Below are positions 1 through 64,000 of a stretch of DNA of 64,000 nucleotides, piece by piece; position 1 is the first letter of the stretch; each line of letters begins with the position of its first letter. The DNA is from Dolichospermum sp. DET69 (GTDB lineage: Bacteria; Cyanobacteriota; Cyanobacteriia; Cyanobacteriales; Nostocaceae). Location of the stretch: contig CP070233.1 of the NCBI GenBank assembly GCA_017355425.1, forward strand, positions 350,501 to 414,500, read 5' to 3'. The notes beneath the pieces were generated by a model that was not told the origin of the DNA, did no database searches, and was given only the letters and a program-made list of their open reading frames with translations. Made by a program: the position numbers and the translations under genes.

Positions 1-1101
1 CAAATTTTACCGATTATACAATTTATTCATGATCAAAATTCTATCCATCGAGATATTAAACCCAGTAATATTGTTAGAGAAACAGCAACACAAAAACTAT
101 TTTTAATTGATTTTGGGGCGGTTAAACAAGTTGTTTCTGGTGAAACAAATATAAAAAAATCTGTACCTATTTTTACAAAAGTGTACGCTTCTCCTGAACA
201 AAGACCTGAAGAAGGAAGAATAGGAGAAATTTATCCGTCTAGTGATTTATATAGTTTAGCTGTTACTTGTCTGGAGTTACTCACAGGTACAACTCCTGTT
301 GATTACCTTGACAATAATTACCGAAATTGGCGACAACAAGCTAGTATAATTACTAGCCCTTCTCTAGCTAATATTTTAGATAAAATGCTCAAGATTAACC
401 CTAGACACCGGTTTCAATCAGCAGCAGAAGTTATGACGGCTGTAAATGAATCTCAAATAACCACACAACCAGATCATTCAGTCAATAATAATAATACAAA
501 GCCCATCAATAAACCAGCTCACAATTTAAAATTTTTACTCATAAAATCGGCTTTTTTAATAACTTTAATAACTATTGGTGTGATGGGTATTAATATTTAT
601 TTGCAACCATCAATTAAAGTAGTAGAATATGCAAAAGCTGGGGTTAAATTTAAATATCCTAAAAATTGGCAAGAAACACCAGCAATAGATAAAATAACGC
701 GAATTATCCCGAAAAATACGATTTCATCTTCTCTAACTCCAGAATTTTTTATCACTATAGATGAGTTATTCCAGTCGGAGTCTTTGGAAGATTATACTAA
801 GTTTTCTATCGGACAAATTGAAGCATTAGGACAAAATGCGAAAATTATCAAATCTGGACGAATACAACTTGGTGAAACACAAGGTCATCAAGTAGTTTAT
901 GAGAGCAGAGATAATATCCACAAGGTAAATTTCCAAGAAATGCAAGTATGGATTGTTAATGGTAAAAAAGCCTATATTCTCACCTATCGCGCTGAAGATA
1001 AATCCTATCCAGAGTTTGCGAAAACTGTGGAAGACACCATAATTAAATCCTTTAGACTGGAAAAATCCACATCTGAAAAATCCACAAATCCAATCTGGTA
1101 A
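1..1101 (+). CDS. Serine/threonine protein kinase, C-terminal part (5' end outside window)
   Basis: The reading frame is open from base 1, so the N-lobe lies outside the window. The catalytic loop HRDIKPSN is encoded at 46-69 and the DFG metal-binding motif at 109-117. The activation segment ends in YASPEQ near 184-201. These are hallmark Hanks-type kinase motifs, so the protein probably phosphorylates Ser/Thr on target proteins. A hydrophobic segment around 530-605 is one membrane span. The part after it (about 150 residues) resembles the PsbP/DcrB-like domains that follow many cyanobacterial kinase domains; that assignment is tentative. The kinase call is firm and the target is unknown. The gene ends at a TAA and is followed by about 360 bp without a gene. 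Confidence 0.9.
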   Translation, partial: QILPIIQFIHDQNSIHRDIKPSNIVRETATQKLFLIDFGAVKQVVSGETNIKKSVPIFTKVYASPEQRPEEGRIGEIYPSSDLYSLAVTCLELLTGTTPVDYLDNNYRNWRQQASIITSPSLANILDKMLKINPRHRFQSAAEVMTAVNESQITTQPDHSVNNNNTKPINKPAHNLKFLLIKSAFLITLITIGVMGINIYLQPSIKVVEYAKAGVKFKYPKNWQETPAIDKITRIIPKNTISSSLTPEFFITIDELFQSESLEDYTKFSIGQIEALGQNAKIIKSGRIQLGETQGHQVVYESRDNIHKVNFQEMQVWIVNGKKAYILTYRAEDKSYPEFAKTVEDTIIKSFRLEKSTSEKSTNPIW

Positions 1102-1403
1102 TTAAGAGGATGTTTGAAAAGTATCAGAATTAATCGAGATTCCTCAAAGTCCCCCTTTTCAAGGGGGATTTAGGGGGATCAGATCCCACAGGAAAAAGTT
1201 TTCAAATAACCTCTTACTTAAACTCCAAATTCAAGGGTGTAAATGACAATTTGAGTATTAGACATCTGGTGAAAATTAAATATGCGTGACTTACAACCCT
1301 TGTAGAGACGTTCCATGGGTAGGGATTCTCGGCTCTACATTCTTTTCTGGAGATGTCTATTGGGAATTGGGGTAATTTACGTTCTGGACAGAACCCCCAA
1401 TCT
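1102..1403. other. Intergenic region with a short dispersed repeat
   Basis: No gene is seen here. It contains a cyanobacterial-type repeat around 1150-1180 (cccccttttcaaggggga and flanks), which forms an imperfect palindrome. The rest is AT-rich sequence without a convincing promoter. It lies between two convergent genes. Confidence 0.5.
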
Positions 1404-1437
1404 CAAAACAAAAACAACCCCCAAATTTGGAGGTTGT
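1404..1437 (-). terminator. Rho-independent terminator of mraY
   Basis: Read on the minus strand, acaacctcc, a short AAATTT loop and gggggttgt form a strong stem at 1414-1437. It is followed by TTTTTGTTTT. It lies about 30 bp past the mraY stop codon, in the right orientation to end that transcript. Confidence 0.75.
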
Positions 1438-1464
1438 GAATTTTTATTTTTAAAACAAAACTGA

Positions 1465-2565
1465 TTATTTTATAGACATAATACAAACAGATGCCAGAAA
1501 AGCAGCGATAATATAAAATACAGCCACTACTTGTAACTCTGACCAACCAGTTAATTCTAAATGATGATGTAAAGGAGCCATTTTAAATAAGCGCTTACCT
1601 TTGCCATCTGGTCCTTTTGTAGCTTTATAATAACCAACTTGTGCCATAACAGAGAGAGTTTCTACAAAGAAAATCCCACTCAGAATAAATAGTGCTACTA
1701 AGGTATTTGTTAGCAGTGCAACAGCAGCTAAAGCGCCACCTAGAGCTAAAGAACCTGTGTCACCCATAAAAACACTAGCGGGGTTGCGATTATAGGCTAA
1801 AAACCCTAAGCAACTACCACTGACAGCCGCACAGAAAACCATCAAGTCGGGAGAAGTTGGCGCAATAATCACACCTAATGCGAAAATAGCGATCGCTACT
1901 GTTCCCGCAGCTAAACCATCAACACCATCTGTTAAATTAGTAGCATTGCTCTGGGCAACTAGAACAAAACCCGCGACAGGCCAAAACAACATTCCTAAAG
2001 GTAAGGATAAACCCCACCAAGGTAAATAGATATTAGTTATACTAAAATCACCTTTAAACATCAACCAGCCACAAAATACAGCCCCAAAGATAACTTGCAA
2101 AGCTAACTTCATTTTTGGAGAAATTCCTTTGTTAGACTTACGACGCAAAATTTGCCAGTCGTCTATCCAGCCAATGAAACCGTAGCTGAGTGTTAAAGCA
2201 GAAACCGCTAGGACATTTTCCGAAAAATCGGATAATATGCCAGCAATTATCACCGCTACAGGGATAAAAAACACACCCCCCATAGTTGGTGTCCCCGCCT
2301 TTTTTAGATGTGCCTGGGGTCCATCCTCCCGGATAATCTGCCCCGTTTTCAGTGCTTGTAACAGAGGAATTACCCACTGTCCCAGAACTGTTACACCAAC
2401 AGCAGACAATAAAAGAGGTAGGGTAAGGGAATTAGTATACCAGGGAGTCCTATTTCCCATCCAATCGAAAATCAAGGCTGTCGTACTGAGTAACAGAGCC
2501 AGCAAGGAGGCCAACCCAATTCCCGAAAAATTCACACTTTGATTAGGAGATAATTTAGCGTCCAC
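1465..2565 (-). CDS. mraY: Phospho-N-acetylmuramoyl-pentapeptide-transferase MraY
   Basis: MraY transfers phospho-MurNAc-pentapeptide from UDP to undecaprenyl phosphate, making lipid I at the inner face of the plasma membrane. The protein is a multi-pass membrane protein of about 366 residues, normal for the family. Visible landmarks are GTPTMGG, a DDW motif (family DD), the long NATNLTDGVDGLA signature, NPASVFMGDTGSL and MAPLHHH near the C-terminus. I place the start at the GTG at 2565 because AAGGGA lies about 9 nt upstream. A further in-frame GTG at 2583 overlaps that ribosome site and is less likely. The gene stands alone here, with no mur or dcw neighbours, as is common in cyanobacteria. 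A good terminator follows. Confidence 0.97.
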   Translation of the reverse strand: MDAKLSPNQSVNFSGIGLASLLALLLSTTALIFDWMGNRTPWYTNSLTLPLLLSAVGVTVLGQWVIPLLQALKTGQIIREDGPQAHLKKAGTPTMGGVFFIPVAVIIAGILSDFSENVLAVSALTLSYGFIGWIDDWQILRRKSNKGISPKMKLALQVIFGAVFCGWLMFKGDFSITNIYLPWWGLSLPLGMLFWPVAGFVLVAQSNATNLTDGVDGLAAGTVAIAIFALGVIIAPTSPDLMVFCAAVSGSCLGFLAYNRNPASVFMGDTGSLALGGALAAVALLTNTLVALFILSGIFFVETLSVMAQVGYYKATKGPDGKGKRLFKMAPLHHHLELTGWSELQVVAVFYIIAAFLASVCIMSIK

Positions 2566-2804
2566 AAAAAAAAGTCCCTTCACTCCACACTTAAAAAAAA
2601 CCTAAATAAAACAATAAAAGCTGTTTTCCTTTCCTAGCTCCTAAAATACAGTGTACTAATACACTGCATCCTAAATAAACTAACCATTCCAAATTTGACA
2701 ACCAGCTGATTATGTATTCTTTTTGACTTCCGCTCCAGGTTACTAGTACAGTAGGGAGTAAATAAAACAACCATTCTCAATCGCCAAAAAGCTTACGCCA
2801 TATT

Positions 2805-2845
2805 ACTTTTGACTTTTGACTTTTGACTTTTGACTTTTGACTTTC
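2805..2845. repeat. Heptanucleotide tandem repeat (TTTTGAC)n
   Basis: About five to six head-to-tail copies of the 7-mer TTTTGAC lie just past the DUF3134 gene. This is the short tandemly repeated type (STRR) typical of heterocystous cyanobacteria. Several other 7-mers in the window behave the same way. Confidence 0.85.
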
Positions 2846-2856
2846 GCCTTGCGGTG

Positions 2857-3093
2857 CTAGTCTTCGTCAGGACCTGCATCATCATCATCATAATCAATAT
2901 CACTAATTCCGTCGTCTGCGCCCAGAAAATCGGATATTACTTCTACATCTTCCCGCGAGTCTGTTTCGTGGATATCACGGGCTATGAGTCGGCCACCCAG
3001 CCGCAACCAATCTAGCATGGAAGACTCTTGTTTTAAGGGAATAACCGATGCTCGTTGGTTTCGGGGGGCTTCACGGAGAGGAGAATCTAACAT
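2857..3093 (-). CDS. DUF3134 family protein
   Basis: This is a small acidic soluble protein of 78 residues. It begins MLDSPLREAPRNQRA, continues through a QESSMLDWLRLGGRLIARD segment and ends in a run of Asp and Glu. The central segment matches my memory of the cyanobacterial DUF3134 family, whose function is unknown. I prefer the ATG at 3093 over an in-frame GTG at 3105, since family members start near MLxSPLRE. A heptamer repeat follows the gene and the IscB-related element at 3216-3646 lies upstream, so about 120 bp is left for its promoter. No catalytic motif is visible. Confidence 0.75.
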   Translation of the reverse strand: MLDSPLREAPRNQRASVIPLKQESSMLDWLRLGGRLIARDIHETDSREDVEVISDFLGADDGISDIDYDDDDAGPDED

Positions 3094-3215
3094 ATCAGCA
3101 ATCACACAATAGGGTTTATATAACTAGACATTAAGAGTCTATCATTTGATACGAGTTAATTTATTCCTTCATACAACTCTTTAATTGCTTAATCCGAATC
3201 AAAGAAAATTTTCAT

Positions 3216-3646
3216 AAGAATACCCGGTAAGTGGGAAACTCAGACACTTCAGTGCTGAGAGGGAAACGACTCGTGCGGTTTTAACCGCCTTGAATATTTT
3301 TTCATTACCGCCTTGGAGTTGGGAAATTCGGGGTACTTTTGTGGTGTACTTTCAACGGGACAATTACCGATTCAAATTTTCCAACTCTGTACGCATAATG
3401 TTTTGCTCACTCATAGCCTCCCATTTCTGGGGTAATGTTAGCTTCGTCAATGTTTTAAGAGCTTGTTAGGCTTGCAACACTGTTTCAGTGACTTTGAAAC
3501 TGTTTAATCACAAGCGACAGGGCAGGGAACTAGCTTCGGATTCCAGGGTGTCGTGACTCAAAAAACGTAGTCAGTTAAGACTTAGACTGGTCAGTACAGC
3601 TTGCAATTTCTTACAAGCTCAGTCCCTTTAGGGCTGAGTTACTGAC
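3216..3646 (-). mobile_element. IscB-family miniature element: complete omega-RNA, nuclease gene deleted
   Basis: Read on the minus strand, this 431-bp unit starts GTCAGTAACTCAGCCC and ends at the same right-end hairpin as the complete IscB element at 45632-47240. Its first 230 nt align with that element's omega-RNA almost without gaps. A ribosome site and ATG follow, but the frame (MSEQNIMRTELENLNR) stops after 16 codons at 3364-3414. A short unrelated stretch and the right end come next. So it is a non-autonomous, MITE-like derivative. No target duplication is seen, as expected for IS200/IS605-type transposition. ATGA (TCAT on the plus strand, 3212-3215) lies directly outside the right end, as for the other two copies. 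Confidence 0.85.
3416..3646 (-). ncRNA. Candidate omega-RNA (HEARO-type guide RNA) of the miniature element
   Basis: The 5' stem GTCAGTA/TACTGAC, the AGCTTG/CAAGCT hairpin and later helices of the IscB omega-RNA are all retained. One later hairpin shows a compensatory change: C-G in the complete element is T-A here, and the next pair goes from T-G to C-G. That suggests selection on structure before or after the two copies separated. By analogy with IscB systems the guide would be read from the 5' flank at 3647-3662. Expression is not shown, and no nuclease is encoded in cis. Confidence 0.7.
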
Positions 3647-3763
3647 TTAATTAGGGAACGGTAGCCAAAAAGGCATTATTCATGAATTGTATGCTCGTAG
3701 ACAAACAACATTAATATTTTATTAATGATGTTTCATCATGCAAACTCTACCAGGTACAGGGCA

Positions 3764-4348
3764 ATGATAGGCAAATCAACTCTCATAGATTTAATTGTTG
3801 GCACAAATCGCGGTTTGTTAGCAAATCAGCAACAACAACAAGCTATCTTAGCAGCGATCGCTAACTTAGAAGATTTTAATCCTACACCCAATCCATTAGC
3901 AGCTAGTAATTTACTAGAAGGCAACTGGCGACTACTATACACCACAAGCAAAGCTTTATTAAAGATAGATCGTTTCCCCTTTTGTAAACTTGGTCAAATT
4001 TACCAATGTATTCGGGTAGAAAGCAACAGTATCTACAATATAGCTGAGATTTACGGGATTCCTTCCCTAGAAGGATTAGTCAGCGTTGCTGCTAAATTTG
4101 AACCAGTATCGGGGCGGCGTGTCCAAGTAAAATTCCAACGTTCTATTATTGGTTTACAAAGGCTTATTGGCTATACAACACCAGAAAACTTGATCCAACA
4201 AATTGAATTAGGCAAAAAATTTACAGCTTTTGATTTTCTCATTCAAAGTGAACAACAACAAGGTTGGCTAGATATTACTTATATAGATGATGATCTCCGT
4301 ATTGCCAGGGGGAACGAAGGTAGTGTTTTTGTATTAAGTAAGACATAA
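3764..4348 (+). CDS. PAP/fibrillin family protein (plastid-lipid-associated)
   Basis: The protein has 194 residues from the ATG at 3764. It starts with MIGKSTLIDLIVGTNRG, the usual opening of cyanobacterial fibrillins. The signature NLLEGNWRLLYTTSKALL follows at about residues 50-67, and the C-terminal DITYIDDDLRIARGNEGSVFVL is also typical. Fibrillins are lipocalin-like proteins on thylakoids and lipid bodies that bind lipids or quinones and help in photoprotection. An in-frame ATG at 3725 would add 13 residues unlike the family, so the later start is preferred. The gene follows the IscB-derived element and precedes psaE with its own spacing. The exact ligand is unknown. Confidence 0.88.
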   Translation: MIGKSTLIDLIVGTNRGLLANQQQQQAILAAIANLEDFNPTPNPLAASNLLEGNWRLLYTTSKALLKIDRFPFCKLGQIYQCIRVESNSIYNIAEIYGIPSLEGLVSVAAKFEPVSGRRVQVKFQRSIIGLQRLIGYTTPENLIQQIELGKKFTAFDFLIQSEQQQGWLDITYIDDDLRIARGNEGSVFVLSKT

Positions 4349-4559
4349 GCCATGATGCAAAAAGTATTTGGGAATGAACATACTCTGTTATGGGTACTTT
4401 GTCAAGGGGGAATTAGGAAGATTAACAACTGATTAACCATCAAAACCCACCAATTTGACAAATAACTTAACAAAACCACAAGCAAACACATTCAGGCTGT
4501 AAAGTAAGAACAATCAGCCCTACATTAAGGCATTTATATTTTAAAAGGGAAGATCCATC

Positions 4560-4793
4560 ATGGTTCAAAAAGGTTCTAAAGTACGTGTTCTCCGCCCTGA
4601 GTCCTACTGGTTTCAGGATCTTGGTACAGTGGTTTCTGTTGAAAAAAGTGCCATCAAATACCCTGTAATTGTCCGGTTTGACAAAGTTAACTACTCCAAC
4701 CTCACTACTGCCAACTATGCTGTAGATGAGTTAATCGAAGTAGAAGCACCTAAAGCGAAACCAGCAGCAAAACCAGCAGCAGCAGCAAAATAA
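4560..4793 (+). CDS. psaE: Photosystem I reaction centre subunit IV, PsaE
   Basis: PsaE is a stromal-side subunit of photosystem I that helps dock ferredoxin and supports cyclic electron flow. The 77-residue protein starts [18 protein letters not shown] and contains the [15 protein letters not shown] core of the SH3-like fold. It ends in a low-complexity Lys/Pro/Ala tail ([14 protein letters not shown]) as in other cyanobacteria. A good ribosome site, AAAAGGGAAG, lies about 9 bp before the ATG. The gene stands alone, which is normal for psaE. The upstream 210 bp must hold the promoter, but I cannot place it. Confidence 0.97.
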
Positions 4794-4908
4794 ACAGTCA
4801 AGCGCCTAGGGGATTGTTTCATGGGATAATAGCAGGAGATGTCAAGGAAAAACCTTGCACATTTTCTCTCTTTAACCACAGCTTCCCCTAAAAATATTAT
4901 TTGCTTGA

Positions 4909-5784
4909 ATGCCTGAACTGCCTGAAGTTGAAACAGTCCGCCGGGGTTTAAATCAATTAACCCTCGGTCAAGAAATTACGGGAGGAGATGTGTTGCTACA
5001 ACGCACCATCGCCTACCCGTTTTCTGTTGATGAATTTATTGATAGAATTAAAGGGAATACCATTGCTACCTGGCATCGTCGTGGTAAATATCTCCTAGCT
5101 GAACTTTCCGCACCTGCTCCCAATTATTTGGGGGTGCATTTGCGAATGACCGGTCAGTTATTATGGTTAACCCAAGATGAACCTTTACACAAACACACCA
5201 GAGTTAGATTATTTTTCGGAGAAAAGCAGGAATTACGCTTTGTTGACCAGCGCACATTCGGGCAAATGTGGTATGTTCCTGGTGATGTGGCTGTAGAAAG
5301 TATTATTACAGGTTTGGCAAAACTGGCAGTTGACCCCTTTTCCCCAGAGTTCACCGTTGAGTATTTGTCTGATAAATTAAAAAAATCCCGTCGTCCCATT
5401 AAAACTGGATTATTAGATCAGTCAATGGTGGCAGGATTAGGTAATATTTATGCAGATGAAGCTTTGTTTAAAAGTGGGATTTTACCAACTACTCTTTGTA
5501 CAGAATTACAACTTCCGCAAATCGAATTTTTACGAACGGCAATTATTGAAGTTCTATCAGCGAGTATTGCGGTAGGTGGGACAACTTTTAGTAATTTCTT
5601 GAGTGTTAAAGGTGTTAATGGTAATTATGGTGGTGAAGCCTGGGTTTATAACCGCACGGGAGAACCTTGTAAGGTTTGTGGTAACGTTATACAGCGAATT
5701 AAATTAGGTGGACGTTCTAGTCATTTCTGTTCTCAGTGTCAAAGTAGGGGCAGGGTTTCCCCACCCTCTATATTTCCCATTTAA
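4909..5784 (+). CDS. mutM: Formamidopyrimidine-DNA glycosylase MutM (Fpg)
   Basis: MutM removes oxidised purines such as 8-oxoguanine and cleaves the abasic site by beta/delta elimination. It starts MPELPEVETVRRGL, so the catalytic Pro and Glu are present after Met removal. The helix-two-turn-helix DQSMVAGLGNIYADEALF is at about residues 168-185. A C-terminal zinc finger has the cysteine pairs CKVC and CSQC near residues 256 and 274. The length, 291 residues, is normal. The gene is 115 bp after psaE on the same strand and may be cotranscribed, but no link is shown. Confidence 0.97.
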   Translation: MPELPEVETVRRGLNQLTLGQEITGGDVLLQRTIAYPFSVDEFIDRIKGNTIATWHRRGKYLLAELSAPAPNYLGVHLRMTGQLLWLTQDEPLHKHTRVRLFFGEKQELRFVDQRTFGQMWYVPGDVAVESIITGLAKLAVDPFSPEFTVEYLSDKLKKSRRPIKTGLLDQSMVAGLGNIYADEALFKSGILPTTLCTELQLPQIEFLRTAIIEVLSASIAVGGTTFSNFLSVKGVNGNYGGEAWVYNRTGEPCKVCGNVIQRIKLGGRSSHFCSQCQSRGRVSPPSIFPI

Positions 5785-5799
5785 ATTGTATAACCTGTT

Positions 5800-5925
5800 A
5801 GGAGTCTAAATCTTGTTACAGCGGTTTCCGCTCTTATGAGGTACATCTTAGCCCCCTCATCGCTTGCGGGGAGGGGGTTGGGGGTGGGGTTCTTGTACCT
5901 CATAACACCGAGAATTCCTGTAAGT
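5800..5925. repeat. Dispersed palindromic intergenic repeat
   Basis: The arms gaggtacatcttagccccct and ggggttcttgtacctc form an imperfect inverted repeat with a G-rich centre. Repeats with this G/C-rich core are scattered in this type of genome. No coding potential is seen. Confidence 0.5.
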
Positions 5926-5949
5926 GGGCATCCCTAGCTGCTTTGAATA

Positions 5950-6066
5950 TTTAAATTAGAGACTTGCAAATAAAAAAATATCCCAGAATTTTTTGTGGTG
6001 TAGTCCCAATAGGTTGCTAATAATACTAGGACGGGCAAGATGCCCATCCCACAATATTGGATATTG
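5950..6066. repeat. Dispersed repeat with ACGGGCAAGATGCCC palindrome, copy 1
   Basis: The segment runs from agacttgcaaataaaaaaa to acgggcaagatgcccatccc and cacaatattgga. A close relative is at 20250-20362. The copy here abuts, and appears to replace, the 5' part of the PIN-domain gene that follows. Confidence 0.75.
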
Positions 6067-6303
6067 GCTACTCTAATACAAGCGAAAACCATAACAGTAC
6101 AAGAACGAGCCACAAATCTAGAACTAAATGGAATTAAAGCTTTAGATGCTCTCCATGTTGCTTGTTCAGAAATAAGTAAATGTAATTATTTTATTACTTG
6201 TGATAAAAGGTTAATTAATCGCTCTCAGACTTTAGCTATAGTAAAAACAGTTAACCCCATTAATTTTATTCTGGAGATAGAAAATGAAAATCAAAACTAC
6301 TGA
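6040..6303 (+). pseudogene. PIN-domain (VapC-like) toxin, 5'-truncated remnant
   Basis: The frame encodes the C-terminal half of a PIN-domain ribonuclease. Visible are ATNLELNGIKALDALHVA with the conserved Asp, and NYFITCDKRLINR with the last acidic position. The N-terminal half with the first catalytic Asp is missing. The frame runs back into a dispersed repeat ending near 6066, so the apparent start (MPIPQYW) is repeat-derived. PIN toxins cleave tRNA or rRNA and need all their acidic residues, so this is probably inactive. It overlaps the next gene by 20 bp, the remains of a two-gene toxin-antitoxin arrangement. A short functional protein cannot be excluded. Confidence 0.7.
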
Positions 6304-6679
6304 CGATCAACAAATTCTTCAAGAAGCATTAATGATATTAATGAATCATTTAGAACCTACTAAATTTCTCCGGTTTATAGCAAAATATAATCTAGGACAA
6401 GGGAATTATTTACAATTTAAAGATAAAGAATTTGCAAATGAAACAGTGGCTACTTTATCACAAAAAATAGATGCTGAACAAAAACCTGAATCTATAAATT
6501 ACACACATAGTCAATATAATCCTGAGATTGATGAATTAAAAATCTGTTGGAGTCAAGCAGAAATTCAAGAAAGTGATTCTGTTAGTCCTGGGGTGATTCT
6601 TGATTATGATACAGCAGGTAATGTTATAGGAATTGAAATTCTCAACGCTTCCGAAAAAATTAGAAACTTTCACTCATAG
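6284..6679 (+). CDS. DUF2283-containing protein, probable antitoxin partner of the PIN remnant
   Basis: The 131-residue protein has two parts. Residues 1-65 form a small helical segment (EALMILMNHLEPTKFLRF) seen in short cyanobacterial proteins encoded next to toxins. Residues 83-125 resemble DUF2283, with the pattern DELKICW, then GVILDYDTAGNVIGIEIL. DUF2283 proteins often sit beside PIN or RelE toxins, and overlap with the upstream PIN remnant fits that. The reading frame starts inside the end of the PIN frame with GAGATAGAAA as a weak ribosome site. Binding of the toxin or of DNA is inferred. If the toxin is dead, the gene may be an orphan antitoxin. Confidence 0.65.
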   Translation: MKIKTTDDQQILQEALMILMNHLEPTKFLRFIAKYNLGQGNYLQFKDKEFANETVATLSQKIDAEQKPESINYTHSQYNPEIDELKICWSQAEIQESDSVSPGVILDYDTAGNVIGIEILNASEKIRNFHS

Positions 6680-6858
6680 TAATAAAATTAACTGGACTGA
6701 AAACGGTTAAAACATAGACTTTTACAAGATTAAAAAAATCCCAGACGTGTAAGGGTTTAGCACTGCTAAACCCCTACCTATAGAATCAAATAATTAAGTC
6801 GTGTTGAGTCTTCCTTCTTCCTTCTTCCTTCTTCCTTCTTCGTCCCTTCGTGGTTCAT

Positions 6859-7290
6859 AAGACCTCGCGGTAAGTGGGAAACTCAGTGGCTAAAGCCGGT
6901 GAGAGGGAAGCGACACGAGGGATTTTAATCCCTGTGGTATGCTAGAATGAAATCGTGAGTAAGAACAATAAACATCTACGTGTTGAAACATCCTAGTCCG
7001 GAGAAATCCCGGCTCATAAGAAACAACGGTTAGGTTCAAGTCCTAGCGGCAGTATTGACTTAAAAGAGCAAGTAATGGCAGGTTGTGGAGCGTACCGCAT
7101 CTTGGCTTAGTGATGGACTCACAAAAACACTGAAAATAATAAAAGTAAGCGCAATTTCGACACCTTGATTGGTGGTTGTATTGAGCGTCTAGGCGGCGTT
7201 TGACGGTCGCAGCGAGATTAGATTAGGCTAAACCCTTAATCTAATTCTGTCAGTAGAATCTCAGTGGCTGTCTTCCCTGAGAGTGTCAAT
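6859..7290 (-). mobile_element. IS200/IS605-like miniature element with non-coding core
   Basis: The plus-strand start (aagacctcgcggtaagtggg) is the inverse complement of the right end of the IscB element, with a hairpin whose inner stem is GGC/GCC. The other end, read on the minus strand, is ATTGACACTCTCAGG followed by a CTCAG/CTGAG hairpin. A solo copy of that end is at 39852. The 320-bp core has no frame of useful length. It holds a TTAGATTA/TAATCTAA stem at 7218-7244 and a tRNA-like segment near 7013-7046. TCAT (ATGA on the minus strand) lies just outside at 6855-6858. It is inserted in a dispersed repeat ending cttcgtggttcat. Boundaries are good to a few bases. Confidence 0.7.
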
Positions 7291-7318
7291 TATCTATATT
7301 CCTCCGTAAAAAAACCAT

Positions 7319-7352
7319 AAAAAAAGGTGGGTTAACAATAAAGTCACCCACC
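7319..7352 (-). terminator. Rho-independent terminator of clpC
   Basis: On the minus strand, GGTGGGT and ACCCACC pair across a 13-nt loop (7326-7352) and are followed by TTTTTTATGG. It lies about 30 bp after the clpC stop codon. Confidence 0.85.
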
Positions 7353-7384
7353 AAATAATTTACAAATGTTGTAGAAATCCCGAA

Positions 7385-9835
7385 TTAACCAACGTTAGTT
7401 AATAGCAACTCACGGGTTTCCGATTTCCTGACTTTCACTTGTCCATCATCATCTACATCCACAATAGCCTTATCTCCATTTGCTATTTCCCCAGATAAGA
7501 TAGCTTCAACCAGAGAATCTTCCAACAGACGGACAATAGCGCGGCGTAATGGTCTAGCACCGTAGCTAGGATCATAGCCTTCTTGTACCACCTTCTCTTT
7601 AAAGGCTTCTGTCACTTCTAAGGTGATATCCTTATCTTTGAGACGACTACCAACATCACGCAGCATGATTTCAGCAATTTGCTTGACTTCATCTTTGTTG
7701 AGTTGAGTGAAGACGATAATATCATCCACACGGTTGAGGAATTCTGGACGGAAATAAGCTTTGAGTTCTTCGTTAACTAAGTTACGAATCCGATGATAAC
7801 TAGCTTCTGCTGCATTATCAAACTCAAACCCTAAGCTACTACCACCTTTTTCAATTACCTTAGAACCAATATTAGAAGTCAAGATAATTAATGTATTCTT
7901 GAAGTCTACCTTCCGACCTTTCGCATCCGTGAGATGACCGTCATCTAAAATTTGCAGCAGCATATTGAATACATCGGGATGTGCTTTTTCGATTTCGTCG
8001 AATAGCAATACCGTGTAGGGTTTGCGCCGCACAGCTTCCGTTAATTGTCCGCCTTCGTTGTATCCTACATAACCTGGAGGTGAACCAATCAACTTAGAAA
8101 CGTTGTGGCTTTCCATGTATTCGGACATATCTAAACGCACCATTGATTCCTCAGAACCAAAGAAGTAAGCCGCTAAAGCTTTGGCTAATTCGGTTTTACC
8201 GACACCGGTTGGACCTGAGAAGATAAAACTGGCAATGGGACGATGAGGATTTTTTAAGCCGACACGGGCGCGACGAATAGCGCGAGAAACAGATGTAACT
8301 GCTTGTTCTTGACCGATTAATCTTGTATGTAAGGTATCTTCCAGATGTAACAATAACTCTGATTCAGATTCAGTCAGTTTGTTAACGGGAACACCAGTCC
8401 AAGAAGCGACAATTTGAGCAATGTCTTCTTCATTGACTAGGGGAGTGTTAACAGTTTCCTGGTTTTCCTCTAAATCAAGTTTGGTTTGTAGTTCCAACTC
8501 TTGTATCCGCAACTTACCAGCTTTGCTAAAATCTTGAACTCTGATGGCTTCAGATTTGGATTTGGTAGCAGTGGTTAATTCCCGTTTGAGTTCTTTGTTA
8601 TTTGCAATCCGCGAGTTACGTAACCGCACACGAGAACCAGCTTCATCAATCAGGTCAATGGCTTTATCGGGCAAAAAGCGATCGCTAATATAACGATCTG
8701 CCAATTCAGCCGCCGCCACTACCGCTTCATCAGTAATATTGACTTTATGGTGCTGTTCATAAGCACTGCGTAAACCATAGAGAATATCAATAGTTTCTGC
8801 TATTGATGGTTCACCAACCAAAATTGGCTGAAAACGCCGTTCTAGTGCCGCATCACGCTCAATGTATTGACGATATTCATCTAGGGTAGTAGCACCAATA
8901 CACTGGAGTTCACCCCGTGCTAAAGCTGGTTTAAGGATATTAGCTGCATCCAAACCACCTTCTGTACCACCTGCACCCACCAAGGTATGAATTTCATCAA
9001 TCACTAAGATGATGTTGCCTGCGGTGCGAACTTCTTCCATGATTTTTTTCAGGCGTTCTTCAAAATCACCACGGAAGCGAGTTCCTGCCACTACAGACCC
9101 CATGTCCAGACTGATGACTTGCTTATCCAGCAAGACTTCGGGGACATCTTGATTGACAATCCGTTGAGCTAGACCTTCGGCGATCGCAGTCTTACCAACG
9201 CCAGGTTCTCCAATCAAGACTGGGTTATTCTTAGTCCTACGACCGAGAATTTGTACAGTTCTTTCAATTTCCTTCTGGCGACCAACTACGGGGTCTAGTC
9301 TGCCCTCCTGAGCCAGTTTGGTGAGGTTTCTGCCAAACTCCTCGATGGTCAGATTTTGATTGCGCTGGGAATTACTTCTACCACCAGCCACAACCGCTGT
9401 ATCTTCACCCAATCGGCTCATAACAGCGGAACGGATAACTGGTAAATCCACTCCTAGATTTTGTAATACTTTGGCGGCGACTCCTTCACCGGCCTCCGTT
9501 AAACCTAATAATAAGTGTTCAGTGTTTATGTAATTATGTCCAAGGCCATGAGCTTCTCGGAAAGATTGCTCAAATAAGCTTTTTACTTTGGGGGTAAAGG
9601 GAATTTCCGGTGGGACAAACCCAGAACCCCGGCCAATTATTTTTTCTACTTCCCGACGGGCTTCTTTCAGGGTGACACCCAACTCAGCTAACACCTTAGC
9701 AGCAACACCTGTTCCTTCTCCCATTAAACCCAGGAGAATTTGTTCTGTGCCTACAAAGTTGTGTCCCAGTCGTCGTGCTTCTTCCTGGGCTAACATGATT
9801 ACCCGAATGGCTTCGGACGTGAAGTGTTCAAACAT
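7385..9835 (-). CDS. clpC: ATP-dependent Clp protease ATP-binding subunit ClpC
   Basis: ClpC is a Hsp100 AAA+ unfoldase that feeds proteins to ClpP and is essential in cyanobacteria. The 816-residue protein starts [20 protein letters not shown]. Two Clp_N repeats fill residues 1-145. The first ATPase has Walker A GEPGVGKT near 210 and Walker B VIDEIHTL. The second has GPTGVGKT near 545, [13 protein letters not shown] and a C-terminal D2-small domain. A UVR-like linker lies between them around 425-455, which marks ClpC rather than ClpA or ClpB. The gene is single and ends in a strong hairpin terminator. The 240-bp upstream gap holds the promoter; no CIRCE operator was seen. Confidence 0.97.
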
Positions 9836-10079
9836 AGCGGGTTCTTTCCCTCGTGCTGCTTGGAGTTTGGGTGAGATATAAGTTCACCCTTATATAAAGT
9901 TTCTTGTACTTTCTTAAAGATAATGTATCTTTATTTAAAGCTGAATGGCAGTAGTGAGAGCCGTAAGTGACAAGGCGTGGTTGCCGTCATTCTCCAGACA
10001 ATGGTGCATAATTAGCAATGGTGAAGATTTTTCTGATCCCCGTTGTTGATGGATTGCTAACTTAATACTGGTATTAACT

Positions 10080-10376
10080 ATGATAGATTCTTCTGGTGGT
10101 AAAGACCAACAACATCCACTCTACAACCGCGATCGCCCCTCTATTGATATTTTACTCGCTCAAGGCGCAACGGACTACAATTTATCAGAATTAGCTAGAC
10201 TAAAAATCCGCTATCAAGGTTTTCCAGGGGCGCGAGACATCCAAACTGGCTTAGATAAAGTTTTGCAAAGCTGGGGTTTAACGGAAACTGAACTATTTGA
10301 AAAAACCCGTCAACTCCATGATATCGGCGGAATTTACAAAAGTCGTGGCAAAAAAGAAGAACAGGATTGGAATTAG
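10080..10376 (+). CDS. DUF3288 family protein
   Basis: This is a 98-residue soluble protein with the opening KDQQHPLYNRDRPSIDILL and the middle NLSELARLKIRYQGFPGARDIQ. I recognise this as the cyanobacterial DUF3288 family, which has no known function. The C-terminus is charged (KSRGKKEEQDWN). It is divergently placed from clpC with 244 bp between them, so the two may share a regulatory region. No membrane span or catalytic motif is visible. Immediately after the stop codon comes a run of heptamer repeats. Confidence 0.8.
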   Translation: MIDSSGGKDQQHPLYNRDRPSIDILLAQGATDYNLSELARLKIRYQGFPGARDIQTGLDKVLQSWGLTETELFEKTRQLHDIGGIYKSRGKKEEQDWN

Positions 10377-10490
10377 TTATTAGTCATTAGTCATTAGTCA
10401 TTAGTTATTAGTTATTAGTCATTGGTCATTAGTCATTAGTTATTGGTCTGTCACCTGTTCTCTGTCACCTGTCACCTGTTCCCTGTTCTC
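10376..10490. repeat. Tandem heptamer-like repeats (TTAGTCA, CACCTGT types)
   Basis: About ten variant copies of TTAGTCA or TTAGTTA are followed by CTGTCACCTGTTCC-like repeats. They fill the gap between the convergent DUF3288 and Mce-type genes. The second block runs into the 3' end of the Mce gene and so encodes its last residues. Confidence 0.8.
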
Positions 10491-11880
10491 GATAATCGCG
10501 GAGTTGCTGTAGGAGTTGTTTTTGGGATGAATTGGGTGGTTCTGTGATTGGTTGGGGGGTTTGTTCTACTTTTTCTGGGACTTTGGGTACGGGATTGATG
10601 ACTACAGTTTGTTTTTGAGGAACAGGTGCGGTAATTACTACCTTTGATTGATTAGCAGCAGCTTTGAGAGAATCTAAAGTTATAGCTACTTTGGTTGTCT
10701 CCTGGATGTCTTTGCTAGAAGAAACTAATTTACTCAAACCATTCACTAATCGCAGCATATTTTGGCGGAACTTAGGATCGCCTGTTAATTCATCTAAATC
10801 AGAAGTAATTTTTTGGGTATTTTCAAACGTTACTCTAGCTGCATCTAAAGTTTGTTGCAGTAAAACAATGTTTTTTGGATCATTTAAACTTTTAGAAGCA
10901 TCTTTTAAATTTGCAGAAGCTTCGGCTGCATTTGCAGATAGGGTTTCTAAGTTATCTAATAATTTTCCTTGAGTTAAGCGATTAATTGCTGGGGATAAAC
11001 TTGTTACTGTCTGACGAAGTTGGTTACTAGTTTCCGTCATACTATTCAAAGCCCCAACTAAAGAAGAACGATTGGTGCTGACAAGATTATCTAAATTGGT
11101 AAGTAAGCGACCTGCCTGTTTAGCTGTTGTACTAAAGTCCTTTGCAGTTGAACCTAATTGATCCGCTGTTTTGGTAGCGGTTGCAGTCAATTGAGTTGTA
11201 GAACGTTGTAATGTTACCGCAGTTCCAGAGAATACGCCTATTTGTCCTTTGAAGGTTTTGCTCAAACCTTGTAAATCCTTAGTCAAGTCGGCGATATTAG
11301 CAGCAGCATTAGCCGATGTTTCTAAAGTCCGATTAATATTTTTATAGAACTTTTCGTTACTGTATTGAGCCGCAAAATTAGATGATTGACGCACCAGTTC
11401 ATCAACACTGATCCCAATTACACCTTGTAAGCGAGAACCATTACAAATAATTAGGCTGCGATTACAGTCTTTATCTAGGGGTTTAGCAGACACACTCCCA
11501 GGAGGTAAATCGCCTTTTGGGGTAATGTCAATAATATTTTCGCTAATTAATCCACTTTGATTGGCTTCAATGAGTGCATTGCTGGGAATTATCAAATCAG
11601 GGGAGTTAATTTGAATTTCTACATCAATTGCATTAGAACCAGCTTTAACATTGGTAATACTCCCTACTTTTACACCACGAAAACGCACGGCTGAACCCTT
11701 TTGCATTCCCCCAGCGTTAGCAAATTCGATAGTTGCTTTATAAGAAGTTTGTCCAGGGGTGATTCTATTCAACCACAGTAAAATTACTCCAAATGCGCCT
11801 AACCCTAGCAGGAGCAACAATCCGACAGAACCTTCTCTCCATGTACGTGCAGACGTGAAACTGCTAATTAGACCTCGCAT
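10465..11880 (-). CDS. MlaD/Mce family protein, lipid transporter substrate-binding subunit
   Basis: The protein has 471 residues. One N-terminal membrane span (GSVGLLLLLGLGAFGVILLW, residues 17-36) is followed by an Mce/MlaD domain at about 42-125, recognised by KATIEFANAGGMQKGSAVRFRGVKVG. A long helical, Thr/Ser/Asn-rich region fills 150-400, as in cyanobacterial and plastid TGD2-like proteins. Such proteins form hexameric rings or tubes that carry lipids between membranes. The gene starts 50 bp after the ATPase gene on the same strand, with GGAGGAATAA directly before the ATG, so both are one operon. The last residues (YREQGTGDR) come from a tandem repeat and are probably dispensable. Confidence 0.9.
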   Translation of the reverse strand: MRGLISSFTSARTWREGSVGLLLLLGLGAFGVILLWLNRITPGQTSYKATIEFANAGGMQKGSAVRFRGVKVGSITNVKAGSNAIDVEIQINSPDLIIPSNALIEANQSGLISENIIDITPKGDLPPGSVSAKPLDKDCNRSLIICNGSRLQGVIGISVDELVRQSSNFAAQYSNEKFYKNINRTLETSANAAANIADLTKDLQGLSKTFKGQIGVFSGTAVTLQRSTTQLTATATKTADQLGSTAKDFSTTAKQAGRLLTNLDNLVSTNRSSLVGALNSMTETSNQLRQTVTSLSPAINRLTQGKLLDNLETLSANAAEASANLKDASKSLNDPKNIVLLQQTLDAARVTFENTQKITSDLDELTGDPKFRQNMLRLVNGLSKLVSSSKDIQETTKVAITLDSLKAAANQSKVVITAPVPQKQTVVINPVPKVPEKVEQTPQPITEPPNSSQKQLLQQLRDYREQGTGDR

Positions 11881-11930
11881 TTATTCCTCCACCGACAAAT
11901 TAAACTTAACAATTTTTTTGGATTTGATAC

Positions 11931-12758
11931 TTAACCAGCTATTTGAATCGGTCCGTTGACACTTCCACTCATAAATTGTCTAATCAAAGGATTTTCTGTG
12001 TGATCTAATGCAACTACTGTACCTTGCCATTGCACTTTTCCTTGATAAAGAAATACTATTTGGTCAGATGTCCGGCGAATTGTACTATCTTGATGAGTAA
12101 CTATGGAATATGTACTACAGACCCCTTGTGTGTGTTGTAAATCGCGGATTAAGTCCTCAATTACCGTTGAGGCAATGGGGTCGAGTCCGGCGGTAGGTTC
12201 ATCGTATAATAAAACTTCTGGACTGTCTGTAGGCCGCTGAGGATTGGACATAATGGCCCGAGCAAAGCTGACCCTTTTTCGCATCCCTCCAGAAAGTTCG
12301 GACGGGTAAAGATGACTAATATCTGCTAAACCGACCATTTCTAATTTTTCATTGACTAGTTCACGAATATGCGATCGCTTTAATCGGGAATTTTGATAAA
12401 GTAGAAATCCGATATTCTCTTCGACTGTCAAGGAATCAAATAAGGCTGCTTGCTGGAATACCATGCCAATACCTACAGGATCGGCAGCATCTTCAATTAA
12501 ACCTTCTCGGCGGACTCCTTGAATATAAATTTCTCCCTCATCAGGTTTTAACAATCCGGCTATAATCCGCAAAACTGTTGATTTACCAGTTCCCGAAGGG
12601 CCAATAATTCCTAATGCTTGTCCTCGGTATATTTTTAAATCAACATTGTCTAAAACCTTGTTGTTACCAAAGGTTTTAGAAATACCTCTTAATTCAATTA
12701 ATGGTTCTAATGGTTCTGTCATTGCTGGTTGGTAATTGATCAAATTTTCATCTGTCAC
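11931..12758 (-). CDS. ABC transporter ATP-binding protein, MlaF type
   Basis: The 275-residue ATPase has Walker A GPSGTGKST near 54-62, the signature LSGGMRKRVSFARA near 155, and Walker B LLYDEPTAGLDP near 185. The LSGGMRKR form of the signature is typical of the MlaF/TGD3 branch that drives lipid transport with an Mce subunit. The Mce gene follows by 50 bp. The permease (MlaE/TGD1) is not in this window, so it must be encoded elsewhere, as is usual in cyanobacteria. An internal ATG at codon 13 is an alternative start. It is the first gene of a two-gene minus-strand unit. Confidence 0.92.
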   Translation of the reverse strand: MTDENLINYQPAMTEPLEPLIELRGISKTFGNNKVLDNVDLKIYRGQALGIIGPSGTGKSTVLRIIAGLLKPDEGEIYIQGVRREGLIEDAADPVGIGMVFQQAALFDSLTVEENIGFLLYQNSRLKRSHIRELVNEKLEMVGLADISHLYPSELSGGMRKRVSFARAIMSNPQRPTDSPEVLLYDEPTAGLDPIASTVIEDLIRDLQHTQGVCSTYSIVTHQDSTIRRTSDQIVFLYQGKVQWQGTVVALDHTENPLIRQFMSGSVNGPIQIAG

Positions 12759-12819
12759 TGATCACCTGTCACCTATAATATTTTGTAAATAAAGCTAATT
12801 TGCAATTTTACTAAAGTTT

Positions 12820-13209
12820 ATGTCACCTTATCCCAGTTTAGTCACTGTTTCCGCACTTTTACTATATTTTGTAGTTACAATTAATGTTGGTAGAGCTAGA
12901 TTTAAATATCAAGTTCCTGTACCGCAAACTACAGGAAACCTGGATTTTGAGCGTGTGCTAAGGGTACAACAAAATACCTTAGAACAGCTTGCTTTATTTA
13001 TCCCGGCTTTATGGTTGTTTTCTATTTATGTTAATCCTATTTGGGGTTCTGCGCTTGGTGCAGCTTGGGTAGTAGGAAGGATTGCTTACGCTTGGGGATA
13101 TTATATAGCAGCAGAAAAACGCGGTCCAGGTTTTGCAATTAGTTCTCTGAGCAGTATCGTACTAATTCTCGGTTCGCTAGTTGGTATTATTTTATCTATG
13201 GTGAAATAA
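12820..13209 (+). CDS. MAPEG family membrane protein
   Basis: This 129-residue protein has four hydrophobic segments, as usual for MAPEG. The signature is FERVLRVQQNTLEQLALFIPALW at about residues 45-67, with the conserved Glu-Arg and Asn-x-x-Glu positions. MAPEG proteins include glutathione S-transferases and eicosanoid enzymes; the bacterial ones are poorly characterised. A glutathione-dependent detoxifying role in the membrane is likely but inferred. The gene is divergent from the MlaF-type gene with only 61 bp between them. A GGGTAAT tandem array begins right at its stop codon. Confidence 0.88.
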   Translation: MSPYPSLVTVSALLLYFVVTINVGRARFKYQVPVPQTTGNLDFERVLRVQQNTLEQLALFIPALWLFSIYVNPIWGSALGAAWVVGRIAYAWGYYIAAEKRGPGFAISSLSSIVLILGSLVGIILSMVK

Positions 13210-13300
13210 ACTGGGTAATGGGTAATGGGTAATGGGTAATGGGTAATGGGTAATGGGTAATGGGTAAGAGTTCTACCAATTACCAATTACCAATTACCAA
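13209..13300. repeat. Heptanucleotide tandem repeat (GGGTAAT)n
   Basis: Eight copies of GGGTAAT follow the MAPEG stop, then come copies of the inverse type (accaattacc). The two halves can fold back on each other. It separates two convergent genes and may act as a transcript barrier. Confidence 0.9.
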
Positions 13301-14392
13301 TTACCCAACTAAATCAGGAAAAACTTCTTGGACAGCGGGATGTACAAGCCGATGATTTTGGACATTTAAACCTTTGGCCAAGGCTGGGTTAATGTCTAAA
13401 GCTTTAAGTCCCAGATTTGCTAACTGGACAGTATAGGGTAATGTGCTATTGTTGAGAGCTTGTGTTGATGTCCAAGGAACTGCTCCTGGCATATTAGGAA
13501 CGCCATAATGCACTACTCCCTCATCAATGTACACTGGTTTAGTGTGGGATGTGGGGTGTAGTGTTTCAACACAGCCACCTTGATCAACAGCGACATCTAC
13601 AATCACTGAACCAGGACGCATTTGTTTAACTAATGCACGAGATACTAAAATCGGAGCTTTTTTACCAGGAATCAAAACTGCACCAATGAGTAAATCGGCT
13701 TCTTTAACTGCGGCTTCAATATGGGCAGAGTTGCTGTAAAGTAATTCTACTCTCGAACCGAAGAGGGTTTCTAGGTAGGATAGACGCTCAACGTTGACAT
13801 CTAATATTTGCACCATTGCACCCATACCTACAGCGATTTTAGCGGCTTCTGTACCCACTACACCACCGCCTAGAATCACGACTTGACCTGCTTTAACTCC
13901 GGGTATACCGCCTAAAAGTACGCCTCTTCCTCCTTGTTGACTTTCTAGAAATCTTGCCCCAAATTGTACGGCTAACCGACCAGCAACAATACTCATGGGG
14001 GTGAGTAAGGGGAGTTTATTTGCTCCTGGTTGTTCTACGGTTTCATAAGCGATCGCACAAGTGCCACAATCAATTAAATGTTCTGTTAGTTGACGATTTG
14101 CCGCTAAATGTAAATAAGTAAATAACAATTGTCCTTTTTGCAAGAATTTATACTCACTTGTTAAAGGCTCTTTAACTTTGATAACTAACTCTCGATTCCA
14201 AGTAGCATCGGCAGTATTGACAATTTCTGCTCCAGCATTGCGGTAATCTTCATCAGTAAATCCCGCAACCGTACCCGCTTCACTTTCTACAAAAATATTA
14301 TGACCGTTTTCTCGTAATACCCGAACACTGGAAGGACTTAAACCGACCCGAAATTCTTGATCTTTAGTTTCTTTGGGAACACCAATTTCCAT
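13301..14392 (-). CDS. ald: Alanine dehydrogenase
   Basis: Alanine dehydrogenase interconverts L-alanine and pyruvate plus ammonia with NAD. The 363-residue protein starts MEIGVPKETKDQEFRVGL, the family signature. The NAD-binding fold has VVILGGGVVGTEAAKIAVGMGA near 172-193. EQPGANKLPLLTPMSIVAGRLA with the substrate pocket is near 120, and the active-site segment with VDVAVDQGG is near 264-273. In heterocystous cyanobacteria it contributes to alanine use in nitrogen metabolism. The gene stands alone. The upstream region to the HLIP gene on the other strand is about 250 bp and probably holds two divergent promoters. Confidence 0.97.
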   Translation of the reverse strand: MEIGVPKETKDQEFRVGLSPSSVRVLRENGHNIFVESEAGTVAGFTDEDYRNAGAEIVNTADATWNRELVIKVKEPLTSEYKFLQKGQLLFTYLHLAANRQLTEHLIDCGTCAIAYETVEQPGANKLPLLTPMSIVAGRLAVQFGARFLESQQGGRGVLLGGIPGVKAGQVVILGGGVVGTEAAKIAVGMGAMVQILDVNVERLSYLETLFGSRVELLYSNSAHIEAAVKEADLLIGAVLIPGKKAPILVSRALVKQMRPGSVIVDVAVDQGGCVETLHPTSHTKPVYIDEGVVHYGVPNMPGAVPWTSTQALNNSTLPYTVQLANLGLKALDINPALAKGLNVQNHRLVHPAVQEVFPDLVG

Positions 14393-14640
14393 TGATAACC
14401 TCTAATATTTTATTGTTTCACTTTAGCGTGCCAGTACCTAGCTGATTATTTCCGTATTCAGTAATTCAAAATGCAAAATTTTTAGTCTCCCTCACACTAC
14501 ATCTTGACTAATTCGCCAGTGTTCTTACAATAGATAAAGAATAATTAAAAATTGTTAAGCAGCGATCGCCATCCCCAGCAATTTTTCCAAAAATCCCTGT
14601 AAATCTTTGTTTGCGAATTACTAGAAAGGAATTACTGATT

Positions 14641-14811
14641 ATGACACAACAACAACCAACCATTACCCCTAAATTAGAAGAACCCAAGTTTGGATTTAAT
14701 GAATATGCTGAACGTTTAAATGGTAGAGCCGCTATGATTGGCTTTATTTTAATGGTGGTAATCGAATATGTTACCAATCAAGGTGTAATTGCATGGCTGG
14801 GTTTAACTTAA
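14641..14811 (+). CDS. High-light-inducible protein (HLIP/SCP), one-helix chlorophyll-binding
   Basis: This is a 56-residue protein with one membrane helix. The signature is NEYAERLNGRAAMIGFILMVV (residues 20-40), in which the Glu and Asn-Arg pair that bind chlorophyll are present. HLIPs protect new photosystem subunits and store or quench chlorophyll under light stress. The start is set by AAGGAATT about 10 bp upstream of the ATG at 14641; an in-frame ATG at 14611 is upstream of that site and unlikely. It stands alone. Light-responsive promoters of these genes often have an HLR1 box, which I could not identify with confidence. Confidence 0.93.
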   Translation: MTQQQPTITPKLEEPKFGFNEYAERLNGRAAMIGFILMVVIEYVTNQGVIAWLGLT

Positions 14812-14856
14812 ACAGTAGAAGCCTCTAAGTAAGGTGGGCAATGCCCACCCTACAAG

Positions 14857-15144
14857 TTAAATGATGATCAATGCCGGCTCTTCTGGATCTGGCGCACCAC
14901 TGCCACCAGGATAACGCAAGGTTTTGCCAGCACTCCAACCATTAGTAGTATCTTTCTTAACGTCGCTACTACCAGTTGCATTTGGTATAAGTTTAAAGAG
15001 TTTTGATAGTGAGTTTTGCACCGCCCAAATGTTGGAAGCACCACTCAAGGTTACTAATCCACAGGTAATTCCACTAATCCATTGCCAAGAAGATCGAATT
15101 TTTATTAAAATATATGTTCTTTTTTCAACTGTTTTAAAAAGCAA
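14857..15144 (-). CDS. Hypothetical small protein with one hydrophobic segment
   Basis: The 95-residue frame has a basic N-terminus and a hydrophobic stretch WQWISGITCGLVTLSGASNI at about 20-39, so it may be secreted or membrane-anchored. The C-terminal part, GWSAGKTLRYPGGSGAPDPE, is glycine- and proline-rich. I do not recognise a family. A frame of similar length lies on the opposite strand, but the minus frame has the better signal-like N-terminus. A repeat carrying GTGGGCAATGCCCAC lies just past its stop. It may not be a real gene. Confidence 0.4.
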   Translation of the reverse strand: MLFKTVEKRTYILIKIRSSWQWISGITCGLVTLSGASNIWAVQNSLSKLFKLIPNATGSSDVKKDTTNGWSAGKTLRYPGGSGAPDPEEPALIII

Positions 15145-15425
15145 AATTATGTTGCCAGCCTTTAATAGTAGTCTGTTAAATTTAAGAATAAATTAAGGCG
15201 TTATTAATTTAAGTTCTCTTAGAGGATGAATGAACAAGTCTCTTATGTTGTACTAAAGATTGTTTTACCCCTCCCTAACCCTCCTCTTGCTAAGGGGAGG
15301 GGACTTGATTTTCCCGTTATCATTGTTTTACCCCTCCCTAACCCTCCCCTTGCTAAGGGAGGGGACTTGATTTTTCCGTTATCAATGAATCGTTTTTTAC
15401 TTGTAGGGGCGCAGGGCCTGCGCCC
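15145..15425. repeat. Tandem 63-bp dispersed repeat and GCGCAGG repeat
   Basis: Two units, at about 15261 and 15324, share tgttttacccctccctaacc and ttgctaaggg. A palindrome gtaggggcgcagggcctgcg follows at 15402-15424. A plus-strand frame through these repeats encodes only repeat residues and was not called. No gene is seen. Confidence 0.75.
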
Positions 15426-15916
15426 TCTTCTCTCCTTGCATCAAGGGCGATAACCGCTATAGGTTAGGAAAATGAACTTGCCAAAGCCGTTGTTTTTTGC
15501 CCATTGCTAAGAGCGTGTTGAAGATGACCCGATAAACAGGATTGATAATTTATATTCGGCGTAAGTCCTAATATCTATTCTTTTTTTTGGAGATGTTTAA
15601 TAAGCGATCGCTATGTTTTATCAGTAGATGACTTGGGTATTCGTTATGTAACCTCTCAACTCTATAGTTTACCTATCGCTGGCTGGTATATGTGGTATAG
15701 TTGGGGGAATAGCTGAAACTCTATCCAGTATGGAGTATTCTGAATTTATTGTTTAAACTTATTTCCATAGGTGTTAATTACCGTACTCCCTTTTTTGCTC
15801 AAAGAAACTACAATTATTTGTGTTATTATTTGCCATTAGTGCAAGGAATCAAGTTGGAGTTAGAATATTCTGAGCAAATCTATACAAAAAATATAAGTGG
15901 AACTAAGTAAGCTGTG
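15426..15916. other. Gene-free region with possible decayed coding sequence
   Basis: No frame of useful length or recognisable product was found. A HIP1 site lies near 15603. The segment near 15660-15700 reads SLPIAGWYMWYSWGNS in one frame before a stop. That may be a trace of a lost gene, but the family cannot be named. Confidence 0.4.
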
Positions 15917-16210
15917 ATGAATGCTGTATTACCTCGTTTTTTAAAGTCAGCCTACCGCAAAGAACCCATCATTAGCGTATTGATAACAGTGGGAATAATG
16001 GATGCGTTGATTGGTGGTTTGGATGATAGTTGGTCACTTTTCACCTTTGGTTTGGGAACAGCCGGAATAGCTCTCGTCTTTAGATTATGGCGAATGCAGC
16101 AACGTCCGTCTTTACCAGAGGAGCCTGTTGTGCAATATTATTTACCTCCTCAGTCTTCTGCTGATCCTTTGCCTGTATTAAAGGTTTCCAAGAAGAAACC
16201 CCGTCAGTGA
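15917..16210 (+). CDS. Conserved hypothetical membrane protein
   Basis: The 97-residue protein begins MNAVLPRFLKSAYRKEPIIS and contains two hydrophobic stretches, ISVLITVGIMDALIGGL and SLFTFGLGTAGIALVFRLW. A polar tail with Pro and Lys follows. I take the ATG at 15917; an in-frame GTG lies just before it. This looks like a small cyanobacterial membrane protein with no known role. It stands alone. Predicted topology puts the short loop DDSW between the helices and the tail in the cytoplasm, but this is only inference. Confidence 0.65.
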   Translation: MNAVLPRFLKSAYRKEPIISVLITVGIMDALIGGLDDSWSLFTFGLGTAGIALVFRLWRMQQRPSLPEEPVVQYYLPPQSSADPLPVLKVSKKKPRQ

Positions 16211-16552
16211 TGTATAGATAGAGACAGAAGATAAGACTCTGGTATTAATGGTATTTGTGGTTGTATCTATTCAATTATTGGGTAAATGCGATTCCTAGGT
16301 CGCGCTTCGCTATCGCTATTAATCCAGATAAACTCTCTTGCTAGTGGTAATTTTAATATAAAAATTAGAACTGTAGGGTGGGCAATGCCCACCGTTCAGG
16401 GGTTTTGGTGGGCAATGCCCACCCTACAAGAGCTAAAATTTTTCAAATATCATTGATGATTTCTTGTAGTCTTTAACTGTGGTTCAGCACGAGAAATTTA
16501 TACTATTCAAAATCTAGTAAAATTCAATTAGTAACTATTACTGAATAGACCT
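16211..16552. repeat. Intergenic region with GTGGGCAATGCCCAC palindromic repeats
   Basis: Two palindromes, gtgggcaatgcccacc (16378-16393 and 16411-16426), end in cctacaag. They are the same repeat type as at 14831-14852. The rest is AT-rich and shows no gene. Confidence 0.7.
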
Positions 16553-17161
16553 ATGAAACTACAAACTACTACCCAAGAAATCAAAGTGGTCACTGCTTAC
16601 TATACTCCTGAAGAATATTTAGAATTAGAAGAAAAAGCTGATTATAAAAATGAATATAGAGATGGAGAAATTATATCTATGACTGGTGGAACAACACAAC
16701 ATAATAAACTGGCATTAAATTTAGCAACTGGCTTGAATGTAGCATTAAATGATTTAAACTATGAAATTTATATTGGTGATGTCAAATTGTGGATACCACG
16801 TTATCGGGAATTTACTTATCCAGATGTCATGGTAATTGAGGGTCAACCTGTTTATTACAGCACAAATACGACAATAGTTACGAATCCTTTGTTAATTGCG
16901 GAAGTTTTATCTAAATCAACAAAAGATTATGACCGTGGTGATAAATTTCTTTATTATCGCTCAATTCCCGAATTTAAAGAATATATTTTAATTGACCAAA
17001 CCCAATATTATGTGATGCAATATGTTAAAACTTCAGAAAATCAATGGATTTTGACAGAGTATGAAACAGAAGATGCTATGATAAATATGTCATCAATTAA
17101 TGTAAAATTGTCTTTAAAGCAATTATATAAAAAAATCAATTTCTCTGAAAATTTAGAATAA
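16553..17161 (+). CDS. Uma2 family endonuclease (DUF820)
   Basis: The 202-residue protein has the Uma2 pattern: TPEEYLELEEKADYKNEYRDGEI near residue 21, then TYPDVMVIEG, then LLIAEVLSKSTKDYDRGDKF near 110-130. The D...EVLS...K positions form a PD-(D/E)XK-type nuclease core. Uma2 genes occur in many copies in filamentous cyanobacteria, and their true role is unknown. It may process DNA or belong to accessory defence functions. The gene is very AT-rich compared with rdgB, which follows 55 bp downstream. A second member is at 53376-53960. Confidence 0.9.
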   Translation: MKLQTTTQEIKVVTAYYTPEEYLELEEKADYKNEYRDGEIISMTGGTTQHNKLALNLATGLNVALNDLNYEIYIGDVKLWIPRYREFTYPDVMVIEGQPVYYSTNTTIVTNPLLIAEVLSKSTKDYDRGDKFLYYRSIPEFKEYILIDQTQYYVMQYVKTSENQWILTEYETEDAMINMSSINVKLSLKQLYKKINFSENLE

Positions 17162-17216
17162 ATAAAATCTCTGAATTTTATTTATTTTCTGATAACTAAT
17201 AAATAACAAATGACCA

Positions 17217-17795
17217 ATGAATAAATTACTTGTAGTAGCGACAGGAAACCCCGGTAAATTGCGGGAAATGCAAGCTTATTTGGCTGATTCTGGTTGGGAA
17301 TTAGCTTTAAAACCGGAAGATTTGGATGTAGAAGAAACAGGAGAAACTTTTGCGGAAAATGCTTGTCTGAAAGCCTCAGAAATTGCGAAAGTTACAGGTA
17401 ATTGGGCGATCGCTGATGATTCTGGTTTACAGGTAGATGGCCTCAATGGTGCGCCGGGTGTGTATTCTGCGCGTTATGGGAACACGGATACAGAAAGGAT
17501 TGAGAGGTTATTAAGAGAATTAGGTGATCAGGAAAATCGCCAAGCTCAATTTGTGTGTGCGATCGCAGTTGCAAATCCTCAAGGAGAAATAGTAATTCAA
17601 TCTGAGGGTATTTGTCACGGTGAAATTTTGTTTGCACCTTCTGGAGATGGTGGTTTTGGTTATGATCCGGTTTTTTATGTACCAGAGAAACAATTAACTT
17701 TTGCCCAAATGACGACGGATTTGAAAAAATCAATTAGTCATCGTGGTAATGCTTTGAAAGCTTTAGTTCCCCAGTTAATAAAAGTTGTGAGTTGA
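17217..17795 (+). CDS. rdgB: Non-canonical purine NTP pyrophosphatase, RdgB/HAM1 family
   Basis: The enzyme hydrolyses dITP, XTP and related nucleotides to monophosphates, keeping deaminated purines out of DNA and RNA. The 192-residue protein starts MNKLLVVATGNPGKLREMQ, with the SxNxxK-like motif as TGNPGK. The catalytic ETGETFAENACLKA segment (about 41-54) and ADDSGLQVDGLNGAPGVYSARY (66-87) are present. GFGYDPVFYVP near 147 and SHRGNAL near 173 complete the family set. It sits alone after an Uma2 gene and ends before convergent antitoxin-like genes. The start codon ATG overlaps a TAATGACCAATGA region without a clear ribosome site. Confidence 0.96.
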   Translation: MNKLLVVATGNPGKLREMQAYLADSGWELALKPEDLDVEETGETFAENACLKASEIAKVTGNWAIADDSGLQVDGLNGAPGVYSARYGNTDTERIERLLRELGDQENRQAQFVCAIAVANPQGEIVIQSEGICHGEILFAPSGDGGFGYDPVFYVPEKQLTFAQMTTDLKKSISHRGNALKALVPQLIKVVS

Positions 17796-17855
17796 CAAAT
17801 TGAGAATTTAACCCTCTGTCTCAACAATTGTTAGATAAATTAGGACAGTGATTTT

Positions 17856-18107
17856 TCAGACACGATTTAACTCTTCTTGTAAATCATCAAAGTCTACAGA
17901 AAACACATCTATTTGCTGACGAGAAAGGGCTAAAATAAAATCACGGCGGTTTAATCCTGCTATTTGTGCGGCTTTTTCTTGGGAGATTTCGTTTTTTTGA
18001 TACCAAAATATAGCTGCTGCTAGGCGCATATCACGCACAAAATCATCTGGGGAAAGACGACGGGCTGAAAATACTTCAGGGGGTAAGTCTAGGTTTACTT
18101 TAGTCAT
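17856..18107 (-). CDS. UPF0175 family protein (antitoxin-like)
   Basis: This 83-residue protein matches UPF0175. It has a short strand NLDLPPEVF, then MRLAAAIFWYQKNEISQEKAAQIAGLNRRDF, a helix-turn-helix-like region, then a C-terminal VDFDDLQEELNRV tail. These proteins are commonly paired with DUF3368/PIN toxins and are thought to act as antitoxins that bind DNA. No PIN gene is adjacent here, so this may be an orphan. The next gene on the same strand (HicB-like) starts about 70 bp upstream of it. Together with the XisI and DUF1828 genes it forms a run of small minus-strand genes. Confidence 0.85.
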   Translation of the reverse strand: MTKVNLDLPPEVFSARRLSPDDFVRDMRLAAAIFWYQKNEISQEKAAQIAGLNRRDFILALSRQQIDVFSVDFDDLQEELNRV

Positions 18108-18178
18108 AATAATATGGTTGATTGTGACAGATATATATTAATTTAATTTTGTTGTAAAAGTGTCTTGTTCATAGTTTC

Positions 18179-18493
18179 TTATAATTCTTGATCTATATTT
18201 TGGGCTAAACTCCCATTTTCTACCAAACCAATAAACTCAGCTAGTGGATCATTTATGATATCTTTTTCACTGGGTAAAGGAATATTATCCCCCGCTTCAT
18301 AAGCTGTTTCTATCCACAATTCCCGCGCTTCATTGATATTTGTCATTGTCTCTTCTAGGGTTTCTCCTTGAGTGAAACATCCAGGTAAATCTTTTATTTC
18401 TGCTACATATCCACCTTGTTCTACGTCAGGGTAAAGAGTGACGGGATATTGAAGGTTTAAATAGTATTCTAGGGATGGTTTTATCAATTTCAT
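18179..18493 (-). CDS. HicB-like antitoxin
   Basis: The 104-residue protein has the HicB partial RNase H-like fold: YPVTLYPDVEQGGYVAEIKDLPGC, then TQGETLEETMTNINEARELWIETAYEAG. These are the defining HicB segments. HicB normally neutralises the HicA mRNA interferase, which is encoded next to it. No HicA-like frame with the dsRBD-like G-H-RxG pattern is adjacent, so the gene is a solo HicB. There is no C-terminal DNA-binding domain; the tail DPLAEFIGLVENGSLAQ is acidic. It lies 26 bp downstream of a XisI gene on the same strand. Confidence 0.85.
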   Translation of the reverse strand: MKLIKPSLEYYLNLQYPVTLYPDVEQGGYVAEIKDLPGCFTQGETLEETMTNINEARELWIETAYEAGDNIPLPSEKDIINDPLAEFIGLVENGSLAQNIDQEL

Positions 18494-18519
18494 GAATTTG
18501 CTGATAAAAAAATGAACTA

Positions 18520-18858
18520 TTAACTAACAGCAAAGTTTGTATATGGTCTGATTTTAGGATGGCGAAAACCAAGTACAATATCCTGTGTAGGAACGCCTGC
18601 TGCTATGAAATCATTTGCAATACCTTCTTCTGTATCATCATATTGAATCCAAATTTTATGATCAATTAAATCTATATGAATTGGTGTGGTATGTAGATAT
18701 TGATCATCACTCCAACCAATATCTAAAACTAAATAACGCCCATGTTCATCATCAAATAAAACTTGGGAGTTATAACCATCAGGTATAGAAGCGCGATATT
18801 TGGCGGTTTCTGTTAATATGCTTTTGATGATTTCTTGATATTTTAAATTGGTATCCAT
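18520..18858 (-). CDS. XisI family protein (copy 1), no XisH partner
   Basis: XisI was defined as a factor controlling excision of the fdxN element during heterocyst differentiation in Anabaena. The 112-residue protein has YQEIIKSILTEYA-like opening, GRYLVLDIGWSD, HIDLIDHKIWIQYDDTEEGIAND and IVLGFRHPKIRPYT, which are family landmarks. It is about half identical by eye to the second copy at 23305-23640. XisI is normally preceded by XisH, but upstream here is a DUF1828 gene instead. Many XisI genes occur outside excision elements, and their role there is unknown. A nearby integrase was not seen. Confidence 0.92.
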   Translation of the reverse strand: MDTNLKYQEIIKSILTETAKYRASIPDGYNSQVLFDDEHGRYLVLDIGWSDDQYLHTTPIHIDLIDHKIWIQYDDTEEGIANDFIAAGVPTQDIVLGFRHPKIRPYTNFAVS

Positions 18859-18889
18859 TGTACTATTTCCTCCTATCCCTCTTTTGGCT

Positions 18890-19678
18890 TTAGGTTTGAG
18901 GAAGTGATGGGGTATTGTTTGTAAGGAGCATTTCTTGAAATTCAGCTTTGCGCGACCAGTATGCTACATTAGACACTTGTTCTAGAAGAGTAATATTTTC
19001 AAGTTTCCAAATGTCTATGGTATCGTCAAATAATGAAATAAATTTGTAATTTCCTTCTTGAAGGTAGCTAAGGTCTGACCAAACAGTAAAAATATTATCA
19101 GCCCTACTATTACCTGCTGTCACACTTGCTGTACTTAGTACATCAATTAATGATGTTTGTTGGCGATATTCGGTGCAAAAATCTACTTTTCGAGAACGCC
19201 CAGAACGTCCTGCAAATTTCTTATTTTGTTTAAAAGGTATTTGTTTCTCTGTTAAAAATTCTGCTACTTCTTCTATAATTGACTCAAAAGCTCTAGTTCT
19301 AAATGTAAACCAAATATCAGAAACTCTAAATGCTGCTTGCGATAAAGTTGTGACAGCAGAAGCTAAGTTTTCATTTTCTTGTATTCTAATTATTAACATT
19401 CCTTTATATCTTTCAACACCATGAGTTAATAGAGTATCTTGAATTAGCGTTTCTTGCTTTTCTGACCTTTTCTCAGATATAGTTTGCATCCGTAGCCAGC
19501 GTAAAGTTTCACCTAAATCTGTCAAGATATATTGTCCCTCTTTTTCCTTTAGATATATATCAATAACGTCACCATCAGGATAAAGTAATGGGGTACGTAT
19601 ACGGATATAGTCGTTGACCGTTGAACAGGTAAACAACTCTCCAATCGTTCTGGCAATTTCTTGGCAAGGGGTTAACAT
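18890..19678 (-). CDS. DUF1828/DUF1829 domain protein
   Basis: The 262-residue protein has an N-terminal part with RIRTPLLYPDGDVIDIYLKE and YILTDLGETLRWLRM, typical of DUF1828 (about 27-70). A C-terminal part with FTVWSDLSYLQEG fits the companion DUF1829 (about 160-250). The function is unknown. The start codon overlaps the stop of the preceding gene as TAATG, so the two are translated together. This tight pairing, in a run of antitoxin-like genes, suggests a toxin-antitoxin or defence module. That is inference. No catalytic residue can be named. Confidence 0.75.
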   Translation of the reverse strand: MLTPCQEIARTIGELFTCSTVNDYIRIRTPLLYPDGDVIDIYLKEKEGQYILTDLGETLRWLRMQTISEKRSEKQETLIQDTLLTHGVERYKGMLIIRIQENENLASAVTTLSQAAFRVSDIWFTFRTRAFESIIEEVAEFLTEKQIPFKQNKKFAGRSGRSRKVDFCTEYRQQTSLIDVLSTASVTAGNSRADNIFTVWSDLSYLQEGNYKFISLFDDTIDIWKLENITLLEQVSNVAYWSRKAEFQEMLLTNNTPSLPQT

Positions 19679-20133
19679 TAGAGGAATAAATCTAACTGTA
19701 ATGGCGGTGGATCTTGCATAATTCCATTATGCTTTATTTTCGACTCTAGACAAAACTGTTGCCATACTTTGACTGGATCGGTGACAGGAGCAGTTATATC
19801 CTCTGGAACATAAGCTTCTTTATCTCGATACGGCTCTCTCCAGCGATGCTTGTGTTTTTCTCCTACTAGGTTTCCATCAGGATTTTTATGATCTTGTCCT
19901 AAATCCAAAGCATATATTCTACCAGCAGCGCGATGGATGAGTGCGTAGGTGAGTTTTTCTGTTAGGGGGTTATAACTACCTTTGACGAAAATGGGATAGT
20001 CAGGATTTGAGGTAAGTTCAACACGAAATTCTACAGCAGGAGAATGGTCTTCATCTTCAATCCATAAAATATTACCATCAATTTGTTTTGTCGTATCATT
20101 TATAAATTCCTCAAATTCTGCTTGAGTTAACAT
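19678..20133 (-). CDS. Conserved hypothetical partner of DUF1828 (DUF6978-like)
   Basis: The 151-residue protein begins MLTQAEFEEFINDTTKQIDG. It has a beta-rich middle (FRVELTSNPDYPIFVKGSYN) and a conserved-looking stretch GQDHKNPDGNLVGEKHKHRW followed by YVPEDITAPV near 80-120. The His/Asp/Lys-rich middle resembles proteins called DUF6978 and found next to DUF1828 genes; I am only fairly sure of that name. It is the first gene of a pair fused to the DUF1828 gene through a TAATG stop/start overlap. Its own upstream region to a divergent repeat is about 100 bp. The biochemical role is unknown. Confidence 0.65.
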   Translation of the reverse strand: MLTQAEFEEFINDTTKQIDGNILWIEDEDHSPAVEFRVELTSNPDYPIFVKGSYNPLTEKLTYALIHRAAGRIYALDLGQDHKNPDGNLVGEKHKHRWREPYRDKEAYVPEDITAPVTDPVKVWQQFCLESKIKHNGIMQDPPPLQLDLFL

Positions 20134-20431
20134 CAGTAGCCAAAAAACACAACATAAATTATTGTGTCATATAAAACATTTGAAAAATCTGGTTAATGCT
20201 AAATGCGATCGCTATTTTGATTAAACTTTGTTTATTGCATTCTGAGCTTAAGAGACTTCCAATTAAAAAAATATCCCAAAATTTCTTGTGGTGCGGGCAT
20301 CTTGCCCGCTAATAATACAAGGACGGGCAAGATGCCCATCCCACAAAATTGGATAATCTTTTTTGTGGAGTTCTCTAATGAAATTAGGTTAAAATCCGAA
20401 TATTGGCAATTTTAGGTATAAAAACTAGATT
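20134..20431. repeat. Intergenic region with ACGGGCAAGATGCCC repeat, copy 2
   Basis: The part from about 20250 to 20362 contains gcgggcatcttgcccgc and acgggcaagatgcccatccc. It is nearly the same as the repeat at 5950-6066. The rest is AT-rich with a HIP1 site near 20206. No gene is seen. Confidence 0.75.
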
Positions 20432-21382
20432 ATGGCAAATCCAGAGCATTTAGCAATACTGAGGCAAGGGTTAGAGGCTTGGAATAAGTGGAGATGTGAA
20501 AATTCAGGTGTGATAATTGACCTCAGTTCTGCTAATCTCTATCAAGCTGACCTGTCATTTGCCAACTTGTATCAAGCTAATTTGTATCAAGCTAACCTGA
20601 TATGGGCTAATCTGACAGGGGCTAATCTGACAGGGGCTAACCTGATATGGTCTAATCTGACAGGGGCTAACCTGATATGGTCTAATCTGACATGGGCTAA
20701 CCTGACAGGGGCTAACTTGACATGGGCTAACTTATTTATGTCCCGAATAATCAGGACAAATTTTAACAATGCAAATTTGACAGGTGCTTGTATCAAAGAT
20801 TGGCATATTAACAGTGAAACAAACCTGAATGAAGTTATTTGTGAATATGTTTATCTTGATGAGAAAAAGACAGAAAGACGACCCAGAAATGGTAATTTTT
20901 TACCTGGAGAATTTGCCAGTTTATATAAAAAAATTCTAGAAAATACAGACTTAATTTTAAGCAAAACTCCCCAAAATGATAATAATATTAATAACCAAGG
21001 AGTTCAATTTTATTCAAACTCAACAATTCACACATGGGAAAATCTACGCTTCCGCTCAAAAACAGAAATCAAAATTGCTGAAGCATTAGACAGAACTGGA
21101 GTTTTATTTGTACCCAACTCCTTAGCACGACTTACCACACCCAAAGGTAGAGAAAATAAAGAAGCTGATTTCCTCATTTGTTATAACGGTAAATGGGGAG
21201 TTTTAGAAGTTGATGGACCATTTCACACCGCAGAACGCAGAGTAGAAGAACAAGAAAGAGAACGCATTTTTAAGAAAAACGGTATCAAAGTAGTAGAAAG
21301 ATTTGATTCTGAAAGATGTTATAACAATCCTGATGAAGTAGTCCAGGAATTTTTCAAAATGATAGAAATTGGATATTCTTAA
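20432..21382 (+). CDS. Pentapeptide-repeat protein fused to a PD-(D/E)XK-type nuclease domain
   Basis: The 316-residue protein has three parts. Residues 1-30 are a short helix. Residues 30-120 are pentapeptide repeats of the A(N/D)Lxx type (ANLTGANLTGANLIWSNL), which form a right-handed quadrilateral helix. Residues 205-312 look like a DUF559/PD-(D/E)XK nuclease: SKTEIKIAEAL, then EADFLI, then LEVDG with the conserved Glu-x-Asp, then ERERIFKKNGIKVVERF. The nuclease could cut or nick DNA, and the pentapeptide part could target DNA or protein. Family function is unknown. The repeats are also direct DNA repeats with a 15/30-bp period, so copy number may vary. It stands alone. Confidence 0.8.
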   Translation: MANPEHLAILRQGLEAWNKWRCENSGVIIDLSSANLYQADLSFANLYQANLYQANLIWANLTGANLTGANLIWSNLTGANLIWSNLTWANLTGANLTWANLFMSRIIRTNFNNANLTGACIKDWHINSETNLNEVICEYVYLDEKKTERRPRNGNFLPGEFASLYKKILENTDLILSKTPQNDNNINNQGVQFYSNSTIHTWENLRFRSKTEIKIAEALDRTGVLFVPNSLARLTTPKGRENKEADFLICYNGKWGVLEVDGPFHTAERRVEEQERERIFKKNGIKVVERFDSERCYNNPDEVVQEFFKMIEIGYS

Positions 21383-21440
21383 AACTTCCTTCCTTCTTCC
21401 TTTCTTCCTTCGTGTACTTCGCGCCTTCGTGGTTCATTTA
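21383..21440. repeat. CTTCCTT / CTTCGTGGTTCAT dispersed repeat
   Basis: The string cttccttcttcctttcttcc is followed by gcgccttcgtggttcattta. The same tract occurs at about 6810-6858, 25220-25310 and 39945-39985. It is a dispersed intergenic repeat and a landing site for mobile sequences in two of these places. Confidence 0.8.
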
Positions 21441-21525
21441 CTCCATATTCTTCCAACGAAAAGAGAGTAATTAATTATTATTTTGCAAATAGTGTACAAT
21501 TAATTGATTAAACCACACAGAAAAC

Positions 21526-22575
21526 ATGGCTACAAAAATCCCCGTTACCGTGATCACAGGCTTCTTAGGAAGCGGTAAAACCAGCATTATCCGTCACCTC
21601 CTCCAAAACAACCAAGGACGACGGATAGCAGTATTAGTCAACGAATTTGGCGAACTGGGGATAGATGGAGAACTATTAAAATCCTGTCAAATTTGCCCCG
21701 AAGATGAAACAGAAGCAAATCCAGAAACTAATATATTTGAACTGACAAACGGCTGTTTATGCTGCACCGTTCAAGAGGAATTTTATCCGACAATGCGGGA
21801 ATTAATCAAACGCCGAGATAGCATTGATTGTATTATCATTGAAACCTCTGGTTTAGCATTACCAAAACCTTTGATTAAAGCCTTTCGTTGGCAAGAAATC
21901 CGCAATGCTGCTACAGTAGATGCAGTAATTACAGTGGTAGATTGTGCTGCGGTTGCGGAAGGGACATTTGCTAGTGATTTAGATGCGATCGCTGCCCAAC
22001 GCCAAGAAGATGATAGTCTAGAACATGAAACCCCATTACAAGAATTGTTTGAAGATCAACTTGCTTGTGCTGATTTAGTAATTTTGAATAAAACTGATTT
22101 AGTTGATAGTGAAACTCAAGCAAAAGTTTTAGAATTAGTCAAGCATGAATTACCGAGAGTTGTGAAAATAGTCTCTAGTGATTATGGTAAATTAGACCCA
22201 TCTATATTATTAGGATTTGCAGCCGCAGTTGAAGATAATTTAGATTCTCGTCCTAGTCATCATGATACAGAAGAAGACCATGATCATGATGATGAAATTA
22301 ACTCTACTCACGTAATTTTAGACCGGACATTTGACCCAGACAAGCTCCAAGCAACATTAGAAAAACTAGCACAAGAACAGGAAATTTACCGGATTAAAGG
22401 TTTTGTGGCAGTTGCTAATAAACCGATGCGGTTAGTTATGCAAGGTGTGGGAAATAGATTTGATAAATTTTATGATCGTCCTTGGAAACTAGAAGAAGCA
22501 AAACAAACCAGTTTAGTTTTTATCGGTCGTAATTTACAATCTTCAGTAATAGAATCTCAATTAGTAGCTTTGTAA
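21526..22575 (+). CDS. CobW/COG0523 family GTP-binding metallochaperone
   Basis: This G3E GTPase has 349 residues. Walker A is GFLGSGKTS at residues 11-19 and the NKTD base-recognition motif is near 190. The CxCC metal motif (NGCLCCTVQ) lies near 72-80. A His/Asp-rich loop (HHDTEEDHDHDDE) before the CobW C-terminal domain probably binds zinc or another metal. Such proteins deliver metal, often zinc, to client enzymes. The true substrate is unknown, and cyanobacteria have several paralogues. The next gene starts 1 bp after its stop, so the two are translationally linked. I found no clear Zur operator upstream, though AT-rich sequence is present. Confidence 0.92.
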   Translation: MATKIPVTVITGFLGSGKTSIIRHLLQNNQGRRIAVLVNEFGELGIDGELLKSCQICPEDETEANPETNIFELTNGCLCCTVQEEFYPTMRELIKRRDSIDCIIIETSGLALPKPLIKAFRWQEIRNAATVDAVITVVDCAAVAEGTFASDLDAIAAQRQEDDSLEHETPLQELFEDQLACADLVILNKTDLVDSETQAKVLELVKHELPRVVKIVSSDYGKLDPSILLGFAAAVEDNLDSRPSHHDTEEDHDHDDEINSTHVILDRTFDPDKLQATLEKLAQEQEIYRIKGFVAVANKPMRLVMQGVGNRFDKFYDRPWKLEEAKQTSLVFIGRNLQSSVIESQLVAL

Positions 22576-22576
22576 T

Positions 22577-23050
22577 ATGAATATCGCAGATTTATTTAAT
22601 TTTGCCAATCTTTTGGTTTTGCCTTTTTGGGCTTTGATGATTTTGTTACCTAACTGGAATGTCACTCGCAAGGTAATGGAATCTTATCTACCTTTTGTGG
22701 TTTTAGCTGGTGCTTATGTGTATTTATTCGTTACTAGCATTACTCCAGAAAACGCCGCTGCTTTATCAAATCCTCAATTAGCAGATATAGCCAGATTCTT
22801 CAGTAATGAAACTGCTGCTGCTACAGGTTGGATTCATTTTCTGGTAATGGATTTATTTGTCGGTAGATGGATTTATTGGGAAGGACAAAAAACCGGAATT
22901 TGGACAATTCATTCTCTAGCTTTGTGTTTATTCGCGGGTCCAATAGGTGTGCTTTCTCATATTTTCACCTATTGGATTACAAAAGCCTTTTCTAAAGGTT
23001 CTAAAGGTTCTGAAGGTGTGAAAGTCGCAGAAAAAGCTGCTGTGAATTAA
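22577..23050 (+). CDS. ABA4-like family protein (DUF4281)
   Basis: The 157-residue protein has four membrane spans (FANLLVLPFWALMILLP, FVVLAGAYVYLFV, HFLVMDLFVGRWIY and LALCLFAGPIGVLSH). The segment WIHFLVMDLFVGRWIYWEGQ is the signature of ABA4-like proteins. The plant ABA4 is needed for neoxanthin synthesis, and the cyanobacterial ones are of unknown role. It follows the CobW gene with only 1 bp between stop and start, so both are one operon. That may mean the CobW protein supplies metal to it, but no metal site is visible. The last 20 residues are Lys/Ser/Gly-rich and look weakly conserved. Confidence 0.88.
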   Translation: MNIADLFNFANLLVLPFWALMILLPNWNVTRKVMESYLPFVVLAGAYVYLFVTSITPENAAALSNPQLADIARFFSNETAAATGWIHFLVMDLFVGRWIYWEGQKTGIWTIHSLALCLFAGPIGVLSHIFTYWITKAFSKGSKGSEGVKVAEKAAVN

Positions 23051-23060
23051 ATAAGTGTAG

Positions 23061-23296
23061 AGGTTTAGCAATGCTCATTGGTGTCAACTTAACGTAAAAC
23101 CCATAGCCCGACTGGGAATGAATTCCCAGTCTAATAGCGGAAGTCATCTAAAGATGACTAAAGAACCTGAAAATTGTTTAGTAAACTTTAGTTTACTTTG
23201 GCTAAAAGCCTGTGAAATTCATTTCTGGGCGGGTGTGGAAGCAAACAGATAAGCCATTTTTAACTTAAGTTGACACCAATGAGCAATGCTAAACCT
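23061..23296. mobile_element. Palindromic MITE-like repeat with 31-bp terminal inverted repeats
   Basis: The arms aggtttagcaatgctcattg (23061 on) and its complement ending at 23296 match over 31 bp with one mismatch. Between them are 174 bp with several smaller palindromes, such as actgggaatgaattcccagt and gtaaactttagtttac. No coding frame is present. It lies between the ABA4 gene and the XisI stop codon, and it may act as a bidirectional terminator. Confidence 0.7.
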
Positions 23297-23304
23297 TTAT
23301 TAAT

Positions 23305-23640
23305 TTAACTAACAGCATATTCTGTATAAGGACGAATTTCCAAAGGATGAAAGCCTAAAACAATTTGATCTTTAGGAATACCAGCACTAACTAAATCGTT
23401 AGCAATTCCATCTTCTGTTCCATCCCTTTGAATCCAAATTTTATTATCAATAATTTGTATATGGACAATACAAGCATGAACTCTCACATCTTTTTCCCAA
23501 CCAGAAGTTATTAATAAATAATCTTTATCATCTTTACTAATAATTAATTCTGTTTTTAGTTCTCTGTAGTGATAAGGAATTTCTGCATATTCAGTTAATA
23601 CTTTTTGAATAATTTGTTGATATCCATTTAGTCTATCCAT
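23305..23640 (-). CDS. xisI: XisI family protein (copy 2)
   Basis: The 111-residue protein shares the landmarks of the first copy: YQQIIQKVLTEYAEIP, DKDYLLITSGWEKD, HIQIIDNKIWIQRDGTEDGIAND and IVLGFHPLEIRPYTEYAVS. In the original Anabaena system XisI works with XisH and the recombinase XisF to excise the fdxN element in heterocysts. Here the XisH gene directly precedes it and overlaps by 13 bp, so the pair is intact. No XisF-like recombinase is nearby, and no nif gene is present. So the pair here is unlikely to serve the fdxN element itself. Confidence 0.93.
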   Translation of the reverse strand: MDRLNGYQQIIQKVLTEYAEIPYHYRELKTELIISKDDKDYLLITSGWEKDVRVHACIVHIQIIDNKIWIQRDGTEDGIANDLVSAGIPKDQIVLGFHPLEIRPYTEYAVS

Positions 23641-24044
23641 TGTGTAATCTCCTGCTGGTTGGGATCAAAAATAAGTAAGTGGATTTTATGTTTTTTCAAA
23701 ACTAATGTACCAATAGGTTCAGAAAAAATTTCTTTATATGTTGATTCACGAATAGCTAGATATAGTAAATATTCGTTTGCACTTTCTTCTAGAATGTCTG
23801 TGTATAAAAGATATTGTCCTAGTGCATTTTGTAAATCAGCTATCGCAGATGGACTAATAAAACTTTTAATTTCTACAATAATTTTTTGTTCTGCTTTTTC
23901 AGCAGCTAGTAATTTTTTTGCCCCTAAATCAACAAATAATTCTCGTAACCCCCACTTTAGTTTAAAGGGATCATCTGTAATTATCCATCCATCTTTTTCT
24001 AACGCAGTTCTAACTGTATTGTGATAAATATCTTTGGCTGGCAT
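23628..24044 (-). CDS. xisH: XisH family protein
   Basis: XisH is needed for fdxN-element excision in Anabaena. The 138-residue protein begins MPAKDIYHNTVRTALEKDGW and has DLGAKKLLAAEKAEQKIIVEIKSF near residues 38-57. That EIK motif, with the upstream Asp, is a PD-(D/E)XK nuclease-like core. SAIADLQNALGQYLLY follows. The last bases overlap the XisI start by 13 bp. XisH-XisI pairs are spread through filamentous cyanobacteria, often without an excision element, and may be a small mobile module with nuclease and regulator. The DNA target is unknown. Confidence 0.93.
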   Translation of the reverse strand: MPAKDIYHNTVRTALEKDGWIITDDPFKLKWGLRELFVDLGAKKLLAAEKAEQKIIVEIKSFISPSAIADLQNALGQYLLYTDILEESANEYLLYLAIRESTYKEIFSEPIGTLVLKKHKIHLLIFDPNQQEITQWID

Positions 24045-24127
24045 TTCTAGTTAATCTTAAATCCAATCTATGCGGTTAATACAAATTATAATTATAGGGT
24101 GAGATAAATCACCCTATATAATTAATA

Positions 24128-24352
24128 TTAAGCCGCCACGGCTTCTCTTCCTCTAAATTTGGCATCTAACCAACAGCGTGGTAATTTTTCCCCAGAAGGA
24201 AATACTAATTCTTCCTTTTTATAGATGTCTGTTTCCTGTTCTTCTTGTTCTTGTTGGTCTTGGGCGTGTACAGTCTCAATATTGGGGTCAAATAGTTCTT
24301 GAACATCAACTATTTTGACCAAATCCCGGCTATCTTTGATTTGTAAAAACAT
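24128..24352 (-). CDS. Conserved cyanobacterial hypothetical protein
   Basis: The 74-residue protein has DSRDLVKIVDVQELFDPN, an acidic Gln/Glu-rich middle (QDQQEQEEQETD) and a C-terminal motif ELVFPSGEKLPRCWLDAKFRG. The FPSGExLPRCW motif recurs in similar short cyanobacterial proteins, some called acetyltransferase without visible catalytic residues. I would not assign a function. It lies 57 bp downstream of the DUF3181 gene on the same strand and may share its transcript. Confidence 0.7.
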   Translation of the reverse strand: MFLQIKDSRDLVKIVDVQELFDPNIETVHAQDQQEQEEQETDIYKKEELVFPSGEKLPRCWLDAKFRGREAVAA

Positions 24353-24409
24353 ATTGATAATCCTCCATTATTTAAATGTGTAAATTTGCTAATGGGAAGA
24401 AAATGAAGA

Positions 24410-24718
24410 TCAGATTTCCCGTTGATATTTTTCCACAATATCTACTAAGGTAACTTGACATTGCACGGGTAATAAATCAATTAAAGATAGTTCCTTTCTC
24501 CCACCACCAACTTTGACGGTGATAGATTCTAAAGCGGCAATTACTTTGTCTTCATTAACGCCTTTAGAAGTAATTAAAGGATACAATTTTTCAGCAACAA
24601 CATTATGCAGTTTGGCATCCGATAGATAAAGATGCCATTTTGCAATATCTATATAAACACTTTCACCAATTTCTGCGGCTAGGGTTTCTAGTAATTCTGT
24701 GGTATTAGTTTTAGCCAT
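24410..24718 (-). CDS. DUF3181 family protein
   Basis: The 102-residue protein from the ATG at 24718 opens MAKTNTTELLETLAAEIGES and continues VYIDIAKWHLYLSDAKLHNVVAE, which I recognise as DUF3181. The role of the family is unknown; members are restricted to cyanobacteria. GAGG lies 8-9 bp before this ATG, which decides it over an in-frame ATG at 24769. The protein is soluble and helical, with one central Gly-rich loop (VKVGGGRKE). The gene is followed on the same strand by another conserved hypothetical. Confidence 0.82.
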   Translation of the reverse strand: MAKTNTTELLETLAAEIGESVYIDIAKWHLYLSDAKLHNVVAEKLYPLITSKGVNEDKVIAALESITVKVGGGRKELSLIDLLPVQCQVTLVDIVEKYQREI

Positions 24719-24836
24719 AAATATAACCTCATTGTTAGTAACATTCGGATATCTTAGCTTATTTTCCATTATTACTCAATTAGCTAGACTTTATCTACTA
24801 CCACAGGTAAGAATTCCCTAGCTTGATTTTCTTTCT

Positions 24837-25094
24837 TTAGGTAGATTTCGGTGGAGTTGAGTTGTAATTAGCGATCGCCCCAATGTAAATGAGATGCAAT
24901 AACAATACTCCTACCCAACCAACTGTTAAAGGTGTTAACCATTCCCAGTTAGTAGTTTTCAAAATGTGGAAAAACCATAACCCAGATGTGACAGTTGCAC
25001 AAATACCGACATGAACAGCAAAATTCATGCGATCATCTAGTTTACGGAAATCTGGATCTTTGCGATCTGGTTTGCGAGGCCAACGGGGAGGCAT
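24837..25094 (-). CDS. Small 2TM-domain-like membrane protein
   Basis: This 85-residue protein has a basic N-terminus (PPRWPRKPDRKDPDFRKLDDR) and two membrane spans, FAVHVGICATVTSGLWFFH and LTPLTVGWVGVLLLHLIYIG. It matches the general pattern of 2TM-domain proteins, whose function is unknown. It lies between DUF3181 and a repeat region. No signal peptide or catalytic residue is visible. The family call is tentative, but the coding potential is good. Confidence 0.7.
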   Translation of the reverse strand: MPPRWPRKPDRKDPDFRKLDDRMNFAVHVGICATVTSGLWFFHILKTTNWEWLTPLTVGWVGVLLLHLIYIGAIANYNSTPPKST

Positions 25095-25159
25095 AAATAT
25101 AAATGTTCGTGACAGCAGTTAACGCACCTTTTATATTGTAAGGTGTTTGGGGTTTACTT

Positions 25160-25385
25160 GCTCAGATATACGAACAATTTTCAACAGGTGACTCCTACTC
25201 CCTTCCCATTAAAAGAATATGGATTAAATGAACCACGTTCGCGGAGCGTCCCGGAGGGATATAGGAGCGAAGAACACGAAGGAAGAAGGAAGAAGGAAGA
25301 AGGAAGATAATCTTTATACTGGGAAGGGAATATCACCAATCTGGGGATAAAAATGTTGATGGTTTTCCCCAGATGGTAATATTGG
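25160..25385. repeat. Dispersed CTTCGTG/GGTTCAT repeat region
   Basis: The tract ggattaaatgaaccacgttc, then cggagcgtcccggaggg and gaaggaagaaggaagaagga belongs to the same repeat family as at 6810, 21390 and 39945. A minus-strand frame through it encodes mostly repeat and was not called. Confidence 0.7.
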
Positions 25386-25649
25386 CTATGAACTCTGCAC
25401 TGTTGACTCTGCGTAGGAACTAGCTCCAAATTCGCTACCTCTAGCGCTAGGAACTAAAGTCCAACCTGCTTTCAAGAGTTTTTGGTAAGTTGCCCAACCT
25501 TTAGAACCACGAGGAACGCGATAATCTGGAACTGAAAATTGCGGAAAAGCTGTGTAAGGCCGCCAAGGTTGTCCCAGTGCAGTTTGCAAGTACAAAATCT
25601 TTTCATCATCACCGCTAGACTTAGATAACCAGCACATTTGTCGAAGCAT
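25386..25649 (-). CDS. Conserved hypothetical protein
   Basis: The 87-residue protein starts MLRQMCWLSKSSGDDEKILY. It has an aromatic and proline-rich middle (QPWRPYTAFPQFSVPDYRVP) followed by GSKGWATYQKLLKAGWTLVP. The start at 25649 is set by AAGGAG only six bases upstream. I do not recognise a domain, but the clean ribosome site and balanced composition support a real gene. It is soluble and has no repeats. It may belong to a cyanobacterial family of unknown role. Confidence 0.65.
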   Translation of the reverse strand: MLRQMCWLSKSSGDDEKILYLQTALGQPWRPYTAFPQFSVPDYRVPRGSKGWATYQKLLKAGWTLVPSARGSEFGASSYAESTVQSS

Positions 25650-26136
25650 AGTCAACTCCTTGATTGTTTAGCTGAAATATCACAAGGACACTAACTACGG
25701 ATATTTAGGGGTGTGGGAAATTGCTGTAAAAATGTTTTTCATTCCCAATCTAATATCCCGAATTGGTATGACAGATTTTTGTGCTGTCATACTGAATTGT
25801 GATAAAGTGGTTTTGTCCTTATGTTTAAGGCAGTAAAGATTATTTTTGTCAGGTAAATTATTTAAGAAGATAAACTCCTGTAGGCTGCTGTTTATTAAGG
25901 TAGAAAGATGAACAAGAACAATGGTTTTTTTGGTTCTTGATGTTTTTTTTGCTAGGGGAATATTTTTATCATGTTATCTACGGTTGCGATAATTGTATGT
26001 ATCCATAGTTACGATTTTGTAAAAATTATTAAAAATTTATTGAGAAGGTGTGGAGTTGAAGGTCAGAATGCTTGTCAAATAAGCATTTAAAAGATTTGAG
26101 ATTTTTTGCATATCAACCATTACCATTATGATTTAA
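25650..26136. other. AT-rich intergenic region, no gene seen
   Basis: This 480-bp stretch has no open frame of interest. It contains a palindromic-like tract at 25760-25800 (gaattggtatgacagat and tgctgtcatactgaatt) that can pair. The last six bases, atttaa (26131-26136), are the left copy of the target duplication of the following insertion sequence. Confidence 0.5.
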
Positions 26137-28416
26137 CCCACATTCCGCACCCTTGACTGTCACAAACGGTGATTACGGAGGTAAATTGATGAAGAAGGAG
26201 TAAAAGAATACATTGATATATAAAAAAACAAATTTTAGATAGGAAAATTGATTCAGATGTATTCTCAATAAGAAGCAATAAAGAATAAGGGTGGTTTCTG
26301 GCAAAAAATATAATATAATTTTATTGTTAGTCTATCAAGACTTAATCATAACTTATATCCTTCTAGAAATAAACTTAAAAATAGCATTAAAACTTAAACT
26401 CATTAATAAAATTAATGAGTCAAATTGTATAATTAAACTATTAATAATGTTGATAAATCAACTTATATATCTGTAGTAATTACGGCAAGCTTCTGGGAGA
26501 AATAGAAGAATGTACTTCATTTCAGATGTTAAGTTATAAAAGTCTGTTTTTTGTTGAAAAGTAACAAGATGAACTGATTGAAAACATTGAAATATCCACC
26601 GCATTGTTGGATTGTTGATGGCTTTGCCCAATTGATTTTTTACAGTATAGTTTAAGGATTTTAAAGCAGCCCTAATTTCTCTTTGTGCTAGAGTATAAAC
26701 TAGCAGACATAACCCCATTATCATTGCTAATGCCTCTATTCTTTCTGGGCTTTTCAGGAAAATACTATCTGCTAAAAATAAAGGATTTTTGAGAAAACTA
26801 AATCCTCGTTCACAGGATTGCTGTGCTTTATATTCAGACAGCATTTTCTCTTTACTCAGTTCTTTTTCTGATAAAACATTTGTGGCAATTATAAACCTTC
26901 CTGCACTTAATACTTCTTGGTCAATAGCATCTTTATTTTCAGCAACTGTTGCTAAGATTTGATAGCATTTTGATTGATTTTCTTCTTTGATGTTAGGACT
27001 TTTTTCGATAACTTCGATATTTTCTACTTGATGATATTTAAATTCTTTACTTATTTTGATTAATTCTTTTCTAGCATCAGCAGCACAAGCAAATTTTTCT
27101 TGCAATAGGTTTTTTAACTTAGTTTGAGTATTAGTCAAAGCTTTTTCTATTTTCTTTGATAATTTCTTTAAGTCAGATTTTTTTCTATCTTGACTTTGCA
27201 CAACTAACCATCTTTGTTCTATATCTCCATAAGTTATTTTCTTTTCGGCATAAGAATATCCTACTTTTTCACTTTTAACAAATTCCGATTCTGCTAAACT
27301 CATCACTAAGTTTTTTGCTGATTTTATCGTTAAGGGTACTCTGGTTAACCATTTGAGACTCGACATTAACTTGATATTTGATTCTGTATATAATGCGCTA
27401 TCTGCTACTATCAAACTATCAACTTGTATTCTTTTCTGATATTCAACTGCGATTTCTCCAAATTTTTTAGAATCAACTTCATTCCCTGATACTGCTTTTA
27501 TATATATTGGTATATCTCCATCTCCTGAACATACTAATTGTGTAATAAATTGTTTTAAATCTGGACGATGATCTCTTGAATAACCATAGGTCAGCTTTAT
27601 CGCTTGAGGTGATTGACTCTCTTCATTTTCTTTTTCCAATGAACCTGATTCTTTTTGATTTTTAAATATTACTGATGGTAAACTATTTTCATATTCTCCA
27701 TCTACATGAAATGATGTCGAATCCAAGTGTGATGATGAAAGTGATATCTGATATATTTTTACCGCATTTAAACTGACTGCTAAAAATGTTGTATCTAGTC
27801 CTTTTATAAATAATTTATCTAATACTCTTCCCAGCTTATCATCGTTGAAATATTCTGGTTTTGCTCCTGCACCAATTAAGTGTTCACAAGCGATTAATTC
27901 AAAGAATTTTGGGAACATATATAAAGGCTGTGACATCATGCTTAATCCATTTAAAATCATCGCCTTTACTACCTGACCCGCACTGACTTTTTCTTCTGGT
28001 TCTGACCCTAGTAAATTATTAATTATTTCTACTATCCCAATTGAATCTACTATTCCTGCTACTATTCCTAAATGGTCAATCTTCTTCAATTCAAGGTCTT
28101 TTATATTCAACATGACAACAGAAACTCCACAAAAGTATCTGTTTTGTATTTTCTCATTTTTCTGTTGAGTCAACACATTTTTTTAGTTTTTTCATTGTCA
28201 TTGAGGATAAACCTTTCAATGATTTTAAACTAAGTTTTCTATCAAAATAACCTAAGAACCAATAATTTCGTACTTAGTCGTGAATATTTAACTGTATCTC
28301 TAACTTAATAGTAATAATTCCTATTTAGCTTTAACAAATCCTCTCAACATTTAGTTCTTATGTACTAAATACATCCGTTTGCTTGGGGTGTGACAGTTGT
28401 GGGTGCGGAATGTGGG
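26137..28416 (-). mobile_element. IS1634-family insertion sequence, complete
   Basis: The terminal inverted repeats are cccacattccgcaccc at the left end (26137 on) and gggtgcggaatgtggg at the right end (to 28416). They continue inward as ctgtcac/gtgacag. The element is about 2280 bp and is flanked by direct copies of ATTTAA (26131-26136 and 28417-28422), a six-base target duplication. It encodes one transposase on the minus strand. The match of ends and duplication shows that it moved as a unit and is not much decayed. Confidence 0.9.
26458..28113 (-). CDS. IS1634 family transposase
   Basis: The 551-residue protein begins MLNIKDLELKKIDHLGIVAG and belongs to the IS4 superfamily with a DDE core. 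Candidate catalytic residues are the first Asp in SHLDSTSFHVDG, the second Asp in DSLIVADSALYTES and the Glu in SCERGFSFLKNPLF. A long helical insertion lies between the second Asp and the Glu. I take the ATG at 28113 over the GTG at 28176, which would add residues unlike the family. No frameshift or stop is present, so the transposase may be active. A 320-bp gene-free stretch lies between its stop and the left inverted repeat. Confidence 0.92.
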   Translation of the reverse strand: MLNIKDLELKKIDHLGIVAGIVDSIGIVEIINNLLGSEPEEKVSAGQVVKAMILNGLSMMSQPLYMFPKFFELIACEHLIGAGAKPEYFNDDKLGRVLDKLFIKGLDTTFLAVSLNAVKIYQISLSSSHLDSTSFHVDGEYENSLPSVIFKNQKESGSLEKENEESQSPQAIKLTYGYSRDHRPDLKQFITQLVCSGDGDIPIYIKAVSGNEVDSKKFGEIAVEYQKRIQVDSLIVADSALYTESNIKLMSSLKWLTRVPLTIKSAKNLVMSLAESEFVKSEKVGYSYAEKKITYGDIEQRWLVVQSQDRKKSDLKKLSKKIEKALTNTQTKLKNLLQEKFACAADARKELIKISKEFKYHQVENIEVIEKSPNIKEENQSKCYQILATVAENKDAIDQEVLSAGRFIIATNVLSEKELSKEKMLSEYKAQQSCERGFSFLKNPLFLADSIFLKSPERIEALAMIMGLCLLVYTLAQREIRAALKSLNYTVKNQLGKAINNPTMRWIFQCFQSVHLVTFQQKTDFYNLTSEMKYILLFLPEACRNYYRYIS

Positions 28417-28472
28417 ATTTAAGATAGCTATATATATATTTGTTTTTCTATTGATATAGATAAGCGCAGATA

Positions 28473-28889
28473 ATGAATAACCCAGTTGTTTGGATACATG
28501 GAGACTGTTTGAGTCCCCACAACCCTGCATTCCTAGAATATCCCCAAGCCCCAGCCCTTTGGGTTTGGGATGATGCTTTAATTGCAGAATGGCAAATTGG
28601 ACTCAAACGTCTAACTTTTATTTATGAATGTTTGCTAGAATTACCTGTAGAAATTCGCCGGGGAAATGTAGCAGAGGAAGTTTTAGCTTTTGCTCAAGAA
28701 CATAATACTAATTTAGTTGTAACTACAGATAGCCCAAGTCCAAGATTTAATGATATTTGTGATCACATTAAACAGGCTGTAAGTTTGGAAGTTTTGGCTG
28801 TAGAACCGTTTTTTGAATATGACGGATATATTGATTTAAAACGGTTTTCCCGTTATTGGAAAGTAGCGGAAAAATATGTTTTTCAATAA
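28473..28889 (+). CDS. Photolyase-like alpha/beta domain protein
   Basis: The 138-residue protein contains VVWIHGDCLSPHNPAF, LWVWDDALIAEW, CLLELPVEIRRGNVAEEVLA and LVVTTDSPSPRFNDIC. These look like the N-terminal Rossmann-type domain of photolyase and cryptochrome-related proteins, in which an antenna pigment can bind. There is no FAD-binding helical domain, so it cannot be a photolyase itself. I read it as a small cyanobacterial protein of unknown role, perhaps redox or light linked. The TldD gene starts 32 bp downstream on the same strand, so the two are probably cotranscribed. Confidence 0.7.
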   Translation: MNNPVVWIHGDCLSPHNPAFLEYPQAPALWVWDDALIAEWQIGLKRLTFIYECLLELPVEIRRGNVAEEVLAFAQEHNTNLVVTTDSPSPRFNDICDHIKQAVSLEVLAVEPFFEYDGYIDLKRFSRYWKVAEKYVFQ

Positions 28890-28921
28890 GAAAATAAATT
28901 TAATTTATAGCGATTTGTGAA

Positions 28922-30322
28922 ATGACAACTAAACTTACTGATGTTCAAAATCTCCTCTCAGATTTAATTTCCCGTTATTCTTCCCGTGTGGATTATTTGA
29001 TGATTCGCTTGGAAGAATCTGAGGGAACAGATATTGTATTGCGTGGTGATAAAGTGGAAACTCTCAGCGAGGGAATTTCTATTGGTGGCCATGTTCGCAC
29101 TTGTTATAAAGGTGGCTGGGGATTAAGTAGTTTTAATAAACTAGCAACCATTGAAGAACGCATCGAAGAAGCCATTGCTGCTGCTAGAATAGTTGGTGAT
29201 GAACAGACTATCCTCGCAGCGATTGATCCTATACAAGCTGTATGTGTATTACCTCTTTTGGGTACTGATCCTTCTCAGGTTTCGCTGAAGCAGAAAAAAC
29301 AATTATGCGATCGCTATACTGACCTACTCAAAACAGTTGATCACCGGATTACTACTACGTCTGTTCATTATAGCGACAGCACCCAAAGAGTGATTATTGT
29401 CACATCTGAAGGAACTTTCATTGATCAATCTTGGGTAGATATGGAAATGCGCTTTGCTGCTACAGCCAGGAATGGGGAAACTGTCCAAACCGGCAGAGAA
29501 ACCACTGGTTCTCGCAAAGCCTACGAAGATTTAACTAATTTAGACAAGCAAGTCAAAGGTGCAGCGGAAAGAGCAGTTACGTCTTTATCTTTACCATCGG
29601 TTAAAGGCAACACTTATACCGTAGTTATTGATCCCATTCTCAGCGGTTTATTCGTTCATGAAGCTTTTGGACATCTTTCCGAAGCAGATATGGCCTATGA
29701 AAACCCCGATATTCTGGAAGTGATGACCCTAGGACGGCGTTTTGGTCCTGAAGAACTGCAAATATATGATGGTGCTGCACCCCAAGGACATCGCGGTAGT
29801 TATTTTTACGACGACGAAGGGACACCTGCAACAACTACCCAATTAATTGAAGATGGTGTATTAGTTGGGAGACTCCATTCCCGTGAAACTGCGGGTAAAT
29901 TAGATGAGAAACCCACTGGTAATGCTCGTTGTCTTAATTATCACTATTCCCCTATTGTGAGAATGACGAATACCTGGATTGAACGCGGTAAAACTCCAGT
30001 TGCAGATTTATTTACTGATATTAAAGAAGGTGTTTATGCTCAAAATTGGTTAGGGGGAATGACGAATGGGGAAATGTTCACTTTCAGCGCTGGGGAAGCT
30101 TGGATGATTAGAAATGGTAAAATTGCTGAACCTGTGAAGGATGTAACTCTTTCCGGTAATGTTTTCCAAACCCTCGCAGATATTGAAGCCATTGGTGATG
30201 ATTTTTACTGGGATGAATCTGGGGGTTGTGGTAAAGGTGGACAAAATGGTTTACCTGTCGGTTGCGGTGGTCCCAGTTTGCGAATTCGGGATGTTGTGGT
30301 TGGAGGGGAAAGTGGAGAATAG
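28922..30322 (+). CDS. tldD: TldD/PmbA family metalloprotease, TldD subunit
   Basis: TldD with its partner TldE (PmbA) forms a zinc protease that trims small peptides such as microcins or degrades unfolded peptides. The 466-residue protein has the catalytic helix LFVHEAFGHLSEAD (about 240-255), which holds the HExxxH zinc motif. It also has YDDEGTPA and GKGGQNGLPVGCGGPSLRI near the C-terminus, as expected for TldD. Its partner TldE is not adjacent. The gene follows a photolyase-like gene and is followed by a broken kinase gene. The length is normal and no truncation is seen. Confidence 0.95.
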   Translation: MTTKLTDVQNLLSDLISRYSSRVDYLMIRLEESEGTDIVLRGDKVETLSEGISIGGHVRTCYKGGWGLSSFNKLATIEERIEEAIAAARIVGDEQTILAAIDPIQAVCVLPLLGTDPSQVSLKQKKQLCDRYTDLLKTVDHRITTTSVHYSDSTQRVIIVTSEGTFIDQSWVDMEMRFAATARNGETVQTGRETTGSRKAYEDLTNLDKQVKGAAERAVTSLSLPSVKGNTYTVVIDPILSGLFVHEAFGHLSEADMAYENPDILEVMTLGRRFGPEELQIYDGAAPQGHRGSYFYDDEGTPATTTQLIEDGVLVGRLHSRETAGKLDEKPTGNARCLNYHYSPIVRMTNTWIERGKTPVADLFTDIKEGVYAQNWLGGMTNGEMFTFSAGEAWMIRNGKIAEPVKDVTLSGNVFQTLADIEAIGDDFYWDESGGCGKGGQNGLPVGCGGPSLRIRDVVVGGESGE

Positions 30323-30527
30323 TTCTTCCTTATCAGGATTGAGTTTAACAGATTTTTTGGTGCAAGTCAATAGCCTCAACCCATAAAACGCGAAAAATTA
30401 TCATTTATTTTAGATACTCGGCTTCTCCAAGCAGTCGGGTATTTTATTTTTGGAGACTTATGGGAAATTGACGTTATCTTTTATGATTTATAATATACAA
30501 AAACAGAGATATAAAAGGAACATCATT

Positions 30528-31429
30528 ATGATTGGTAATATTCTCCGTCAGCGTTATAAGATTGTCAAACAACTAGATGTAGGTGGGTTTGGGAAAACTT
30601 ACCTTGCGGACGATTTAGATATTCCTGTGACTCCTAAATCCGTTTGTGTGGTAAAAAAGCTACATCCAACAATAATTGACCCAGAAATTATCCGTTTATT
30701 TGAACAAGAAGCAGAGATTTTATATAAATTAGGACAAAATCACGATCAAATTCCTAAATTATATGCTTATTTTGAGAACGATGAAGAATTATACACTATC
30801 AATTTGATTGGGCTTATAGTTTTGAAAAAGGAATAGCTCCAGTCGAAACAGACAAAAAATGGGGATATATTAATACTTCTGGTCAGATAGTTGTTCCCTA
30901 TCAGTTTGATTGGGCTTATAGTTTTGAAGAAGGAATATCAAGTGTGAAAATGAATGAAAAATACGGATGTATCAACACCAGAGGTCAACTAGTTGTTCCC
31001 TGTGAGTTTGATAGGGTTTTTCTTAATTACTTTCGGGATTATGATTTTGAAAAAGGAATGATGAAAGTAAAAATGGGAGATAAATGGGGATATATCAATA
31101 CGAGCAGTTCAATAGTTATTCCCTGTCAGTTTGATAGTAATGGATGGTTTTTTGAAGGATTAGCAAGTGTAAAAATGGGAGATAAATGGGGATATGTCAA
31201 TACGAGTGGTTCAATAGTTATTCCCTGTCAGTTTGATAGTGACGGACGGTTTTCCGAAGGATTAGCAGGTGTAAAAATGGGAGATAAATGGGGATATATC
31301 AATACGAGCGGTTTAGTAGTTATTCCCTACCAGTTTGATGTTGCTTATAGTTTTGGAGAAGGACTCGCAAAAGTAACAATTAATGGCAAAGAACACTTAA
31401 TAGATAAAACAGGAAACATAGTTTATTAA
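30528..31429 (+). pseudogene. Ser/Thr kinase with WG repeats, kinase domain mostly deleted
   Basis: The first part (from ATG 30528) encodes a kinase N-lobe: IGNILRQRYKIVKQLDVGGFGKTYLA with the Gly-rich loop, then VVKKLHP with the ATP-binding Lys, then AEILYKLGQNHDQIPKLYAYF. After NDEELYT near 30800 the frame leaves the kinase and stops at 30836. A second frame, open from 30785, carries WG repeats: KWGYINTSGQIVVPYQFDWA and about five more. Intact relatives have kinase plus WG repeats in one frame, so a deletion removed the C-lobe and joined the parts out of frame. The WG part could still be translated from the ATG at 30944. As a kinase it is dead. Confidence 0.85.
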
Positions 31430-31436
31430 CTAAATT

Positions 31437-31796
31437 ATGACTAATGATACAATCAAAACAGTTATCTGGGTAAATTCTTCCAAAGAAGAACTTCTAGAAT
31501 TTCCTGAAGATGTAATTGATGAAATTGGATATATTCTCTATCGCGTGCAAATCAATCAAAATCATCCTAAAATAAAACCATTAAAAGGATTTAATGGAGT
31601 ATTTGAAATTCGCAGCAATTATCAAACTGATACATACCGCACTATTTATGCTATAAAAATTGATGATACTGTTTATGTTCTCCATGCTTTCAATAAAAAA
31701 TCACCCAAAGGTATTAAAACACCTCAACAAACTATTGACTTAATTCAGCAAAGATTACAAACAGCAATCCAAATTTCACAAACTAGACAATCATGA
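31437..31796 (+). CDS. RelE/HigB-type toxin (Gp49-like), module 1
   Basis: The 119-residue protein has the RelE-like fold of the phage Gp49/HigB type: TVIWVNSSKEELLEFPEDVIDEIGYILY, then IKPLKGFNGVFEIRSNY, then YRTIYAIKIDDTVYVLHAFNKKSPKG. Such toxins cut mRNA on the ribosome. The conserved basic residues of the C-terminal strand (KKSPKGIKT) are present. The partner antitoxin gene starts 10 bp downstream, so the order is toxin first, as in higBA. A second HigB/HigA pair follows. It lies 8 bp after the WG pseudogene, so the array may be mobile. Confidence 0.88.
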   Translation: MTNDTIKTVIWVNSSKEELLEFPEDVIDEIGYILYRVQINQNHPKIKPLKGFNGVFEIRSNYQTDTYRTIYAIKIDDTVYVLHAFNKKSPKGIKTPQQTIDLIQQRLQTAIQISQTRQS

Positions 31797-31806
31797 GAGG
31801 AAGATC

Positions 31807-32136
31807 ATGTTAGATTATACAATCAGTTCTGGTAACATATTTCAAGATTTAGGATTTGCTAATGCAGAAGAAAAACTAGCCAAAGTTAAATTAGCTTCTG
31901 TCATTGCTGATATTTTAGAACAGCAACAAATTACACATCAAGAAGCTGGAGAAGTTTTAGACTTAGAAGTTGAAAAAGTAAATAATTTAATTAATGGTAT
32001 TCTCAAAGAATTTACAATTGAAAATTTATTAAGTTATTTAATTAAACTAGGTCAAAATGTAGAAATAATGGTAACAAATCAACAGCAAGATAAATCTCAA
32101 CCTAAAATTAATGTTGTTTATCAAAAAATTGCTTAA
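31807..32136 (+). CDS. XRE/HigA-like antitoxin, module 1
   Basis: The 109-residue protein has AEEKLAKVKLASVIADILEQQQITHQEAGEVLDLEVEKVNNLINGILKEFT at about 20-70, a helix-turn-helix of the XRE class as in HigA antitoxins. The C-terminal tail is polar. It probably binds and neutralises the toxin encoded just upstream and represses the operon. GAGGAAGATC before the ATG is a good ribosome site. It is followed 10 bp later by a second toxin gene, so the two modules are probably one transcript. Confidence 0.85.
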   Translation: MLDYTISSGNIFQDLGFANAEEKLAKVKLASVIADILEQQQITHQEAGEVLDLEVEKVNNLINGILKEFTIENLLSYLIKLGQNVEIMVTNQQQDKSQPKINVVYQKIA

Positions 32137-32145
32137 CGTCTAGAT

Positions 32146-32448
32146 ATGCACATTATCAGCAAAAAGAGATTAAAAGAATTTTCGCAGCAGCATCCAAAAT
32201 CTGAATCAAATCTAGAAACATGGTATAAAATTGTTAATAAAGCCAAATGGGAAAACTTTGTTCAATTACGTCAAGTATTCCCATCTGCGGATTTAGTTGG
32301 TAATTTCACCGTTTTCAATGTTAGTGGGAACAATTACCGACTGATCGCTTTAGTAGACTATCAATATCAAGAAGTGTATATTCGCCATATCCTTACCCAT
32401 GCAGAATATGACAAACAAAATTGGAAACAAGACCCTTGGTACACCTAA
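32146..32448 (+). CDS. HigB-type mRNA interferase, module 2
   Basis: The 100-residue protein matches the HigB_toxin family: MHIISKKRLKEFSQQHPKSE, LETWYKIVNKAKWENF, YRLIALVDYQYQEVYIRHILTHAEYDK. The last segment holds the conserved basic and His positions of this family. It is a different toxin family from module 1. Its antitoxin gene overlaps the 3' end by about 50 bp, so the two are tightly linked. The product would be a ribosome-dependent RNase. The protein shows no truncation. Confidence 0.9.
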   Translation: MHIISKKRLKEFSQQHPKSESNLETWYKIVNKAKWENFVQLRQVFPSADLVGNFTVFNVSGNNYRLIALVDYQYQEVYIRHILTHAEYDKQNWKQDPWYT

Positions 32449-32833
32449 AACATATCTAGAATTGATCACTGCTTTTCCTCCCAGAAAAATTACCTCGGAG
32501 GAAGAATTAGCCATAACTCAAAATATTATTGATTCTTTATTAGATCAAGAAAGGCTAACTCCTGACGAACGAGATTATCTGCATTTATTAGGATTAGTAG
32601 TATCTGAATATGAAGAAGAAAATTATCCTGTAGCAGATATTTATGGAGTAGAACTATTAAAAGTATTAATGACAGAATTGAATTTACAACCCAAAGATTT
32701 AATGCCAATTTTTGCCGATGAAACTATAATATCTGATATTTTGTCAGAAGAACAACCCCTAACTATTGAACAAATCGAGAAACTTAGTAATTTCTTTCAT
32801 GTTTCTCCATCTGTGTTCTTAAAAAATGTTTAG
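32399..32833 (+). CDS. HigA-type antitoxin, module 2
   Basis: The 144-residue protein contains TYLELITAFPPRKITSEEEL, ERLTPDERDYLHLLGLVVSEYEE, and a C-terminal helix-turn-helix with ELNLQPKDLMPIFADETIISDIL and SNFFHVSPSVFL. This is the HigA type that pairs with HigB_toxin. It overlaps the HigB gene by 50 bp; an ATG at 32408 is an alternative start within the overlap. The antitoxin would bind the toxin and repress the operon. A hairpin at 32892-32918 that may terminate this transcript follows 60 bp later. Confidence 0.88.
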   Translation: MQNMTNKIGNKTLGTPKTYLELITAFPPRKITSEEELAITQNIIDSLLDQERLTPDERDYLHLLGLVVSEYEEENYPVADIYGVELLKVLMTELNLQPKDLMPIFADETIISDILSEEQPLTIEQIEKLSNFFHVSPSVFLKNV

Positions 32834-32889
32834 TTGATGTAATGAATACTAGTAATAGAATAATTTGATACTAAGTATAGTAAACATAC

Positions 32890-32920
32890 AAATCCCCGAC
32901 TCCACTCAGAAGCCGGGAAT
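32890..32920. terminator. Possible bidirectional terminator between higBA and purQ
   Basis: The inverted repeat ccccgactc with an interior mismatch and agccggg can fold between the two convergent genes. It is weaker than the twin palindrome at 45031-45061. No long T-run follows on the plus strand, so this is a weak call. Confidence 0.4.
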
Positions 32921-32923
32921 CTA

Positions 32924-33595
32924 TTACACCAAAGCCGCTACCTTCCCCAACAAACCTTGAAACAAGCGCAAACCATCAGTATTACCTAACGCTTTATCTG
33001 CTGCTCGTTCTGGATGTGGCATCATGCCCAAAACATTGCCTTGAAGATTACAAATCCCCGCAATGTTGTTAAGTGAACCGTTGGGATTTTCTTGATAACG
33101 AAATAAAACTTGTCCGTTGGCTTCGATTTCTGCTAAAGTGGTCTCGTCACTGTAGAATCGCCCCTCTCCGTGAGCAATGGGCAAAGTCATAATTTCCCCT
33201 TCAGCATAACCTTGAGTCCAAGGTAAATTATTCCGCTCAACTTTCAAGGGAGAGCGATCGCAAATAAAATGCAAATCTTGATTTCTAGCCAATGCCCCAG
33301 GTAATAAACCAGCTTCAGTTAATACCTGAAACCCGTTGCAAATACCCAAGACAAATTTACCTTGTTGTGCATGGTTAATTACTTGCTGCATCACAGGAGA
33401 GAAGCGAGCGATCGCCCCACAACGCAAATAATCCCCATAACTAAAGCCACCAGGGACAATCACCACATCTATATCACTAATATCAGTATCTTGATGCCAA
33501 ACCATGCGCGTTGGTTGTCCTAGCAAATCTCTAGTCACATACGCCACATCACGATCACAATTAGAACCGGGAAAAACTAAAATACCAAATTTCAT
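32924..33595 (-). CDS. purQ: Phosphoribosylformylglycinamidine synthase subunit PurQ
   Basis: PurQ is the glutaminase of the FGAM synthase complex (PurL-PurQ-PurS) in purine synthesis. The 223-residue protein begins MKFGILVFPGSNCDRDVAYV. It has PGGFSYGDYLRCGAIARFSP, the nucleophile elbow GICNGFQVL with Cys, and the C-terminal GMMPHPERAAD with His and Glu of the triad. PurS lies upstream on the same strand with a 250-bp repeat-filled gap between. That gap is unusual for a purS-purQ pair and has been expanded by heptamer repeats. The enzyme looks complete. Confidence 0.97.
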   Translation of the reverse strand: MKFGILVFPGSNCDRDVAYVTRDLLGQPTRMVWHQDTDISDIDVVIVPGGFSYGDYLRCGAIARFSPVMQQVINHAQQGKFVLGICNGFQVLTEAGLLPGALARNQDLHFICDRSPLKVERNNLPWTQGYAEGEIMTLPIAHGEGRFYSDETTLAEIEANGQVLFRYQENPNGSLNNIAGICNLQGNVLGMMPHPERAADKALGNTDGLRLFQGLLGKVAALV

Positions 33596-33596
33596 T

Positions 33597-33840
33597 GTTT
33601 GTTAGTTGTCAGTGGTCAGTGGTCAGTTGTCAGTGGTCAGTTGTCAGTTGTCAGTTGTCAGTTGTCAGTTGTCAGTTGTCAGTTGTCAGTTGTCAGTTGT
33701 CAGTTGTCAGTTGTCAGTGGTCAGTTGTCAGTTGTCAGTTGTCAGGGAATAGGGAATAGGGAATAGGGAATAGGGAATAGGGAATAGGGAAGGTAAAAGT
33801 TTTTCCCCATTACCAATTACCAATTACCTATTACCCATTA
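33597..33840. repeat. Heptanucleotide tandem repeats (GTTGTCA and GGGAATA)
   Basis: About twenty copies of GTTGTCA or GTGGTCA are followed by about seven copies of GGGAATA, then by accaattacc/cctattaccc. Two 7-mers side by side fill the purS-purQ gap. This is the largest array in the window and may change in copy number between strains. Confidence 0.92.
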
Positions 33841-33846
33841 CCTAGT

Positions 33847-34125
33847 TTAAAAAACTCCAGTTTGTGATTCTACTTCAATCAACTCAAAACGATAATTTTC
33901 GATGACCGGATTTGATAACATTTGGTCACAGATTTGATTTAAGTCTCGACGCGCTTTCATTTGATCAGGTGCGACAATAGTTAACTCAATGTACTTACCA
34001 ATTCTCACCTGTTCCACGTTGTCGTATCCCATTTGTTGAAGGCCAGATTGTACAGCCACACCAGCAGGATCTAAAACCGAAGTCCGAAGGGTCACGAAAA
34101 TTTTAGCTAAATATTTTATTTGCAC
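33847..34125 (-). CDS. purS: Phosphoribosylformylglycinamidine synthase subunit PurS
   Basis: PurS is the small structural subunit that joins PurL and PurQ and helps pass ammonia. The 92-residue form from the GTG at 34125 begins VQIKYLAKIFVTLRTSVLDPAG. It continues QSGLQQMGYDNVEQVRIGKYIELTI and ends in NPVIENYRFELIEVESQTGVF, all family signatures. A longer form from the ATG at 34185 would add 20 residues (MTQLDHKSYRIAIAAFSKKP) unlike PurS, so I use the GTG, although no strong ribosome site marks it. The gene precedes purQ on the same strand, but a repeat-filled gap separates them. The start remains uncertain. Confidence 0.93.
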   Translation of the reverse strand: MQIKYLAKIFVTLRTSVLDPAGVAVQSGLQQMGYDNVEQVRIGKYIELTIVAPDQMKARRDLNQICDQMLSNPVIENYRFELIEVESQTGVF

Positions 34126-34270
34126 AGGCTTTTTGCTGAATGCTGCGATCGCTATCCTATAACTTTTATGGTCTAACTGAGTCAAAATATAATAACAAGG
34201 CAGCTAAAGTCAGTGTTTGAGTGACACAATCTGATAGCTGCTACCATAGATACAAATTTAACAAACATTT

Positions 34271-34654
34271 ATGAGAGCGATCCACACCCGTAGTCAAGAA
34301 CGGATTTTAAACCTGCTACAAAACATCAAACAAGGCATTTCTGCTCAAGATATTTACGTAGAATTACGTAATCTTAAACAAAGTATGGGTTTAGCAACAG
34401 TTTACCGTTCCTTGGATGCTCTCAAGTTAGAAGGCTTAGTACAGGTGCGAACATTGGCAAATGGTGAAGCCCTTTATAGCTTAATACAGCAAGATAAACA
34501 CCATCTAACTTGCCTACAATGCGGTATTTCCATCCCCATTCATCAATGTCCTGTCCATGAACTCGAAAACCAATTACAAACCAGCCATCACTTTAAAGTT
34601 TTTTATCACACTTTAGAGTTTTTTGGACTATGTACAAAATGTCAAGGCGGTTAG
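34271..34654 (+). CDS. Fur family transcriptional regulator, probably Zur/FurB-like
   Basis: The 127-residue repressor has MRAIHTRSQERILNLLQNIK, then a winged helix with ISAQDIYVELRNLKQSMGLATVYRSLDAL near 28-56. A metal-binding C-terminal half with CLQCGISIPIHQCPVHELE and CTKCQ follows. The Cys pairs form the structural zinc site of Zur/Fur. The opening and length resemble the FurB/Zur subgroup of Anabaena, which senses zinc; PerR-like assignment is also possible. It is divergent from purS. No zinc transporter or Zur box is next to it. A palindromic repeat follows the gene. Confidence 0.85.
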   Translation: MRAIHTRSQERILNLLQNIKQGISAQDIYVELRNLKQSMGLATVYRSLDALKLEGLVQVRTLANGEALYSLIQQDKHHLTCLQCGISIPIHQCPVHELENQLQTSHHFKVFYHTLEFFGLCTKCQGG

Positions 34655-34775
34655 AAACCGCATCTACACAGACAAAACCCACCTGCGTGGGTTTTAAACT
34701 GTTAATTTTTTCTTAGTCCGCGTAGGCGGACTTTGTTTGTATGGTTCCGTGACTTCCAGTCGCCAAGGCTTAAAT
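34655..34775. repeat. Palindromic dispersed repeat (GACTGGAAGTCAC type)
   Basis: Segments acacagacaaaacccacctg, tccgcgtaggcggactttgt and tgacttccagtcgcc form a large imperfect palindrome. It is an inverted relative of the tandem pair at 61035-61310. It lies downstream of the Fur gene and can act as a transcription end or folded RNA. Confidence 0.75.
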
Positions 34776-34800
34776 TTTATTGACCTAGAATTTTCTGTAA

Positions 34801-35778
34801 CTAATTACTGGGAAAGAGAGGTTTAGGATCACCATCATTATTGGAGACAATAGAACGAATACCTTCTAAAGTAGCAGGAATAGTGCGAGGATCCATAAAC
34901 ATCACCTTGCTACTATCGCTTTTACCAATAGTTGTCCCCATATCCAGATAACTTAAAGCCAATAACACATCTACCGCTTTTTGAGCATCAGGATTAGCCT
35001 TCATTTTTTGTGCTAAAATTTCTGCTGATTCAGCGATCGCTTGCGCCTTTAAAACCTGTTGTTGCCGTTCTGCTTGCGCCCTGAGAACTATCGCTTTTTG
35101 TTCAGCTTCTGCTTGCATAATTACGGATTTTTGCCTAGCTTCCGCGTCCAAAATCTGAGCATCAGCCTTACCTCTAGCACTATTTACCGCAGATTCTCTA
35201 TCTCCTTCCGAAGTCAGAATTGATGCCCGTTTGCGGCGTTCTGCCGACATTTGTAATTCCATTGCTTCCCGCACAGCCTGAGAAGGAATAATATCTCTCA
35301 ACTCCACCCTTGTTACCTTCACACCCCAAGGATCGGTAGAAACGTCCAAATCTTGTAATAAAAGCTCACTAATTTGCGAGCGGGCAGTAAAAGTTTGATC
35401 TAACTCCAATTGTCCCATTTCCGAACGAATTTGAGTTAATACCAAATTCACCATAGCCATCTGGAGATTTTCTACCCGATACCAGGCTTTTTCCATATCC
35501 ACAATTCGCCAGTAGACTACAGCATCTACCTCAACCCCCACATTATCGCGGGTAATACATTTTTGGGGAGGAATATCCAAGACTTTTTCCCGAATAGTTT
35601 CGCGGTAAACAACCTTATCCAGAAAAGGGAGGACAAAATTTAGCCCTGGTTGCATTTTTTTGTTATAACTACCCAATCTTTCCACCAAAGCTTCATTTCC
35701 CTGATTGACAACCCGCACAGATCCAGCTACAGCCGAACCACCAAGCGCCAAAAAGACAAGTAAAAAAAACTGTTCCAT
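34801..35778 (-). CDS. SPFH/Band 7 domain protein (stomatin/QmcA-like)
   Basis: The 325-residue protein has an N-terminal membrane segment ([20 protein letters not shown]). Then comes the SPFH domain with [26 protein letters not shown] and [17 protein letters not shown] coiled coil ([20 protein letters not shown]) is near 220-240. Such proteins form membrane scaffolds and control proteases or lipid domains. An NfeD-like gene lies just upstream on the same strand, which is the typical pair, though here about 145 bp of repeats separate the two. The function in this organism is unknown. Confidence 0.92.
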
Positions 35779-35835
35779 AATAATTTTATCCTTATTTACG
35801 GGTATTAAATGACAACTGACTATTGACTGGGCGCA

Positions 35836-35935
35836 GGTTCTGAGGTAATAACTGGGCGCAGGCCCTGCGCCCCTACTGACTCAATGGTTCTGAGGTAATA
35901 ACTGGGCGCAGGCCCTGCGCCCCTACTGACTCAAT
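35836..35935. repeat. Tandem duplication of a 50-bp repeat unit
   Basis: Two copies of a 50-bp unit starting ggttctgaggtaataactgg, with the palindrome gggcgcaggccctgcgccc, lie head to tail (35836-35885 and 35886-35935). The second copy runs into the NfeD gene and supplies its last codons and stop. Confidence 0.9.
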
Positions 35936-36357
35936 AAATAATCTGGTATCACAATCAAAGTTGTTCCTTCCCTTCTCACTACGTAAACTGTTTGCTGGGG
36001 TGGTAGGCTGATTTTGTGATCATCACATTTTGCTCGCCAAGAGTTACCCTCGTATAGTACCCTTCCTACCTGTCCGGGTAAAATCTCTGTGATAGTTTCT
36101 CCTATGACTGCATCTTGAATTTGCGATTTCCGTCGTCGTGGTTGCAAAAACCGCCGGGAAAAGACAATTAGCATGGTGGAAAATAATAGCCAAGCTGCAA
36201 CCTGTATCCACAAGTTGCCTATACCCAAGTAGGACAACAATCCCACCATCAAGGCACTAATTCCCATCATGAAGGAAACAAAAGCTGATGGCAAAAAAAG
36301 CTCCGTTAAACACAATATCGAGCCAGCTAACAGCCAAATTAAGCTAGAACTTGGCAT
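35923..36357 (-). CDS. NfeD family membrane protein
   Basis: The 144-residue protein has three or so membrane spans (LIWLLAGSILCLTELFL, SFMMGISALMVGLLSYL, WIQVAAWLLFSTMLIVF). A C-terminal OB-fold-like NfeD domain includes GQVGRVLYEGNSWRAKCDD and VYVVRREGTTLIVIPDYL. NfeD proteins partner with SPFH proteins in membranes, and the SPFH gene follows here. The last residues, LSQ, are encoded by a dispersed repeat. The repeat's TAG ends the gene, so the native end may have been slightly longer or different. It is otherwise typical in length. Confidence 0.9.
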   Translation of the reverse strand: MPSSSLIWLLAGSILCLTELFLPSAFVSFMMGISALMVGLLSYLGIGNLWIQVAAWLLFSTMLIVFSRRFLQPRRRKSQIQDAVIGETITEILPGQVGRVLYEGNSWRAKCDDHKISLPPQQTVYVVRREGTTLIVIPDYLLSQ

Positions 36358-36568
36358 AACGCTTTTCCTTTACAATAGATTTTCTTAAATACAGTTGCAC
36401 AGTCAATATTTACGAAAAAAAACAATCCCCATGACATACAATTTACAAGAGTAAGTTGGGTTAAACAAAAGCTTTAACAAAACTAGGTTTTCTTGCCTTC
36501 GGGCAATTTCCGTAAATATTGTCTTATATTTTTCCAGTCCTGACCAGTTAAATTTAATTATTCTTTTA

Positions 36569-38515
36569 ATGATGATTTCTACCCAACGGGTGATGAATTG
36601 CCCAAATGCAGAATGTGATCAGCCAATTAACTCTGTGGGAGATACTAATTGCGATCGCTGTCAAACTCCTCTAATTTATCGCTATCTCTGGGCAACTGGC
36701 CACCAAGCCGCAGAAATTCCCCCAGGAACAAAGGTAGCAGATAGATATGAAGTCATGAAACCGCAAATTTGGCTAGATACCCAACCTGCAATATTACCAA
36801 ATATACCCGCAGAACTCCCAAATATCGTTATTCCCTATCTGCGCTTGTATTCAGAACATTTGCATATTCCCCAAGCCTATGGATTTACTTTATTAGCAGA
36901 AGCAGATAGTGATATTCTTTTGCTAGAAAATGCCCCCATAGATGAAACAGGCTGCATTTACCCCACTATTAGCGACTCTTGGGAACAAGCATCTCCCGTC
37001 AGACAAGTTTACTGGTTATGGCAAATTCTCCAATTGTGGACACCTTTATCAGCATTGGGAGTTACCCAAAGTTTACTACTAGCAGATAACTTATGTGTAC
37101 AAGGTTGGTGTATTCGCTTATTAGAACTGCATCAAAACACAGAACAACCGACTTTACAAGATTTAGGTAATTTTTGGCAGTCTTGGACGACAACAGCAAA
37201 AACTACCATTGCCCCAAAATTACGAACCATAGTTGAGTTAATGTGTCAAGGGGAAGTTGATTTAGAAATTATTAATACTCAACTCAATGAATTATTGCTA
37301 ACAACAGCCGCAGACTTACCCTTATTTTTAACCATAGCCGGGGCAACAGATTCAGGCCCTATTATTAAACATAATGAAGATGCTTGTTATCCCAGTCATC
37401 CTAGAGATATAGATGATAAATTACAACCACGACTATCAATTATTTGTGATGGGATTGGTGGCCATGAAGGTGGTGAAGTTGCGAGTCAATTAGCCTTACT
37501 GTCTCTTAAATTGCAAATGCGGGCTTTATTGGCAGAAATAAACGAACAAACAGAACTCTTAACCCCAGACTTATTATCTCAACAAATAGAGTCTTGTTTG
37601 CGAGTTATTAATAATGTAGTATGGTCACGCAATGACGAGCAAAAACGCCAGGGGAAAGAACGCATGGCCACAACTTTGGTAATGTCATTGCAGATACCCC
37701 AAAGAGTAGTGATGTCTTCGGGAGAACAGTTAGAAAATTCCCATGAACTGTATGTAGCGCATATTGGTGATAGTCGAGCTTATTGGATAACCCAGAATTA
37801 TTGTCAACTGCTGACTGTAGATGATGATATGGTAAAACGAGAAGTAGGTTTAGGAAAAAGTTTATATCGTCAAGCACTGCAAATACTTGAAGCTAAGGCC
37901 CTGACACAAGCATTAGGCACAAAAGAAGCCGAATTTCTCAACTTTTCCATTCAACGATTTATTATAGAAGAGGATGGGATATTATTACTTTGTTCCGATG
38001 GATTGAGCGATCATAACTTAGTAGAACAATCATGGCAAGATTACGCAATTCCCGTCCTAACAGGCGATTTAACCATAGAAGACGCTACCCAGGAATTAAT
38101 TAAACTAGCGAATGAAAAGAATGGCCAAGATAATATATCTGTAATATTGACTCTTTGCCGTGTTACCAAACCATCCTCAATGGCAATTGTCCCTGCACCT
38201 CCGGCAGAAATTATTCCTCCCCCACCAATAGCCGTCCCCGATTCAGAAGCCTTAATTATATCAGCATCCATAGAAACAGATTTAACAGTAAGTTCCCAAG
38301 CCCTTCTCGATTTAAATCTAACAGACGAACCGACAGCAGCGATAAAACCATCTAGGGGTAAAGGTTTGGCTTTATTTGCTCAGATTTTAGTTTTATTACT
38401 AGGAAGTACCACCCTCGGTTTATTTGCTTGGTGGCAATTATCTCCTCAATCTTTCCAACCAGTCTGTCGGCAACTTCCTCAAAAGGTGCGAGAATTTTGC
38501 CCAGGACGGGAATAA
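36569..38515 (+). CDS. PP2C-type protein phosphatase with N-terminal zinc ribbon
   Basis: The 648-residue protein has an N-terminal zinc ribbon (CPNAECDQ, CDRCQ, residues 10-32) and a large region of unknown fold. The PP2C domain spans about 265-530. Its motifs are GATDSGPIIKHNEDACY, ICDGIGGHEGGEVAS, LYVAHIGDSRAYWI, LLCSDGLSDHNLVE and NGQDNISVIL, with the metal-binding Asp residues. A Pro-rich linker and one membrane span (ALFAQILVLLLGSTTLGLFAWW) end the protein. Phosphatases of this layout usually oppose Ser/Thr kinases in cyanobacteria. The nearby kinase relic is unlikely to be its partner. The ftrV gene follows 108 bp later. Confidence 0.93.
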   Translation: MMISTQRVMNCPNAECDQPINSVGDTNCDRCQTPLIYRYLWATGHQAAEIPPGTKVADRYEVMKPQIWLDTQPAILPNIPAELPNIVIPYLRLYSEHLHIPQAYGFTLLAEADSDILLLENAPIDETGCIYPTISDSWEQASPVRQVYWLWQILQLWTPLSALGVTQSLLLADNLCVQGWCIRLLELHQNTEQPTLQDLGNFWQSWTTTAKTTIAPKLRTIVELMCQGEVDLEIINTQLNELLLTTAADLPLFLTIAGATDSGPIIKHNEDACYPSHPRDIDDKLQPRLSIICDGIGGHEGGEVASQLALLSLKLQMRALLAEINEQTELLTPDLLSQQIESCLRVINNVVWSRNDEQKRQGKERMATTLVMSLQIPQRVVMSSGEQLENSHELYVAHIGDSRAYWITQNYCQLLTVDDDMVKREVGLGKSLYRQALQILEAKALTQALGTKEAEFLNFSIQRFIIEEDGILLLCSDGLSDHNLVEQSWQDYAIPVLTGDLTIEDATQELIKLANEKNGQDNISVILTLCRVTKPSSMAIVPAPPAEIIPPPPIAVPDSEALIISASIETDLTVSSQALLDLNLTDEPTAAIKPSRGKGLALFAQILVLLLGSTTLGLFAWWQLSPQSFQPVCRQLPQKVREFCPGRE

Positions 38516-38623
38516 TAGCGCGATGTATTGTAAAATTGGGTTTGCCATTAAACCATGGTGGATTCCGTCAAAATAGCTGTGGACATGGTTTAGGAAAAAC
38601 AAAACTTAGATACAAATAATACT

Positions 38624-38845
38624 ATGAAAGTAGGCGATCGCGTGCGTGTTAAAGAATCAGTAGTAGTTTATCATCATCCTGAACATCGCAGTCAGGCTTT
38701 TGACATTCTAGGTACAGAAGGAGAAGTCGTAGCTATTGTCACCCAATGGCAAAATAGACCTGTAAGTGCAAACTTTCCTTTCTTAGTCCAGTTTAGCAAA
38801 AAATTTAAAGCCCATTTACGCGATTTTGAACTAGAAAGCATTTAG
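38624..38845 (+). CDS. ftrV: Ferredoxin-thioredoxin reductase variable subunit
   Basis: The 73-residue protein is the variable chain of ferredoxin-thioredoxin reductase, which passes electrons from ferredoxin to thioredoxin. It begins MKVGDRVRVKESVVVYHHPE and continues with FDILGTEGEVVAIVTQWQ. The end is FSKKFKAHLRDFELESI. The SH3-like barrel wraps the catalytic subunit FtrC, which is encoded elsewhere. The length is normal. A HIP1 site (gcgatcgc) is inside the gene. Right after the stop begins a (CAGTGGT) repeat array. Confidence 0.95.
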   Translation: MKVGDRVRVKESVVVYHHPEHRSQAFDILGTEGEVVAIVTQWQNRPVSANFPFLVQFSKKFKAHLRDFELESI

Positions 38846-38942
38846 AGTCAGTGGTCAGTGGTCAGTGGTCAGTGGTCAGTGGTCAGAATTTATTCTTTTG
38901 TTTCCTCTTCCCTGTTCCCTGTTCCCTGTTCCCTGTTCCGGT
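38846..38942. repeat. Heptanucleotide tandem repeats (CAGTGGT and CCCTGTT)
   Basis: Six copies of CAGTGGT or close variants are followed by four copies of CCCTGTT. The second array reads as the C-terminal part (GTGNREQGTG) of the phosphopantetheinyl transferase gene that ends at 38883 on the minus strand. Confidence 0.88.
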
Positions 38943-39659
38943 GTATTCCCAACAATGCAAATTAATATTACTACCTGAAACTACAACCGCAGCCGCAAAA
39001 TTTTCTGCTGGGGTCAATTCTCTTAAACTCCAATTTTCTGATACCAATAATTGACTGGGTTGATTTGGTGTCAAACAAATTTCAATTTCTTCTAACTGCA
39101 CCAAACCATCTCCTGTAGCTTTTAAATAAGCTTCTTTGCAAGTCCAGTAACGGAAAAATATTTGTTTTTGTTCGTCGGGAGAAATTAGTCGTAGATATTC
39201 ATATTCTCTAGGAGAAAAGAATCTTTTTGCCAGATTTTCCAAATCCGACATAGTGCGAATATATTCTAAATCCACACCAATTTGCTGTTGATAACTTACC
39301 CCGCATAAAGCCAAATGTTGGGAATGAGATAAATTAAATAATAAGCCTTTATCAGCAAACTTAGCCGCTAATAAAGGCTTACCACGGGGCTGATATTCAA
39401 ATTCCACCTCTTTTGGATCAATGTCCAAATATTGCCCTAAAATAGCCCGAAGAGAACCACGTCCAGCGATAAATCTTTGGCGATGTTCAGGAAAATAGAA
39501 CCTTTCAGCGCGAGCAATTTCATCCCTAGATAAAGTTTCCCGAAGAGATTGTAATTGTGATTCTGACTGATGTAAATTAATCCGCCAAATATGCACATTA
39601 TCTAATAATAAATTTAAGTTTTTGGGTGCAGGTAGCCAATTAAAATTAAACACAGTCAC
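38883..39659 (-). CDS. 4'-phosphopantetheinyl transferase (Sfp/HetI-like)
   Basis: The enzyme moves phosphopantetheine from CoA to carrier proteins of fatty-acid, polyketide or nonribosomal peptide synthases. The 258-residue protein has RFIAGRGSLRAILGQYL, then FNLSHSQHLALCGV, IGVDLEYIR (metal-binding Asp and Glu) and FFRYWTCKEAYLKATGDGL with the WxxKEAxxK motif. In heterocystous cyanobacteria the usual family member is HetI, which serves glycolipid and secondary metabolite synthesis; I expect this to be it. The last about 20 residues (GTGNREQGTGKRKQKNKF) come from heptamer repeats and are probably an acquired tail. Confidence 0.92.
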   Translation of the reverse strand: MTVFNFNWLPAPKNLNLLLDNVHIWRINLHQSESQLQSLRETLSRDEIARAERFYFPEHRQRFIAGRGSLRAILGQYLDIDPKEVEFEYQPRGKPLLAAKFADKGLLFNLSHSQHLALCGVSYQQQIGVDLEYIRTMSDLENLAKRFFSPREYEYLRLISPDEQKQIFFRYWTCKEAYLKATGDGLVQLEEIEICLTPNQPSQLLVSENWSLRELTPAENFAAAVVVSGSNINLHCWEYTGTGNREQGTGKRKQKNKF

Positions 39660-39724
39660 GTTGCATTACTCCAAATTAAAAATTAATAATTAGGGTTTTC
39701 TGAATAATAGAGAAGTCAAATATC

Positions 39725-39800
39725 TAATATGGGCAGGCAGGATGCCCACCCCACAATAAGTATAATATTCTTGTGGGGTGGGCTTCTAGCCTGCCCAGAG
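39725..39800. repeat. Inverted repeat GGGCAGGC...GCCTGCCC
   Basis: The arms gggcaggcaggatgcccacc and gggtgggcttctagcctgcc flank a short AT-rich loop. It lies upstream of the transferase gene on the minus strand. It is a dispersed palindromic repeat. Confidence 0.7.
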
Positions 39801-39851
39801 TCAACAATATTATTTTGATATTATTTCAGCCCATCTACTTAAATATACTTC

Positions 39852-39920
39852 ATTGACACTCTCAGGTCTAAAGACACTGAGATTCTTTGATCAACGATAT
39901 GACTTGCTCAGGCAGGATTT
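39852..39920 (+). mobile_element. Solo left end of the 6859-7290-type element
   Basis: The string attgacactctcagg at 39852 and the hairpin ending actgagattct match the left end of the miniature element at 6859-7290 (minus strand there). The interior is absent; a dispersed repeat follows at about 39920. It is a broken remnant of an IS200/IS605-like element. Confidence 0.55.
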
Positions 39921-41056
39921 CTCCAGTCTGCTCCTGCGTCGCCACGCAAGCTATCGAGACGCTCCGCGAACGCTCCTTCGTGGTTCAGTAGGGGCGTATT
40001 GCAATACGCCCCTACCAACTCCTGATTACGTTTGATTTCTATCCACTGCAAAACGCGATTCCAAGCCCACCATGGATCAGGATCATCATATTGATTTTGA
40101 CATTTTTTGCTACTCACGTAACCAACATGGCCACCGTAGCGAGTGAGTAACAAATCTATATCGGGATTATTCCTGGCAGCAGTTTCTAAATCAGGAATAA
40201 TTGCCGGATCAAATAGAGGGTCATCAGCAGCATATAAAATTAAAGTTGGTTTAGATAGTTTAGGTAACAATTCCAACCCACTGCTGGCTTGATAATAATC
40301 GGCAACCGTGGCAAAACCCAAACGTTCAATTACGAGTTCTTCATCAAATCCCCAAATGCTATTAGCCCTTTCAATAGCGTCTGGATTGATAGATTCAGGA
40401 TAAACAGCATGGATTTTCCAGGCTAGTTTTTTCAATTCCTTAGCAATGCGAGACTCAATATATTTACCGAAAGGATGCGTAACTAAATAACTCAATGAGC
40501 GGAAAGAATCCAAACTGGGACAAATCACCGCTCCACCGGCAATATCAATGTCTTTGGCTGCTAAATCCGCAGCGGCTTTCACTCCCCACAAAGCCAACTG
40601 TCCACCTAAAGAATAACCTGTAAACCAAAATTGGGGAGGACAACCCATTTTGGCGGCAGTTTCGGCAATTCTGACAAAATCTTCCCCCTCATACAAACCG
40701 TCAGAAGTCAATGTTGGCGATAATTCTGCGGTTTTCCCATGCGCCCGCCAATCAAATAACACCACAGCATAGCCTTGAGCATAAGCCTTGCGTCCTAAAA
40801 TTCGTAAAAACCATTGCTGGTCTAATTCTCCAGTAATACCATAAGTGCCAACAATCGTACTATGGGCATTGGGAGGAATAGCAACCTGACCAAAAATTGG
40901 CACACCTTGACCACCTGTGAAGATGACCTCATGATATTTTGGTTCTGGATGAGTAATTTTACTCTCCCAATCACGATTAGCCCATAAAGCTGTATATGTA
41001 GTCATGGTCACGCCATTTTGCAAAAAATAGGGTGGCAAATACTCGTATTCATACAT
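39908..41056 (-). CDS. Alpha/beta-fold hydrolase, YheT-like
   Basis: The 382-residue protein has the core VVLFDWRAHGKTAELSPTLTSDG and the nucleophile elbow WFTGYSLGGQLALWG with Ser near 151. The acid in LILYAADDPLFDPAI is near 286 and the His in TRYGGHVGYV near 317. The family includes YheT-like esterases or lipases, and the substrate is unknown. The N-terminal MYEYEYLPPYFLQNG resembles relatives, so I keep the ATG at 41056; an ATG at 41005 is possible. The last about 40 residues (ELVGAYCNTPLLNHEGAFAE and on) are encoded by dispersed repeats, so the natural C-terminus was overwritten. Confidence 0.88.
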   Translation of the reverse strand: MYEYEYLPPYFLQNGVTMTTYTALWANRDWESKITHPEPKYHEVIFTGGQGVPIFGQVAIPPNAHSTIVGTYGITGELDQQWFLRILGRKAYAQGYAVVLFDWRAHGKTAELSPTLTSDGLYEGEDFVRIAETAAKMGCPPQFWFTGYSLGGQLALWGVKAAADLAAKDIDIAGGAVICPSLDSFRSLSYLVTHPFGKYIESRIAKELKKLAWKIHAVYPESINPDAIERANSIWGFDEELVIERLGFATVADYYQASSGLELLPKLSKPTLILYAADDPLFDPAIIPDLETAARNNPDIDLLLTRYGGHVGYVSSKKCQNQYDDPDPWWAWNRVLQWIEIKRNQELVGAYCNTPLLNHEGAFAERLDSLRGDAGADWRNPA

Positions 41057-41288
41057 AAAGACAACGTGATGAATTTTACAATTATTTTATTTTAATATTT
41101 ATATTAGGTTTAACATATTTTTTATAATTAAGATGCTAATGTTTTTATATATCAAGGAAAACAACGGTTTACAGTTCGCTTGATGATCTCATCATCCCTC
41201 AGCTTTTTCCCAGAATTAGCGTAGCGAAATTTTGGCAGTCGGGGGAGCGTCAATTATCGTTAAATAAAGTAGTTATAATTTTTTAAGA

Positions 41289-42032
41289 ATGCCGAGGATT
41301 CTTGTCATAGACGATGACCTAGCGATTTCAGAACTTGTTGCCGTCAACTTGGAAATGGCGGGCTACGATGTTAGTCAGGCTGAAGACGGCATTAAAGGTC
41401 AGGCTCTGGCTCTCCAGCTACAACCTGACTTAATTATGCTCGATCTTATGTTACCTAGAGTAGATGGGTTTACAGTTTGTCAACGCTTACGCCGGGATGA
41501 ACGCACTGCGGAAATTCCGGTATTGATGTTAACTGCTTTAAGTCAAACTCATGACAAGGTAGAAGGGTTTAATGCTGGGGCAGATGACTACCTGACTAAA
41601 CCATTTGAGCTAGAAGAATTGTTAGCGCGGGTACGGGCTTTATTACGACGCACTGACCGGATTCCCCAAGCTGCAAAACATAGCGAAATTCTTAACTATG
41701 GACCGATTACCCTTGTTCCCGAAAGATTTGAGGCTATCTGGTTCAAAGCAACGGTGAAACTAACTCATTTAGAGTTTGAGTTACTGCACTGTTTGTTACA
41801 ACGTCATGGACAAACAGTTTCCCCCAGCGAAATCCTCAAAGAAGTTTGGGGTTATGATCCTGATGATGACATTGAAACTATTCGGGTACATATTCGCCAT
41901 CTGAGAACCAAACTCGAACCCGATCCTCGTCATCCACACTACATTAAGACTGTCTACGGTGCAGGATATTGTCTAGAATTACCTAGTGTACCGCCTAGTT
42001 TTGAAGGAACTGTCGCTACGGTGGGGGAGTAG
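41289..42032 (+). CDS. rpaA: OmpR-type response regulator RpaA
   Basis: RpaA is the master output regulator of the cyanobacterial circadian clock; its kinase is SasA. The 247-residue protein begins [20 protein letters not shown] with the acidic pocket. The phospho-accepting Asp is in [13 protein letters not shown] (residue 52) and the switch Lys in DDYLTKPFE. The C-terminal winged helix has [39 protein letters not shown] and [25 protein letters not shown]. The middle and end are almost letter for letter what I recall for RpaA. The gene stands alone; sasA is not in the window. RpaB is an alternative but fits less well. Confidence 0.93.
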
Positions 42033-42575
42033 GGGAGTTGGGGGAGGTTAATAACCTAATGACTAATGACTAATGACTAATGACTGAAAAGTATTGGTAA
42101 ACTTCTCTGATTTTATAGACAGGCATTGCCGAATATAGACAAATGTCTGAAAATTATTGGTAAAATTCTAGTAATTTTATAGACATTGTCATTCATGGTA
42201 AATTGCCTATAAAATAAAACTATATTCTCAAGAGTCGAAAACATCTGAATGTTGGGTGAGAGTCCTTTTGGGGTGCGAAGTCGGTAAACAATCCGAATCT
42301 ATAGGAACTAAAAAGTAAATCACATCAGATCGAGATAATCAATCAGAGAATAAAATGCAAAAAACCATAAAAGTAATCCCTAATGATAAAATCTGATGGG
42401 ATAAAGGGGATTGTAGTTTCTCCAGTAAAGGTAACACTTTCAAAGTAAAAGATATTTGTCTATATTTTTTACAACTATGATATGATTAGTAGTTCTCTAA
42501 AACAGTGCTGGGTGAAGAGAGTAGAGACAAAACTCAGCACACCTACACAACTCAGCACTAAAAGAACTCTAGTTT
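42033..42575. other. 540-bp region without a gene, possible structured RNA
   Basis: This gap between rpaA and der has a heptamer-like array near 42055 (aatgactaatgactaatgac) and two near-repeats of tggtaaactt...tttatagacag. The stretch 42255-42305 (gggtgagagtccttttgggg, then gcgaagtcggtaaacaatcc) has several short G/C-rich pairings that stand out from the AT-rich surroundings. I see no frame with coding features. It could be a leader or small RNA, but no known class was recognised. Confidence 0.4.
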
Positions 42576-43940
42576 ATGGCATTGCCAATTGTTGCAATTA
42601 TCGGTCGCCCAAATGTGGGCAAATCTACCTTTGTAAATCGTCTAGCCGGAGATCAAACGGCGATAGTCCACGATGAACCAGGGGTAACACGCGATCGCAC
42701 TTACCGTCCAGCTTTTTGGAATGATCGGGAATTTGTGGTGGTAGACACAGGTGGCTTAGTTTTTAACGATGACACTGAATTTCTCCCCATGATTCGCCAA
42801 CAGGCTTTAACGGCTCTTTCAGAAGCCTGTGCTGCTATTTTTGTAGTGGATGGACAAGCTGGTTTGATGCCCGCAGATGAAGAAATTTCTGAATGGTTAC
42901 GTCAACAACCGTTACCTGTACTACTGGCTGTGAATAAATGTGAATCTCCAGATCAAGGAGCCATTCAAGCCGCTGAATTTTGGGAATTAGGACTAGGTGA
43001 ACCTTTCCCCCTTTCCGCTATTCATGGTAGTGGTACAGGAGAAATTCTGGATGAGTTAATGAATCACATTCCTCTGACAGTAGAACCAGAGGAAAATAAG
43101 GAAATTAAAGTTGCCATTATTGGTAGACCAAATGTCGGCAAATCCAGCTTATTAAATGCTTTTGTTGGTGAAGATAGAGCTATTGTCAGTCCTATTTCGG
43201 GAACAACCAGAGATACAATTGATTCAATAGTTGAACGAGGTGGGCAAACCTACAGGTTAATTGATACTGCTGGTATTCGCAAAAAGAAACATATAGAATA
43301 CGGTACGGAATTTTTCAGTATTAACCGCGCTTTTAAAGCTATTCGTCGTTCTGATGTGGTTTTATTGGTGATTGATGCCGTAGATGGCGTAACTGAACAA
43401 GATCAAAAATTAGCAGGGCGCATCTTAGAAGAAGGTCGCGCTTGTGTTGTCGTTGTTAATAAATGGGATGCTGTTGAGAAAGACTCTTACACGATCTATG
43501 ATCATGAAAAAGAGTTAGAGACACGTTTACATTTTACTGAATGGGCAGATACCATTTATGTAAGTGCTGTTACGGGACAACGGGTAGAAAAGATTTTAGA
43601 ATTGGTAAATACAGCGGCTGAGGCACACAAACGCCGTGTGAGTACATCAGTAATTAATGAAGTTCTGGAAGATGCTATCAGTTGGCATTCACCACCGACT
43701 TCACGGGGTGGTCGTCAGGGTAAAATATACTATGGTACTCAGGTGAGTAGTCAACCTCCTTCCATAGCTCTGTTTGTGAATGACAATACCCGTTTCAATG
43801 ACAATTATCGCCGCTACATTGAACGCCAATTCCGGAAGCAGTTGGGCTTTCAAGGTACACCCATTCGGCTATTTTGGCGCAGTAAGAAAGTTAGAGAAAT
43901 GGAAATTGGCGGTCCGAATCGAGCTACTCGTGTAAAATAG
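42576..43940 (+). CDS. der: Ribosome biogenesis GTPase Der (EngA)
   Basis: Der is an essential GTPase that acts in assembly of the 50S ribosomal subunit. The 454-residue protein has two tandem G domains. The first has GRPNVGKST (residues 8-16), DTGG and NKCE. The second has GRPNVGKSS near 183, [10 protein letters not shown] near 231 and NKWD. A KH-like C-terminal domain (about 355-440) ends in the basic tail. Length and motif order are normal. The start ATG at 42576 follows AAAAGAAC without a perfect ribosome site. The CbiQ-like gene lies 135 bp downstream across repeats. Confidence 0.97.
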
Positions 43941-43944
43941 AAAA

Positions 43945-44068
43945 CGTAAGAATTCAGGAGTCACCGAGTCAGGAGTCAGGAGTCACCGAGTCAGAATATT
44001 TGTATTTATTTAGGCAAAAACTACTGACAACTGACAACTGACAACTGACCAATGACAACTGACAAATG
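43945..44068. repeat. Tandem repeats of CAGGAGT/ACAACTG type
   Basis: The region holds gagtcaccgagtcaggagtc and then caactgacaactgacaactg (7-mer CAACTGA). They lie between der and the CbiQ-like gene. Confidence 0.85.
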
Positions 44069-44075
44069 ACTATAT

Positions 44076-45008
44076 ATGGACTTATTGCGATCGCTCCCTC
44101 TCGGACTTTACTTAGAAGAACCGCAAACTTGGTTACACAAACTCGATCCGCGAGTGAAGTTAATTTGGTTATTGAGCTTTCTAAGTAGCTATATTGTCGC
44201 TAATAACTATTGGCGGGTATTACTGGTATTACTGCTAATTACCTTTACTGTATTTGCCAAAATTCCTCTGAGAGTGTGGCGACAACAAATGGGCTGGTTG
44301 TTGATACTATCATTTATGGTCTTAGTCATCGGCTCAATTAGTCCTGATGGATTAGGTGTAAGTTATCAATCCCGCTTACCTGCAAATGAACAAATCCTCA
44401 CTCAACCAATACCTGATAAAAATACCCAAGTTACCCCAGAAATAGCAGACAGTAATAAAAAATATAGTTATGTGCTATTTCAGAAAGGATTTGTGAAAAT
44501 AAATCGCCGTTCTTTGGATTTAGCAATTAGTTTGAGTACAATAGTTTTTACATTAATCTACAGCACTAATTTATATTTACTCACAACCGCACCGGAAGAA
44601 ATCACTTCTGGTTTGGAAAGTTTAATGCAGCCTTTGCGAAGGTTCAATATTCCCGTCACAGAAATTACCCTGACTCTAACTTTATCTTTGCGGTTTATTC
44701 CCCTGGTTTTAGAAGAAATTCAAAATCTAGTTCGTTCCGTGATGACTAGGGCAATTAATTGGAAAAAGCTCGGATTAAAAGGAGGAGCAAAAGTTTGGTT
44801 AATCGTGACTGAAAGGTTATTAGAAAATCTGCTTTTGCGGGCAGAACAAATGGCAAATGCGATGATAGTAAGGGGTTTTACCAGTCCCAATGAGCATCGA
44901 GTTAGATGGCAAGAGTTAAAATTAAAAATAGGTGATTGGTTAGCGATCGCAATTTTAATAGTATTTTGGGGAATTAGGATAGCTTTCGGCGCTGATATTA
45001 CAGCGTAA
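44076..45008 (+). CDS. ECF transporter T component, CbiQ family
   Basis: The 310-residue protein has membrane spans throughout and the CbiQ signature: LHKLDPRVKLIWLLSFL near residue 20 and the coupling helices with LRRFNIPVTEITLTLTLSLRF and ARAINWKK. A further span, WLAIAILIVFWGIRIAF, is at the C-terminus. T components couple the ATPases to the substrate-binding S component in vitamin or metal uptake. The ATPase and S genes are not adjacent, so the substrate cannot be told. It follows der on the same strand. A strong hairpin terminator lies 20 bp past its stop. Confidence 0.88.
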   Translation: MDLLRSLPLGLYLEEPQTWLHKLDPRVKLIWLLSFLSSYIVANNYWRVLLVLLLITFTVFAKIPLRVWRQQMGWLLILSFMVLVIGSISPDGLGVSYQSRLPANEQILTQPIPDKNTQVTPEIADSNKKYSYVLFQKGFVKINRRSLDLAISLSTIVFTLIYSTNLYLLTTAPEEITSGLESLMQPLRRFNIPVTEITLTLTLSLRFIPLVLEEIQNLVRSVMTRAINWKKLGLKGGAKVWLIVTERLLENLLLRAEQMANAMIVRGFTSPNEHRVRWQELKLKIGDWLAIAILIVFWGIRIAFGADITA

Positions 45009-45030
45009 CATCAGCCTAACCTCAAACTCA

Positions 45031-45061
45031 GATCCCCGACTGCTTAGAGAAGTCGGGGATC
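45031..45061 (+). terminator. Rho-independent terminator after the CbiQ-like gene
   Basis: GATCCCCGACT pairs with AGTCGGGGATC across an 8-9 nt loop, followed by ttataattattttttag. The hairpin is perfect and can also serve the small gene on the other strand that stops at 45068. A related palindrome is at 32893-32918. Confidence 0.8.
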
Positions 45062-45067
45062 TTATAA

Positions 45068-45193
45068 TTATTTTTTAGTGCTGAAAACGGTAGTAAACAT
45101 CATCAACATTCCCCCTGCCAAAATAATGATGGCTAATCCCCCAGTCACTAAATCTAAAGTATTATTGTCTATGTTCATATTATTCATGCTCAT
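45068..45193 (-). CDS. Small single-span membrane protein candidate
   Basis: The frame encodes 41 residues from the ATG at 45193, or 36 from the ATG at 45178. It reads NIDNNTLDLVTGGLAIIILA and then GGMLMMFTTVFSTKK, which is one membrane helix with a basic C-terminus. That topology resembles small photosynthetic or stress subunits, but it does not match PetG, PetM, PsbM or PetN as I remember them. It ends next to a strong hairpin terminator shared with the CbiQ-like gene. It is divergent from the interrupted nucleotidyltransferase gene by 14 bp. Evidence for expression is only inferred. Confidence 0.4.
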   Translation of the reverse strand: MSMNNMNIDNNTLDLVTGGLAIIILAGGMLMMFTTVFSTKK

Positions 45194-45207
45194 CTAAATC
45201 ATCCATT

Positions 45208-45631
45208 ATGAATAATAATACACAACTACAAATTATTCTTTCTGAATCAATTATTGCCACCGTCTTACCTGCAATAGCCCAACTTGACTTACCTAATTGG
45301 TGGTTGGCTGGGGGTGCAGTCAGAAATACAGTTTGGCGTTCTCTTTTTGGGCAAGAATGTAATTTATTTATCAAAGACTTTGATATTGCTTTCTTTGATG
45401 ATGCCGGAAATCGTGATCAAGAATTATTTGCTAAGTCTACTCTGAAAACACAGTTTCCTGAACAGGCGTTTGATGTCAAAAATCAAGCCAGTTTTGGGCA
45501 TTGGCGGCCGGGAAAAATGACCTATAATAGTACGGAAGATGGGATTCAAAATTGGTTACATACGGCGACTGCTGTAGCAGTTCGCATGACTAAACAAGGA
45601 GAATGGCAATTTTTTACTCCCTACGGTCTAG
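45208..45631 (+). pseudogene. Nucleotidyltransferase family protein, 5' part, split by IscB element
   Basis: The first 141 codons carry LDLPNWWLAGGAVRNTVWRS (GxxR nucleotidyltransferase signature), IKDFDIAFFDDAGNRDQE (metal-binding Asp residues), FDVKNQASFGHW and ATAVAVRMT. This is the small DUF925-type nucleotidyltransferase family, substrate unknown. The frame ends abruptly at 45639 in a stop supplied by the IscB element. The 3' part is at 47241-47362. Joining 45631 to 47241 gives FTPYGLDDLFNGIIQPTP, the exact family continuation, and 181 codons in total. So the gene was intact before insertion, and the product is now truncated. Confidence 0.9.
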
Positions 45632-45871
45632 GTCAGTAACCCAGCCCTAAAGGGACTGAGCTTGTAAGAGAAATTAAACAAGCTGTACTGACCAGTCTAA
45701 GTTTTAACTGACTACGTTTTTAGAGTCACGACACCCACCGGATGCGTAGCTAGTCCCATGCTCTGTCGCTTGCGGTTAAACAGTTCTAAGGTCAATGGAA
45801 CAGTGTTGCAAGCATAACAAGCTCTTAAAACATTGACGAAGCTAACTTTACCCGTTCGCGGAGGGACTTTA
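45632..45871 (+). ncRNA. Candidate omega-RNA (HEARO) of IscB
   Basis: The 240-nt region from the left end to the IscB start is non-coding and highly structured. GTCAGTA pairs with TACTGAC to close a 5' module with AGCTTGT/ACAAGCT inside. A later hairpin GTTC/GAAC and a 3' CCG-TTCG-CGG hairpin are present. The miniature element at 3216-3646 keeps the whole region with compensatory base changes. In known IscB systems such an RNA lies directly upstream, with the guide read from the 5' flank; here that is 45616-45631. Its expression is inferred. Confidence 0.85.
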
Positions 45872-47155
45872 ATGTCCAAAGTATTTTTAATTGACACAAA
45901 CAAAAAGCCATTAAATCCAATTCATCCAGCACAAGCAAGACAATTACTAAGAAATAAAAAAGCAGCCATTTTTAGACGATTTCCATTTGTTTTAATCCTT
46001 AAAGAATCATGCCAAGATCCTATAATTTCACCATTGAGATTAAAAATTGATCCTGGCGCAGAAACAACAGGAATTGCACTAGTCAATGACACTACTGGCG
46101 AGGTTGTATTCGCAGCCGAATTAAAGCATAGAGGCTTTGCAATTCGAAATTCTTTAATATCGAGAAGACAATTAAGACGTAGTAGGAGAAGCCGAAAAAC
46201 AAGATATCGTCAATCAAGGTTCTTAAATAGAACCCGTCCAAAAGACTGGTTGCCACCAAGCTTACAAAGTCGCATTGAAAATATCAAAACTTGGGTTAAT
46301 AAGTTACAGCGATTTGCACCTATTATTGCAATTAGCCAAGAACTTGTACGTTTCGATATGCAATTAATGCAAAATCCCGATATTCAAGGAAAAGAATATC
46401 AGCAAGGCACATTGTCTGGCTACGAAGCAAGGGAATATTTACTAGAAAAATGGGATAGACAGTGTGCTTACTGCGGAGCTAAGGATGTGCCATTGCAGGT
46501 TGAACATATTCATCCACGCGCAAAAGGTGGCACTAATTCAATTACAAATTTGACATTAAGCTGTGAAAAATGCAATGTCAAAAAAGGGACTAAAGATATC
46601 AAAGATTTTCTTAAAAAAGACACCAACAGACTAGAAAAAATCTTGAAACAAGCCAAAAGACCATTAGCCGATGCAGCAGCAGTTAATACAACTAGATTTG
46701 CGTTGCTCGAAGCTTTGAAAGCCACTGGCTTGCCAGTAGAAACTGGCTCTGGAGGGTTAACAAAATTCAATAGAAGTCAACAGAATATTGATAAAACACA
46801 TTGGCTAGATGCAGCCTGTGTCGGCAAATCAACGCCCAAACTAATAATCAAAAATATCAAACCGTTACTGATAACTGCCAATGGGCATGGTAGTAGACAA
46901 TCATGTCGTACAGATAAATATGGCTTTCCAAAACGCTATGTTCCTAGATTCAAATTTGTTCAAGGGTTTCAAACTGGGGATATTGTCAAAGCTATTGTCA
47001 AAACAGGCAAGAAAATTGGTAAGTATCTAGGGAGAGTCGCTGTCAGAACTACAGGAAGTTTCAATATTTCTACTAAGAACAAGTTAGTTCAAGGCATCGG
47101 GCATAAAAACTGTATTTGTGTCCATAAAAAAGACGGCTATAGTTACTCAAATTAA
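45872..47155 (+). CDS. iscB: RNA-guided HNH/RuvC endonuclease IscB
   Basis: IscB is the transposon-encoded ancestor-type relative of Cas9. The 427-residue protein has the PLMP-like N-terminus (DTNKKPLNPIHPAQARQLL). RuvC-I is LKIDPGAETTGIAL with Asp60. The Arg-rich bridge helix is near 98-120 (RRQLRRSRRSRKTRYRQSR). RuvC-II is ISQELVRF with Glu157. The HNH domain at 190-240 has CAYC, QVEHIHPRAKGG with His212, and CEKCN. RuvC-III is HWLDAACVG with His310 and Asp313. All catalytic positions are present. The ATG at 45872 has GGAGGG 7 nt upstream; a TTG at 45833 lies inside the omega-RNA and is rejected. It is the only gene of its element. Confidence 0.96.
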   Translation: MSKVFLIDTNKKPLNPIHPAQARQLLRNKKAAIFRRFPFVLILKESCQDPIISPLRLKIDPGAETTGIALVNDTTGEVVFAAELKHRGFAIRNSLISRRQLRRSRRSRKTRYRQSRFLNRTRPKDWLPPSLQSRIENIKTWVNKLQRFAPIIAISQELVRFDMQLMQNPDIQGKEYQQGTLSGYEAREYLLEKWDRQCAYCGAKDVPLQVEHIHPRAKGGTNSITNLTLSCEKCNVKKGTKDIKDFLKKDTNRLEKILKQAKRPLADAAAVNTTRFALLEALKATGLPVETGSGGLTKFNRSQQNIDKTHWLDAACVGKSTPKLIIKNIKPLLITANGHGSRQSCRTDKYGFPKRYVPRFKFVQGFQTGDIVKAIVKTGKKIGKYLGRVAVRTTGSFNISTKNKLVQGIGHKNCICVHKKDGYSYSN

Positions 47156-47240
47156 AAAGATTCAATGCCTTTATTACCGCTCGTGTCGTTTCCCTCTCAG
47201 CACGCTTTGTGACTGAGTTTCCCACTTGCCGGAAGTTCTT

Positions 47241-47362
47241 ATGATTTATTTAACGGGATTATTCAACCAACACCAGTACATATTAATAATCCAGATGCTG
47301 ATGAAAAAGCAGCCAGTTTTTTGCAAAAATGTCCTTGTTTACGATCGCTAAAAGATGAATAA
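47241..47362 (+). pseudogene. Nucleotidyltransferase family protein, 3' part after IscB insertion
   Basis: The first base after the element continues the nucleotidyltransferase frame as DDLFNGIIQPTPVHINNPD and then AASFLQKCPCLRSLKDE before TAA at 47360-47362. It is the missing C-terminus of the gene at 45208. It cannot be translated with its 5' part while the element is present. The next gene starts 7 bp downstream, so it was likely in one operon with this gene. Confidence 0.9.
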
Positions 47363-47368
47363 AGATTT

Positions 47369-47701
47369 ATGAACTCCCAACCAGAAGAAGATTTGCAACG
47401 TCGTCTCCAAAATCTAGCAGCAAAAATCAAATCTGCTCGTGTTAATGCTCCTCAACCAGAAGCACAGATACCTGCAACCAGGTTTTCTCAATGGAATTTA
47501 TATCTAGAACGATCCAGAAATTGGTTTAATAGTTTATCAATAATTAAAAAGCTGGCAGTTACAGGTATAGTCATGCTGTTAACTGTTTGGGTGCTGCAAA
47601 CAGTATTTGCTCTAGTTGCTGCTGTCATTAGTCTGGCGGTTTTGGCAGGGTTAGTGTATGTTGGATACAAATTTTTTATTGCTAATGGACAAGCAAAATA
47701 A
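47369..47701 (+). CDS. Hypothetical membrane protein
   Basis: The 110-residue protein has a polar N-terminal half (EEDLQRRLQNLAAKIKSARVN, probable amphipathic helix). A hydrophobic C-terminal half follows (KKLAVTGIVMLLTVWVLQTV and FALVAAVISLAVLAGLVYVG), with two membrane spans. I do not recognise a family. It starts 7 bp after the restored nucleotidyltransferase stop codon, so the two may have been cotranscribed before the IscB insertion. The RDD gene follows 60 bp later on the same strand. Confidence 0.7.
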   Translation: MNSQPEEDLQRRLQNLAAKIKSARVNAPQPEAQIPATRFSQWNLYLERSRNWFNSLSIIKKLAVTGIVMLLTVWVLQTVFALVAAVISLAVLAGLVYVGYKFFIANGQAK

Positions 47702-47761
47702 GCAATAGCATATTTTAATCATGCCAACAGTGGCGAAAAAAAAATCACAGGTAATTATTTA

Positions 47762-49867
47762 ATGGCGAATCCAATGATCGGCAAAAGTAGTAGTCAGTCT
47801 AGCCGCTCCAAAGAACCGAAAAAAGCCAAAATTACGCCATTAGCAACCAGGCGTTTTGTGGCTTGGACGGTGGAAATAACACTCTTTGTTGCCAGTGGGT
47901 TAGTTCCTTATGCTTTGGGCGTATATGTAAATTCTCGTAGTGATCTCCGGCGAGTTCCTCTTAATCCTGTGTTAGTAATCACAGAAAAAGCGATCGCCAG
48001 ACCCTTAGCATTACCTGTCAGTTATGGTATTCGCAACGTTGCTTGGCCGACGAATATCTTGTGGACATTAGCCCTATTATTACCCACAGGACTCTCTGCG
48101 TGGCAATTGTATTTATTAGGTAAAACTGGTAGTACCATCCCCAAACGTTGGTTTGGTGTGCGAGTAGTTAACGCAGCCGGAACAGCCCCAGGTTTAGGCA
48201 CAGTGATAGTTAGAGAAGGATTAGGGCGTTGGACTGTACCAATTTCCGCAGCTTATTTGCTCTGGCGTTACAGCTTTGTTTTCCCCAACTTAGCTCTGTT
48301 TACATCTTTGACGATGTTAATGATTCTAGCAGAATCAAAGGGCTGGCCTGTGCAAAAGCAGCGCCGCTCTTTCCATGATCAACTAGCAGGGACATACACA
48401 ATAGATGTAACAAGCACTGTTACTCATCCTGGGGAGCAGTCAACAATAAACGAAGTTGATGTAGATAGTGCCTCAACTCAACAATCTAGTCCCAGTCCTT
48501 CCCCAAAAAATAACCCTAATCTCAGTCTGTTTTTAGTAGGGATGACTAGCATGATTGCTGTGTTATCAACGTTAATTGGTACACAAATATATATCCAAAC
48601 CCAAGAAAGCCAACGAAGAAGCGAACAAACTAATAGTGAAAAGTTTATCGAACTAATCAAAGCACTGAATCCTAACAACAGTGCGACTAATGAAGACCGG
48701 CAAAGAGCCATTTTAGCTTTGGGTAGTATTGATAATAAGCAATCCATCAAATTATTAATTGACTTACTAGTCAAAGAAACAGACCCCAAAACCCTAGATA
48801 CCATTCAACAAGCTTTAACTAATACTGGTTTTAAAGCTATCCCTGAATTAAACCGCATGAATCAATTTCTAGCGAGAGAACTAGGATCTATGGGTAAAAG
48901 TCCAAATTGGGAAATTAGACAAAATCAGTTAATTCTCACTCAACAGGTAATTAATAAAATTCTGGCTATCTATAGTGGCAAAATTAACAAAATTGATTTG
49001 AGCAACGCTCAATTAGGTTCTCAAATATCTAGAGCAAAGCCCTTATTTAACCTGGTATTAAACAACATTGATTTATCAGGAATTGTTTTGAAATCTGCAA
49101 ATCTCAACCAAGCTAATTTCCAAGGTAGTCGGTTCCGCAGCGTCGGTGAAGATGGACGTTGGGATACTTATGATGATGTCATCGCAGATTTAAATAACAC
49201 TCAGTTAAAGCAAGCTAACTTAAGTAATGCCAATTTGAGTCGTGTTTCCATGAGTCGTAGTGATTTAAGTCAGGCTAATCTTAACAAAGCCAACTTATCC
49301 TACACCCGTTTATTTGCTGCTAATCTCAGCAGTACCCAGTTAGTAGGTACAGATTTAAGCAATGCAATTTTAGAAAATGCCATTCTGACAAATGCAGATT
49401 TAAGCAATGCTAATTTAACAGAAGCAAATTTGTATGCTGCTCATTTAGTCCGTGTTTCTGCCATTGGTACACAATTAGCTTACGCAAATTTAACTAAAAC
49501 TGATTGGCAAGGTGCAGATTTATCTGAATCCTATTTAGATTATGCTAATCTCAGTAATGCCAACTTAAGTGCTACTCGGCTTACTGGTACTAATTTACGC
49601 TCTGCTAACTTAGAAAACGCCAATTTGCGAAATGCTGATTTAAGTCGTGCTGATTTACGGGGAGCAAATGTTGCTGGAGCAGATTTTCAAGGCACAATTC
49701 TCTTTGTCGGTAAACAAAATCCCGCAGATCAATTTGTGAAAACACCTGATCTTGGTTCACAAAATGCTTCAATCAAAGGAGTAGATTTTAGTAAAGCTAA
49801 AAATTTAGATCCTCAACAATTGGCATTTATTTGTACTCAAGGTGGACAGCATTCTCGTTGTCCATAA
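47762..49867 (+). CDS. RDD membrane protein with C-terminal pentapeptide repeats
   Basis: The 701-residue protein has an RDD-type membrane part in residues 25-210, with AWTVEITLFVASGLVPYALG and GKTGSTIPKRWFGVRVV (conserved Arg and Asp-like positions). Another span is near 255-275 (LFLVGMTSMIAVLSTLIGTQ). A helical, HEAT-like stretch fills 290-400. Pentapeptide repeats (DLSNANLTEANLYAAHLVRV and many more) fill about 410-680. RDD proteins are poorly known and some act in ion or solute transport. The fusion is typical of cyanobacteria. It is the last gene of the run that starts at 45208. Confidence 0.88.
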   Translation: MANPMIGKSSSQSSRSKEPKKAKITPLATRRFVAWTVEITLFVASGLVPYALGVYVNSRSDLRRVPLNPVLVITEKAIARPLALPVSYGIRNVAWPTNILWTLALLLPTGLSAWQLYLLGKTGSTIPKRWFGVRVVNAAGTAPGLGTVIVREGLGRWTVPISAAYLLWRYSFVFPNLALFTSLTMLMILAESKGWPVQKQRRSFHDQLAGTYTIDVTSTVTHPGEQSTINEVDVDSASTQQSSPSPSPKNNPNLSLFLVGMTSMIAVLSTLIGTQIYIQTQESQRRSEQTNSEKFIELIKALNPNNSATNEDRQRAILALGSIDNKQSIKLLIDLLVKETDPKTLDTIQQALTNTGFKAIPELNRMNQFLARELGSMGKSPNWEIRQNQLILTQQVINKILAIYSGKINKIDLSNAQLGSQISRAKPLFNLVLNNIDLSGIVLKSANLNQANFQGSRFRSVGEDGRWDTYDDVIADLNNTQLKQANLSNANLSRVSMSRSDLSQANLNKANLSYTRLFAANLSSTQLVGTDLSNAILENAILTNADLSNANLTEANLYAAHLVRVSAIGTQLAYANLTKTDWQGADLSESYLDYANLSNANLSATRLTGTNLRSANLENANLRNADLSRADLRGANVAGADFQGTILFVGKQNPADQFVKTPDLGSQNASIKGVDFSKAKNLDPQQLAFICTQGGQHSRCP

Positions 49868-49875
49868 TGGGTATA

Positions 49876-50177
49876 GTAGGGAACAGGGAACAGGGAACAG
49901 GTGACCGAAAAATTTTAGATTTTGGATTTTAGATTTTGGACCCTAGAATTTTCGGTACAGGTTCCCCGCCTCTTCAGGGCGGAATTAATCCAAAATACCC
50001 GCTGCGCTGCGTACGCTTCGCTAACGCCAATCTAAAATTCTCAAGCTCCACACTTGAGGGTGGAGTCAATCCAAAATCCAAAATCGCAAATCCAAAATTG
50101 GCTTGACAGGTATAGGTTAATGGGGAATTTAGCTTAAATTCACTTAAAATCAGATGGTGTGAGGAGTAAGTAGGGTA
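49876..50177. repeat. Intergenic repeats between RDD and beta-barrel-like gene
   Basis: The gap contains gggaacagggaacaggg, a 7-mer type (gattttggattttagatttt) and a palindromic part around 49965-50060 with ccccgcctcttcagggcgga and ctccacacttgagggtgga. It is gene-free. A minus-strand frame near 49974 is repeat-derived and rejected. Confidence 0.8.
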
Positions 50178-50672
50178 ATGAAGCATTTTCAATGTTGGCT
50201 TGGGGTGATGTCCATGGGAACAGTTTTGAGTTTAGCTGTAAACTCTCAACCAGTACAAGCTCAAGTAGCCTATGGTAGCTATGTTGGTCTTGCTCCTACG
50301 GTGGGATTGACAGGTGGTACTCAATTAGGTGGAGTGCTGGCTTTTCGCTACAAGTTACTAAAAACACCTATTTCTTTCCGCGCTCAAGCTTTGATTGGTA
50401 AGGGAACAGCCATAGTCCCGACTGTTTCCTATGACCTTCCTCTCAACTGGCAAACTGATGCTTATTTAGGTGCTGGTTTAGTCTTAACTAGTGGTGATAC
50501 AGCGTCTCCTGTAGGTAATAAAATTAGCTTTGCTTTGCAACCAGGGATTGATTACGTTATTCCTAATAGTAATACTGTGATTTTTGGTAATGCTATTATT
50601 GCCTTTGATGCCTATCGAAATAGTGGTGGTACAGCGGTATCTTTACAAGGTGGCGTTGGTTTAAGGTTTTAA
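50178..50672 (+). CDS. Secreted protein, probable small outer-membrane beta-barrel
   Basis: The 164-residue protein has a signal peptide (MKHFQCWLGVMSMGTVLSLA and then VNSQPVQAQ, cut near residue 29). The rest alternates hydrophobic and polar residues with Gly-rich turns (YGSYVGLAPTVGLTGGTQLG). It ends in LQGGVGLRF with a C-terminal Phe, as in outer-membrane barrels. I do not recognise a family. A trafficking route to the outer membrane is plausible but unproven. The potassium channel gene follows 52 bp later on the same strand. Confidence 0.7.
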   Translation: MKHFQCWLGVMSMGTVLSLAVNSQPVQAQVAYGSYVGLAPTVGLTGGTQLGGVLAFRYKLLKTPISFRAQALIGKGTAIVPTVSYDLPLNWQTDAYLGAGLVLTSGDTASPVGNKISFALQPGIDYVIPNSNTVIFGNAIIAFDAYRNSGGTAVSLQGGVGLRF

Positions 50673-50724
50673 TTTGTAATTGGTCATGGGTAAGCATTTT
50701 TTTTGATTTTTAATTCTGGAAAAT

Positions 50725-51546
50725 ATGGTACTAAACCGAGAAAAAGTAGAGTTTTACTTAACAGACCTAGAAACTCCTGTAGGTAAGGTAATTAGTGTAA
50801 CTATTGCTGTATTGGTTTTAGTATCTTCGGGAATTTTTGTGGCGGAAACCTATGATCTTTCTCAAAATACGCGTTGTGAATTAAGAGGATTAGATGATTG
50901 TATATTAATAATTTTTGCGGTGGAATATTTACTCCGCCTATGGAGTACAAAAGATAGAATTAAATATATTCTGAGTTTTTATGCAATTATTGATTTAATG
51001 TCAATTTTGCCATCTTTTGTCGGATTAGTAGATATTAGTTTTATTCGATTATTAAGATGGTTTAGAATTTTACGTCTACTGCGATTTATTGACAAAAAGT
51101 TTTTAATTGGTAGTATCAGCAATCAAGATGGTGTGATTTTTGCGAGAATATTATTTACTTTATTTGCCATAGTTTTTGTTTTTTCTGGGTTAATTTATCA
51201 AGTTGAGCATCCTGTTAATCCAGAGAGTTTTGATACTTTTTTAGATGCTTTTTATTTCTCAGTCGTGACAATGACAACGGTGGGATTTGGTGATGTGACA
51301 CCAATTTCTGAATTAGGTCGCTTACTAACAGTATTGATGATTTTAACAGGAGTGGCTTTGATTCCTTGGCAGATTGGTGACTTAATTAGACGATTGGTAA
51401 AAACTGCAAATCAAGTAGAAACTGTTTGTCAAGGGTGCGGTTTAGCGTTTCATGATACAGATGCCGGATTTTGTAAAAAATGCGGTGAGCAATTAAAAAT
51501 TAAAGCAGGAATCAGAACGGATAAAACAGATTTATTTATGTTATAA
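50725..51546 (+). CDS. Voltage-gated-type potassium channel with zinc-ribbon tail
   Basis: The 273-residue protein has six membrane spans. The voltage-sensor-like S4 has regularly spaced Arg (FIRLLRWFRILRLLRFI, about 112-128). The pore has TMTTVGFGDVTPISELGRLL with the K+ selectivity TVGFGD. So it is an ion transporter of the Kv family in the plasma or thylakoid membrane. The C-terminus holds CQGCGLAFHDTDAGFCKKCGEQL, a zinc ribbon with four Cys. The ribbon could sense redox or metal and gate the channel; that is a guess. It is followed by gene relics rather than a partner gene. Confidence 0.92.
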   Translation: MVLNREKVEFYLTDLETPVGKVISVTIAVLVLVSSGIFVAETYDLSQNTRCELRGLDDCILIIFAVEYLLRLWSTKDRIKYILSFYAIIDLMSILPSFVGLVDISFIRLLRWFRILRLLRFIDKKFLIGSISNQDGVIFARILFTLFAIVFVFSGLIYQVEHPVNPESFDTFLDAFYFSVVTMTTVGFGDVTPISELGRLLTVLMILTGVALIPWQIGDLIRRLVKTANQVETVCQGCGLAFHDTDAGFCKKCGEQLKIKAGIRTDKTDLFML

Positions 51547-51566
51547 AATGAAGTGCTGAATGTGGG

Positions 51567-51716
51567 TTAAGACATCAAATCTTGAGAAACAAACGACAAT
51601 GAGATATGAAAGATAATACAGTTTTTTAGTCCAAACTTAGCAATTAATAAACCACCTAAAATTCCCCCGCATATCAGAGAGATAACCCCAAAAGTACCGT
51701 AAACTAAACCAGAAAA
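51567..51716 (-). pseudogene. MFS transporter C-terminal fragment
   Basis: The minus frame reads GLVYGTFGVISLICGGILGG followed by LLIAKFGLKNCIIF. It matches one helix pair of AmpG-like major facilitator permeases. The rest of the transporter is absent; upstream is unrelated sequence. So it is a relic about 50 codons long. It abuts another relic on the plus strand at 51718. Confidence 0.65.
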
Positions 51717-51717
51717 A

Positions 51718-52086
51718 TTGGAGTTATTGCAAAACCGTAATATTGAACTAGAAGCAGAAGTTAAAAAACGTACAGGAGAATTACAAGCAAAGACAGAACG
51801 GGAACGTTTAGTCAGTGCTATAGCTAACCGGATTCGTACTTCCTTAGACTTAGAAGAAATCCTCAATTCTTTGGCTACCGAGGTAAGGAAAGTATTAACC
51901 TGCGATCGCTTTGGTAATTGGCATTGGTTTCTGAGTCACGATACTGTATTTAATCGGGATAGTAACAACCTCCCCAAACAAATTATCGGTGCAGCTTCAG
52001 AAATCAGCGAGCGGGTTTACAAAAAATCTTCTTCTATAATCCTTTTGAAAATTCTTCTTGATAAAATTCAAACCTTACTAAATTAA
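51718..52086 (+). pseudogene. Sensor kinase fragment (coiled coil plus GAF start)
   Basis: The frame has NRNIELEAEVKKRTGELQAK and RERLVSAIANRIRTSLDLEEIL, then a GAF-domain start VRKVLTCDRF. Both match the linker and GAF region of large cyanobacterial hybrid sensor kinases. It breaks into unrelated sequence after about residue 70, with no kinase core. It starts with a TTG and no ribosome site. I read it as a relic of a deleted sensor gene. The response-regulator/kinase gene at 52237 is separate and intact. Confidence 0.7.
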
Positions 52087-52236
52087 CACTAATTTTTATA
52101 TAAGTAGGTTAGCATTGAAAATTGTCGTTATGGCCAGGCAAGAGGCACTCATGCAAGAGGCAAGAGTGAAGAGGTTTTGGGAGATTTTACTTTTCTTTAC
52201 ATACCTTTAAATTTTTATGTTCACCTACTTATACCT

Positions 52237-53301
52237 ATGCTTCCTAAAATTTTAATTATTGATGATGAACCTAATAATTTTGATGTGATTGAGACCTTAT
52301 TAGATAATCAAGGTTATGAATTAAGCTATGTTAACAATGCACAACAAGCTCTAGAACTTTTAGATTATTTCCAACCGGATGTAATTTTATTAGATGTGAT
52401 GATGCCAGAAATGAATGGGATCGAATTTTGTCAAAAATTTAAGTCTAATCCTCATTGGAAACATATTTCCATAATTATGGTGACAGCCCTTGCCAGTAAA
52501 GAAGATTTATCCCAATGTTTATTAGCAGGTGCTGATGATTTTATCACTAAACCCATTAATGGATTAGAATTACGTTTGCGGACGCGTTCTATGCTCAGAA
52601 TTAAACAACAATATGATGCTTTACAAGAAATTTTATATTTACGGGAAGACCTGTCTAATATGATAGTTCATGATTTGCGAAATCCCCTGGCAGCTATCAT
52701 TATGTCTGCGGAAATTTTACAAGTTGCAGAATATTCACAAGAACGTCAGGAAAAAAAAACCAGTCAAATTATCACTAATGTCCGAAAATTACAATCCATG
52801 ATTGATAGTTTACTAATCATGGCAAAATTAGATTCGGGTAAGATCACGCTTCAACGTACAGATACTAATATTTTTGATATCTGTTCGGCTGCGATTGCTG
52901 ATATTGAACTCACCATAACTAAAAAAAATCTAGAACTAATTACTAAACTACCACAATCTGGAATTACAGCCAGTTTAGATCCCCATCTTTTCCGAAGAGT
53001 CATTGATAATTTACTTTCTAATGCGATTAAATTCACCCCAGGAAAAAGTCAGATTTCTTTTGTTGCTGATTACACATCATCAGGAAAATTCATTATCCAA
53101 ATTGCTGATTCAGGTTCAGGTGTAAAACAAGAATTAAGAGAAGTGATTTTTGCCAAATATGAAGTAGGCAATCTTATTACAGGTGCATATCAAATTGGCT
53201 TAGGTTTGGCTTTCTGTAAAATGGTTGTCGAAGCTCATGGAGGATGTATTACGGTAGAAGAAAATTATCCAACTGGGGCAATTTTTATAGTTGAAATTTA
53301 G
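52237..53301 (+). CDS. Hybrid response regulator-histidine kinase
   Basis: The 354-residue protein from the ATG at 52237 has a receiver domain first: ILIIDDEPNN, phospho-Asp in VILLDVMMPEMNG near 52, and DDFITKPINGLEL. Then comes a HisKA domain with the phospho-His in MIVHDLRNPLAAIIMSAEIL near 150. A HATPase with NLLSNAIKFTPG, IADSGSG and GLGLAFCKMVVEAHGG follows. It probably receives a signal from another kinase and relays it. An upstream in-frame ATG at 52177 lies in unstructured sequence and is rejected. The partner is unknown. It may have replaced the lost sensor gene next to it, but there is no direct evidence. Confidence 0.92.
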   Translation: MLPKILIIDDEPNNFDVIETLLDNQGYELSYVNNAQQALELLDYFQPDVILLDVMMPEMNGIEFCQKFKSNPHWKHISIIMVTALASKEDLSQCLLAGADDFITKPINGLELRLRTRSMLRIKQQYDALQEILYLREDLSNMIVHDLRNPLAAIIMSAEILQVAEYSQERQEKKTSQIITNVRKLQSMIDSLLIMAKLDSGKITLQRTDTNIFDICSAAIADIELTITKKNLELITKLPQSGITASLDPHLFRRVIDNLLSNAIKFTPGKSQISFVADYTSSGKFIIQIADSGSGVKQELREVIFAKYEVGNLITGAYQIGLGLAFCKMVVEAHGGCITVEENYPTGAIFIVEI

Positions 53302-53375
53302 TAGGGGCAATCCCCCTGTGGTTGCCCCTCTTGAGGAGTCACTGAGTCAGAACCAAGGAGGAAGAAGGAATTGAG

Positions 53376-53960
53376 TCAATTTTCTACAGCAGGAGATTCA
53401 AAACTCACATCTTCATATACATTTTCTGTGGGACAGCGAAAATCTACACTTGCTAAATGCACATTTTCCCCTTGTCCATAACTATCAAATACCCATTGTC
53501 CCTCGGAATTACGCCGGAAAATTTCGACATTTATCCGGGTTTGACTTACTAATACATATTCCTGAAGTGATTCTAAGTGACGATAATCAGCAAATTTATC
53601 ACCTCTATCAAAAGCTTCTGTGCTGGGAGATAACACTTCAATAATTAAACAGGGATAACGCAAAAAGTTATGAAAAGCCTTATCTTTTTCGTCGCAACTG
53701 ACTATGACATCAGGATAATAATAGGTGTTAATTGATTCAATGTCTGCTTTAGTATCGGCAATGTAAGCTTGACATCCACTACCACGCAGATGATTTCTCA
53801 GCATAGAAGCAATATTGAGGGTAATAATGACATGAGTATTACTAGCCCCTGCCATTGCGTATACTTCTCCGTCTCTGTATTCATGTTTGATAGGGCTGGT
53901 TTCCTCCCATTGGAGATATTCTGCGGGGGAAAGATAGTTATAGTTGGGAGTGGCAATCAT
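53376..53960 (-). CDS. Uma2 family endonuclease (DUF820), copy 2
   Basis: The 194-residue protein has LSPAEYLQWEETSPIKHEYRDGEV and YAMAGASNTHVIITLNIASM. The core YYPDVIVSCDE and CLIIEVLSPSTEAFDRGDKFADYR holds the PD-(D/E)XK-like Asp, Glu and Lys positions. It differs from the copy at 16553 in sequence but shares the fold. The gene lies 5 bp after the stop of a lytic transglycosylase on the same strand. The function of Uma2 proteins is unknown. Downstream (53302-53370) is a short repeat. Confidence 0.9.
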   Translation of the reverse strand: MIATPNYNYLSPAEYLQWEETSPIKHEYRDGEVYAMAGASNTHVIITLNIASMLRNHLRGSGCQAYIADTKADIESINTYYYPDVIVSCDEKDKAFHNFLRYPCLIIEVLSPSTEAFDRGDKFADYRHLESLQEYVLVSQTRINVEIFRRNSEGQWVFDSYGQGENVHLASVDFRCPTENVYEDVSFESPAVEN

Positions 53961-53964
53961 AGTA

Positions 53965-56154
53965 TTAATTAGGTGGTAATTTGGGGTGTGTTTCTGAGTA
54001 TTTGGTGACTATGGCAGAAACTTCTGGGTTATAAAGTCGCAGATAATTCCAGTAGTTTCCGAAAACTTGCCGAACATAATTTTTAGTTTCATCAAAGGGA
54101 ATTTCTTCCACAAATTCATCTGGATCTTTTTTAGGGATGGTTTGCAGCCATTTAGCAACGTTACCAGGTCCGGCATTATAACTAGCGATCGCTAACATGG
54201 AATTATTGCCATATTGTTGATGGGTATAATCTAAATACCAAGTCCCTAACATAATGTTATCGTTGGGATTTTCTAGATTGATTTTTTTAAAGTCTACACC
54301 GATTTGTGGGGTTATCCATGCTCCTGTACTGGGCATAACCTGCATTAAACCAGTTGCCCCAACGGGGGATTTAATTTTCGCCTGAAAGCGGGATTCTTGC
54401 CGCATTAAAGCTGTAACTAATAGGGGATTGAGTTGACGGGAAGTAGACCATTTTTCAATTTCTTTAAAATAAGGAAAAGGATAACGGGCTTGCCAATAAA
54501 TACTTTGTTGACTTAAAGCTTGATATTCAGCTTTTTCTGCTGGTGTTTCTCTGTTTTCTAATTTAGCAATTTTGTCAATTCCAATCAGATATTCACCCTT
54601 TGTCAACCTCATTAATCCTTCGGTAAATTGTTCAGTGACACTGGGCTGATTTTTATTTTTAAATTCTGTTTCCCATTGCAACCAAGCATCACGATCTTGT
54701 CCCAGTAAATACAATTCATGGAAAGTCTCAGAACCTGCTGGAGGAACAGGACGTTGGGGAGGGATAATTGTCGGATTCATCACGCGCAGATTGTTAAAAT
54801 CCCCCACATTTAAACCCAAAATACTCGCAGAACGCCAAGCATAATAAGACTGAGGAAATTCACTAATTACAGACTTATAAGCAGTAATAGCTTCCTGTTG
54901 TTTGCCGAGTGTTGTTGCCCATTTGCCTACCCAAAATCCGGCTCTAGGGGCTAAAATACTGGTTTTATTATTAATAGTAATTGGTTGCGCCCATTGCCAT
55001 GCTCCTAAATAGTCATTGTTTTTAGCTTTAGTTTGGGCAATTTTCCAACGAAATTCCGCAGCTTCATCGGTGCTGCTATATTTACCTAATAATAATTTCC
55101 ATGTTGTACTAGCTGACTGATTATCTTTAAGAGATTCTAGCAGATTGGCTTTTTTTACTAATGCTTGAGGGGCTTGATCGGGAAATTTATTAATTATTTG
55201 ATCAAGATAGAGAATAGAATCTTTGCCTTTAGCAATATCAGACAATCTTGATAGGGCTGTACCGGTTTCTTTGGCCGTGGGAAACTTTTGTAGTAGTTGT
55301 TTATAAACTGCAATAGCTTGATCTTGTTCTTTATTTAATTGTAATCCTCTGGCGATGCGATAGAGGCTAGTGGCTGTTTTTGGGGCTTGAATATAAGCAT
55401 TTTTAGCCTTCGTAAATTCATTATTATTCCAGTAAGCTGAACCAATGATTTCCCAATCTGCGGGTTTGAGTTGTGGCTGTTTCACCAACTGATCTAATAT
55501 CCCCACAATTCCCGGCTCATCAGCGGCGTATTCAGCTAAGATTAATTGTAATTTGGGTTGATTAGGATTGTCTTTTAAGCGTTTGCGGATAATTTCCCAA
55601 GTGAGGGGATGAGAGGGAAATTGAGCGATCGCTTGATCAGATAATTTTGGTTGAGCGATCGCATATATAGCCTTAACTACGGCTGCCTCTTTTGCATATT
55701 CCTTTAGCACTTTTCGGCGCAAATCGGAAGCTGGCTTATCTTCGCCCAAAATATCATGAGCCTGGGCTTGTTTAAGTAAAATATAAGGTGCTAAAACAGG
55801 ATAGTCTTTTTCTAGTCCTGTCAATAAACTCAGTGCTTTTTTCCCTTGAGAAGTTTCCACGTAATCACTAGCCAACAGATAACGAGCGCGTTCCCGATCT
55901 GGGGAACTACCTGTTTGGGCAATTTCTGTGAGTTTTGTTAATCTTTCTGGTACGGATTGAGACAATAGAGAAAAGACAACTGACTTAAGTTTGGTAGTCT
56001 CAGATAGTTTTTCTGGCTTACTCTGACTCATGTTCAGCCATTGACTGAGAGTTTTGCCGGCTTGGGGCGCTGATACCATTGCCCCAGCTAAAAAGGCACA
56101 TAGTCCAGCACCAGCAAGGAGATAAATTTGTGTTTTCTGTAGTTTTTTAAACAT
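53965..56154 (-). CDS. Lytic murein transglycosylase with TPR-like N-terminus (Slt70-like)
   Basis: The 729-residue protein has one N-terminal membrane or signal segment (IYLLAGAGLCAFLAGAMVSA). A long alpha-helical TPR-like region fills 50-560 (PAWQWAQPI and other repeats). The C-terminal SLT domain has LLVTALMRQESRFQAKIKSP with the catalytic Glu, VGATGLMQVMPSTG and IASYNAGPGNVAKWL. It cleaves peptidoglycan between MurNAc and GlcNAc, making 1,6-anhydro ends. In filamentous cyanobacteria such enzymes shape septal junctions, but this is not proven here. A Uma2 gene follows within 5 bp of its stop. Confidence 0.93.
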   Translation of the reverse strand: MFKKLQKTQIYLLAGAGLCAFLAGAMVSAPQAGKTLSQWLNMSQSKPEKLSETTKLKSVVFSLLSQSVPERLTKLTEIAQTGSSPDRERARYLLASDYVETSQGKKALSLLTGLEKDYPVLAPYILLKQAQAHDILGEDKPASDLRRKVLKEYAKEAAVVKAIYAIAQPKLSDQAIAQFPSHPLTWEIIRKRLKDNPNQPKLQLILAEYAADEPGIVGILDQLVKQPQLKPADWEIIGSAYWNNNEFTKAKNAYIQAPKTATSLYRIARGLQLNKEQDQAIAVYKQLLQKFPTAKETGTALSRLSDIAKGKDSILYLDQIINKFPDQAPQALVKKANLLESLKDNQSASTTWKLLLGKYSSTDEAAEFRWKIAQTKAKNNDYLGAWQWAQPITINNKTSILAPRAGFWVGKWATTLGKQQEAITAYKSVISEFPQSYYAWRSASILGLNVGDFNNLRVMNPTIIPPQRPVPPAGSETFHELYLLGQDRDAWLQWETEFKNKNQPSVTEQFTEGLMRLTKGEYLIGIDKIAKLENRETPAEKAEYQALSQQSIYWQARYPFPYFKEIEKWSTSRQLNPLLVTALMRQESRFQAKIKSPVGATGLMQVMPSTGAWITPQIGVDFKKINLENPNDNIMLGTWYLDYTHQQYGNNSMLAIASYNAGPGNVAKWLQTIPKKDPDEFVEEIPFDETKNYVRQVFGNYWNYLRLYNPEVSAIVTKYSETHPKLPPN

Positions 56155-56383
56155 TGATACTCGCTGTTGCCTAGTGTCTTACGGAGAAAGTTAGTGATTA
56201 GATGAATATTCTTGCAACCAACTTTAATCATTAGGGTAACACCCCTGATTAAGTTTTACAGCTATGATGCAGGACTTTCCGCTAGGTTGGAGAAGTTGTC
56301 AGCACTACAAGCAGTGTACTATAACTTCTAATGATATAATTATATAATGATTTTAATATCCAAATTTTTTATTAAATAAGCCT

Positions 56384-57451
56384 ATGAACAGGACAATTAA
56401 TTTTCAAACTATTTCTTGGTTTTGGGATCTCCATACAAGAAAACTCATTGAACTTGATCCACCTTATCAAAGACGTAGTGTTTGGAATCAAGATTATAAA
56501 GACTACTTTATTGACACAGTGCTTAATGGTTATCCTGCACCTGCCATATTTATATATCAAGAGATTACACCTGAAGGAGTATCTAAAATTAGTATAGTTG
56601 ATGGCAAGCAGAGATTATCTACTTTATTTGAATTCGCTAATAATGAATTTCCTGTATATGAAAAAGCTACAATTGCAAGATTGCGTGGTAAATATTTCAA
56701 GGATTTAGATATTGAAGCTAAACAGAATTTCTGGAAATATCAGTTCGCTATTGAATATTTACCATCATCTGATGAGAAAATTATTGGTAATATATTTGAC
56801 CGGATTAATCGCAATATAATTAAGCTGACTTCTCAAGAACTTCGCCATGCCAAGTTTAATGGAGTTTTTATTACTGCTGTAGAAGATTTAACTATATGGA
56901 TGTTTGAATATTTAGGGGGCAATTTTCCGAATATTGATCAAAGAACAAAAAAGCAAATGAAAGATGTAGAAATAGTTGCACAACTATTACTTTTTCTAGA
57001 AGAAGGCGTGAGGGCTTATAGTCAAGAATATCTTGATAAATCATTTAGTGAAAGAGATATTAATTGGGAATCTCAAGAAGAAGTTGAAAACGAATTTCGT
57101 CATACTATTGAATCCATTAAAGAAATATTAGAATTCTCACAAGATATAAATTTATCCAAAACTAGATTAAAAAATCAAGCCGATTTTTATTCTTTATTTG
57201 GCGCTGTTGCTGAGTTAAATCGTGAAAATACACTTAATGCAAGTGCAGAGATTGGAGAGAGAATCAAGAAATTTTTAGAAGTAATAGAAGATGAAAAAAT
57301 CAGAAACCAAGCTATAGATAGTTTAAATAATTATCAAATCAACGCTCTCGAATATTATAAAGCGGTTAAACAATCATTTACAGATTCAGGTGCAAGAAAA
57401 ACTAGAATTAGAATTATGAAATCTGTAATTCAGGGAAGTTTTAATTTATAA
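56384..57451 (+). CDS. DUF262 (ParB/Srx-like) domain protein
   Basis: The 355-residue protein has the DUF262 core: RKLIELDPPYQRRSVWNQDY near 19-38 and ISIVDGKQRLSTLFEFANN near 69-87. The DGKQR motif is the DGQQR-type nucleotide site used in GmrS and related anti-phage proteins. The following 200 residues are helical and have no HNH motif, so the GmrD-type nuclease is absent. It ends 10 bp before a RelA/SpoT-domain gene, and the two clearly form an operon. DUF262 proteins are often part of restriction and phage defence. The exact role here is unknown. Confidence 0.85.
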   Translation: MNRTINFQTISWFWDLHTRKLIELDPPYQRRSVWNQDYKDYFIDTVLNGYPAPAIFIYQEITPEGVSKISIVDGKQRLSTLFEFANNEFPVYEKATIARLRGKYFKDLDIEAKQNFWKYQFAIEYLPSSDEKIIGNIFDRINRNIIKLTSQELRHAKFNGVFITAVEDLTIWMFEYLGGNFPNIDQRTKKQMKDVEIVAQLLLFLEEGVRAYSQEYLDKSFSERDINWESQEEVENEFRHTIESIKEILEFSQDINLSKTRLKNQADFYSLFGAVAELNRENTLNASAEIGERIKKFLEVIEDEKIRNQAIDSLNNYQINALEYYKAVKQSFTDSGARKTRIRIMKSVIQGSFNL

Positions 57452-57461
57452 AATTCAATAT

Positions 57462-58469
57462 ATGATCTATCCCTCTATATTAGAGCGCAAATATAATGAA
57501 TATCTACCTTTTGTGAGAGTAGTTGCTGAAAGGGTAAAATCCACCTTAATAAACTTCTGTGAAAGCAAAGGATATGCTTTTTCGTCACGGATTAAAAGTA
57601 TTGAATCTCTAGCGGAGAAAATTGAAACAGGCAGATTTAAAAGCTGGTCAGATTTAGATGATTTATTTGCTTGCACAATTATCATACCGACATTATTACA
57701 TGAAGAAGACGTGATAACATTTTGTCAAGATGTTTTTGAGATTAAACCTAAACCACGCATAATTAAACGAGGACAACATAAAAAATCTCCTGATACTTTT
57801 AAATTTGACTCAACAAGAATTTATACTCAACTAAAAAAAGAAGATAACATAGATTTAAACAATCAATTAAATATTTATAATATTACCTTTGAAATTCAGG
57901 TTAAAAGTGCTTTTGAACACGCTTGGGCAGTTTCAACTCATGATTTAGTATATAAAAGTCCTGAGATTGATTGGAAAAGATTACGTTTAGCAGCACAAAT
58001 TAAAGCTAATGTTGAACAACTGGATACTCTAATTCTGGCGTTTGAACAAACCTCTGCTATTATCAAAGAAAATGATTATCCTGAAATAAAAATCAAAAAT
58101 AAATTAGCGCGTGAGATTAAAAATTTGTTTGAAACAGATAAACTTCCTGATGAACTAAAACCAAAAGATATGAACCGTTTTTGTGATAATTTATATCGTC
58201 TTTTAGCTGCTAGAGATCCGGAAATAAATAACCAAGAAATTCAAAAAATTATTAATGTTATTAAAACAGAAATTCAAGCAACATCATTTGCACAAATTCC
58301 TCGAAGTATTTCCTTATTTCAATATTTTTTGGCTATTTTAATACGCAATCAAATTATTGAATTTCCTATAAAAAAATATTATTACCATATAACAGAAGAA
58401 GTGACTACTCTCTACCCTAATACAAACATAGATAATAATTCTATTTTCCTTTATAGCAATGATATTTAA
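57462..58469 (+). CDS. RelA/SpoT-like nucleotidyltransferase domain protein
   Basis: The 335-residue protein has a RelA/SpoT synthetase-like N-terminal half: RIKSIESLAEKIETGRF (43-59), DLDDLFACTIIIPT (64-77) and FEIQVKSAFEHAWAVSTHDLVYK (143-165). The last fits the EIQxRT-waE-H-yK motif of alarmone synthetases. The helical C-terminal half has no known domain. There is no HD hydrolase or TGS domain, so it is a small stand-alone type. Such proteins can make (p)ppGpp or pyrophosphorylate tRNA as toxins. It follows the DUF262 gene by 10 bp and is probably cotranslated. Activity is inferred. Confidence 0.85.
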   Translation: MIYPSILERKYNEYLPFVRVVAERVKSTLINFCESKGYAFSSRIKSIESLAEKIETGRFKSWSDLDDLFACTIIIPTLLHEEDVITFCQDVFEIKPKPRIIKRGQHKKSPDTFKFDSTRIYTQLKKEDNIDLNNQLNIYNITFEIQVKSAFEHAWAVSTHDLVYKSPEIDWKRLRLAAQIKANVEQLDTLILAFEQTSAIIKENDYPEIKIKNKLAREIKNLFETDKLPDELKPKDMNRFCDNLYRLLAARDPEINNQEIQKIINVIKTEIQATSFAQIPRSISLFQYFLAILIRNQIIEFPIKKYYYHITEEVTTLYPNTNIDNNSIFLYSNDI

Positions 58470-58520
58470 GTAACTTTTGGCTATTAGCCCAGAAATTAAT
58501 TTCCGGGCTAGTAAGAAAGT

Positions 58521-59117
58521 TTATTGATCTTCTAACTGACTACTGAATTCTCTAGGAGAACGTCGTTTTAACTCAACTGACTCAGTACGCGGTAATAAGT
58601 CAAATACTTCTCTCAATTTGTTGTCTATTTCCTCAAAAGGTACTTGACCTTTTTTATTGAAAACTACCTTACCTGATTGGTCAAAAATCACAACTTGAGG
58701 AACACTTCCTCCATAATAATATCCTGGTTCTGTGGGTTGATAGGTGGTTTTGTCAGCTAAAATAGTATCAACGCTGATAGGAATGATTTCTGTTGCGCGG
58801 CCATAGAATGCTTGCATCTCCGAAACAACCGGCGCATATTGTTTGCAATCGCTACTATCATCAGTGTAGAATGTCATTATTACTGGTTTATGTTCTGCTA
58901 ATGTCTGCGCTAATGTTTCTTTAGAAGGAACTAGGGAACCATTACCAGCATAAATTACAAAAATATTGCCATCATATCTGTCATCTTTAATACCTGCTAA
59001 TGCTGGCTGCATAGTAATTAAGAATAGGCAAACAAGCAGCACTAAGCATTTCGCCACTAACCGGCGACCATTAGTAATTATTTGAGTTTGTAAAAAAAGC
59101 CACTTTATGTTATTCAT
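58521..59117 (-). CDS. Thylakoid thioredoxin-fold protein, PSI accumulation factor type
   Basis: The 198-residue protein has a signal or membrane segment (CLVLLVCLFLITMQPALA, ends near 41). Its thioredoxin-like part follows: NIFVIYAGNGSLVPSKETLA, PVIMTFYTDDSSDCKQYAPV and VPQVVIFDQSGKVVFNKKGQ. The redox CxxC is replaced by a single Cys (SDCKQY), so it is probably a chaperone or scaffold. I recognise the family called thylakoid membrane photosystem I accumulation factor. It would act at the thylakoid lumen or membrane in PSI assembly. The gene stands alone, with a palindrome ttagcccagaaattaatttc past its stop. Confidence 0.85.
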   Translation of the reverse strand: MNNIKWLFLQTQIITNGRRLVAKCLVLLVCLFLITMQPALAGIKDDRYDGNIFVIYAGNGSLVPSKETLAQTLAEHKPVIMTFYTDDSSDCKQYAPVVSEMQAFYGRATEIIPISVDTILADKTTYQPTEPGYYYGGSVPQVVIFDQSGKVVFNKKGQVPFEEIDNKLREVFDLLPRTESVELKRRSPREFSSQLEDQ

Positions 59118-59380
59118 TAACAGAAACCTTGTCTTTGCTACTATTTTTCCTAAGTTTGTGCTGAACTGATGTTAACTGGTTGGATAATAATCACGCGCAC
59201 GCACTATTTTTTAAGATACCCTTTACATGGTAGTTTCTGGAAAAAATTATTTTTTAGTGAATAATGTGGAGACTTTTCATGTAACTTCTCCACTAGAGAT
59301 GTCTTTTTGATGCTATCTTCTCTAATTAGTTAAACTTGCAGGTTGAAATTCTTTTTGCAATTATAGGTTATTCATAAATC

Positions 59381-60724
59381 ATGACTGTGGCTAAGAAAAT
59401 AAAAGTTATAGATAGACTCCGCTTGGGTTTTGCAGTATCAATGGCAAAAAGTGTCACCTTTGTGGTGAGGTCACTGCGTCTTGGTGCTGCTAGTGTCTTA
59501 CCAGGTGCAATTGCGCGACGGATAGAACCGCGAATTTTGGAGTTATTGAGTCAGCAAGTGCAGAATGGGGTAATTCTCATTGCGGGGACGAATGGGAAGA
59601 CGACTACTGCTTTACTATTATCCACTATTTTAGAACGGCAGGGTTTCCGTGTTGCCCATAATTCTACAGGTGCAAATCTGGAAAATGGGTTAGCAACGGC
59701 TTTGATAGATAATGCGAATCTGTTAGGAAACCTGAATGTAGATTATGCAATTTTGGAAGTTGATGAAAATATAGTTCCCAAGGTTTTAAAACCGCTACAA
59801 CCTCGAATTATTCTTTGTTTAAATCTGTTCCGTGACCAGTTGGATAGATATGGGGAAGTGGATAGTATTAGTAAGCGGTGGACTAAGGTGATTGCTACTT
59901 TACCCGCAACAACTGTAGTTATTCCCAATGCTGATGATCCGACTTTATCCTATTTGGGTCAACAGTTACCCCAAAAGGTTTTATTCTTTGGTTTAAATGA
60001 ACCTGAAAATTATTTAGAAGCTATTCCTCATGCTGTGGATTCTATTTATTGTCCTAGCTGTGGTCATGCTTTAGATTATCAAGGGGTTTATTTGTCCCAT
60101 TTGGGAGATTTTACTTGTCCTAGTTGTGGTTTTACTAAAAGTCAACCCGCATTATTAAGCCAGGAATGGTCACAAATTCTTGTGGGTTTGTACAACAAAT
60201 ATAATACTTTAGCCGCAGCCACAGCAGCAAAAGAATTAGGAGTTGATGAAGTTAGTATTAGAGATGGAATTAATAATTTCCAAGCTGCTTTTGGTCGTGC
60301 AGAAGATTTGGTAATTGATGGTAAACGGGTAAGAATTTTATTATCAAAAAACCCTGTAGGAACAAATGAAACTATTCGCGTCGTCACTCAAAGTACCGAT
60401 AAAACTACTTTATTGGTGTTGAATGATAGAACCCCAGATGGTACTGACGTATCATGGATTTGGGATGTGGATACAGAAAAGTTGGTAGCACGGGGTGGAA
60501 CGTTGATTGTCAGTGGCGATCGCGTGTATGATATGGCTTTACGTCTACGTTATAGTCAGGAGTCTCTGGACAGTGACATCAATCTGATTGTAGAGTCAAA
60601 TTTGCAGCAAGCGATCGCTACTGCTCTAGAGCATACACCAGCGAATGAAACCTTACACATTCTCCCCACCTATTCAGCCATGCTAGAAGTGCGAGAAGTA
60701 TTAACTGGTAGGAAAATCCTCTAA
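59381..60724 (+). CDS. murT: Lipid II isoglutaminyl synthase, MurT subunit
   Basis: MurT is the ATP-dependent Mur-ligase-type subunit of the MurT/GatD complex, which amidates the glutamate of lipid II. The 447-residue protein has the P-loop GTNGKTT at 69-75, LEVDENIVPK, NLFRDQLDRYGE, and a zinc ribbon with CPSC (about 208) and CPSC (about 233). That ribbon is specific to MurT. The C-terminal part (LNDRTPDGTDVSWIWDVD) is DUF1727. GatD, usually adjacent, is not here, so it must be elsewhere. A small secreted-type protein gene starts 11 bp downstream. Confidence 0.93.
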   Translation: MTVAKKIKVIDRLRLGFAVSMAKSVTFVVRSLRLGAASVLPGAIARRIEPRILELLSQQVQNGVILIAGTNGKTTTALLLSTILERQGFRVAHNSTGANLENGLATALIDNANLLGNLNVDYAILEVDENIVPKVLKPLQPRIILCLNLFRDQLDRYGEVDSISKRWTKVIATLPATTVVIPNADDPTLSYLGQQLPQKVLFFGLNEPENYLEAIPHAVDSIYCPSCGHALDYQGVYLSHLGDFTCPSCGFTKSQPALLSQEWSQILVGLYNKYNTLAAATAAKELGVDEVSIRDGINNFQAAFGRAEDLVIDGKRVRILLSKNPVGTNETIRVVTQSTDKTTLLVLNDRTPDGTDVSWIWDVDTEKLVARGGTLIVSGDRVYDMALRLRYSQESLDSDINLIVESNLQQAIATALEHTPANETLHILPTYSAMLEVREVLTGRKIL

Positions 60725-60735
60725 CAACTAACATT

Positions 60736-61011
60736 ATGAAAATAGTCAAACTGATTTTGCTTGCTTTTCCTGTGTTTTTAGCATCTCTGTTATTGGTAGT
60801 TAACCCAGCACAGGCTTCCAGATTGAAAGCTACACCAGCTGTACAAATGATTGTGGTGACATCTACTCAAGCAAATCGTGATATAGCTACACCGCAAATA
60901 AATAGCATTACACATTCTGTGATAGAACAAACTGGTTGCAGTTGCACTAATTGCGTTCAAGCTAATCTACATAAATTACAAGGTAAGTTACCTATGGCTG
61001 GGATTTTCTAA
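60736..61011 (+). CDS. Small secreted protein with CSCTNC motif
   Basis: The 91-residue protein has a clear signal peptide (KLILLAFPVFLASLLLVVNP, cleavage after QA near 27). The mature part ends with EQTGCSCTNCVQANLHKLQG, three Cys in a short stretch that may bind metal or form disulfides. No family is recognised. It starts 11 bp after the murT stop, so both are probably cotranscribed. A role in the cell envelope would fit the position but is only a guess. After it begins the 137-bp tandem repeat. Confidence 0.7.
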   Translation: MKIVKLILLAFPVFLASLLLVVNPAQASRLKATPAVQMIVVTSTQANRDIATPQINSITHSVIEQTGCSCTNCVQANLHKLQGKLPMAGIF

Positions 61012-61034
61012 ATTAGAATAATAAATTTTTTAAA

Positions 61035-61310
61035 AGCAAATCTGGCGACTGGAAGTCACGACTACACAGACAAAACCCACCTCCGTGGGTTAAGAACAAG
61101 TAGTTTTTCTTAGTCCACGCAGGTGGACTTTGTTTGTGTAGTTGCGGTTTCTAACCGCCTCAAAATTAAAAAGCAAATCTGGCGACTGGAAGTCACGACT
61201 ATACAGACAAAACCCACCTCCGTGGGTTAAGAATAAGTAGTTTTTCTTAGTCCACGCAGGTGGACTTTGTTTGTGTAGTTGCGGTTTCTAACCGCCTCAA
61301 AATTAAAAAG
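61035..61310. repeat. Tandem duplication of a 137-bp palindromic repeat
   Basis: Two almost identical units (about 61034-61170 and 61171-61307) contain tctggcgactggaagtcacg, acagacaaaacccacctccg, cttagtccacgcaggtggac and gcggtttctaaccgcctc. Each unit forms a long imperfect hairpin. An inverted relative is at 34655-34775. It lies between a secreted-type protein gene and the metal-binding protein gene. Confidence 0.9.
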
Positions 61311-61355
61311 TTTAAATTCTGGAGTTTTTAATATATTTAAAAATTACAATACATT

Positions 61356-62342
61356 ATGTTAGAGAAAAAACTATCTACACATTTATTAAAAACTACTATT
61401 TTAGGTTTAATATTGGGTTTGTTTGGATGTGGGAATAAAACTACTAATACCACCAATAGGAATATTAATAATAATTTACCCTTAGTAGTAGCAACTAATA
61501 GCGTAATTTGCGATTTAACAAAACAAGTTGCTGGAGATACAATTAATCTGATTTGTTTAATTCCTCCTGGGATAAATCCTATAAATTATAAACCCATTCC
61601 AGAAGATAATCAAGCCATTAAAAATGCTAATTTAGTATTATATCATGGTTATAATTTTGAACCAGGTTTAATTAAAATTATTGAAGAGATTAAAAAACCT
61701 AAATTAAGAATTGCCGTTGCTAAAACTATGGGTGTAAATTCCATCCAAATCAGAAAAAATGGTAAGCAAATTATTGAACCTCATGTTTGGCATAATCCTA
61801 TTAATACTATCAAAATGGTAGAAATAATTAATAGTAGTTTAGTTAAATTAGCACCAGAAAATAAAAATATCTATAATAAAAATACCAAAAAAGTAACTAA
61901 AGAAATCAATCAAATCAATAGTTGGATTAAAAGCAGATTAGCTAGTATTCCCGATAAAAATCGAAACTTAGTGACAACAAATTCAGCAATGATTTATTAT
62001 GTCAAAGCTTATGATATTGCCTATTCAGTCAATTTAGGTAATGTCAAAAATATAGGAAAATTGACAGATACAAAAGTCGAAAATTTGGCTAGAGATATTC
62101 AAAAAGCTCAAGTACCAACAATTTTTGCAGATACAAATACCAATTCTAATTTACTCGCACCTGTAGCGACAGCAGCGAAAGTAAAGGTTTCTCAAAGACC
62201 ACTTTATATTAACGGACTAGGTGAACCAGGAAGTGACGGAGAAACCTATCAAAAAATGATGACTGCTAATACAAGGATAATTGTAGAAGGATTGGGAGGA
62301 ACATATTTGAAATTTGAGCCGAAAAATCCTCGAAATAAATAG
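61356..62342 (+). CDS. Metal ABC transporter substrate-binding lipoprotein homologue with degenerate ligands
   Basis: The 328-residue protein has a lipobox (LGLFGCGNK, Cys near 25). It has the cluster A-I fold of ZnuA/MntC: VVATNSVICDLTKQVAGDTINL, LVLYHGYNFEPGLIK, EPHVWHNPINTI and IVEGLGGTYLK. Of the four metal ligands known in cyanobacterial MntC, only the second His (EPHVWHNP) is clearly kept. The first (DPH) is NPI, the Glu in TTEGAF is Asn (TTNSAM), and the last Asp is Asn (YINGL). Metal binding is therefore doubtful, or its specificity has changed. No permease or ATPase gene is adjacent. It may be a sensor or a decoy protein. Confidence 0.8.
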   Translation: MLEKKLSTHLLKTTILGLILGLFGCGNKTTNTTNRNINNNLPLVVATNSVICDLTKQVAGDTINLICLIPPGINPINYKPIPEDNQAIKNANLVLYHGYNFEPGLIKIIEEIKKPKLRIAVAKTMGVNSIQIRKNGKQIIEPHVWHNPINTIKMVEIINSSLVKLAPENKNIYNKNTKKVTKEINQINSWIKSRLASIPDKNRNLVTTNSAMIYYVKAYDIAYSVNLGNVKNIGKLTDTKVENLARDIQKAQVPTIFADTNTNSNLLAPVATAAKVKVSQRPLYINGLGEPGSDGETYQKMMTANTRIIVEGLGGTYLKFEPKNPRNK

Positions 62343-62474
62343 CTACTGGATTTCCATAGAAACAAAATATTTGCTACTTACGTCTAATCACTAAGCTGCT
62401 GTCACAAGCAATGCTACGCTTGAAATATATACAGCATTGGATTGGGTGTAAAGTTACCAGGGAACACAACTAAT

Positions 62475-63554
62475 ATGAAGCATCTATCGTACCGATATGG
62501 TATTTTAACGCTGTTTTCTATATGTACCCTCACGGGTGTGACTAGCAATAATCAGGTTTTAGCATTAACGGCTGAGGAAGAAGCGAATCGAACTTGCACC
62601 AAAGGGAGTGCTGCTGTTGTCACAGTTAAAAATGGGAATGGACATGGTAGCGGATTTTTGGTCAGTCAGGATGGTTTAATTATTACCAACGCTCATGTGG
62701 TTGATGGTGGTCCTAGCGTTGTCACTGTGGTGTTTCGGGATGGTAAGCAAGTACCCGCAGATGTGATAGGTTTTGCGAGGGGTGGCGTGGATTTAGCAGC
62801 CTTAAAAATCCAAAATCGCAAAAATTTACCACATCTGAATTTAGCTCGTCCTGGGACAGCAAAAGTGGGTTATCGAGTATTTGCTATTGGTAGTCCACTT
62901 GAGGCTGATAACCGTGATACCTGCACTCAAGGAAATATTAGCCGCATTCGTCCAGATGGAATTATTCAACATACTGCAACTTTGAATCCTGGAAACTCTG
63001 GAGGACCTTTATTAAACACTAAAGGAGAAGTTATTGGTGTGAATACCTGGGGAGGAAAATCTGAAGTTGTCGGTCCTGAAGGTAACTTTGTTGGTTATGT
63101 AAACGGTGGAACTGGTATTAACCTTTCTCAACCAGGAAAAAAAGTCGAATCTTTTTTAGCAGATATCCGAAAACAAAAAGTCTCTCCCGTATCAACTTTA
63201 GATAAACCAAAAGAAAAATCTGTAGAAACTATTGCACTTGATGGTCAGGTAATTAATGGTAGTTTAAATGGCAGTCCTGATGGTTATATATTTTCAGGTC
63301 AAGCAGGTCAAAAAGTTGTAATTGAGATGAATAGTCAGAAGATTAATCCATTTTTAACTTTGTCTCAAGTGATAGAATCTGCTAATGGAAAAGAGTTAGA
63401 AAAAATTGCTGAAAATGATGACAAAGGAGCAGGTAATTTTAATGCTGAAATTGTCACCACTTTACCAGCAGATGGCATTTATTTGATAGTTGCTAAATCT
63501 TCACAAAGGGGGGAAACTGGTAATTATAGCTTACGCGCAACTGTCCAACAGTAG
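62475..63554 (+). CDS. Secreted trypsin-like serine protease with pre-peptidase C-terminal domain
   Basis: The 359-residue protein from ATG 62475 has a signal peptide (YRYGILTLFSICTLTGVTSN). The trypsin-like HtrA-type domain has GSGFLVSQDGLIITNAHVVDGG (catalytic His), GVDLAALKI (Asp) and ATLNPGNSGGPLLNTKGEV (Ser). No PDZ domain follows. Instead, about residues 265-358 form a PPC domain (GQKVVIEMNSQKINPFLTL and GIYLIVAKSSQRGETGNYSL), which is usually removed after export. It likely acts in the periplasm or outside the cell. An in-frame TTG at 62442 is upstream and unlikely. A COP23-like gene follows. Confidence 0.92.
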   Translation: MKHLSYRYGILTLFSICTLTGVTSNNQVLALTAEEEANRTCTKGSAAVVTVKNGNGHGSGFLVSQDGLIITNAHVVDGGPSVVTVVFRDGKQVPADVIGFARGGVDLAALKIQNRKNLPHLNLARPGTAKVGYRVFAIGSPLEADNRDTCTQGNISRIRPDGIIQHTATLNPGNSGGPLLNTKGEVIGVNTWGGKSEVVGPEGNFVGYVNGGTGINLSQPGKKVESFLADIRKQKVSPVSTLDKPKEKSVETIALDGQVINGSLNGSPDGYIFSGQAGQKVVIEMNSQKINPFLTLSQVIESANGKELEKIAENDDKGAGNFNAEIVTTLPADGIYLIVAKSSQRGETGNYSLRATVQQ

Positions 63555-63645
63555 GTTGGGTTGACGAAGGAAACCCAACATTTGTAAACAACGCAGTTAG
63601 AACTTTGTTGGGTTTCGCTATCGCTCTACCCAACCTACATTTTGA
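63552..63645. repeat. Inverted dispersed repeat (GTAGGTTGGGTT...AACCCAACCTAC)
   Basis: The arms gtaggttgggttgacg and ctctacccaacctac face each other with internal gaaacccaacat/ttgttgggtttc pairs. This repeat is common in cyanobacterial intergenic DNA. It starts at the stop codon of the protease gene. Confidence 0.85.
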
Positions 63646-63683
63646 CAATCAATATCAATTTTTTAATCAAGGACTCAAAAATC

Positions 63684-64000
63684 ATGAAATTACAATCATT
63701 CTGCACCGCATTGGGATTAACAGCTTTAACATTGAGCGTCAGCACATTTCCTGGCTTTAGTCAAGATAATTCTTCTGCAAATCAACCGACTTTCTTCTGT
63801 CAGGAAGTATTTGATTCAGCCAGTGGTGAAAAAATTCCGGCTACAGTTGCTTGGATTCCCGAACGTCAAGCTCATGTCCGGTTTATTGGTTGGAAATCTG
63901 AAGCTTTTCCGCAATGGAGTCCTCAAAAACGTTGTCAAGTCGTCTCTGAGAAGTTTCAAAAATTTCATGAAGCAGGCCTTTTGAATTACCTAACAACTGG
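63684..64000 (+). CDS. COP23 domain protein, N-terminal part (3' end outside window)
   Basis: The open frame begins at the ATG at 63684, with AAGGACT upstream as ribosome site, and runs to the window edge (105 residues). It has a signal peptide (FCTALGLTALTLSVSTFPGF). TFFCQEVFDSASGEKIPATV and RFIGWKSEAFPQWSPQKRCQVVSEKF follow, then KFHEAGLLNYLT. The pattern of Trp, Cys and RCQ matches COP23, a circadian oscillating surface polypeptide first found in Cyanothece. Its function is unknown. It follows the secreted protease gene on the same strand and may be exported in the same way. Confidence 0.85.
   Translation, partial: MKLQSFCTALGLTALTLSVSTFPGFSQDNSSANQPTFFCQEVFDSASGEKIPATVAWIPERQAHVRFIGWKSEAFPQWSPQKRCQVVSEKFQKFHEAGLLNYLTT

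Follow-up and report, generated by a model that had tools for sequence, protein, structure and literature searches.

The window, that is, the whole stretch of 64,000 nucleotides of Dolichospermum sp. DET69 that was analysed, contains a short element of 431 bp and a full-length element of 1609 bp that encodes IscB. The short element is a non-autonomous IS200/IS605-type element without protein genes, and it lies on the minus strand in the direction of its omega-RNA. Its ends are exact. On the forward strand it starts directly after TCAT (3212–3215), and read on the minus strand it begins with GTCAGTAA at 3646 and ends before ATGA (3215–3212). The order on the minus strand is the HEARO RNA, a GGGAGG hairpin, a small hairpin, a structured domain and the end hairpin. 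The features of both elements and of their flanks are as follows.

3216–3646, minus strand: non-autonomous IS200/IS605-type element, 431 bp (empty site in ten of 15 same-genus relatives; copies in the own genome)
3432–3646, minus strand: omega-RNA scaffold, HEARO RF02033 (156.1 bits, gathering score 83, full model, positions 1–211 of 211; covariation)
3417–3432, minus strand: CCCC/TGGG hairpin with the Shine-Dalgarno-like GGGAGG (sequence)
3405–3418, minus strand: small hairpin, with GCTC/GAGC and GCAC/GTGC versions in other copies and here the source of a 16-codon frame (sequence)
3303–3401, minus strand: core of a second structured RNA domain (match of model R1 at 3301–3419; alignment and covariation)
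3239–3259, unstranded: subterminal hairpin CTCAG..CTGAG of the TCAT end, a transposase-type end (sequence)
3618–3638, unstranded: subterminal hairpin of the guide-side end, within the omega-RNA (sequence)
3212–3215, minus strand: ATGA (TCAT on the forward strand), target-site flank and putative TAM (junction survey; empty sites)
3647–3662, minus strand: 16-nt guide segment in the host flank (position relative to the omega-RNA 5' end; restores the empty site together with ATGA)
2857–3093, minus strand: small downstream ORF in the same orientation, 78 codons plus stop, starting 122 bp from the element (translation only; end computed by hand)
45632–45851, plus strand: omega-RNA of the IscB-encoding copy (HEARO, 153.1 bits)
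45872–47155, plus strand: iscB with RRXRR and HNH domains (NF040563, 451.6 bits, model 1–314 of 314; Pfam RRXRR and HNH; solved IscBs); the start was chosen by hand, and the listed frame opens at TTG 45833
45632–47240, plus strand: full-length IscB element of 1609 bp whose right end and ATGA flank are those of the short element (sequence; junction survey)

A reading made from the sequence alone had described the short element as a 431-bp unit with a complete omega-RNA and right end, and the HEARO match over model positions 1–211 agrees with this. The 16-codon frame noted in the same reading is present, though trivial, as the small-hairpin variant that creates it occurs in just four of the 70 HEARO copies of the genome. 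In PMC9581776, the IsrB omega-RNA is described with a terminal hairpin containing a Shine-Dalgarno sequence and with the stem-loops SL7 and SL8. By analogy with this description, the hairpin at 3417–3432 is probably the terminal hairpin of the omega-RNA and the counterpart of SL7. The arms of the end hairpin at 3239–3259 vary among copies, while their pairing, judged by eye, is maintained.

The insertion can be reconstructed from relatives. When the flanks of the element are joined, ten of 15 same-genus relatives contain them as uninterrupted sequence. Eight of these align end to end, over positions 1–492 or more, with 87–96% identity, and in G010 and G012 the flanks align in two pieces because of other insertions 70–80 bp away. 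Extra bases lie near the site in G003, G007, G011 and G015, and G001 gave no match. The empty-site join is TCAT|TTAATTAG, without target duplication, as expected for an IS200/IS605 insertion into a fixed short target; only G013 carries TTCG on the forward strand in place of TCAT. Except in G013, where the motif differs, guide and ATGA adjoin each other in the empty sites. In G010, the 20-nt guide and the ATGA directly after it are identical over 24 nt to the prediction from the element flanks. Host DNA on the 5' side of the omega-RNA thus matches the empty site beside a fixed motif, which is the arrangement of guides in HEARO/IscB-type omega-RNAs. A search of the own genome for guide plus ATGA with up to three mismatches returned no intact target; the sole match was the element's own junction, with two mismatches. 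Among the 43 scored right junctions of the genome, 42 read ATGA and one ATAA, each at 8 bases from the end motif, in a pattern that allowed only these two tetranucleotides. G012 carries an independent copy with the second RNA; it is inserted at a different TCAT, 70 bp from this one, has the same orientation, and its omega-RNA is interrupted by an N. Close to the place of that copy, G010 (locus L291) has an unrelated palindromic insertion of about 170 bp near the site that is homologous to window position 3135. Elsewhere in the window, arrays of a heptad repeat (GTCAGTT) occur in opposite orientation at 33586–33745 and 44020–44083, and a 137-bp tandem duplication at 61029–61302.

Omega-RNAs and IscB genes in the genome

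The own genome consists of two contigs with 6.04 Mb in total. The 431-base query yielded at least 50 matches, with the best 40 of 159 candidates scored. Including the element itself, 31 of these matches are 77–100% identical and span the query completely or for the most part, and many copies are 84–97% identical to the window element. The HEARO model has 70 matches in the genome, 53 of them above the gathering score. IscB (NF040563) exceeds its cut-off at only seven places, and one of these seven frames contains a TGA. For 56 of the 70 HEARO matches (48 of the 53 above the gathering score), no RuvC-type IscB or IsrB match lies within 5 kb downstream; for one of the 56, an HNH-only match follows 1 kb on. 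The remaining 14 are followed on the same strand, at a distance of no more than 5 kb, by a match to the RuvC part of NF040563. These matches are the seven IscBs, an IsrB-like gene and a partial iscB that are both adjacent, and five others 2.2–4.4 kb away. The window element, without an iscB of its own, is not encoded beside iscB or isrB. It had been suggested to supply a second guide to the IscB encoded 42 kb away. The supported part of this idea is that the flank of an intact, covarying omega-RNA provides a guide and that the IscB element has the same kind of ends; "a second guide" understates the situation, the element being one of the 56 omega-RNAs just mentioned.

At L135:2728-5482 (the 3694899 region), an IsrB element of about 3.5 kb, which shares the right end of the short element, contains an ORF with reverse-transcriptase and HNH parts between the omega-RNA and the IsrB frame; by eye, this ORF is of the group II intron type. 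The same gap of 2.2–2.4 kb between omega-RNA and IsrB is found in the L135 region and at 1613953, 707562 and 4390351, the ORF having been read in L135 only. In two other genomes, group II introns lie within or beside elements (L275:1367-1444 and L276:1606-1675), and these look like separate insertions into such elements.

Within the genus, ten of the 15 genomes contain IscB above the cut-off and at least 2–31 HEARO matches (median 12), and the five others (G006, G008, G009, G011 and G015) contain one to six. These counts come from the best 32 candidates at most per genome, which makes high counts lower bounds, and the comparison ignores ancestry and assembly quality. The presence of omega-RNAs in genomes without IscB above the cut-off implies that a current IscB is not needed for omega-RNAs to be present.

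The sequence-only reading had also compared the window element with the 45.6-kb copy and noted stem changes that keep pairing. These changes are real. In the alignment described below, the short element has U-A at columns 236/249 where the 45.6-kb copy has C-G, and C-G at columns 237/248 where that copy has U-G; one of its hairpins is four columns shorter. As two copies cannot test covariation, an alignment (A2) of 45 of the 47 copies beginning with GTCAGTAA was used, with L091 and L131 left out. All but one of the 45 copies are without iscB, and the Rfam structure was projected onto the alignment from the window copy. Changes on both sides were found in 13 pairs, compared with 8.1 in shuffles, and in 83 cells, compared with 23.9; neither value was reached in 500 shuffles. 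The covariation score of 0.118 (0.067 in shuffles) was likewise reached in none of the 500. On a FastTree tree, nine of 16 double changes on the same branch preserve pairing, whereas randomly re-paired columns give a mean of 0.33 and never reach nine in 1000 runs. The covariation test across copies that had been proposed in that reading thus comes out in favour of the omega-RNA structure, by shuffles and by tree.

Other measures are weaker. Further pair types are not above shuffles in A2 (104 of 500 reach the value), and pairing-preserving single changes on the tree are not significant (P 0.105). In total, 84.4% of the cells are paired, and several Rfam consensus pairs are unformed in these copies. 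G-U cells exceed A-C cells only modestly (255 versus 146, or 81 versus 62 in pairs with at least ten Watson-Crick cells). The single-sequence fold of the omega-RNA has a z-score of −2.68, with three of 200 shuffles as good. As the alignment looks mosaic, gene conversion between copies may partly underlie the double changes within the genome.

These data bear on the view that the copies are relics, i.e., IscB elements with internal deletions that are moved by TnpA and in which the omega-RNA is passive, conserved by the youth of the copies and by ends that serve the transposase. Mobilisation by TnpA alone would fit the hairpin ends and the exact empty site, the high identity of many copies to the window element would fit recent spread, and HEARO matches persist in same-genus genomes without IscB above the cut-off. 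Against this, the covarying pairs lie in the interior, far from the ends, copies that have diverged to 77–80% identity still score 91–141 bits with HEARO, and the second RNA described next is unmatched in the IscB element of the window. Passive relics are considered unlikely.

A second structured RNA behind the omega-RNA

Directly behind the omega-RNA and on the same strand lies a domain of about 100 nt with a three-way junction. The middle of 38 aligned copies is long in 30 and shorter, with a different hairpin, in eight. The first fold was obtained from 29 of the 30 long-middle copies, one with a rearranged right end being set aside. The final alignment (A1) comprises 58 sequences out of the 97 full copies that are distinct, taken from the own genome, from relatives and from named cyanobacteria; it omits near-identical copies as well as L156 and L161, which have length changes. 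The resulting fold consists of an outer stem, a long stem and a three-way junction bearing two hairpins.

Covariation in this domain is pronounced. In A1, 98.1% of the cells are paired (93.7 in shuffles), and changes on both sides occur in 11 of 28 pairs (6.1 in shuffles) and in 89 cells (30.7 in shuffles). None of five measures was reached in any of 500 shuffles, and the signal is destroyed by sliding the partners, a control in which the structure is favoured, having been derived from A1 itself. At columns 40/100, the pairs GC, CG, UA, UG, GU and AU all occur, with seven of 58 cells unpaired. On the tree, ten of 11 double changes on the same branch preserve pairing (null mean 0.83), as do 73 of 105 single changes (null mean 29.5). 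The alignment contains 233 G-U cells and 11 A-C cells on the strand of the omega-RNA, which places the second RNA on that strand. Its single-sequence fold is modestly better than shuffles (z −1.71, eight of 200 as good).

Among 386 genomes of the phylum, 25 contain a match to model R1 of this RNA; they belong to 11 of 142 genera, all within the order of the window, in a search with strict filters that may have missed weak matches. A 20-base pattern found at least 80 stretches in Dolichospermum, Anabaena, Microcoleus, Nostoc, Cylindrospermum, Calothrix, Tolypothrix, Tychonema, Lyngbya and other genera, and the RNA is present in 20 of a set of 60 genomes. Across the whole own genome, R1 gave 32 matches among the best 150 of 2545 candidates scored, identical to the 32 in the fetched loci. 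An omega-RNA lies directly upstream in 31 of these 32, the exception being the copy at 1869583. In the loci of the own genome, relatives and named cyanobacteria, 97 of 112 copies of the second RNA have the omega-RNA upstream. Seven of the other 15 are at or near the end of a contig or locus by their coordinates. Among the remaining eight, L161 and L162 reach the HEARO gathering score, L172 scores 32 bits, L170 is truncated, the upstream sequences of L152 and L239 are HEARO-like by eye, and those of L156 and L160 are ambiguous. In contrast, R1 has no match in the seven own IscB loci, ten TnpA loci and six IsrB-region loci.

The description of the element as a nuclease-less IscB derivative is not supported for this interior, of which about 100 nt are a separately conserved, covarying RNA found in 25 of 386 genomes and in none of the seven IscB loci. 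A degenerate iscB was ruled out on the same grounds. Several other identities were tried and rejected. A known RNA was ruled out by Rfam 15, which at E ≤ 10 over positions 3150–3700 of the window returned HEARO and one weak match outside the element, and none for the second RNA. Coding on the reverse strand was judged by eye only, the frame showing stops and frame changes among copies. By the general biology of IS200/IS605 elements, the transposed strand would here be the one carrying TCAT before the end. A DNA structure serving transposition was rejected because the excess of G-U over A-C favours the omega-RNA strand, opposite to the presumed transposed strand.

The second RNA could also be a part of an extended omega-RNA that acts on IscB or IsrB without forming a separate module. 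Its position would fit, as in 31 of 32 own copies it comes right after the terminal hairpin and lies on the same strand, and IsrB omega-RNAs of up to about 300 nt are mentioned in PMC9581776. Yet seven own IscB loci do without it, eight of the 38 aligned iscB-less copies have the short middle instead, and it lies beyond the hairpin that holds the Shine-Dalgarno sequence in IsrB, as described in PMC9581776. An extension of this kind is regarded as improbable. The second RNA appears to be undescribed. Neither it nor the placement at start codons reported below was found described in the part of the open-access literature that was covered, which does not prove absence, and passages of PMC9755519, PMC11362101 and PMC6006769 contain nothing bearing on either subject.

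Candidate transposase and placement at start codons

The own genome contains 16 Y1 matches, and ten tnpA loci were examined. Three of these (L065–L067) carry the end hairpin of the element (nhmmer E 3e-17 to 3e-18). They are of a type that encodes a Y1 transposase and a TnpB-like protein (Pfam, Y1_Tnp; one of each scanned), and the guide-side end of this IS605 is similar to that of the element in type only. The candidate TnpA occurs at 90% identity or more in four of 60 genomes (the own genome, G005, G010 and G020). As the second RNA is found in 20 of 60, the link between this TnpA and mobilisation of the element is suggestive. At G000:C1:56227 (L114), an omega-RNA element directly adjoins a sequence like the IS605 end hairpin, an arrangement that suggests a nested insertion.

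The end of many copies coincides with the start codon of a gene. At 17 of the 43 scored junctions, the ATG of the flank opens an ORF of at least 100 codons, compared with 260 of 2400 background sites (10.8%, P 1e-6), the background being ATGA sites in the surrounding DNA. If only most-upstream starts are admitted, the figure is 73 of 2400 (P 3e-15). With a threshold of 93 codons, 18 of 43 junctions compare with 63 of 397 sites that are start-like or intergenic (P 4e-5). In all of these tests, copies count as independent and ORFs are simply defined. Only copies whose right end and junction could be recognised entered the count, which leaves 43 of 44 copies with the end motif, out of 70. The 43 include the IscB copy of the window (36 codons), three IsrB elements (3, 346 and 8 codons) and L078, which was mis-scored with 27 codons as a farther end motif was taken, the nearer junction opening 228 codons. 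L124 (327 codons) falls outside the count, its end motif being unrecognised, as do the ten copies of a second family, family B, that adjoins ATGGC. The short element of the window does not itself adjoin a start codon; the frame that its ATGA opens has 8 codons, and the next ORF read is the one starting 122 bp on.

A Pfam family was assigned to 17 of 24 ORFs scanned behind elements. These ORFs include hemA (glutamyl-tRNA reductase), a P-II protein, a CPP1-like protein, DUF2555 and an S41 protease, and furthermore an OppC-like protein, PspA/IM30, DUF29 and two Uma2 proteins. A DAHP synthase ORF lies behind an IsrB element. At some right ends, GAGG is located 4 nt before the ATG.

The second family of orphan omega-RNAs begins with GGGATCATTCTAAAA and ends with GATTAGGAC. 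Ten copies adjoin ATGGC, a motif that the search pattern demanded, and are found at L113, L116, L117, L118 and L126–L130. One of them, at L130, immediately precedes the start codon of the gene for ribosomal protein S14. An omega-RNA similar to this family accompanies three IscB copies that score equally (288356, 2884473 and 5039690).

The position at start codons raises the possibility of a leader-RNA element, in which selection acts on the second RNA and on a right end at the start codon of the gene behind, by way of that gene's regulation or of its tolerance of the insertion, and in which guiding of IscB is incidental. The 17 of 43 junctions, the Pfam families behind elements, the GAGG before some start codons and the strong structure of the second RNA would suit such an element. 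Short-middle copies without the second RNA are also placed at start codons, though (L088, L090 and L102), the excess could stem from the ATGA target combined with survival, and the omega-RNA is conserved too. It seems rather unlikely that the element is maintained as a leader alone.

Proposed mechanism and relation to known systems

The reading preferred here, with moderate confidence, is that the element is an RNA-only member of the IS200/IS605 type that is moved by TnpA and whose omega-RNA is used in trans by IscB, thereby favouring retention of the element. A Y1 transposase acting in trans would move the element as single strands into TCAT sites, the best candidate being the IS605 of the own genome with tnpA and tnpB and the common end hairpin. 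On insertion, the host DNA to the left of the element would become the guide, and the RNA would target the original empty site, consisting of guide and then ATGA. IscB from one of the few full-length copies probably uses the RNAs of such elements in trans, and by analogy with established IscB/OMEGA biology the copies likely guide it. Cyanobacteria are often polyploid. IscB would cut chromosomes that have lost or never had the insertion, and repair would then copy the element in. Since so many copies stop right where the start codon of a gene begins, transcription from a host promoter could yield the omega-RNA as a 5' leader. The second RNA, which takes the place of iscB behind the omega-RNA, would act as a 3' module of this leader, in processing, protection or translation of the gene behind. 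A bolder proposal is that the second RNA represents a new functional class (a ribozyme, a processing signal or a translation relay) and forms an RNA-only selfish element together with the omega-RNA, which TnpA would move, IscB would force into empty chromosomes, and host promoters at start codons would supply with expressed guides. This combination is tentative and somewhat doubtful.

In such a system, dozens of natural guides in each genome may rely on a single IscB gene or on a few, and the selfish role of OMEGA nucleases would become testable in cyanobacteria. A further gain is a structured RNA that covaries clearly and appears to be undescribed. The target motif of the transposon coincides with start codons, which brings guide RNAs into likely 5' leaders of the host.

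Several known systems share features with the element. ISC transposons (Kapitonov 2015) are reportedly IS605-like elements that encode IscB; in the present copies, by comparison, no encoded protein was found. Non-autonomous, MITE-like IS200/IS605 elements are short, without a long ORF, and have end hairpins and no target duplication, while the copies described here bear a guide RNA as cargo. With the IscB/HEARO omega-RNA (OMEGA, RF02033), the element shares the RNA family, the guide in the 5' flank, the motif on the far side and ends of the IS200/IS605 type, but it has no nuclease gene and a second structured RNA in its place. The terminal Shine-Dalgarno hairpin is common to the element and the IsrB omega-RNA described in PMC9581776, and here it is followed by the three-way-junction domain of about 100 nt. 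Also related are the standalone omega-RNAs of Altae-Tran 2021, which, according to PMC9581776, where that work is cited, can function with IscB, likewise lie away from iscB and were proposed to act in trans. Trans-guiding by standalone omega-RNAs, which the sequence-only reading had taken to be undescribed, is thus an idea already reported, and what appears to be new is the second RNA.
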